IMG/VR virus record: IMGVR_UViG_3300035162_001077
Location: 1-26,272 of that record
Direction: 5' to 3' (one strand)
DNA: 26,272 bases
Source of the DNA: a virus
Part shown: piece by piece, positions 1 through 26,272 of the stretch
Layout: the number at the start of each line of letters is the position of its first letter
How positions within the stretch are numbered: position 1 is the stretch's first letter
The notes under the pieces: generated by a model
Databases searched by the model: none
What the model was told of the DNA's origin: nothing
What the model saw: only the letters and a program-made list of their open reading frames with translations
Program-made: the position numbers and the translations under genes

Positions 1-181
1 GGCCTTCTCTACATGTCTTGTGTTGGGCTTCAAGATTCAATTGTATTTGCGTCAATGCTTCTTGAAGTCTTTCAATTTGTTCCATGGTTTTGCCAAGGGT
101 TTGAGCTGCATAAAAGATCAATGAACCAACGGTTCCAAGTAGTCCAACAATATGCCAAATTGAATCAAAGTTAATATTCAT
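1..181 (-). CDS. Small membrane protein with coiled coil (partial)
   Basis: This gene reads leftward from an ATG at 181 and runs off the window at position 1, so only the first 60 residues are visible. Residues about 9-31 (IWHIVGLLGTVGSLIFYAAQ and on) form one hydrophobic membrane segment. A heptad-like amphipathic stretch (EQIERLQEALTQIQLNLEAQ) follows and looks like a coiled coil. A Shine-Dalgarno-like GAGG sits 6-7 bases before the start. One N-terminal membrane helix followed by a coiled coil is the shape of small phage envelope proteins such as inner-membrane spanins or holin-like proteins, but no family was recognised. It is the only - strand gene and is divergent from the rest, so it probably belongs to another operon. 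Confidence 0.7.
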   Translation of the reverse strand, partial: MNINFDSIWHIVGLLGTVGSLIFYAAQTLGKTMEQIERLQEALTQIQLNLEAQHKTCREG

Positions 182-225
182 TTCATACCTCGTTTTAATA
201 TAGATTAATACAGATGAATCTTCAT

Positions 226-253
226 ATAATACTTGATGTTTACTTGACTTCAA
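226..253 (-). promoter_or_regulatory. Candidate promoter for leftward membrane gene
   Basis: Read on the - strand, TTGAAG (248-253) and TATTAT (226-231) are separated by 16 bases. They match 5/6 and 5/6 of the bacterial sigma70-type boxes and lie upstream of the leftward gene. The -35 box overlaps that of the + strand promoter at 244-249; the shared TTGACTTCAA is an almost perfect palindrome. Assigned by box match only. Confidence 0.4.
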
Positions 254-271
254 TTTCTTTTATAGTAGTAT
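244..271 (+). promoter_or_regulatory. Candidate promoter for rightward RHH-SSB operon
   Basis: TTGACT (244-249) and TAGTAT (266-271) are 16 bases apart and stand 32 bases before the ATG of the ribbon-helix-helix gene. The -35 matches 5/6 and the -10 matches 4/6 of consensus. The first gene of the transcript encodes a small DNA-binding protein, so autoregulation at this divergent region is an attractive inference. Confidence 0.4.
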
Positions 272-288
272 ACATATATACATATATA
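271..288. repeat. Tandem TACATATA repeat in leader
   Basis: TACATATA occurs twice in tandem (271-278 and 279-286) directly after the candidate -10 box and before the Shine-Dalgarno of the ribbon-helix-helix gene. Such short AT repeats can be half-sites for a ribbon-helix-helix repressor, but alternating AT sequence also arises by chance. Confidence 0.45.
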
Positions 289-302
289 GACAGGAAAGTG
301 AA

Positions 303-467
303 ATGTATATGAAATCCATAATGTTAAACGTACCCTTGATCATGTCAGATGCACTTGATGAAATTGCAAAACGTGAGAATAAACCACGGTCTTATGTGAT
401 GCGTGAAATGCTTGACCAAGGAATTAAAGAAAGACAGAAGAAAGGCAAGGCACATGAGTCTAAATAA
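303..467 (+). CDS. Ribbon-helix-helix DNA-binding protein
   Basis: A 54-residue protein with the layout of an Arc/CopG-type ribbon-helix-helix regulator. A short beta strand (KSIMLNVPLIM, residues 4-14) is followed by helix A (SDALDEIAKREN), a turn (KPRS) and helix B (YVMREMLDQGIKERQKK). Proteins of this fold dimerise and insert the paired strands into the DNA major groove. AGGA at 292-295 is 7 bases before the ATG. The gene is first in the rightward operon and overlaps the start of the SSB gene by 14 bases, so the two are probably translationally coupled. Inferred role: repressor of its own divergent promoter region or of the early/late switch. The fold call is from pattern and length only. 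Confidence 0.72.
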   Translation: MYMKSIMLNVPLIMSDALDEIAKRENKPRSYVMREMLDQGIKERQKKGKAHESK

Positions 468-783
468 AATCCACATCATTGGGCGTGTTGGTAAAGATCC
501 TGAAAGCATCACAACCAAGTCTGGTGATGTAATGACAAAGTTCAGTGTGGCAGTATCAGATAAGTACAATGGTGAAGAGCGGACCCAATGGTTCAACTGC
601 AAAGCATTCAAGTATTCTGCAACTTACATCTTGAACAATGTGCAAAAAGGTACACAGGTCTATATCGAGGGATCAATGCAATCTAACAAATATGAAGAAA
701 AAACATATTGGGATTTGATCACCAGCAAGGTCTTAGTCTTGGATGGTAGAAAGGCACAAGATGATAGCGGTAAAGGATATTGA
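454..783 (+). CDS. ssb: Single-stranded DNA-binding protein
   Basis: A 109-residue OB-fold protein that coats single-stranded DNA in replication and recombination. The start MSLNKIHIIGRVGKDPE is the typical first strand of bacterial-type SSB. The family patterns FSVAVSDKY, WFNCKAFKYSA, ILNNVQKGTQVYIEGSM and a closing LITSKVLVLDGR follow in order. The ATG at 454 is chosen over an upstream one at 403 because it begins at the family N-terminus and has AAGG at 447-450. It lacks the long glycine/glutamine-rich linker and the acidic DDDIPF-like tip through which host SSB recruits partners, so partner recruitment is probably reduced or different. It overlaps the regulator gene and is followed after one base by the next gene. 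Confidence 0.93.
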   Translation: MSLNKIHIIGRVGKDPESITTKSGDVMTKFSVAVSDKYNGEERTQWFNCKAFKYSATYILNNVQKGTQVYIEGSMQSNKYEEKTYWDLITSKVLVLDGRKAQDDSGKGY

Positions 784-784
784 T

Positions 785-991
785 ATGGAAAGAATTACTG
801 ATCTGGAACTACAAATCAAGTCCATTGATCTTGCACTTGAAGTATCAAAAACATTGATGCGTGATAATCAAACAGCTTATGAAGCAACTCAAAAAGTGGC
901 TATTCGTGAGATACACAGAATACAATCTGAAATTGATGCAATCATTGAAGCTGATCCCACTATTGATGATGAAGGTGAATCAGATGGATAA
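785..991 (+). CDS. Small coiled-coil protein of unknown function
   Basis: A 68-residue, charged, mostly helical protein. Residues 3-58 show an amphipathic pattern (ITDLELQIKSIDLALEVS and IREIHRIQSEIDAIIEA) consistent with a helical hairpin or coiled coil, and the C-terminus is acidic (DPTIDDEGESDG). The start at 785 is preferred because AAAGGA lies at 773-778. It sits between ssb and the terminase small subunit-like gene and overlaps the latter by 8 bases. No family was recognised. Confidence 0.7.
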   Translation: MERITDLELQIKSIDLALEVSKTLMRDNQTAYEATQKVAIREIHRIQSEIDAIIEADPTIDDEGESDG

Positions 992-1451
992 AAGTGACCT
1001 CGAACAATTAGCGGCCCGTGAATCAACTGTTATTAATAAAGATAAGAGCAAACTGTCACGCGCGTGTAAGTACACTGAAATCAGGGCACACAATCTTTGC
1101 ACTCATATCTCAAAGGGCAATACATTCAGAGCATCTGCAAAAGCAGAAGGCATCAGTGAAGCGACCTTTCACAGGTGGAGAAAAGAACACCCTGAGTTTG
1201 GTGATATGGTTGAACAAGCACTTGGTGTCAGTGAAGCAAGACTAGTGAACAAGATTGCAGAAACAGAAGATTGGAGGGCGGCCGCTTGGATCTTAGAAAG
1301 ACGTTTCCCTGATTCATGGACTAAGAGAGAACAGATTGACATGAACGTTTCACGGTCAGAAGGTCTTGATGAAATCAAAGCAATGATCAAACAGACTGAT
1401 CACTTGCTGAATGTTGAAAGAAAAGAGAACGTAAATGAAAAAGATAATTGA
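984..1451 (+). CDS. terS: Terminase small subunit-like HTH protein
   Basis: A 155-residue protein. Residues about 40-78 form a helix-turn-helix of the homeodomain-like type seen in phage small terminases and transposase-like proteins: ISKGNTFRASAKAEGISEAT, then FHRWRKEHPEFGDMVEQA. A conserved-looking helical segment (LVNKIAETEDWRAAAWILER, 88-107) ending in RFPDSWTKRE follows and is typical of this family. Small terminases recognise the packaging site and load the large subunit onto concatemeric DNA. The ATG at 984 has GAAGG 8 bases upstream. In many phages terS directly precedes terL; here two other genes lie between them (1435-2365). The C-terminus (residues 120-155) is charged and probably contacts the ATPase. 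Confidence 0.8.
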   Translation: MDKSDLEQLAARESTVINKDKSKLSRACKYTEIRAHNLCTHISKGNTFRASAKAEGISEATFHRWRKEHPEFGDMVEQALGVSEARLVNKIAETEDWRAAAWILERRFPDSWTKREQIDMNVSRSEGLDEIKAMIKQTDHLLNVERKENVNEKDN

Positions 1452-1614
1452 TAATTTACCAAAAAGATTCCAATGGACCATTCACAACTGCATTGCACAT
1501 CCTTTGATGGAAATTGCTTTTCAACTTGGATTCAATGTCTTGTCTGCACAAATCCATGAAGTCACACAACCTACATCAGAACATCAAGATTTAGATGCTA
1601 ACACAGGCAACTAA
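1435..1614 (+). CDS. Conserved-looking small phage protein
   Basis: A 59-residue protein whose ATG lies inside the end of the terminase small subunit gene (17-base overlap), with an AAAGAG Shine-Dalgarno. The core is RFQWTIHNCIAHPLMEIAFQ, LGFNVLSAQIHE and VTQP. A W-x2-HN-x3-AHPL pattern followed by a late H-(D/E) recurs, from memory, in uncharacterised short phage proteins, so this is likely a real gene, but its function is unknown. The C-terminal 12 residues are polar and probably disordered. It could be a small packaging or membrane-associated factor; nothing in the sequence decides this. Confidence 0.7.
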   Translation: MKKIIDNLPKRFQWTIHNCIAHPLMEIAFQLGFNVLSAQIHEVTQPTSEHQDLDANTGN

Positions 1615-1639
1615 AAACAATTCATGCAAAGGAGAACAC

Positions 1640-2365
1640 ATGAATACAGAACAGACATCGATCAACTTATATGACAATACATACATTGACAACGTTGGGT
1701 TGCCTGCCTATCCATGGCGAGTATCAGCAGGACACAAGTTTGAAGCAATGGGTTCAATGGCCTTCTTCCAATCACAGATGAACAATCATCATATTGTAAG
1801 ACAGTGCTACAAAGATCAATACATGAGTGTTTCAATGATCCATGGTGAAAGTCATCTGTATGACCTATCCTACAAAATCAATTATAGTGTTGATACTGGT
1901 TCTGATCTTATTAAGAAAACTAAAACACAGATGTTGGTTGAGTTTAAATTATTGACCAATGAATCTTTTAAGAAAAGAGGTTTGGTTGATGGCCTTAAGA
2001 ACATCTTTAGATATAATGATAAATCTAAACGTGCACTTGACTTCTTGCAAAGACATTCAAAAAGCACTGTTGAAAAGTTGAACTTGCTGGTCATTGGTTG
2101 CACCTCCTTTAATTCACAAGAAGTGGTTCAATGTTCAACTGCAAAAGTCTTTGGTCCAATCTGGTGCATTGCATATATGCCAACATCTGAATCACGAAAA
2201 GATCATCCATCAGTGAAGAAGGCCATGGTGATGTTTGATGACTTTGATCAATATGCCCAATGCATCCACAACGCTACAACACCACATCATCTGTTTGACA
2301 TGATTGAGCAAAAGTCAGACTTAAATGAAACGCTTGATTTTATGGAGACTTTCAAACTGCCATGA
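1640..2365 (+). CDS. Unrecognised protein between terminase subunits
   Basis: A 241-residue protein. The ATG at 1640 follows a strong AAAGGAG with 7-base spacing, and the gene ends in an ATGA overlap with the large terminase gene. It is mixed alpha/beta with no signal peptide or membrane segment. Residues 75-103 read as beta strands with acidic residues D85 and D89 followed by VEFK (E101-x-K103). A helix (VDGLKNIFRYNDKSKRALDF) and two hydrophobic strands (KLNLLVIGCTSF; PIWCIAYMP) follow. That order resembles the core of PD-(D/E)XK nucleases, but this is only a motif-level resemblance. Its place between terS and terL suggests a role in DNA processing or packaging. No family was confidently recognised. 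Confidence 0.72.
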   Translation: MNTEQTSINLYDNTYIDNVGLPAYPWRVSAGHKFEAMGSMAFFQSQMNNHHIVRQCYKDQYMSVSMIHGESHLYDLSYKINYSVDTGSDLIKKTKTQMLVEFKLLTNESFKKRGLVDGLKNIFRYNDKSKRALDFLQRHSKSTVEKLNLLVIGCTSFNSQEVVQCSTAKVFGPIWCIAYMPTSESRKDHPSVKKAMVMFDDFDQYAQCIHNATTPHHLFDMIEQKSDLNETLDFMETFKLP

Positions 2366-3732
2366 ACTTAAACTTAAATGAACTACAACAAAACATTGTT
2401 GCTCGAATCAGAAGCCAAGACAAAGTGATTAGCGCGCGGTGTGGGTGGGGATCAGGTAAGACGAGTGGACTAGTGTTTGCTTTGTGGTTCATTAGTCGTA
2501 TACGACCAGGTACATCCTCTCTTTTAGTCACTGACACATCACCTCGATACAGGTCTGTACTTGGTCCTGAAATAGAAAAATGGTTAGGTCCAATAGGTTG
2601 GACTTTCAATGCACTTGAATCAAAATGGTCTGATCCAATCACGGGATCATCAATCTGGTGTAGGTCATACTTTAGACCAGGTACAAGAGAAGCAACCCAT
2701 AATCCACTTGAAGGTTTAAACATCACAAGTGGTGTTGCCTTGATTGATGAATGTCAAACATTCAAGGATGATGAAGTTGCACAAAAAGCACTTGGACGTT
2801 TAAGAAGTGGACCTACTCCCATTATGATATTGGTTGGCTTGCCTGTTGCTGATGCGTGGTGGTGTTCACTTGCAGAAAAAGCAGGATACGAACCTTTGCT
2901 TTTCACTTCCTATGTAAATCAAAACAACTTGAGTGATGAGTGGTTTGAAGCAACCAAGCTATTGCCTGAGGAAGAACGCCTTGCTATGGTGATGAATGAA
3001 CCAAGGCCACCAAGTGGATTGATTTATTCTGAATGGACTGCAAAGCATGTGATCAATGACTTCAAGTATAAACCCACGATGACAGGCCGTATATCTGTAG
3101 ACTGGGGATTCAGAAAACCATCTGTCTTGATCATGGTGTATGATGAGGAAAGACAAGCAACAATCATTGTGCATGAAATCAATCCACAGGAGTGTACAAT
3201 TGATGAACTCGCAAGGATGATCTTATTAATAGCATGGCCACGTTCATTGATGAATCAAGCACCAGGTCCAAGGATATGGTTAGATTCAGGTGTAGCAGAT
3301 AAAGCGGGTGCAGCTCGCAATGATCAAACAGGACGTTCTGCATTTAGAGCAATGAAGAAGTTACCACATGAAGGTGGAATAGGTGTGCCCTTAAAGTTCA
3401 CCACTGATCCTGTTATGACCAATGTGTTGAACGGCATCCAAAAAGTGAAACGTGCATTTGCTCAAAAGAAATATCTTTGTACAACTGAGGTGTGGATGCG
3501 TGGTGAAAAGTCAATAGGCAATTCATTCAGAAAAGCAATACTGTCATATGGGTGGAGTCCAACAAAAGATGAACCAAAGAAAGACGGGCGTGAGGATCCA
3601 CTTGACGCATTAAGATATGATTGTCTGTTTCATTACTGGTCAGAAATGAGTATGCCAACAATCACATCACGTCAATCCAAGGACCGTGGCAATACTCGAA
3701 TCAGAAGAGAAAGAAAGTTTAGAGGATTCTGA
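2362..3732 (+). CDS. terL: Terminase large subunit
   Basis: A 456-residue packaging motor and nuclease. The N-terminal ATPase has Walker A CGWGSGKT (residues 27-34, catalytic K33) and Walker B GVALIDE (124-130, with E130 as catalytic glutamate). A likely coupling motif lies near MILVGLP (155-161). The C-terminal RNase H-like nuclease shows the expected acidic residues: D247 in ISVDWGF, D308 in IWLDSGVAD and D415 in EDPLDALRYD. The length fits the family. The Walker A includes a tryptophan, as in some Mu gp28-like and marine phage terminases. It hydrolyses ATP to pump DNA through the portal and cuts the concatemer. It starts 4 bases inside the preceding gene and overlaps the nuclease gene by one base. 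Confidence 0.95.
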   Translation: MNLNLNELQQNIVARIRSQDKVISARCGWGSGKTSGLVFALWFISRIRPGTSSLLVTDTSPRYRSVLGPEIEKWLGPIGWTFNALESKWSDPITGSSIWCRSYFRPGTREATHNPLEGLNITSGVALIDECQTFKDDEVAQKALGRLRSGPTPIMILVGLPVADAWWCSLAEKAGYEPLLFTSYVNQNNLSDEWFEATKLLPEEERLAMVMNEPRPPSGLIYSEWTAKHVINDFKYKPTMTGRISVDWGFRKPSVLIMVYDEERQATIIVHEINPQECTIDELARMILLIAWPRSLMNQAPGPRIWLDSGVADKAGAARNDQTGRSAFRAMKKLPHEGGIGVPLKFTTDPVMTNVLNGIQKVKRAFAQKKYLCTTEVWMRGEKSIGNSFRKAILSYGWSPTKDEPKKDGREDPLDALRYDCLFHYWSEMSMPTITSRQSKDRGNTRIRRERKFRGF

Positions 3733-4694
3733 TGATTGATAAAGAAAGCATTATTGAAAGAACAAGACAGCTAAGAAAGAAGAACTTTACATTCAAACAG
3801 ATTGTGAACATCTGTGAAAGAGAAGGTCTTTTAAAGAAGTCAAGACATTCAAAAAGAACAGTTCGAAGTTGGTTTTTAAATGCATATCCAAATGAAAAAA
3901 AAAACAATACAGAAGTTGAAAAGATTAATCCAAAGTACAAGGACCTTGTTCAAGAGGTCTACATTAAACACTTGACTGATATGGGATACACACCGCTTGA
4001 AGTCAAAGCAGAATTGAAGCATCTGTACTTTATACAAGATCAGTCATCCAAAGATATAAAGATTGGAAGAACAGGCGATGTCAACAGAAGACTAAAGGAG
4101 ATCAAGACAGGATCAAACCGCACCTATCTTCTTTTATATGCATTTAATAATTTAGGACACTTAGAGAAGAGTGTGCATTATGCACTCTCAAAATATAGGA
4201 TTCAATATGAATGGTTCAGTAAAGACTGTTTAGAGGATGCCTTATCATTTTTAGAAGAGTATGGAGTAGAGGACGCTGGATTTGATTGTTGGGTCAAAGA
4301 AGCTGACCTTCAACTTTATGAAGACATTTCATATTTTGTTTTAATCTCCATTGCCTTTGGGTTCATTTGGAGCAAAGCAGATCTTGAACACACTTTCAAG
4401 ATGACCAGTCTTGATGTCGACTCTTTAATGATGAACATTCAAAGCAAAGATAAAATCCACATCATTGGACGCTTCTTCTCAATGTTGATTGATGAAGATA
4501 AACTAGAATTCACTAAATACAGTTTTACAGACATCGAAGATATAAACATTCAAACAGGATTCTATACTTATGCTAGTCAACCCTTGATGATGAGCGAAAC
4601 AATAAGAAGAGAACTTAATGAAATCAAAATTGAGTTGAAACATATGATCATTAATAAAATGAACTCTTCAAAACAAGTTTGTCTTTTTGGATAA
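3732..4694 (+). CDS. HTH + GIY-YIG (T5orf172-type) nuclease
   Basis: A 320-residue protein. Residues 5-50 are basic and helical with an HTH-like pattern (FTFKQIVNICEREGLL, then KRTVRSWFLNAYP). Residues 97-178 match the T5orf172/MUG113 branch of the GIY-YIG nucleases: HLYFI (97-101) and IKIGRTGDVNRRL (109-121) are the two strands and the catalytic arginine region, LEKSVHYALS (144-153) holds the metal-binding glutamate E145, and YEWF (159-162) closes the domain. The C-terminal 140 residues were not recognised. The gene overlaps terL by one base (TGATG) with AGAGGA upstream, so it is translationally coupled. It looks more AT-rich than its neighbours and has a run of ten A (3895-3904) after the HTH. 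It is probably a selfish or competition nuclease, but could be a packaging accessory. Confidence 0.82.
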   Translation: MIDKESIIERTRQLRKKNFTFKQIVNICEREGLLKKSRHSKRTVRSWFLNAYPNEKKNNTEVEKINPKYKDLVQEVYIKHLTDMGYTPLEVKAELKHLYFIQDQSSKDIKIGRTGDVNRRLKEIKTGSNRTYLLLYAFNNLGHLEKSVHYALSKYRIQYEWFSKDCLEDALSFLEEYGVEDAGFDCWVKEADLQLYEDISYFVLISIAFGFIWSKADLEHTFKMTSLDVDSLMMNIQSKDKIHIIGRFFSMLIDEDKLEFTKYSFTDIEDINIQTGFYTYASQPLMMSETIRRELNEIKIELKHMIINKMNSSKQVCLFG

Positions 4695-4698
4695 ATCC

Positions 4699-4793
4699 AA
4701 GCTTCAAACTAGACAGGTGAATCAGGTTATCTACTCTCTTTAAATAAATAGTAATATAAGTTTAAAGAAAAAAAGTTGTCTAGTTTGAAGCTT
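4699..4793. repeat. Perfect 17-bp inverted repeat with nested repeat
   Basis: AAGCTTCAAACTAGACA (4699-4715) is exactly complementary to TGTCTAGTTTGAAGCTT (4777-4793), with a 61-base AT-rich interval. Inside it a second pair, TCTTTAAA (4737-4744) and TTTAAAGA (4761-4768), is nested almost centrally. The repeat begins 4 bases after the nuclease stop codon and ends 28 bases before the late promoter candidate. A U-tract is absent, so it is not an ordinary intrinsic terminator. Possible roles are a packaging (cos/pac) or recombination site near the terminase, a nuclease target, a replication start or a messenger-stabilising 3' structure. Confidence 0.9.
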
Positions 4794-4821
4794 AAGTACT
4801 CTATATCAAAAATTTAAATCA

Positions 4822-4850
4822 TTGACAATGTGAACTATATTTCACACAAT
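4822..4850 (+). promoter_or_regulatory. Candidate late promoter for head genes
   Basis: A perfect -35 box TTGACA (4822-4827) stands 17 bases before CACAAT (4845-4850), which matches 4/6 of the -10 box. It lies in the only gene-free gap of the + strand block (4695-4882), just upstream of the portal gene and therefore of about 21 kb of co-directional structural genes. Confidence 0.55.
4829..4846. promoter_or_regulatory. Dyad operator TGTGAA-N6-TTCACA
   Basis: A perfect 6-bp dyad (TGTGAA 4829-4834; TTCACA 4841-4846) fills the spacer of the candidate late promoter and touches its -10 box. A protein bound here would block RNA polymerase. It resembles a CRP site, but the TGTGA and TCACA halves are 8 rather than 6 bases apart. 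The ribbon-helix-helix protein at 303 is one candidate ligand, by inference only. Confidence 0.5.
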
Positions 4851-4882
4851 ATAGAAAAACATCCATCCATGATTGTGCACAT

Positions 4883-6286
4883 ATGATTGATGATAAAAGA
4901 GATGAACCCCACATGAAGGCATTGTTGCCACGATTCAGAACCCGTGGTATCACAGGCACGCAACTGTCTGGTGGTAAGATCCTAGGCAAAGAACGCAACC
5001 CAAAACTGACAGGTTTAAATTGGATTCGAGAAGCAGAAGAGATGCTTCAAACTGATCCTGTCGTCAGACGTTCATGGCACATGTTAAGACAGACGCTCTT
5101 AAGTGCAACATGGCGTTTTATACCTGGTGTTGAGAATGATCCTGTATCAGAAGAACTTGCACGATATTGTAATGAAGCATATGGATTTGATGGGTATTCA
5201 GGTCAAATGGCTTCATGCTTTGAGGATCAACTTACTTATCTATGGGAGTTCGTTACACTTGGTTACAGATATGCAGAAGAGATCTACAAGGTAGGACCAG
5301 ATTCAGAGGGTAAGGTTCGAGTGTGGCTTGACTACTATGCAGACCGTGAACCAAGTGCACACAACAGGTGGTTGTCTCAAGATGGTCAACACTTGGATGG
5401 AGTCCTCCAAAATGTGGTTGGTGTTACATACACACCTGAACCTATACCTGCCAACAAACTCCTTTTATTGACACTCAATAGAACAGGGTCAAACTTTGAA
5501 GGCGTTGGAATGTTACGGCCTGTTTGGTGGTGGTGGAGAACAAAGCAACGTGTTTCTAACTTGATGTGTGTAGGTCTTGAACGTTGGGCAATTCCAACAC
5601 CCAAGGTCAAAGTTGACCGTTCACAAGCTGAACAACAGGGTTTGACTGATGCAGACCTATCAGTGATGATTGATGATGCAGCAGACCAAGCACAAGCATT
5701 CTTAGCAACTGAACAATCATACTTGGTTGAATCACCTGTCATTCAGTTTGATGCGTATGCAATGACACCAAATCTTTATTCACAAGGTCCATTGGACATC
5801 ATCAAAGAATGTGACAATCAAATCAGTCAAGCATTCTTAGCCCAATTTGCAAACCTTGGTATTTCAGACACGGGTTCAAGATCAGTGGGTGAAGTGCATC
5901 TTTCTATGTTTAGACGTGCTGCAATTAATCTGTGTGATATTGTTGCAAGTCAAATCAGTGGACCTGATAGGCGTGGTGGTGGAACCGTTGGGCGTTTGAT
6001 CCGTTGGAACTATGGTTACATTGATCCATCTAAATTACCACGCTTAACACATACAGGTCTTGATACTGATGACTTGGCAGAATCACTTGGTGTTTTACCT
6101 GGTCTTGTTCAAGCAGGATTATTGACTCCTGACAATGACCTTGAACGTGCAATTCGTGAAAGACTTGGTGCAGGTGAGTTACCTGAAATTGCAGAAAGAT
6201 CACCACAAGAAAGATCAATTCAAAAAGGCGGCGGTGTGGCTGCACTTGCAGAAACCTTAATCAGAAGGAAAAAAACCAATGGTTAA
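4883..6286 (+). CDS. Portal protein, Mu gp29-like (DUF935 type)
   Basis: A 467-residue portal that forms the dodecameric ring through which DNA enters and leaves the head. It shows features of Mu gp29/DUF935 portals: a helical N-terminal part (LNWIREAEEMLQTDPVVRRS, then WHMLRQTLLSATWRF, residues about 45-78), LTYLWEFVTLGYRYAEEIYK (about 117-136), the diagnostic FEGVGMLRPVWWWWRTKQR (about 206-224), and a C-terminal part with FANLGISDTGSRSVGEVH. The start is uncertain: the ATG at 4883 lacks a clear Shine-Dalgarno, and an in-frame ATG at 4913 (MKALLPRF) is nearly as plausible. It is the first gene after the promoter at 4822 and overlaps the protease gene by 8 bases. Confidence 0.88.
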   Translation: MIDDKRDEPHMKALLPRFRTRGITGTQLSGGKILGKERNPKLTGLNWIREAEEMLQTDPVVRRSWHMLRQTLLSATWRFIPGVENDPVSEELARYCNEAYGFDGYSGQMASCFEDQLTYLWEFVTLGYRYAEEIYKVGPDSEGKVRVWLDYYADREPSAHNRWLSQDGQHLDGVLQNVVGVTYTPEPIPANKLLLLTLNRTGSNFEGVGMLRPVWWWWRTKQRVSNLMCVGLERWAIPTPKVKVDRSQAEQQGLTDADLSVMIDDAADQAQAFLATEQSYLVESPVIQFDAYAMTPNLYSQGPLDIIKECDNQISQAFLAQFANLGISDTGSRSVGEVHLSMFRRAAINLCDIVASQISGPDRRGGGTVGRLIRWNYGYIDPSKLPRLTHTGLDTDDLAESLGVLPGLVQAGLLTPDNDLERAIRERLGAGELPEIAERSPQERSIQKGGGVAALAETLIRRKKTNG

Positions 6287-7943
6287 GAAGATCAGAGTGA
6301 AGAAGAAACGCACCCAACGCACTGACAAAGAAACTAAAAGTGAATTGCTAGCTATTCCTGATAAGTATTCACACATTGACTTTGTACCTCCCAAGGGAGT
6401 TCAAGCAGCTGCCAAACGTGCCCTTGAAGTTCGAGCAACTAAACCACCTTCACAACGTGGTGGTACAGAAGTTGGACTTGCTCGTGCAAGAGACTTATCC
6501 AACGGTAAACAACTTAGTCCTGATACTGTCAGAAGAATGTTGAATTATTTCACACGCCATGAAGTCGATAAACAAGGGTCCACTTGGTCTGATCAAGGCA
6601 AAGGTTGGCAAGCTTGGAATTTATGGGGTGGTGATGCAGGATATTCATATGCACGAAAAACGGTAAAACAAATGAACACAGCTGATTCAAAAGCAACGTC
6701 ATTGACTGCATATGCAGAAGCATTGCAGTTGAATGAAATTAGAACGTATGAAGTGCCCAATGGTTTAACTATTGGCAGACCGTTCAAAACTCTCTCAATG
6801 GGTCAAGTCTCTTCACGCATGAATGGTGCACCCCTTGGTGATGCCATTGACCATGAACTGTTAAATGAAATGGTTCGTGTGTTTAACGTGCGTAAAGAAT
6901 CTGATCCTGTAATCATTGATTGGCAACATGCTACAAGCCCTTTCCAAGATGGTATTCAAGGACCTGATGCGGGTAATGCATTGGGTGTCATTGTAGACCT
7001 CGAACTTAAGGATGATGGTTTGTATGCAGTGCCTGCATATAATGAGAGGGGCCTTAAAGTAGTTAATGAAGCTGGTGGAATACTTTGGTCTAGTCCTGAG
7101 TATTTACACGGTGAAATATTCACGCGTGATGGTGGTGATAAAGTTGGTGATGCTCAACTGTTAGCAATCACATTGACCCCACGGCCTGCACAACAATCTG
7201 ACAAAATAGACAGAGTCACACTAAAGGAGAATTTGAACATGTATTCAAAAGACCAGTTGGATGCGATGGATCATAACGATCTTGTAGACTTTGCAACTCG
7301 TGAGCAAGATCTGAATCAACAAAAAGATGACATGATCAAGCAACTAGAGAAGCAAGTCAAAACCATGAATGAAGACAATGAATCTAAGATTGCACAAGAC
7401 AATGAAGAATTGTTAGAGCATGACAAAGATGAAAAACTTGGTGAGCATTCAGATGATGAAAAGATGAATGAGCACTATGACAAAAAAGAAGAAGATGAAG
7501 ACAAGGACAAGAAAATGAAAGAACATCAAAAGATGAGTGAATCACTTGCAAGTCCTGCTTTGCTTTCTGAAATCCAAATGTTGAGAGAACAAGTTTCACA
7601 ATTGCGTCAAGACAAGATCGAAGTTGAAAAGTCTTCTGCAGTGAAACAATTGCTAAGTGAAGGCAAGATCTCACCTAATGAGGAAAGCGTTGCTCGTGAA
7701 GCGTATGACATGAAACTTGAAGGGCGTGACTCTTTTTGGGCAATGTTTAGCGAACGTCAAAACAACAGCGTTGTACCAATGAATACCATTGGACATGGTG
7801 CAAGTGGTCAAGAGATCACCAAAGAAACAATCAATCTTAAGATTAAGAAATTAAGTGAAGATAAAGGACTTAGTTACAGTCAAGCACTGACTGAGTTCAG
7901 AACTTCAAATCCTTCTGAATATAACCAAGCGTATGGGGTTTAA
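6279..7943 (+). CDS. Prohead protease-scaffold fusion, Mu I-like
   Basis: A 554-residue, three-part protein. Residues 1-20 are very basic. Residues about 35-132 form a small helical domain (VPPKGVQAAAKRALEV, GGTEVGLARARDLSNGKQLS, LNYFTRH, GWQAWNLWGGDAGYSYARK) found, from memory, in several phage proteases and head proteins. Residues about 155-305 resemble the Mu I-type maturation protease: VIIDWQHAT (candidate catalytic H217), then a beta region with DGLYAVPAYNERG, ILWSSPEY (candidate nucleophile S271 or S272) and LLAITLTPRPAQQ. From residue 321 onward the protein is acidic coiled coil typical of scaffolds. It would cleave itself and the scaffold during capsid maturation. An internal start at 7239 probably makes the scaffold alone. 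Confidence 0.83.
   Translation: MVKKIRVKKKRTQRTDKETKSELLAIPDKYSHIDFVPPKGVQAAAKRALEVRATKPPSQRGGTEVGLARARDLSNGKQLSPDTVRRMLNYFTRHEVDKQGSTWSDQGKGWQAWNLWGGDAGYSYARKTVKQMNTADSKATSLTAYAEALQLNEIRTYEVPNGLTIGRPFKTLSMGQVSSRMNGAPLGDAIDHELLNEMVRVFNVRKESDPVIIDWQHATSPFQDGIQGPDAGNALGVIVDLELKDDGLYAVPAYNERGLKVVNEAGGILWSSPEYLHGEIFTRDGGDKVGDAQLLAITLTPRPAQQSDKIDRVTLKENLNMYSKDQLDAMDHNDLVDFATREQDLNQQKDDMIKQLEKQVKTMNEDNESKIAQDNEELLEHDKDEKLGEHSDDEKMNEHYDKKEEDEDKDKKMKEHQKMSESLASPALLSEIQMLREQVSQLRQDKIEVEKSSAVKQLLSEGKISPNEESVAREAYDMKLEGRDSFWAMFSERQNNSVVPMNTIGHGASGQEITKETINLKIKKLSEDKGLSYSQALTEFRTSNPSEYNQAYGV
7225..7241 (+). promoter_or_regulatory. Internal ribosome binding site and start
   Basis: Inside the protease-scaffold gene, AGGAG (7225-7229, within AAAGGAG) stands 9 bases before an in-frame ATG at 7239. 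It is one of the best Shine-Dalgarno sequences in the window and falls exactly at the protease/scaffold boundary. Confidence 0.75.
7239..7943 (+). CDS. Scaffolding protein (nested in-frame product)
   Basis: Predicted 234-residue product starting at MYSKDQLDAMDHNDL and sharing frame and stop with the protease gene. The product is highly charged and helical. It contains a long coiled coil (about residues 25-55 of this product), a Glu/Asp/Lys/His-rich stretch with repeated EH/DEK motifs (about 60-105), a second coiled coil (LLSEIQMLREQVSQLRQDKI) and a helical C-terminus rich in charged residues that may bind capsid subunits. Nested protease and scaffold genes are well known in lambda (C/Nu3) and Mu (I/Z). 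The free scaffold would fill the prohead core and be degraded or expelled. Evidence is the strong internal Shine-Dalgarno at the domain boundary; the product itself is inferred. Confidence 0.7.
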   Translation: MYSKDQLDAMDHNDLVDFATREQDLNQQKDDMIKQLEKQVKTMNEDNESKIAQDNEELLEHDKDEKLGEHSDDEKMNEHYDKKEEDEDKDKKMKEHQKMSESLASPALLSEIQMLREQVSQLRQDKIEVEKSSAVKQLLSEGKISPNEESVAREAYDMKLEGRDSFWAMFSERQNNSVVPMNTIGHGASGQEITKETINLKIKKLSEDKGLSYSQALTEFRTSNPSEYNQAYGV

Positions 7944-7945
7944 TC

Positions 7946-8332
7946 ATGCAAACTCAAAATATTGTTGAATCATTTGTGGCAGCAGAAGCCATCACTGAAT
8001 TTGCTCTAGTATCAATTGATGCTAATGGCAAAATCACCATCACTGATGCAGGCACTGAAATTGGATGTGTTGGCGTTGCACAACGTGCATGTTCTGCTGG
8101 TGATACTGTTGAGGTCGTTATCCATGGAACAACACGAGTGATTGCAAGTGCAGCACTAACATTTGGAACCACACCATTGTTGACAGGTGCAGCCAATGGT
8201 GAAGTTGCAGCAGTTACAGCAGGTGACTATCCTGTATGTCGCGCACTTCCAAACATCAACCAAAAATCAACAGCGGCTCAAGGTGAACAATTTCTTGTTC
8301 TCTTCACAGGCCCTTCTGTAGTTAAAGCTTAA
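7946..8332 (+). CDS. Head decoration/fibre-like protein (DUF2190-like)
   Basis: A 128-residue, beta-rich, small-residue-rich protein. Motifs such as VESFVAAEAITEFALVSID, GCVGVAQRACSAGDTVEVVI and HGTTRVIASAALTFGTTPLL are typical of the short capsid decoration or head-fibre proteins (DUF2190-like) that often sit between protease/scaffold and major capsid genes. Such proteins bind the outer face of the expanded capsid and stabilise it against internal DNA pressure. It starts 2 bases after the protease stop and is followed after 12 bases by the capsid gene. The family call rests on pattern and position. Confidence 0.75.
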   Translation: MQTQNIVESFVAAEAITEFALVSIDANGKITITDAGTEIGCVGVAQRACSAGDTVEVVIHGTTRVIASAALTFGTTPLLTGAANGEVAAVTAGDYPVCRALPNINQKSTAAQGEQFLVLFTGPSVVKA

Positions 8333-8344
8333 GGAGTTTAACCA

Positions 8345-9355
8345 ATGGCATCATCATATAGCAATATCCATCCTGTTGATCAGATCTTAACTTCACTTGC
8401 AATTGAATCTGTTCCTTCTGATTCACAATTGATTGCTGATCAAATCTTTGAAAAAGTAAACATTCCTGAAAGAAGTGGAACACTCTTAATTGAGAACACC
8501 CGCAACTTTATGGGATCACCTTCACTTGACCTTGAACGTGCACCTGGTGCATCTCGAACAATGATTGGTTCTTTTGATCGCACTAACTTAACTTACAAAG
8601 CTAAGATCTACAGTGCATCAGATTCAATTGCCATGGAGGATATCGAAGATTCTCAATACCCTGGTAGTGAAGAAGCACGAATCATTCGTAAAGTAGCCCG
8701 TACAATGAAACTTGCAAAAGAGAAACGAGCAGCAGACTTACTATTTGACAACACTGTGTTTACTAAAACATCAACCGCTGCTGCTATTCCAAGTGGTAAA
8801 GGTGTGAAGTTCAATGCAGCAGGTGCTGAACCTTTAAGTGATCTTCACTTAGTTAAAGACCAAGTGTTTGCAAACTCACACGGCATCAACCCTGATACGC
8901 TAGTATTAGGCCGTGAAGTATTCCGTGAACTTGCTCGCAATCCTGAAATGCGTGGATACGTTGGTGATGCAACAGCAGGCATTGCAAGTGGTAATCTTCT
9001 TCTTAATGATGAGACTATCATTCAAGTTCTTAAAAACGTTCTTGGAATCCCTAACGTTTATGTTGGTGCTGCACGCCGTGAAACAGCTGTCGCAGGTGCA
9101 ACTTCAAGTGAAGGTTACATTTGGACTGGTGATTCCATCTTTATGGGAATTATGAAAGGTTCTGATGCCATCGTTTCTAAAACAGGTAATGTGAAGGCAA
9201 TGCCTGTTGCAGCACTTGACTTTGAATACAAAGACATGATTGCAGGACAATATGATTCTCTTGATCTGATTCGTCGTTATGTATGGTCAGAGCAAGTCAA
9301 CTTGTTCTCTAAGATTGATGATAACTTTGCATACTTAGTGACTGATTGTCTATAA
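8345..9355 (+). CDS. Major capsid protein
   Basis: A 336-residue protein at the usual place after the decoration gene, with a strong AAGGAG ribosome site (8330-8335). Segments such as IADQIFEKVNIPERSGTLLI, YSASDSIAMEDIEDSQYPGS (about 98-117), a long helix EEARIIRKVARTMKLAKEKRAADLLF and INPDTLVLGREVFRELARNPEMR match the E-loop/spine-helix pattern of HK97-fold capsid proteins of the type common in Mu-like and marine phages. No separate N-terminal delta domain is visible, consistent with the separate scaffold encoded at 7239. Many copies would assemble the icosahedral shell. Confidence 0.9.
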   Translation: MASSYSNIHPVDQILTSLAIESVPSDSQLIADQIFEKVNIPERSGTLLIENTRNFMGSPSLDLERAPGASRTMIGSFDRTNLTYKAKIYSASDSIAMEDIEDSQYPGSEEARIIRKVARTMKLAKEKRAADLLFDNTVFTKTSTAAAIPSGKGVKFNAAGAEPLSDLHLVKDQVFANSHGINPDTLVLGREVFRELARNPEMRGYVGDATAGIASGNLLLNDETIIQVLKNVLGIPNVYVGAARRETAVAGATSSEGYIWTGDSIFMGIMKGSDAIVSKTGNVKAMPVAALDFEYKDMIAGQYDSLDLIRRYVWSEQVNLFSKIDDNFAYLVTDCL

Positions 9356-9365
9356 GAGTTGATTA

Positions 9366-10286
9366 ATGTTTTATTGCTTTGAAGAACACTCGCATGTGAT
9401 GTTGGCTGAAAGTGTGGATGCTGATGAAAAGGCTATTCAAGACTTACAACGTCAAGTGAAAGATCAACCAAAGCAACTTGCAGACATTACCAAAGCAAAG
9501 ATCAAAGAACTGAAAGCAGAAAAGAAAACAGCAGACCAGTTTGGTCAAGTCTATTCGAAGTCATCAAAGAAGTTAATCAAACAACTTAATGACCTCCTTA
9601 AACAAACAGACCCTGCCGTTTTATTAAACCTTCAAAAGGAACAGTTAATTGAACTTGTTCTTGAAGGTGGATTTGCTGATTCAATAGAAGACTTTATTGA
9701 ACAGCAAGATAAATTACTTCAATCAATAAATGAATCATTGGCGGTGGTTGATCCAACATGGACCCCCCTATTCATTGAGAATGAAGTTGATGCATTGAAG
9801 ACTCTGACTGTTCAGAATGTCTTTGATGATATTGTGATCCCTGCCGTATCAAAGAACGTGCGTGATTCATTGCTTTCCATGGTTGTAGATACACCCAAGG
9901 ATCAAGCAATGTCTAATCTTGCACAATCCCTTCAACGGGGTGCAGGTTCTTTGCAGACAGAAGTGCGTACAAAAATCAGTCAGTTTGGCAGATCTGTCAA
10001 CATGATTGCCTCTGATGCTGTTGGCATAGATCTGTATTTATATACAGGTCCTAAAGATGGAATCACTAGAAACTTTTGCAAAGCCTTAATCAATAAGGTT
10101 CTGACTAAAGATCAATTAAATAAACTAAACAATAACCAAGGTCTTTCTGTGAGATCATCGTGCGGTGGGTATAATTGCAGACACTCCCTGAGTCCTGTAA
10201 CATCCAACTTTGTTGAACTTGCAAACCTCGAACTTGCGAAATCAAAAGACATTTCAGATGCAAACAGTGGAGCAAAGAAGAGATGA
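9366..10286 (+). CDS. Minor head protein, Mu gpF-like
   Basis: A 306-residue protein. The first 125 residues are charged and helical (coiled coil about 20-80). The C-terminal part (about 219-280) has the Mu gpF/head-morphogenesis signature: YTGPKDGITRNFCKALINKV, then SVRSSCGGYNCRHSLSPV, with conserved-looking C238, C266, C271 and H273 that could bind metal or form a structural cluster. In Mu-like phages this protein acts in head assembly and DNA injection and usually follows the portal; here it comes after the capsid gene. A weak AGAG precedes the ATG at 9366, and a later start at residue 12 is possible. Its stop overlaps the next start (ATGA). Confidence 0.8.
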   Translation: MFYCFEEHSHVMLAESVDADEKAIQDLQRQVKDQPKQLADITKAKIKELKAEKKTADQFGQVYSKSSKKLIKQLNDLLKQTDPAVLLNLQKEQLIELVLEGGFADSIEDFIEQQDKLLQSINESLAVVDPTWTPLFIENEVDALKTLTVQNVFDDIVIPAVSKNVRDSLLSMVVDTPKDQAMSNLAQSLQRGAGSLQTEVRTKISQFGRSVNMIASDAVGIDLYLYTGPKDGITRNFCKALINKVLTKDQLNKLNNNQGLSVRSSCGGYNCRHSLSPVTSNFVELANLELAKSKDISDANSGAKKR

Positions 10287-11230
10287 GAAAAGCAGTATTA
10301 AATAAAGACTATACATTTGAATGGATTGCACCAAGTCCAATCAGCGGCACACCTGTCTTGACCTTGAACAGTATCAACTATAATCTTTCACAGTCTCGTA
10401 CCAATGCCACTGTGTCTGCAATTGCTAATGACAGAAGAACACTGACAGTTGACAATCAAGCAACAGGATTGCAACGTGATCAAATGAAGGGGTTCTTGAT
10501 CACCAATGGTGATACGTTCTACAACGTCTCTATTGTTCGAGTAGTTGGTACAACTGCAATCTTAGCAGAACCATTACCTCGTGAAATTGATCTGACAACC
10601 AATGCAACCCTTGAGTTTGCTCTGTGGTCAACTACACTTGCAAACACCATTGCAGTCTTGACCACTGCAAACACATATCCATATCAAGTGAACTTCACAA
10701 CAGACCTTGGTGCATTGACACAATCAAAGCAAGAAAAGGGTTTGTTGAAGTCCACACCTAGACCTTTTGAAACAGGTCTTTCGCATGATGATCTGGTTGG
10801 ATTGTTTGCACAATTAGCAGATATGATTCCAAGAAGACAAAGCGACTTTGAACCACAAATCAAAGGTGCATTGAATGAATTGATTTTACAAGTTCGTGAT
10901 GTTGTCTTGTCAGATAATGCAACAGAGGATGAGGTATTCAATCCTGAACAGTTTCATCTTGCACATGCTTATTGTACAGCTGCAATCATCTATGAACTTA
11001 ATCTACAATTAGATGTGGCAGATCAAATGCGTCAAAGATGCCATGATCTGATGGAGATAGCCTTGCGTTCATTAGCATTGGATTTGGATGGTGATGGAGT
11101 GATTGACACGGGTGAACTTGATAGGCGTGAAACGGGCGGTAAGCAATCAGACTTTCGTGCATCATGGAAAGGCTACACTCGAACAAGCAATGATTCATTC
11201 TTCACTGCCACAAGAGGAATGAAACACTGA
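10283..11230 (+). CDS. Head-tail connector-like protein with EF-hand loop
   Basis: A 315-residue protein. Residues 1-140 are beta-rich (TPVLTLNSINYNLS, ATVSAIANDRRTLTVD, VSIVRVVGTTAILAEPLP). Residues 165-265 are helical (FAQLADMIPRRQSDFEPQI, ALNELILQVRDVVLS, QFHLAHAYCTAAIIYELNLQ), like the helical core of head-completion/adaptor proteins. Residues 267-278 (DLDGDGVIDTGE) form a perfect canonical calcium-binding EF-hand loop, with D at 1, 3, 5 and 9, G at 6, I at 8 and E at 12. The gene lies between the minor head and neck genes, so a head-tail adaptor is the best inference. The family was not recognised with certainty. Confidence 0.65.
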   Translation: MRKAVLNKDYTFEWIAPSPISGTPVLTLNSINYNLSQSRTNATVSAIANDRRTLTVDNQATGLQRDQMKGFLITNGDTFYNVSIVRVVGTTAILAEPLPREIDLTTNATLEFALWSTTLANTIAVLTTANTYPYQVNFTTDLGALTQSKQEKGLLKSTPRPFETGLSHDDLVGLFAQLADMIPRRQSDFEPQIKGALNELILQVRDVVLSDNATEDEVFNPEQFHLAHAYCTAAIIYELNLQLDVADQMRQRCHDLMEIALRSLALDLDGDGVIDTGELDRRETGGKQSDFRASWKGYTRTSNDSFFTATRGMKH

Positions 11231-11757
11231 TGCCTAGTAAAGTAAAATTAAACTTACCCAAGGCCATATGGACAAAAGCAGACACCATGCGTTTGGCATT
11301 GGACACACTCGCATCAATCAAGCTAAGGACAAGCAAAGGTCTTGATGCAAGCGGTGGCAAGTTTAAGGAATACTCAAAGAAAAAGATTTACATATCTGTC
11401 AATAAAGGCACGGGTGCACGTTTAAAACCTAAAGGTGGAATACTAACAAAGACAGGTAAAACCATGCGGTTTGATGGTGGCTATCAAGAGTATAAAAACT
11501 TATCAAGAAAACGTGGTACTGTACCTGGTCAAACAGATTCAGCAGAAGTTGACCTTGTTCTTTCAGGTGCATTGATGAACAATCTTGTAATATTGAAAGC
11601 AACTAAAACACACTTTGTCATTGGCTTGACAAAACATGCGAAACATTATGGCTATGCAGTAAATGAACAACGTGAATACCTAGGTCTTTCACCAAGTGAA
11701 ATACGTCTGCTTGTAGTTGCAGCACGTCAAACCATTGCAGATAAGTTGGGCAAATAA
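11230..11757 (+). CDS. Virion morphogenesis/neck protein, Mu gpG-like
   Basis: A 175-residue basic protein with features of phage virion morphogenesis (Mu gpG-like) or tail-completion proteins: an N-terminal helix, IKLRTSKGLDASGGKFKEYS (29-48), a basic region, VDLVLSGALMNNL (about 107-119) and HFVIGLTKHAKHYGYAVNEQ, then REYLGLSPSEIRLL near the end. These proteins sit at the neck and help join the finished tail to the head. It shares one base with both neighbours (TGATG and TAATG), which implies translational coupling. Confidence 0.78.
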   Translation: MPSKVKLNLPKAIWTKADTMRLALDTLASIKLRTSKGLDASGGKFKEYSKKKIYISVNKGTGARLKPKGGILTKTGKTMRFDGGYQEYKNLSRKRGTVPGQTDSAEVDLVLSGALMNNLVILKATKTHFVIGLTKHAKHYGYAVNEQREYLGLSPSEIRLLVVAARQTIADKLGK

Positions 11758-12221
11758 TGAGTCAAGGTATATTCAAAGCAACTGAGAAACTTGAAGACAT
11801 GATTGAAGGCATCACACCAAAGACTGATGCACATCATGGATTCATTGCAATTGAAACAGGCAACGGTCGAACACAACCACTTGATCAACGTCCAAACTCA
11901 ACACGCTATTTTGAAATCATTACATTGAACTTTGCAAGTGATGATGGAGAAGCGGGCTTAAGCGGTCGCAAGAGAACATCCATGGAATTAAGGGTGCGGT
12001 ATGATATACCTCAAGACCTTGGATTCTTAAGAAGGTTGATCAATGAAGATGCATCAAAGTTGATTGATACTTTAAAAGGACCTGACTATGATTTAGTCAA
12101 CACAGGTATTGTTTCTTTAATACCTGGTGTACCATCTACAGACAACATACAAGACATCAATGGAGTGGTTGAAGCCGTTTTGCTTTTACTGCCTTTTGAC
12201 CTTTTATATTTGGAGGAATAA
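11757..12221 (+). CDS. Tail terminator-like protein
   Basis: A 154-residue alpha/beta protein directly before the tail tube gene. An N-terminal helix (FKATEKLEDMIEGITP) is followed by strands FIAIETG, FEIITLNFAS, SMELRVRYDIP, a helix (LGFLRRLINEDASKLIDTLK) and a final strand VVEAVLLLLPFDLLYL. This helix-strand-strand-strand-helix-strand order is that of gpU/gp17-type tail terminators, which form a hexameric ring that caps the tail and binds the neck. The call rests on order, size and predicted topology, not on a motif. Confidence 0.68.
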   Translation: MSQGIFKATEKLEDMIEGITPKTDAHHGFIAIETGNGRTQPLDQRPNSTRYFEIITLNFASDDGEAGLSGRKRTSMELRVRYDIPQDLGFLRRLINEDASKLIDTLKGPDYDLVNTGIVSLIPGVPSTDNIQDINGVVEAVLLLLPFDLLYLEE

Positions 12222-12223
12222 AA

Positions 12224-13513
12224 ATGAGTGTAACACACAGATCAATTGGTGTGATTAATGAATCATCGTTTGGATCACTTGACAGTAATGGTTTACCATC
12301 CACATCAGGATTGTCCTTTGTTTCAATTCCTTGTGAACGTGATCCAATCGTGATTTATGGTGAACCCGTTGCATCAGAAAGAAATGATGCTCGTGATGGT
12401 TCTTATGGATTACCTCCTGAACCTGACACTGTATATTCAAGTGATGCTCGTGTTCGAAGAAGAACAGGGCAAGTAGTAATTCAATTAGACTTAACCACTG
12501 TTGGTGCTACACCTGACAACTATGACACCAACTACCTTGGTTACTTGCTTGGTGCGGGTTTCTTGACTGCAAAGCATGGATTTGCAAGTGATACTGCATC
12601 TGCTGTTACAAATCAAAATCTGTTTACACCCACTGCAAATGAAGCTGATTACTCAATAGGTAATCTGATTGGTGTTGAGATTGCAGGCCGTGCAGAATAC
12701 AGTGCTGTTACTAATAACAATGAAAGCAATGACGTTTCTGTATCACCTGCCTTTTCTGCATTGAGTACATCAGAAACAATTCGAGCAATGCAAACTTGGT
12801 ACCCTGGTTCAAGAACTGCAACAGGAACAAAAGTTTCAAGTGTGGCCTTCCAAGTCAATGGTGTGAACTTCAAGACCAATTGCTTTGGATGTGTTCTTGA
12901 ATCTGTATCAATCAGTTTAGACAATGGGCGTGTGATGGCAGAAATGACCTATCAATCAGCATGCATTCAAGATGACCATGGCAACGCCGTTGGACCTATT
13001 GAACCATTATACAATGCAGGATCACCCCCTTTCTTTAGAGGGTCATACGTTGTGGTTTCAACCACTTCACCAACTTCATTGACCAATGCAAGTGGAACAG
13101 GTGACAAGCTAGCAAGAACTAAACTTGATTGTGAGGATTTCACTCTGACAATCACCAACACACTGACACCATTAGGTCATTCTGATTCCATTCTTGCAAT
13201 GTCAGGAATGGAGATTTCAGACGTTGATGTAGAATTAACCTTGACACTTTCAACTTTAAACACCACTTTGAATCAAGATTATTTCAACCGCACCATTCGT
13301 CAAGTGCTTGTAGGAACGGGTCCAATTGGAAATGGCAAGGGGTGTGCATTTATGATACCTGCCGCTTATCTCACCAATGATCCAAGTGCATATGATGTCA
13401 GTGGCAATGACATTGTAAGACAAACATTGAACTACAAGCAAAGCCGCTTTGGTGGGGATCTTTCAGAAACAGGTGCAGGCAACAGTCCTGTACGTTTAGC
13501 ATTGGGAGTCTAA
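12224..13513 (+). CDS. Major tail (tube) protein-like
   Basis: A 429-residue, beta-rich protein with a very strong GGAGG ribosome site, as expected for an abundant virion protein. It opens with SVTHRSIGVINESSFGSLDS and has many Ser/Thr-rich strands (RTGQVVIQLDLTTVG, VSISLDNGRVMAEMTYQS, FTLTITNTLTPLG, VDVELTLTLSTLNTTLNQDY). It lies between the tail terminator and the chaperones, which is the slot of the tail tube gene. It is longer than typical tube proteins of about 150-250 residues, so it may carry extra surface domains or a duplicated tube fold, as in some marine phages. There is no sheath-like motif and no second tube gene, which argues for a siphovirus. Confidence 0.72.
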   Translation: MSVTHRSIGVINESSFGSLDSNGLPSTSGLSFVSIPCERDPIVIYGEPVASERNDARDGSYGLPPEPDTVYSSDARVRRRTGQVVIQLDLTTVGATPDNYDTNYLGYLLGAGFLTAKHGFASDTASAVTNQNLFTPTANEADYSIGNLIGVEIAGRAEYSAVTNNNESNDVSVSPAFSALSTSETIRAMQTWYPGSRTATGTKVSSVAFQVNGVNFKTNCFGCVLESVSISLDNGRVMAEMTYQSACIQDDHGNAVGPIEPLYNAGSPPFFRGSYVVVSTTSPTSLTNASGTGDKLARTKLDCEDFTLTITNTLTPLGHSDSILAMSGMEISDVDVELTLTLSTLNTTLNQDYFNRTIRQVLVGTGPIGNGKGCAFMIPAAYLTNDPSAYDVSGNDIVRQTLNYKQSRFGGDLSETGAGNSPVRLALGV

Positions 13514-13516
13514 ACA

Positions 13517-14023
13517 ATGGCCATTTCCTTCTTGTCTTCTTCAAACTCAACAATTGATGTTCACCTTTCTTTTGATCCATCTGTACACATGACAGATGAA
13601 GAAAGGAGTGAATACTTGACAAGTGGGATATTCAAAGGCCGTTTAGATGAGGATGCAACCAAGTTTAAATTAAAAGCACTTTCACCAAGTGAACGTGAAG
13701 AAGCAGAAGTTCGAGCGGGTTCATTCACTCGTTCTGAACTTGGTCGTTTGCTTTGGATTGAATCACCATCTGATGACAAAGAAAAAGCCTTATGGCATCA
13801 CGCACTTTCTGATGAAGAGAAAACAGCTGTATCATCTTATCAAGCATACTTGAACAGAGTGTATCTTGAAATGATTGATGCTTCCTTGATTTCAGTAAAT
13901 GATGAAGATGCAAGCATTGAAACAGTTCAAGCGATTAGACCAGAGGCACATAGAATCCAAGCAATCACTGAACTTGTTTTACATGTTCAACGTATTTCAT
14001 TGGTAGGTGACGAGGGAAAATAG
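13517..14023 (+). CDS. Tail assembly chaperone G
   Basis: A 168-residue helical protein between tube and tape measure genes, the fixed position of lambda G-type chaperones. It starts with a beta segment (STIDVHLSFDPSV) and continues with charged helices (LKALSPSEREEAEVRAG, LGRLLWIESP, LSDEEKTAVSSYQAYLNRVY, AHRIQAITELVLHVQRIS). It ends DEGK followed by TAG. Its last codons form the slippery heptamer GGGAAAA, so a fraction of ribosomes should shift to -1 and make the longer 312-residue GT protein. The short and long forms together coat the tape measure and recruit tube subunits, and are not found in the finished virion. Confidence 0.85.
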   Translation: MAISFLSSSNSTIDVHLSFDPSVHMTDEERSEYLTSGIFKGRLDEDATKFKLKALSPSEREEAEVRAGSFTRSELGRLLWIESPSDDKEKALWHHALSDEEKTAVSSYQAYLNRVYLEMIDASLISVNDEDASIETVQAIRPEAHRIQAITELVLHVQRISLVGDEGK

Positions 14024-14061
14024 CACTCGCCACTGCCGTGTGGGTTCCACATAGTGGTGGC
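14014..14061 (+). promoter_or_regulatory. Programmed -1 ribosomal frameshift signal
   Basis: G GGA AAA (14014-14020) in the chaperone frame is a perfect X-XXY-YYZ slippery heptamer immediately before the TAG stop. Eight bases downstream a hairpin begins: 14029-14043 pairs with 14047-14061 in 14 of 15 positions (three are G-U), with a three-base loop. A stop at the slip site, correct spacing and a strong stem are the standard parts of the lambda-like G/GT frameshift. Confidence 0.9.
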
Positions 14062-14454
14062 AGATCATGGTCATGTGATCAATGCCGTTCAAAAAAAGGC
14101 TTGCGTGAATTGCGTGGCAACTGTGGAAATGCATTCAAGGATGGATTGCCCTTGTCTGATGAAGATGAACACGGGCGGTTTGTGCCTGGTTATCGAATCG
14201 CTCCAAACTGTGGTGAATGGTATTCAGATTTAAAAGTGCGTTCTTGTCCAATTGCAGGAATGAACAAGATGGCATCAATCATCACAGCATTCAATCGACA
14301 TCAAAGCGGTCTGATTCGATTGACTGAGACATTTCCAAATCCATCATGTGCAATCTTGGATTGCTTTGATATACTCAATTCAAACACAAATGAATTGCAA
14401 CGCCGTTCACATGAACAACAAATGAAGGAATTGAACCATGGCAACAGAAACTGA
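14020..14454 (+). CDS. Tail chaperone T extension (made by -1 frameshift)
   Basis: This frame has no good start of its own: the first in-frame possibility is a GTG at 14038 that lies inside the hairpin and lacks a Shine-Dalgarno. It is open upstream to the slippery site, and after the shift reads on as IALATAVWVPHSGG. The extension adds 144 residues and would give a GT fusion of 312 residues (13517-14454). It has many cysteines: SWSCDQCRSKK, RGNCGNAF, APNCGEWY, VRSCPIAG and, later, PSCAILDCFD. The first four clusters could bind zinc. In lambda the T domain binds the tail tube protein while G binds the tape measure. The end overlaps the tape measure start by 17 bases. Confidence 0.87.
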   Translation: MALATAVWVPHSGGRSWSCDQCRSKKGLRELRGNCGNAFKDGLPLSDEDEHGRFVPGYRIAPNCGEWYSDLKVRSCPIAGMNKMASIITAFNRHQSGLIRLTETFPNPSCAILDCFDILNSNTNELQRRSHEQQMKELNHGNRN

Positions 14455-16570
14455 AATTGATATTGAGATACAGCTGTCAGGAGCACAAAAGGTTGAAAAA
14501 CAAATTGATGATGTTCAAGGCGGCCTTAAAGGTTTGGGTGAAACTGGTTCAAGATTAGCTGATTCATTAGGAGCAACTAACAAGCAACTTGGTGAAGGTC
14601 TTGAAAACGTAGGTGAATCAGTAGGTGAATTAAAAGACTCATTCAAGAGTCTTGGTGTAGGTATCTCGAATTTAGGAAACACAGGAGCAAAAGGTCTACT
14701 TGGTTTAATTGGTCCATTGGGTGCAGTGGTTGCAGCAGGTGTTCTTGTATATGAGACTTTTAGACAAATCACAGGAGCGGCACAAGAAGCAGAAGATGCA
14801 CAAGAAGCAATGGCAGCCGCTGCTGGTGATCTTCAATCTAGGTTTGAAGCACTTGCAGAAAAAGGTGTGATTATGGCGGCTGAAGAAGTTGATAAGTTTT
14901 CAATGGCTGTTCTAGAGTCGCAATTCAGAAAAGAACAAATACAGAAGGCTCAAGAAAAATATGCTAAGTCATTTGAAGCAATTAGATTTGCGATCAAGAA
15001 TGTTAGAAAGTCAACAGAAGAGTTAAGGCATACAGAACAGATTTATGGAAAAGAAAATGAAACAACTAAAAAGAAACTTAGGGCCTTAGAAATTGCTCAA
15101 AATGATCTTAATTATCAAAGGGAACGCGCTAAAATCCAAGTACACGAACTTAATGTGGAACTAGAAGATTATTTGCACATTATCGAGAAGGTATCAGAAA
15201 CAGAACAAAAGGTTGAAAAGAGAACAACAGACAGCTTAAAGAAAGACGCCATTAGACTTGCGAATCTTGCAAAAGAAAATGATACAATCCGTTTTCAGAA
15301 TGAATTGAAAGATGATCAAATCCAACTTAATGAGATGCTTTCAGAAGTACAAGCAAGAAATATTAAAGTAACAAAGGATCTTGAGGACGCAAATAGGGAG
15401 CAAGTTAAAGAGATTCTTAAGTCATTAAAGCTGGAGGTAGGGGCGGCAGACGAAGTAACGCTTAATGAGAAGAAGCAAGCACAAGAAAGAAGCAAGCTAA
15501 GGCAAGAGCAAGCAAAGAAAGGGGAAATAGAACGTAGACGAATATATAAACAGAGACTAAAACAGCAAGAGCAACAATTTAAAAAAGAAGTGACTCTTCA
15601 AGCAAGAATTGATCAAATTCAGATCAAAATGAAAAAGAGTGGTATTGATCAAGCTTTTGCCCTTGAAAGCGTTCAACATCAAGCAACTTTAAGACTAGTT
15701 AAAAAGAATAGTTTAGAGGAGCAACTAGAGGAGCAACGTCACGAACTTGCACTAAGAACAATCTCAACACGAGCAATCAAAGAAGATGAAAGGGAGAGAG
15801 AAGATGAACTGCAAAAGATTCAAGATCAAAATTTAAAGAAACTTGAACTTGAATATGATCTTGCTCAAAGCATGCTTGAACTAAATGGTCAACCTGCTGC
15901 AACTGAGTTTGGACAATTGCAGAATGAACAACAGCAACGCATGGTTGCATTAGAGTTGCAATACAATAGAGAAGTTGATCTTGCTCGAATGAAGGGTGAA
16001 GGCATAAATGCAATTAATCAAGAGTATGCAATTGAACGTCTAAACTTTGACAAGCAAAATCTACAAGAACGTTCTGATTTAGTATCTGATTATTTTGACA
16101 AGTATGGTGAAGGGTTTGCACAAGCGGCCGTTGGTGCAATCCTGTTTGGTGATTCCTTTCAGGAGTCAACTGCAAAAGTCTTGAACTCATTAGCAGAACA
16201 AGCGGGCGTTGAATCAATCATGTCATTAGCAAAAGGGTTTGCACAACTTGCCCTTAGTGATCCAAGGGCATCAGCATCATTTAAAGCGGCGGCCTTGTTT
16301 GGAACGGCGGCGGTAGTTGCAGGTGCAGCAGGCGGTGCATTAAGTGGAGGGGGTGGAACGGGTGCAAGTGCATCACCAAGTGGTGCACCAACTACCGCAC
16401 CAACACCACAGCGTGAAGAAGTAAGAAATGATGCTATGGTGTTCAATGTCAACTTTGGGGGTGCGGTTGTGTATGATACCAAGAAAGCAGCAGAACAAGC
16501 ACTTGCAGACAGACTTGTCACTATACTGAATCAACCAAGGCGGGGTGCACCTCGAATCAATAGGAGATAA
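14438..16570 (+). CDS. Tail tape measure protein
   Basis: A 710-residue protein that sets tail length and is delivered into the host envelope. After an N-terminal MATETEIDIEIQLSGAQKVE a glycine-rich helical part leads to a hydrophobic segment (GAKGLLGLIGPLGAVVAAGV, about 83-102). A very long charged coiled coil (about 150-560) then runs to a second hydrophobic, alanine-rich region (FAQAAVGAILFG and AALFGTAAVVAGAAGGALSG). The C-terminus has a Pro/Ser/Thr/Ala linker and MVFNVNFGGAVVYDTKKAAE, a tail-end motif common in tape measures. AAGGA precedes the start. With the known scaling of about 0.15 nm per residue, the tail would be near 105 nm; this is an inference. Confidence 0.9.
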   Translation: MATETEIDIEIQLSGAQKVEKQIDDVQGGLKGLGETGSRLADSLGATNKQLGEGLENVGESVGELKDSFKSLGVGISNLGNTGAKGLLGLIGPLGAVVAAGVLVYETFRQITGAAQEAEDAQEAMAAAAGDLQSRFEALAEKGVIMAAEEVDKFSMAVLESQFRKEQIQKAQEKYAKSFEAIRFAIKNVRKSTEELRHTEQIYGKENETTKKKLRALEIAQNDLNYQRERAKIQVHELNVELEDYLHIIEKVSETEQKVEKRTTDSLKKDAIRLANLAKENDTIRFQNELKDDQIQLNEMLSEVQARNIKVTKDLEDANREQVKEILKSLKLEVGAADEVTLNEKKQAQERSKLRQEQAKKGEIERRRIYKQRLKQQEQQFKKEVTLQARIDQIQIKMKKSGIDQAFALESVQHQATLRLVKKNSLEEQLEEQRHELALRTISTRAIKEDEREREDELQKIQDQNLKKLELEYDLAQSMLELNGQPAATEFGQLQNEQQQRMVALELQYNREVDLARMKGEGINAINQEYAIERLNFDKQNLQERSDLVSDYFDKYGEGFAQAAVGAILFGDSFQESTAKVLNSLAEQAGVESIMSLAKGFAQLALSDPRASASFKAAALFGTAAVVAGAAGGALSGGGGTGASASPSGAPTTAPTPQREEVRNDAMVFNVNFGGAVVYDTKKAAEQALADRLVTILNQPRRGAPRINRR

Positions 16571-16571
16571 T

Positions 16572-17768
16572 ATGCCTTTAAATAATCCTTCACCAAACTT
16601 TGCTTTATTAAGTGGGTTCAATGCTCGCACTTGGTCCAATGTAAATGTGTTTGACCGTGGTTCAAATAATGTAACACTACCCACTTTCACAACGGGTCAA
16701 GGTCTGTATGATGATGTCATTTCATTCTTGAACGGGCGTGGCAGTGAATCAGGTTTTGCAATGTCTGACTTGCTTCAAACCGCATCCAACTTTGGTGCCA
16801 ACTGGTCAATCACAATCAATTCAAGTGATAAAGTTTTAATCAGTTGTGATGATAGCTTCAAGATAAGGTTGAAGGCTGGTGATGATATCCTTGGTGTTGG
16901 TTCATCAACATATGGAACAGCTGCAACGTCTTTTACATCTCCAAATGATTGGACCCGTGGCAGTAATTTAAAAGATTCACAATATGAATTTCAGAATGCA
17001 GCAGGTTCAACCACCTTTTCTTTTGACATAACAGGCAAGTTAAACGTTCAAGATTTGATTGTTGCTATAAGAGAACGTGGAACCACAAATGATGTTGATG
17101 ATGTGAACACGTCAAACAACCTTGAGAAGCTTGACTTAAATGTAAACACTGCAAGCAACTATATTAAGTGGTACATCAATGATGATGGACATGTTGAATG
17201 CATGTATTTCAGTGCTGTTGCTGATATAGATTGGGTGTCTACATCATTTAGAAACAGACTTGGATTTAGTGGCAATGAATCACCAAGTGGAACTTTGATC
17301 AGGACTTTAACAGCTGATCATCCTTGCCCTGGTGCATTGTATCCTTCAAGACCTTATCAAGATCACCATCTTCAAATTCAAACCGTATCACAATCACGCC
17401 GTAAAATTGGCGGTGGCTTTGCATCCAACTTTGTTGGTTCATATATTCAATCAAGTCTATTGTTTGACCTTGATGCGTTGCTTGATCAGATTGATCTGTA
17501 TAGACACTTTACAAATAACTTTATAGGGTACATAGGCAATGGGGAAAGAATCACGTTTTATCAGAATGTGGGTGACTCAAGAAGATCATTGACAACGGGT
17601 GAAGTCAATGCAGGTCAATCCGCCTATGATTTACTTTATACATCAGAAGACAATGGAAACACAGGACGCATTCGAGGGTCACTAGTTGATTCAGATGCTA
17701 TCAACCTTGGTTATCCAAACCGCTTAAAAAGACGGGTGCCTGTGTCTTTAGTTATGGAACATCTATGA
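16572..17768 (+). CDS. Distal tail structural protein, unrecognised family
   Basis: A 398-residue protein with ATG at 16572 after AGGAG; the upstream in-frame start at 16545 would lie within the tape measure gene. It is rich in Ser, Asn, Thr and Asp with alternating beta patterns (WSITINSSDKVLISCDDSF, KIRLKAGDDILGVGS, YEFQNAAGSTTFSFDITG, GTLIRTLTADHPCP). The KVLISCDDSFKIRL and RLGFSG segments resemble the carbohydrate-binding or jelly-roll-like folds of tail proteins. It ends in an ATGA overlap with the next gene. Position right after the tape measure suggests a distal tail or tip component, but no family was recognised. Confidence 0.65.
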   Translation: MPLNNPSPNFALLSGFNARTWSNVNVFDRGSNNVTLPTFTTGQGLYDDVISFLNGRGSESGFAMSDLLQTASNFGANWSITINSSDKVLISCDDSFKIRLKAGDDILGVGSSTYGTAATSFTSPNDWTRGSNLKDSQYEFQNAAGSTTFSFDITGKLNVQDLIVAIRERGTTNDVDDVNTSNNLEKLDLNVNTASNYIKWYINDDGHVECMYFSAVADIDWVSTSFRNRLGFSGNESPSGTLIRTLTADHPCPGALYPSRPYQDHHLQIQTVSQSRRKIGGGFASNFVGSYIQSSLLFDLDALLDQIDLYRHFTNNFIGYIGNGERITFYQNVGDSRRSLTTGEVNAGQSAYDLLYTSEDNGNTGRIRGSLVDSDAINLGYPNRLKRRVPVSLVMEHL

Positions 17769-18832
17769 GTAATACATTCACAAGTCCACCAACAGTGCCT
17801 GACACTGGTGATCTGATTGCAGGCCGTGTGATCAAAACAGGATCAATGACTCGCATGGGTAATTTATCCAACTACATTCATGCACATGGTTCAACCTCGA
17901 ACTGTATCAGTCAAGCGTTTGATGTTCATACCTGCGTAACAAACTCCACATCATTTGTTGACCTGTGTAGATGGCGTGTGCCTATACCATCAAATAACCA
18001 TACTACTATTCAATTCCATGTTGCTGCCAAAGTCACCACCACAGGAACAGGAACCTTGAAGTTTACACTGACAGATTCCAACAGTGTTGCACAAGGCGAC
18101 AGTTCAATTTCAATTACATCCACAGCAAGCATTCATGCACACGCAACTGTTTCACACACGTTCACATCATCCACAACGGCTGCTTATGTTGACATTGTAA
18201 TGACAGGCAAGGTTGCAGCAAATACATATGATGTGGATGTTCAAGTGATTGCAGCTCGTTTCACTGCATTGACTTCACCACTAAGTGCAGGAAACACAGC
18301 ACAAGGTTCTGATAAAATCACCCCCTTTGGTGCTTCACGCCTTGGTGCAAACAATGCACTATCATCACGAGCGGGTGTTCAATGGAGAACAAATATTGAA
18401 ACAATGAGGTCAAGGAAAAGACCATTGTTGATCTGGTCAGGTATAGAGAATCCATCAAGTGCATTTGCAGGCCGTGGTCAAGGCCCTAAATCCTTAGGTG
18501 TAGGTGACTGTCAATCCATGCAGGTTCAAAGTCCTTTGCTTGTAGGCGGTGGATCAATCACAGTGTGGATTTATGTGGTTGATATAAGTGGAACAAAGAA
18601 GTTTGCTTTTATGAACAGGTTGTTTTCTGTAACCTCGAACGGGTGGAATGAATTTACTTTCACGCCATCACTAGACAATACAACACTTGAAGCAACCATC
18701 TTTGGATTTCCATTGTACAAGATCAATCCAACGGCTTATGTTGAATCTGATACATTGCTTGATTCAGCAGACCGTCTTGCAGCTGTATTAAGTGCACCTC
18801 GAATCACGGCCTTATCTGTATGGAGTAATTAA
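17765..18832 (+). CDS. Distal tail protein, beta-rich, unrecognised
   Basis: A 355-residue beta-rich protein. Residues about 50-165 look like an immunoglobulin- or jelly-roll-like beta domain (VDLCRWRVPIPSNNHTTIQF, HVAAKVTTTGTGTLKFTLTD, AYVDIVMTGKV, YDVDVQVIAARF). The C-terminal half has two more strand-rich segments (SITVWIYVVDISGTKKFAFM, WNEFTFTPSLDNTTLEATIF). No catalytic motif, signal peptide or membrane segment is seen. It shares ATGA with the preceding gene and is spaced one base from the next. The neighbourhood implies a tail-tip or receptor-contact role; the family is not recognised. Confidence 0.65.
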   Translation: MSNTFTSPPTVPDTGDLIAGRVIKTGSMTRMGNLSNYIHAHGSTSNCISQAFDVHTCVTNSTSFVDLCRWRVPIPSNNHTTIQFHVAAKVTTTGTGTLKFTLTDSNSVAQGDSSISITSTASIHAHATVSHTFTSSTTAAYVDIVMTGKVAANTYDVDVQVIAARFTALTSPLSAGNTAQGSDKITPFGASRLGANNALSSRAGVQWRTNIETMRSRKRPLLIWSGIENPSSAFAGRGQGPKSLGVGDCQSMQVQSPLLVGGGSITVWIYVVDISGTKKFAFMNRLFSVTSNGWNEFTFTPSLDNTTLEATIFGFPLYKINPTAYVESDTLLDSADRLAAVLSAPRITALSVWSN

Positions 18833-18833
18833 G

Positions 18834-19475
18834 ATGCTAGTACCTAGATCTTTTCAACCACTCGCAAGAGAACAATCCACATATATGGGTGTGACTGTTG
18901 TAGGTGGTGTAGTCAATCAGTTTGCACAAGCCTTGGTTCAAATGTCTCATTGCAAGTTTTTAGGACATGCAAATTATACAATTGCAAAAGATACTGTTGG
19001 CAGGTTTGGTGGAATCTTCTCAACAGTGACAAGCACCAATTGGTCAGGTATTTCACCTGGTCTAAATAAAACAAGTAAGTATTACTCGTTCATGTATGGA
19101 TCCACACCAATCAGTGAATGGATAGGTGTAATCTTTCAGTATGTGGCCACGAACTCAAGTAGTGGCAACAGTCCTGCCATCACATTCAGAATCAAAAATA
19201 CAAGTGGTACTGTTCTTTCAAAGGCGGTCAAGTTTTCATTTCCTGCACACCTCCAAATGTTTAATGATGGTGATCTTGACAGACCTGCAACAGCAACCAC
19301 AGGTGCAACATTTTACAATCCACCAAGTGGAACAAGTGGTACTGATGATCCAAGACCCCTTTATATCCCCTTATCAAATCGTGGTGAAATGCTATTGTTT
19401 GAAGTTGAGGTTGAAGACTGTGATCTTGTATCTGTTTCTTTCTTTGATCTATACCAACCAGAGGTGACACCATGA
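18834..19475 (+). CDS. Distal tail protein, unrecognised
   Basis: A 213-residue protein. The ATG at 18834 is preferred over an upstream in-frame start because GGAG lies 8 bases before it and the upstream part overlaps the previous gene. The predicted structure is mostly beta (MGVTVVGGVVNQFAQALVQM, EWIGVIFQYVATNSSSGNSP, AITFRIKNTSGTVLSKAVKF, EMLLFEVEVEDCDLVSVSFF). It ends in an ATGA overlap with the hub gene. It may form a ring or accessory domain between distal tail and hub, but no family could be assigned. Confidence 0.65.
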   Translation: MLVPRSFQPLAREQSTYMGVTVVGGVVNQFAQALVQMSHCKFLGHANYTIAKDTVGRFGGIFSTVTSTNWSGISPGLNKTSKYYSFMYGSTPISEWIGVIFQYVATNSSSGNSPAITFRIKNTSGTVLSKAVKFSFPAHLQMFNDGDLDRPATATTGATFYNPPSGTSGTDDPRPLYIPLSNRGEMLLFEVEVEDCDLVSVSFFDLYQPEVTP

Positions 19476-22400
19476 GTATCCTTGAACAACATGGTAGACG
19501 TGTCTTTGTCTTAGAAATTGGTGGTCTTTCCACACGTTATGTTTCTGACAGTGTGGATATTTCCACAACCAACCTTGATGCAAACTTGACAACAGGTATT
19601 GCATACTCGAACGTTGAAGGCATTGTTGAAGTTGGTGCATACCAAGCAAGCATTGATCCTGCTGGTGGAATTGCAGACTACTCACCTGTTTCAATCATGC
19701 TTTCATCTGAAAGATTAAGAGGGGGTTTATCAGATCCGCATGTGATCTTTGGAAGATGTGGACCTCGTGCAACTGATGTTATCAAAGCACAAGTGTCAAC
19801 TGACATCTTTCACAATGACGCAACTAAAACAATCACAGTTGATCAAGACTTTACATCTTTGTCATTTCCAAGGGTAATGCACATAGGTGCAGAAACAGTT
19901 CGAGTGAGTAGTGCAACGTCAACCACACTGACAATTTCAAACCGTGGTGTTGGACGTACTCCTATTCAAACACATGTATCATCATTGGGTGGAACCAATG
20001 TGCCTGAAATCTTCACTGAGATTGTAAACTTTAGAGGGCGTAAAGCTTCACTGTTTATGGGACAAAAAAGACCAGATGGATCAATCAATGCAATGACTGA
20101 AATCATCAATGGCTTTATAGAAGAATCACCTGATGTTGAAACAATCAATGCAATTAACCTTTCTATTATCCCATTGACCGCACTGATTGATAATAAAGTT
20201 TCTGATACTGCATTGAACACAACACTTGTGCAGGGGTATCACAACTTTGATGAATTGAATGGATCCAAACTTGAATATATTATAATGACAAGTGAAAGTG
20301 AACCATTCAGAATAGTTGGATCAACAGGTTCAAGTACATTGACATACCTATCTGATGACCTACCTATTGATCACTCAACTACATTTGACGCAAGCCTGCC
20401 GCCTGCTGATGATGGCAATTATTATATTCATCCAAGATACCCTGAATTGATCAATAGTGATGGTCGTTTATTTCCTCAAACAATGACAGCCACCACATTG
20501 ACATATGACAATACAGATACGAGTTATAATAGTTTAGTGCCTTCATCCAATGCTACCAAACGAGTAAAAGTTAGAACACCAAGGGGTGAAGTAAAATCAT
20601 ACAGATTGACATCAGGTATTCAAAGATTTCCACAAGTCATCAATGATGTTTTAGAAACCAATCAAACAGGATCATCACAAGGCACGTTGGGTGCGTTCAT
20701 TAATTGGAAAGTATCAGATGACAATTCTTTTATGATGAAGTCATTAGTGAATAAAGAAACAGCAGAATCATATATCTTCTTTTTCACAGGTAAACGTGCG
20801 TTGAAGTATCTTGAGTTTGTTCATGAATTGCCACCGCTGGGAATATGGGATAATAACATCACAGGTATTTATACAACTAGCAACATGGAGAGGTTGTTTT
20901 ATCCTTTCGATATATGGGTGACTCCATTCCCAACAGATCCCATTGTTGAACAAGGGGCCGTTGAAGAACCTTTTGACAGTGCATCATGGGCATCGTTTAA
21001 AGGAGGGGATAGGAAAGACCAAAGCAAAAAGAATGACATTCGAGGTACGGCCCTTGCATATTATCAAAATGGAGAACCAACCATTCTTGTGAAAGACAAC
21101 CTTGGTTTACCAACTTCACCAAGTGCGGGCGTGTCCTTTGGTCTTGAGGTCGTATACTATGACAGAAGAGAAGATAGAGAAGGTTTTCAAACCTTTCCTA
21201 TAACGCATCAAACAACAGCAACATACGGCGGTTCTGACATTGGATACTTATTACACATTGAAGAACCATATGCAGATTCAAGGCGTTCATCGTTTGGTGA
21301 TTGGTCAGGATATGAACCTACTAAGATATACTTAACTAATCGAATTACATTTCAAACACCAGGTGAAGCAATCTTAAAACTTCTTCAAAGTGGTGGGGGT
21401 TCGAGCATCAACGGTTCATTTGATACATCATCAATTGGATTGAACATTGATGAATCAGAGATTGATATTAATTCATTTCTTCAATATGAATCCATCCCTA
21501 ACATCATGATCAACCTTGATTTACGCAGTGAAGGTGAAGATTTTAGAAGTGTACTTACTCCACTTCTTCAAGCAATGGGTGCTGTGTTGGTGATGAGAAG
21601 AAATGAAAACGGGCGGTGCAAGATTGCATTGCAACCCATTGGTTTGGAACAAGCATCATCAAGTGCATTGACTATCAATGAAGCTGATTGGATTGCAGAC
21701 ACTCCACCAACTTGGTCAACTTATGAAGACATAGTCACACAGATTGAAATCAACTTTGATTATGATGTGAATGAACAGAAGCTAAGAACAAAGCGGGTGT
21801 TTAATAATCAAGAAGCAATCAACAGATACAACAATGAAACCAACGGCATCAAGCTTGATTTGTATGGTGTATCATCAAGTCAAATAGGTGGAACGGGTGG
21901 TGACTCTTTTTCTTTCTTCTTACCTGTTATCACTCGCATATTCAATCTACTATCAAACCCGTTGAGAATATGGCGTGGTCTGATTGGTACAGGTCAAAGT
22001 GCGTTGATGGATGTTGGAAGATATGCACTAGTAAACTCACCTTTCTTAAAAGCATATGGTGTTGATTATGGTGTTACTGATGGTGTTGGTTTTATTCGTT
22101 CCATACGTCAAGAACTGATGAGTGAAGGTTGTGAAATCGAATTGATTCACACAGGTGTTCGTTCATCATCATGGAATGATTCAGCACTAGTCACTGCTAC
22201 ACCATCCACAACTACAGTGACGATTGATCAAGATGCTTTCTCGAACTCCAACGCCTTGGGTGTGGATGTCAAAGATTCAGACTTCTTCAAGGTGGATGAT
22301 GTGGTTGACTACTTGCCCGCTGGTGATCATGACAACGCAATTACAGGTTTGATCATTTCATCTATTGTCGACAATGGTGCAACTGCTACAATCACGTTTA

Positions 22401-22546
22401 CAACTACCCACGGTATTTCAACTTTAAACGGCACACTTGAACCCACTGCTTATGCAACAGCAACGGCAGGTCAACAGGTTGATGCCTATATTGCCAACGC
22501 ATCAGGTGTGCTTGGTACATCTGACAATGGAAAGGAATTTGTATGA
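19472..22546 (+). CDS. Tail hub/baseplate protein
   Basis: A 1024-residue protein, the largest complete gene here. The N-terminus has beta repeats as in hub domains of siphoviruses. Residues 133-170 (FPRVMHIGAETVRVSS to VGRTPIQTH) match a small beta unit, G-x-E-x-V then N/R-R-G-x-G-R/T-T then H, that recurs in phage tail-tip hubs. Later come large strand-rich regions (NYYIHPRYPELINSDGRLFP, GEDFRSVLTPLLQAMGAVLV at about 690-709, MRRNENGRCKIALQPIGLEQ). The last 100 residues form a separate beta domain (TTTVTIDQDAFSNSNALG onward). Size and position fit the central hub that closes the tail tube and triggers injection. Assigned by context and pattern. Confidence 0.75.
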   Translation: MSILEQHGRRVFVLEIGGLSTRYVSDSVDISTTNLDANLTTGIAYSNVEGIVEVGAYQASIDPAGGIADYSPVSIMLSSERLRGGLSDPHVIFGRCGPRATDVIKAQVSTDIFHNDATKTITVDQDFTSLSFPRVMHIGAETVRVSSATSTTLTISNRGVGRTPIQTHVSSLGGTNVPEIFTEIVNFRGRKASLFMGQKRPDGSINAMTEIINGFIEESPDVETINAINLSIIPLTALIDNKVSDTALNTTLVQGYHNFDELNGSKLEYIIMTSESEPFRIVGSTGSSTLTYLSDDLPIDHSTTFDASLPPADDGNYYIHPRYPELINSDGRLFPQTMTATTLTYDNTDTSYNSLVPSSNATKRVKVRTPRGEVKSYRLTSGIQRFPQVINDVLETNQTGSSQGTLGAFINWKVSDDNSFMMKSLVNKETAESYIFFFTGKRALKYLEFVHELPPLGIWDNNITGIYTTSNMERLFYPFDIWVTPFPTDPIVEQGAVEEPFDSASWASFKGGDRKDQSKKNDIRGTALAYYQNGEPTILVKDNLGLPTSPSAGVSFGLEVVYYDRREDREGFQTFPITHQTTATYGGSDIGYLLHIEEPYADSRRSSFGDWSGYEPTKIYLTNRITFQTPGEAILKLLQSGGGSSINGSFDTSSIGLNIDESEIDINSFLQYESIPNIMINLDLRSEGEDFRSVLTPLLQAMGAVLVMRRNENGRCKIALQPIGLEQASSSALTINEADWIADTPPTWSTYEDIVTQIEINFDYDVNEQKLRTKRVFNNQEAINRYNNETNGIKLDLYGVSSSQIGGTGGDSFSFFLPVITRIFNLLSNPLRIWRGLIGTGQSALMDVGRYALVNSPFLKAYGVDYGVTDGVGFIRSIRQELMSEGCEIELIHTGVRSSSWNDSALVTATPSTTTVTIDQDAFSNSNALGVDVKDSDFFKVDDVVDYLPAGDHDNAITGLIISSIVDNGATATITFTTTHGISTLNGTLEPTAYATATAGQQVDAYIANASGVLGTSDNGKEFV

Positions 22547-23232
22547 GTCGCTATACAAAAGCACAACTAGAAGAAAAGCTTGATATTCTTGAACATCAAG
22601 TAAGACGTTATAGAAGAGCATTCAATCAAATCAATATTGATGTTGAAGTCAATAAGACAGTCAATGTGAATATTGAACGCAATGTAAATCCACACGAGCA
22701 CGTTCACTATGTCTTGAAGAATGCAGAATCTGAATGGTCTGATAACATCACAGAACCAGGTGAAGGTGGTGACTCAAGTCGTATCACATATTATATCAAG
22801 AACAAGAATGCACTTGGTTGGACTTGGGAGGATGATTACACACGCAATGGTCAGTTTGCATGGTGCGGTGCATTTGCTGCTGCTGTCTATGGTCCAAAGG
22901 TGCGTTTCAATATTCGTCAGAAGATCTTTCCTTCTTGCTATCGTCTGTATGACAATTGGTTCAACACATCACGTCATCAAGATAAAGCATCAATAGTACC
23001 TGGTGACATTGTGGTTGTGTTTACATCTGATGAACAATCACCTAACTATGGTAACCACATCACCATTGCTCGAACTTCACCTGATAAAGATGGAAACTTT
23101 CATACTACAGAAGGAAACGCACACGGCGTTGGACCAGATCAAACGTGGCGTGAAGGTGTTGTAAAACGGACTAGAAACATTGAGAACGTTGCACATGTCT
23201 ACCGCTTGATTGATGAGGACTATGATGAATAG
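22543..23232 (+). CDS. CHAP/NlpC-P60-like cysteine peptidase
   Basis: A 229-residue protein with a papain-like Cys-His signature: FAWCGAFAAAVYG (candidate nucleophile C108), PGDIVVVF (153-160), YGNHITIARTSPD (candidate H172) and HTTEGNAHG (candidate third residue E190 or N192). This order is that of CHAP and NlpC/P60 domains that cut peptidoglycan peptide or amide bonds. Residues 1-57 form an N-terminal helix and a strand-like region with His/Asn/Val repeats (NVNIERNVNPHEHVHYV). There is no signal peptide. It follows the hub and precedes a holin-like gene, so it is either the tail-associated muralytic enzyme or the endolysin. ATGA links it to the hub gene. Confidence 0.82.
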   Translation: MSRYTKAQLEEKLDILEHQVRRYRRAFNQINIDVEVNKTVNVNIERNVNPHEHVHYVLKNAESEWSDNITEPGEGGDSSRITYYIKNKNALGWTWEDDYTRNGQFAWCGAFAAAVYGPKVRFNIRQKIFPSCYRLYDNWFNTSRHQDKASIVPGDIVVVFTSDEQSPNYGNHITIARTSPDKDGNFHTTEGNAHGVGPDQTWREGVVKRTRNIENVAHVYRLIDEDYDE

Positions 23233-23470
23233 TGAAGAAGATGTTAAAGAAGAAAAGACTATGCTTGATAGGTTAGGAGGTCGCAAAGCAATGGCCTTTT
23301 ATTGTACCTTGCTAGTTTTATTTATACTTGCTTTAATAGGAAAGGCACACGCTGAAATCATAAGTGCAATTGATAGTTTATTCTTAATCTTTGCAGGTTC
23401 CAACGTGATTAAATCCAAAACACAACAGACTCAAACAGGAGAAAACACAGATGGCACTATCAACAAATGA
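23225..23470 (+). CDS. Holin-like membrane protein
   Basis: An 81-residue protein. The start at 23225 has GAGG (23215-23218) 6 bases upstream; ATGs at 23213 and 23222 are also in frame, and dual starts are known for holins. It has a charged N-terminus (NSEEDVKEEKTMLDRLGGRK), one clear membrane helix (AMAFYCTLLVLFILALIGKA), a second weaker hydrophobic segment (IISAIDSLFLIFAGSNVI) and a polar C-terminus. It overlaps the peptidase gene by 8 bases. Holin plus peptidase is a typical lysis pair; this pair lying within the tail module is unusual but known. Topology and neighbourhood support the call, not a family match. Confidence 0.7.
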   Translation: MNSEEDVKEEKTMLDRLGGRKAMAFYCTLLVLFILALIGKAHAEIISAIDSLFLIFAGSNVIKSKTQQTQTGENTDGTINK

Positions 23471-23816
23471 TCCAATATCAGCAGGTTCAATTCGTGCAGT
23501 CTATAATGCATCATCAGTCAACAATACAAATTGGAATGATTTAGTTTCAACTGACTTTGTAGACACAACCACGGGTTCAACTTGTGCAGCAAGTTTGAAG
23601 TTTGCTTTTCTTGCTGTGGTCAATAAAGGCTCTGATCTTGCATACATTAAATATCGTGCTCGAACGGGTGCAGGTGATGCAGTCACAAATGAATTGCCTG
23701 TTGATTATTTATATAGTGATGACATTGCGACAATATCCACTGATGTTTCAACCATTGCTTTTAAAAAAGGTGCAGCAAGTGATTCAGTTTATTTTGTTGC
23801 AGGCTTTGTGAAATAA
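23451..23816 (+). CDS. Small virion-associated protein, unrecognised
   Basis: A 121-residue protein that begins 20 bases inside the holin-like gene, with GGAG upstream. It is Ser/Thr/Asp/Ala-rich with short strands (GSIRAVYNASSV, AASLKFAFLAVVNKGSDLAY, IKYRARTG, DIATISTDVSTIAFKKG, VYFVAGFV), consistent with a compact beta sandwich. No membrane or catalytic feature is visible. It lies just before the tail fibre, so it may be an adhesin accessory or decoration. Confidence 0.65.
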   Translation: MALSTNDPISAGSIRAVYNASSVNNTNWNDLVSTDFVDTTTGSTCAASLKFAFLAVVNKGSDLAYIKYRARTGAGDAVTNELPVDYLYSDDIATISTDVSTIAFKKGAASDSVYFVAGFVK

Positions 23817-23825
23817 GGAGATACA

Positions 23826-26272
23826 ATGAGTATTAAAATACAAGCAAATCCAAGTGCAAGCGGTAGCACCCCCACGGGTGGATTGACATATAAGGGTTCA
23901 TATGATGCAGCCTTGCAATCACCAAACTTAGATTCATCATTAAAAGGTGACTTCTATATTGTCAGTGATGCAGGATCATTGGCGGGTGTAGCTTTAAATG
24001 TTGGTGATCACATTGTGTTCAATCAAGATGCATCCTCACCAATCACAAGTGCCATGTTTGATGTCATTGACAACACTGATGCAGTTGCTAGTGTCAATGG
24101 TGCAACGGGTGTTGTGGTTTTAGATACGGGTGACATAAGTGAAAATGGAAATCTTTACTTTACAAGTGGACGTGCATATGTTGCGGCAGACGCTCGCATA
24201 GGAGCGGCAGACCTAACTGACCTTAATGATGTAAGTTATACAGCAGGCCCTGGAATTGATAATTTTGTTTTAACTTATGATAACACATCCAACAGCTGGG
24301 GTGCAGAAGCATCAGGAACGGCCCCCGTTTCATCTGTGAATACGCAAACAGGGGCTGTTGTTCTAAGTGCTTCTGATGTATCAGCACTTGCAATTGCCAA
24401 TAACTTAAGTGACTTGAATAATGCAGGAACAGCACGAACGAACCTAGGTCTTGCAATTGGAACGAACGTTCAAGCGTTTGATGCACAGTTGACAGATGTT
24501 GCAGGACTTACACCCACTGATTCAAACTTCATTGTTGGTGATGGTTCAAACTTTGTAACTGAATCAGGTGCAACGGCTCGAACTTCATTAGGACTTGGAA
24601 CGGTCGCAACCTTAGATGTTGGTACAGGTGCAAACCAAGTTGTTCAAATGACAGCCGCTTCCAAGTTGCCTGCTGTTGATGGATCCTTATTGACCAATTT
24701 ACCAGGTGGTGGTGATCTTCTTGCAGCAAACAATCTAAGTGATTTAGATAATGCAGGAACGGCCCGCACAAATCTTGGTCTTGCAATTGGGTCTGATGTT
24801 CAAGCGTTTGATGCACAACTGACAGACATTGCAGGATTGACACCAACAGATTCACATATCATAGTTGGTGATGGTTCCAACTTTGTAACTGAAAGTGGTG
24901 CAACGGCTCGAACTTCATTAGGACTTGGAACAGTCGCAACGTTGGATGTTGGAACGGGTGCAAACCAAGTTGTTCAACTGACCGCCGCTTCAAAGTTGCC
25001 TGCCGTTGATGGATCCTTATTGACAAACCTACCTGGTGGTGGTGATCTTCTTGCATCAAACAACTTGAGTGATTTAGATAATGCAGGAACAGCCCGCACA
25101 AATCTAGGTCTTGCAATTGGAACGAACGTTCAAGCGTTTGATGCACAGTTGACAGATGTTGCAGGACTTACACCCACTGATGGAAACATCATTGTTGGTG
25201 ATGGATCCAACTTTGTAACTGAAAGTGGTGCAACTGCAAGAACAAGTCTTGGTCTTGCAATTGGGTCTGATGTTCAAGCGTTTGATGCACAGTTAACAGA
25301 TATTGCAGGATTAACACCAACAGATTCAAACTTCATTGTTGGTGATGGTAGTAATTTTATTTTAGAATCTGGTCTTACTGCAAGAACAAGTCTTGGATGT
25401 GGGAGTGCTGCCACTTTTGATGCGGGTGCAAACAGTGCAAATCAACTTGTTCAACTGACAGCAGCTGCCAAACTTCCTGCCGTTGATGGATCATTATTAA
25501 CGAACTTACCAGGTGGTGGTGATCTTCTAGCATCAAACAACTTAAGTGATTTGGATAATGCAGGAACGGCCCGCACAAATCTAGGTCTTGCAATTGGAAC
25601 AAACGTTCAAGCATTTGACGCACAACTAACAGACGTTGCAGGATTGACACCAACAGATTCAAACTTCATTGTTGGTGATGGTTCCAACTTTGTAACTGAA
25701 TCAGGTGCAACGGCTCGAACTTCATTAGGCCTTGGAACAGTCGCAACGTTGGATGTTGGAACGGGTGCAAACCAAGTTGTTCAACTGACCGCCGCTTCAA
25801 AGTTGCCTGCCGTTGATGGATCCTTATTGACAAACTTACCTGGTGTATCAGATACGCTTGATGATGTGGTTGGACGTGGTGCTACAACAGCAACAGCAAT
25901 CCAAACAGGAGGATTAACAGTAACAGGTGACATTGATCCCAATGCAGATGCTACATACAACATTGGTGATGAAAGCACACGTTTCATTTCATATTATGGT
26001 GACATGAACGGGGCAATCAGATTCAAAGCAAAGGTTGACCAAACAGGCGGCCTTGATGCAGGTGAAGTGGTTTACATTAAGGGTATCAGTGGAACGGTTC
26101 CAACAGTTGGAAAAGCACAAGCAAACAGTGCATCAACAATGCCTGCCTTTGGTTTAGTCTTTGCAGATGCTAATGACACAGCAGCCGTTGAAATCATTAC
26201 CTTTGGGAACTTAGGTGATTTAGATACATCAACTTTGACACTAAATAAAACTTTGTTTGTATCATCCACAAC
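23826..26272 (+). CDS. Tail fibre protein, repeat-rich (partial)
   Basis: The frame is open from ATG 23826 (strong AAGGAG) to the window end: 815 residues and no stop. The N-terminal 190 residues contain motifs familiar from fibres: VASVNGATGVVVLDTGDIS and APVSSVNTQTGAVVLSASDV. From residue 192 to about 673 come repeats with NNLSDLDNAGTARTNLGLAI, VQAFDAQLTDVAGLTPTDSN, FIVGDGSNFVTESGATART and KLPAVDGSLLTNLPGGG. This ARTNLGL-type repeat is common in phage tail fibres and makes a long trimeric shaft. After it comes a different region (SDTLDDVVGRGATTATAIQT, IRFKAKVDQTGGLDAGEVVY) leading toward the tip. Antisense open frames across this gene are shadows of the repeats. Confidence 0.88.
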   Translation, partial: MSIKIQANPSASGSTPTGGLTYKGSYDAALQSPNLDSSLKGDFYIVSDAGSLAGVALNVGDHIVFNQDASSPITSAMFDVIDNTDAVASVNGATGVVVLDTGDISENGNLYFTSGRAYVAADARIGAADLTDLNDVSYTAGPGIDNFVLTYDNTSNSWGAEASGTAPVSSVNTQTGAVVLSASDVSALAIANNLSDLNNAGTARTNLGLAIGTNVQAFDAQLTDVAGLTPTDSNFIVGDGSNFVTESGATARTSLGLGTVATLDVGTGANQVVQMTAASKLPAVDGSLLTNLPGGGDLLAANNLSDLDNAGTARTNLGLAIGSDVQAFDAQLTDIAGLTPTDSHIIVGDGSNFVTESGATARTSLGLGTVATLDVGTGANQVVQLTAASKLPAVDGSLLTNLPGGGDLLASNNLSDLDNAGTARTNLGLAIGTNVQAFDAQLTDVAGLTPTDGNIIVGDGSNFVTESGATARTSLGLAIGSDVQAFDAQLTDIAGLTPTDSNFIVGDGSNFILESGLTARTSLGCGSAATFDAGANSANQLVQLTAAAKLPAVDGSLLTNLPGGGDLLASNNLSDLDNAGTARTNLGLAIGTNVQAFDAQLTDVAGLTPTDSNFIVGDGSNFVTESGATARTSLGLGTVATLDVGTGANQVVQLTAASKLPAVDGSLLTNLPGVSDTLDDVVGRGATTATAIQTGGLTVTGDIDPNADATYNIGDESTRFISYYGDMNGAIRFKAKVDQTGGLDAGEVVYIKGISGTVPTVGKAQANSASTMPAFGLVFADANDTAAVEIITFGNLGDLDTSTLTLNKTLFVSST
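24399..25844 (+). repeat. Tail fibre 330-bp tandem repeats
   Basis: Four units begin at 24399, 24729, 25059 and 25536, marked by NNLSDL(D/N)NAGTART. The first two are exactly 330 bp (110 residues). The third is 477 bp because a 144-bp (48-residue) sub-module (about 25131-25275) is duplicated and one codon is added. The fourth breaks off near 25844 and is followed by unique sequence. Long stretches are nearly identical at DNA level, so recombination between units is expected to change fibre length. Confidence 0.9.

Follow-up and report, generated by a model that had tools for sequence, protein, structure and literature searches.

Homing-endonuclease-like genes of the T5orf172 type sit at boundaries of genetic exchange, and in 35% of the T5orf172 neighbourhoods surveyed a terminase gene is present (Barth, Dunham and Seed 2023, PMC10448857). 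Equally, Odn of phage ICP1 is a chimeric T5orf172 nuclease which replaces CRISPR-Cas in one locus (PMC8263062, PMC9040626). The locus described here, part of a 26,272-base virus record that was analysed over its full length (hereafter the window), resembles the surveyed genes in that its T5orf172 gene adjoins a terminase gene, is present or absent in otherwise near-identical phages and lies at an exchange boundary; unlike those genes, it shares its slot with DNA methyltransferases and lies next to a candidate RNA gene. As in Odn, the nuclease domain is joined to an N-terminal segment of different origin and alternative cargo is found at one locus, whereas the N-terminal part is a resident phage ORF in place of the RepA-like domain of Odn, the likeness being one of build that is known here from sequence.

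The candidate RNA gene itself can be set beside two kinds of described phage RNA. With phage small regulatory RNA genes as a general class it would share a promoter of its own, paired ends and, in most relatives, a T-run as a putative 3' terminator; unlike these, it has no sequence or structure relative in Rfam 15 and its alleles are exchanged between phages independently of the neighbouring genes. With the packaging RNA of phi29 it would have in common that it is short, paired at its ends and encoded by a tailed phage, here between packaging genes; unlike that RNA, it has neither a family match nor a conserved apical loop, and the terminase type differs. On the evidence below, the locus is most likely a cargo slot between terL and the portal gene which holds a T5orf172 nuclease beside a separate, minus-strand candidate small RNA gene.

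The phage group and its cargo slot

The gene order in the window is ssb, terS, an unknown gene, terL, nuclease, portal (Mu type) and a Mu-type protease, followed by capsid and tail genes, with a full-length TerL of 456 aa. The phage group is uncultivated, with best identities to cultured phages of about 25% for the portal and about 22% for the capsid protein, and no relatives of the group were found in bacterial genomes. Scanning of viral contigs with the nuclease, the portal and terL gave 118 loci with both terL and portal (the window included, some of them overlapping), the records of the relatives being contigs. The features of the slot are:

2362-3732, plus strand: terL, left flank of the cargo slot (phrog_2, E 1.2e-14)
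3732-4694, plus strand: T5orf172 GIY-YIG nuclease gene, 320 aa (Pfam)
4026-4700, plus strand: inserted cargo segment (nuclease body), 675 bp here and 9 bp in relatives L008 and L090
4883-6286, plus strand: portal gene of Mu type, right flank of the cargo slot (Portal_Mu, E 8.9e-26)

As judged from these loci, nucleases and methyltransferases take each other's place between terL and portal, which makes this junction a cargo slot. Close relatives (portal 84-100% identical) carry either the T5orf172 nuclease (the window, L003, L026, L091, L098), an N6/N4 methyltransferase (L084, L085, L089, L101, L029, L096, L018, L099, L023, L031), a C5 methyltransferase (L006, L019, L022, L087, L088) or nothing (L008, L009, L090, L011, L086, L027, L020, L028). 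The cargo of more distant relatives comprises a cyclase-like protein with a second ORF, ThyX with a dCMP deaminase (the latter named from sequence only), DUF3310, a sigma-like protein and a D12 methylase. The cyclase-like gene (PF00211, E 5e-5) and its conserved second ORF are common cargo in a second clade of relatives (L137:6315-7151, L034, L141 and other loci). Further to the right, at the start of the protease gene 3' of the portal gene, L008-type relatives have about 360 extra bases (window 6313-6317; L008:5072-5431).

The C5 methyltransferase cargo genes show a feature of their own, as they are also open over their full length in the +1 frame (315-355 codons in 5 of 5 copies; L088:4337-5563, L019:4478-5752, L087:5713-6774, L022:774-1898, L006:395-1372), a length reached by none of 300 synonymous shuffles. 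The +1-frame product matches PHROG 1008, and phage C75C1 (L181, 1988-3430) has the same layout with 460 codons; the methyltransferase and the second frame are likely a genuine overlapping gene pair.

The nuclease as an insert and a fusion

The GIY-YIG nuclease gene that the initial annotation had recognized is present, its ORF matching T5orf172 (PF10544, E 5.8e-10; 40.0 bits against a Pfam gathering cut-off of 20) and MUG113 (PF13455, E 3.3e-10). In L008 and L090, colinear blocks corresponding to 2301-4025 (94%) and 4701-6317 (96%) flank the insert, and the difference of 675 bp against 9 bp between matching blocks identifies the nuclease, on this comparison, as a clean insert that excludes the repeat and the promoter. 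The mobility suggested at the outset is thereby borne out, as an insert beside the terminase gene, at one site and with clean joints in relatives without the nuclease, a presence/absence pattern of the homing type. The slot nuclease can be assigned to the homing-endonuclease type, as a homing candidate only.

In relatives that lack the nuclease, residues 1-98 of the window protein exist as an ORF of their own, 100 aa long, and the nucleases of other relatives begin alone at residue 95, so that the window protein is recognizable as an in-frame fusion in which a resident N-terminal ORF (98 aa, helical) is joined to an inserted nuclease. The predicted nuclease core is strand-strand-helix-strand-helix at residues 97-155, in a model with a pLDDT of only 64. 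Two side observations concern the same gene. A 22-nt stretch, 95% identical, is common to the nuclease gene (4450-4471) and the start of ssb (464-485), both encoding KIHIIGR (BLAST E 3e-4). Equally, slot nucleases and N6/N4 methyltransferases both end in QLSLF, QVSLF or QVCLFG, like beta-clamp-binding motifs (window 4674-4691, L084:8731-8745, L099:8454-8471).

An inverted repeat maintained by compensatory change

Immediately past the nuclease gene lies a structured segment with the following parts:

4777-4793, minus strand: 5' arm of the terminal stem P1, perfect 17-bp repeat
4699-4715, minus strand: 3' arm of P1; the T-run after this arm is lost in the window (GGATTTATCC)
4737-4768, minus strand: inner hairpin P2 (4761-4768 with 4737-4744), the nested 8-bp repeat of the initial annotation
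4731-4738, minus strand: motif GAGAGTAG, on the 3' side of P2 and extending past it, with hardly any variation among 21 relatives in the alignment
4718-4723, minus strand: motif GATTCA on the unpaired 3' side of the loop, near-invariant in relatives

As had been described, the 17-bp inverted repeat is perfect, starts 4 bases past the nuclease stop codon and encloses the nested 8-bp repeat. With its 61-nt loop it is far beyond chance; the fold z is -6.3 on the plus and -6.7 on the minus strand, and none of the dinucleotide-preserving shuffles reached an equally good fold. A long-range stem is found at the same place in nearly all close relatives, with differing arm sequences. Paired cells amount to 92-95% in the arms of the relatives (n = 21-23), against 53-59% when arms are swapped between phages and 30-43% in slid controls, and three to five kinds of base pair occur at most stem positions. 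In a stem-anchored alignment of 21 relatives, which are not independent and for which this alignment was used in place of an automatic MAFFT one, the covariation score reaches 0.86, 500 arm swaps giving no value above 0.31, and compensatory changes indicating a conserved secondary structure are found; RNAalifold gave no consensus pairs on the automatic MAFFT alignment, as the arms are misaligned there. The initial annotation had held that diverged arms beside a retained gene would mark a chance structure. The arms do diverge, but they do so by compensatory change, so that the structure is, on this alignment, real.

A profile of the inverted-repeat RNA found one copy per phage among the relatives searched, at the terL-portal place only, and a core-motif pattern scan of all viral contigs retrieved the window's clade alone, other matches having no comparable stem. 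Against Rfam 15, phi29 pRNA included, no match in the window rose above the gathering threshold, and matches in the region were at chance level only. The segment GAGAGUAG presumably resembles a stretch of 5S rRNA; 5S rRNA was absent from the permissive Rfam matches in the region.

Strand, promoter and possible terminator of the candidate RNA

The gene that this structure would represent, and its promoter, can be given as follows:

4699-4793, minus strand: candidate small RNA gene of about 95 nt, read from 4793 to 4699, ends paired by the 17-bp stem (covariation, G-U bias, promoter register, T-run of relatives, fold z, profile matches)
4800-4828, minus strand: RNA promoter, -35 TTGTCA (4828-4823), 17 nt, -10 TATAGA (4805-4800), start predicted at about 4793, the stem base

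Where an internal pair is imperfect, it reads as G-U on the minus strand in 17 cells and the other way (A-C) in 2, which corresponds to about 13 distinct events against 1 (counted by hand, among relatives that are not independent). As G-U is tolerated in RNA and a DNA site gives no strand preference, the RNA gene most probably lies on the minus strand. Near the stem end, 6.8 of 11 positions are T on the minus strand against 3.3 for the plus strand (p 1e-4 in a paired test), and in most relatives a run of T5-T9 follows the second arm on the minus strand. This run is lost in the window and its closest relatives, so that the RNA of the window copy may be longer or decaying. No leftward gene that would account for a minus-strand terminator was seen near the stem. 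In L091, L028 and L031 a second hairpin, AATCCTTAACG...CGTTAAGGATT, just beyond the RNA (L091:8091-8161, L028:5663-5733, L031:2011-2080), takes the place of the T-run; in L091, T8 comes after this hairpin on the minus strand, and the hairpin is possibly a separate terminator for the RNA.

In 21 phages of the main clade, a promoter that ends 4-7 nt ahead of the stem scores higher than 94% or more of all other positions, and in both this clade and the second one the predicted start coincides with the 5' end of the structure. With 17-nt spacing, TTGTCA/TATAGA is found in the window (6 nt before the stem), TTGACA/TATAAA in L003, L022 and L027, and TTGACA/TAAATT in L018, L019, L026 and L098. The window's own promoter is modest, its best-scoring register being TTGTCA-19-TAGAGT and not the 17-nt TATAGA register; L014 and L094, the only exceptions in the main clade, have the stem without a recognizable minus-strand promoter.

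The portal promoter and the independence of the parts

On the opposite strand, a promoter-like pair precedes the portal gene:

4822-4850, plus strand: portal promoter TTGACA-17-CACAAT, its -35 overlapping the -35 of the RNA promoter on the opposite strand
4830-4845, plus strand: spacer dyad GTGAACTATATTTCAC, symmetry not kept in relatives

Both the pair and the dyad are present as first described, and they fared differently on comparison. The closest relatives show no change in the -35 and -10, which are conserved within the window's subclade only, and sites of this quality number 3 in the stretch against 1.8 expected by chance; the dyad is replaced by ATGAACTATATTGCAC in several close relatives and, its symmetry being broken there, was rejected as a conserved operator. 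No repeat of the portal promoter was found elsewhere in the window, and apparent second copies in G003 and G008 turned out to be unrelated sequence.

The nuclease, the repeat and the promoter had initially been taken as one unit. In fact, repeat and portal promoter persist in relatives without the nuclease, and repeat alleles combine freely with any cargo, the window's RNA allele being found with a nuclease (L003), an N6/N4 methyltransferase (L084), a C5 methyltransferase (L022) and an empty slot (L027). Between the window and L027 the RNA is 98% identical while terL and portal are 71% and 75% identical and the spacer to the portal gene is unrelated; between the window and L008 the RNA is 75% identical while the flanks are 95-97% identical. 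RNA alleles thus move from phage to phage as one discrete piece of about 95 bp, independently of the cargo. This independent assortment of RNA and cargo excludes that repeat and nuclease are fixed partners; the island as a single mobile unit was rejected on the same ground. On these comparisons, the junction is composed of three independent layers, namely the cargo slot, the inverted repeat or RNA, and the portal promoter.

The same place in a second clade

A second clade, with portals 72-83% identical, has an independent conserved minus-strand promoter motif, TTGTTC-17-TATRTK. With this motif as the sole anchor, a stem was found at the predicted start in 19 of 25 phages (shuffle p <= 0.05), with unrelated arm sequences, so that an RNA gene at the terL-portal place is probably older than the window's clade. 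RNA profile search found no sequence link of the second clade to the first.

Discussion

The structure, its strand, the positions of promoter and terminator, the independence of the cargo and the exchange of alleles have been derived from sequence comparison, and we infer that the RNA is transcribed. A sigma-70-like minus-strand promoter, its -35 overlapping that of the divergent portal promoter, would start transcription at the stem base; the resulting RNA of about 95-110 nt would fold with paired ends, displaying the conserved inner hairpin and a largely unpaired, purine-rich stretch (GAGAGUAG...GAUUCA), and would end, in most relatives, at the T-run directly past the stem. Given such an RNA gene, the chances are about even that its product is a regulatory RNA which acts, most likely in trans, through the conserved stretch. 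For this stretch the best base-pairing sites in phage DNA differ between relatives, and no conserved target was found among them.

The main rival to a regulatory RNA, though rather an unlikely one, is a role in cis only, in which the minus-strand promoter and terminator interfere with the overlapping portal promoter and keep antisense transcription out of cargo and terL, the RNA as such being without a task. The overlap of the divergent -35 elements, the exact coincidence of the RNA end with the 3' end of the cargo gene and the failure to find a conserved target are in line with such interference. On the other hand, a bare terminator needs no loop of 45-75 nt with a conserved inner hairpin and near-invariant GAGAGTAG and GATTC motifs, nor would one expect to see its alleles move from phage to phage.

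A site acting as DNA, which the initial annotation had proposed as nuclease target, resolution site or packaging start (cos/pac), has a precedent in HNH nucleases of the HK97 type that work with terminase at cos (PMC10448857), and the repeat does adjoin terL with a nuclease gene next door. Such a site gives no reason for the strand asymmetry of the imperfect pairs, for the T-run or for the promoter register, which together indicate a minus-strand RNA; the repeat exists without the nuclease, and its arms vary even where the flanks are 95-97% identical, a variation that a site recognized by sequence, whether by nuclease or terminase, should not tolerate, so that this proposal is now very improbable. 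Of still lower probability is a portal-binding packaging RNA comparable to phi29 pRNA, in keeping with which are the paired ends, the similar length and the gene position between terminase and portal, while the alleles could conceivably set packaging specificity. The phi29 pRNA accompanies small ATPases that lack a nuclease, whereas TerL here is of full length; furthermore, the search of Rfam gave no match to pRNA or any other family, and the apical loops are not conserved.

With a regulatory RNA as the preferred reading of the minus-strand gene, a more far-reaching proposal is that the alleles of this RNA gene, of which no description was found in the literature as far as it was covered, are swapped independently of their neighbours as a type-specific determinant in a large uncultivated phage group, for example in superinfection incompatibility or in packaging specificity; this we regard as doubtful. 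The natural occurrence of empty and filled slots makes ideas about homing and counter-restriction testable in these phages, and what appeared to be a DNA repeat becomes a candidate for a new family of phage RNA, with its structure kept and at the same place in two clades.
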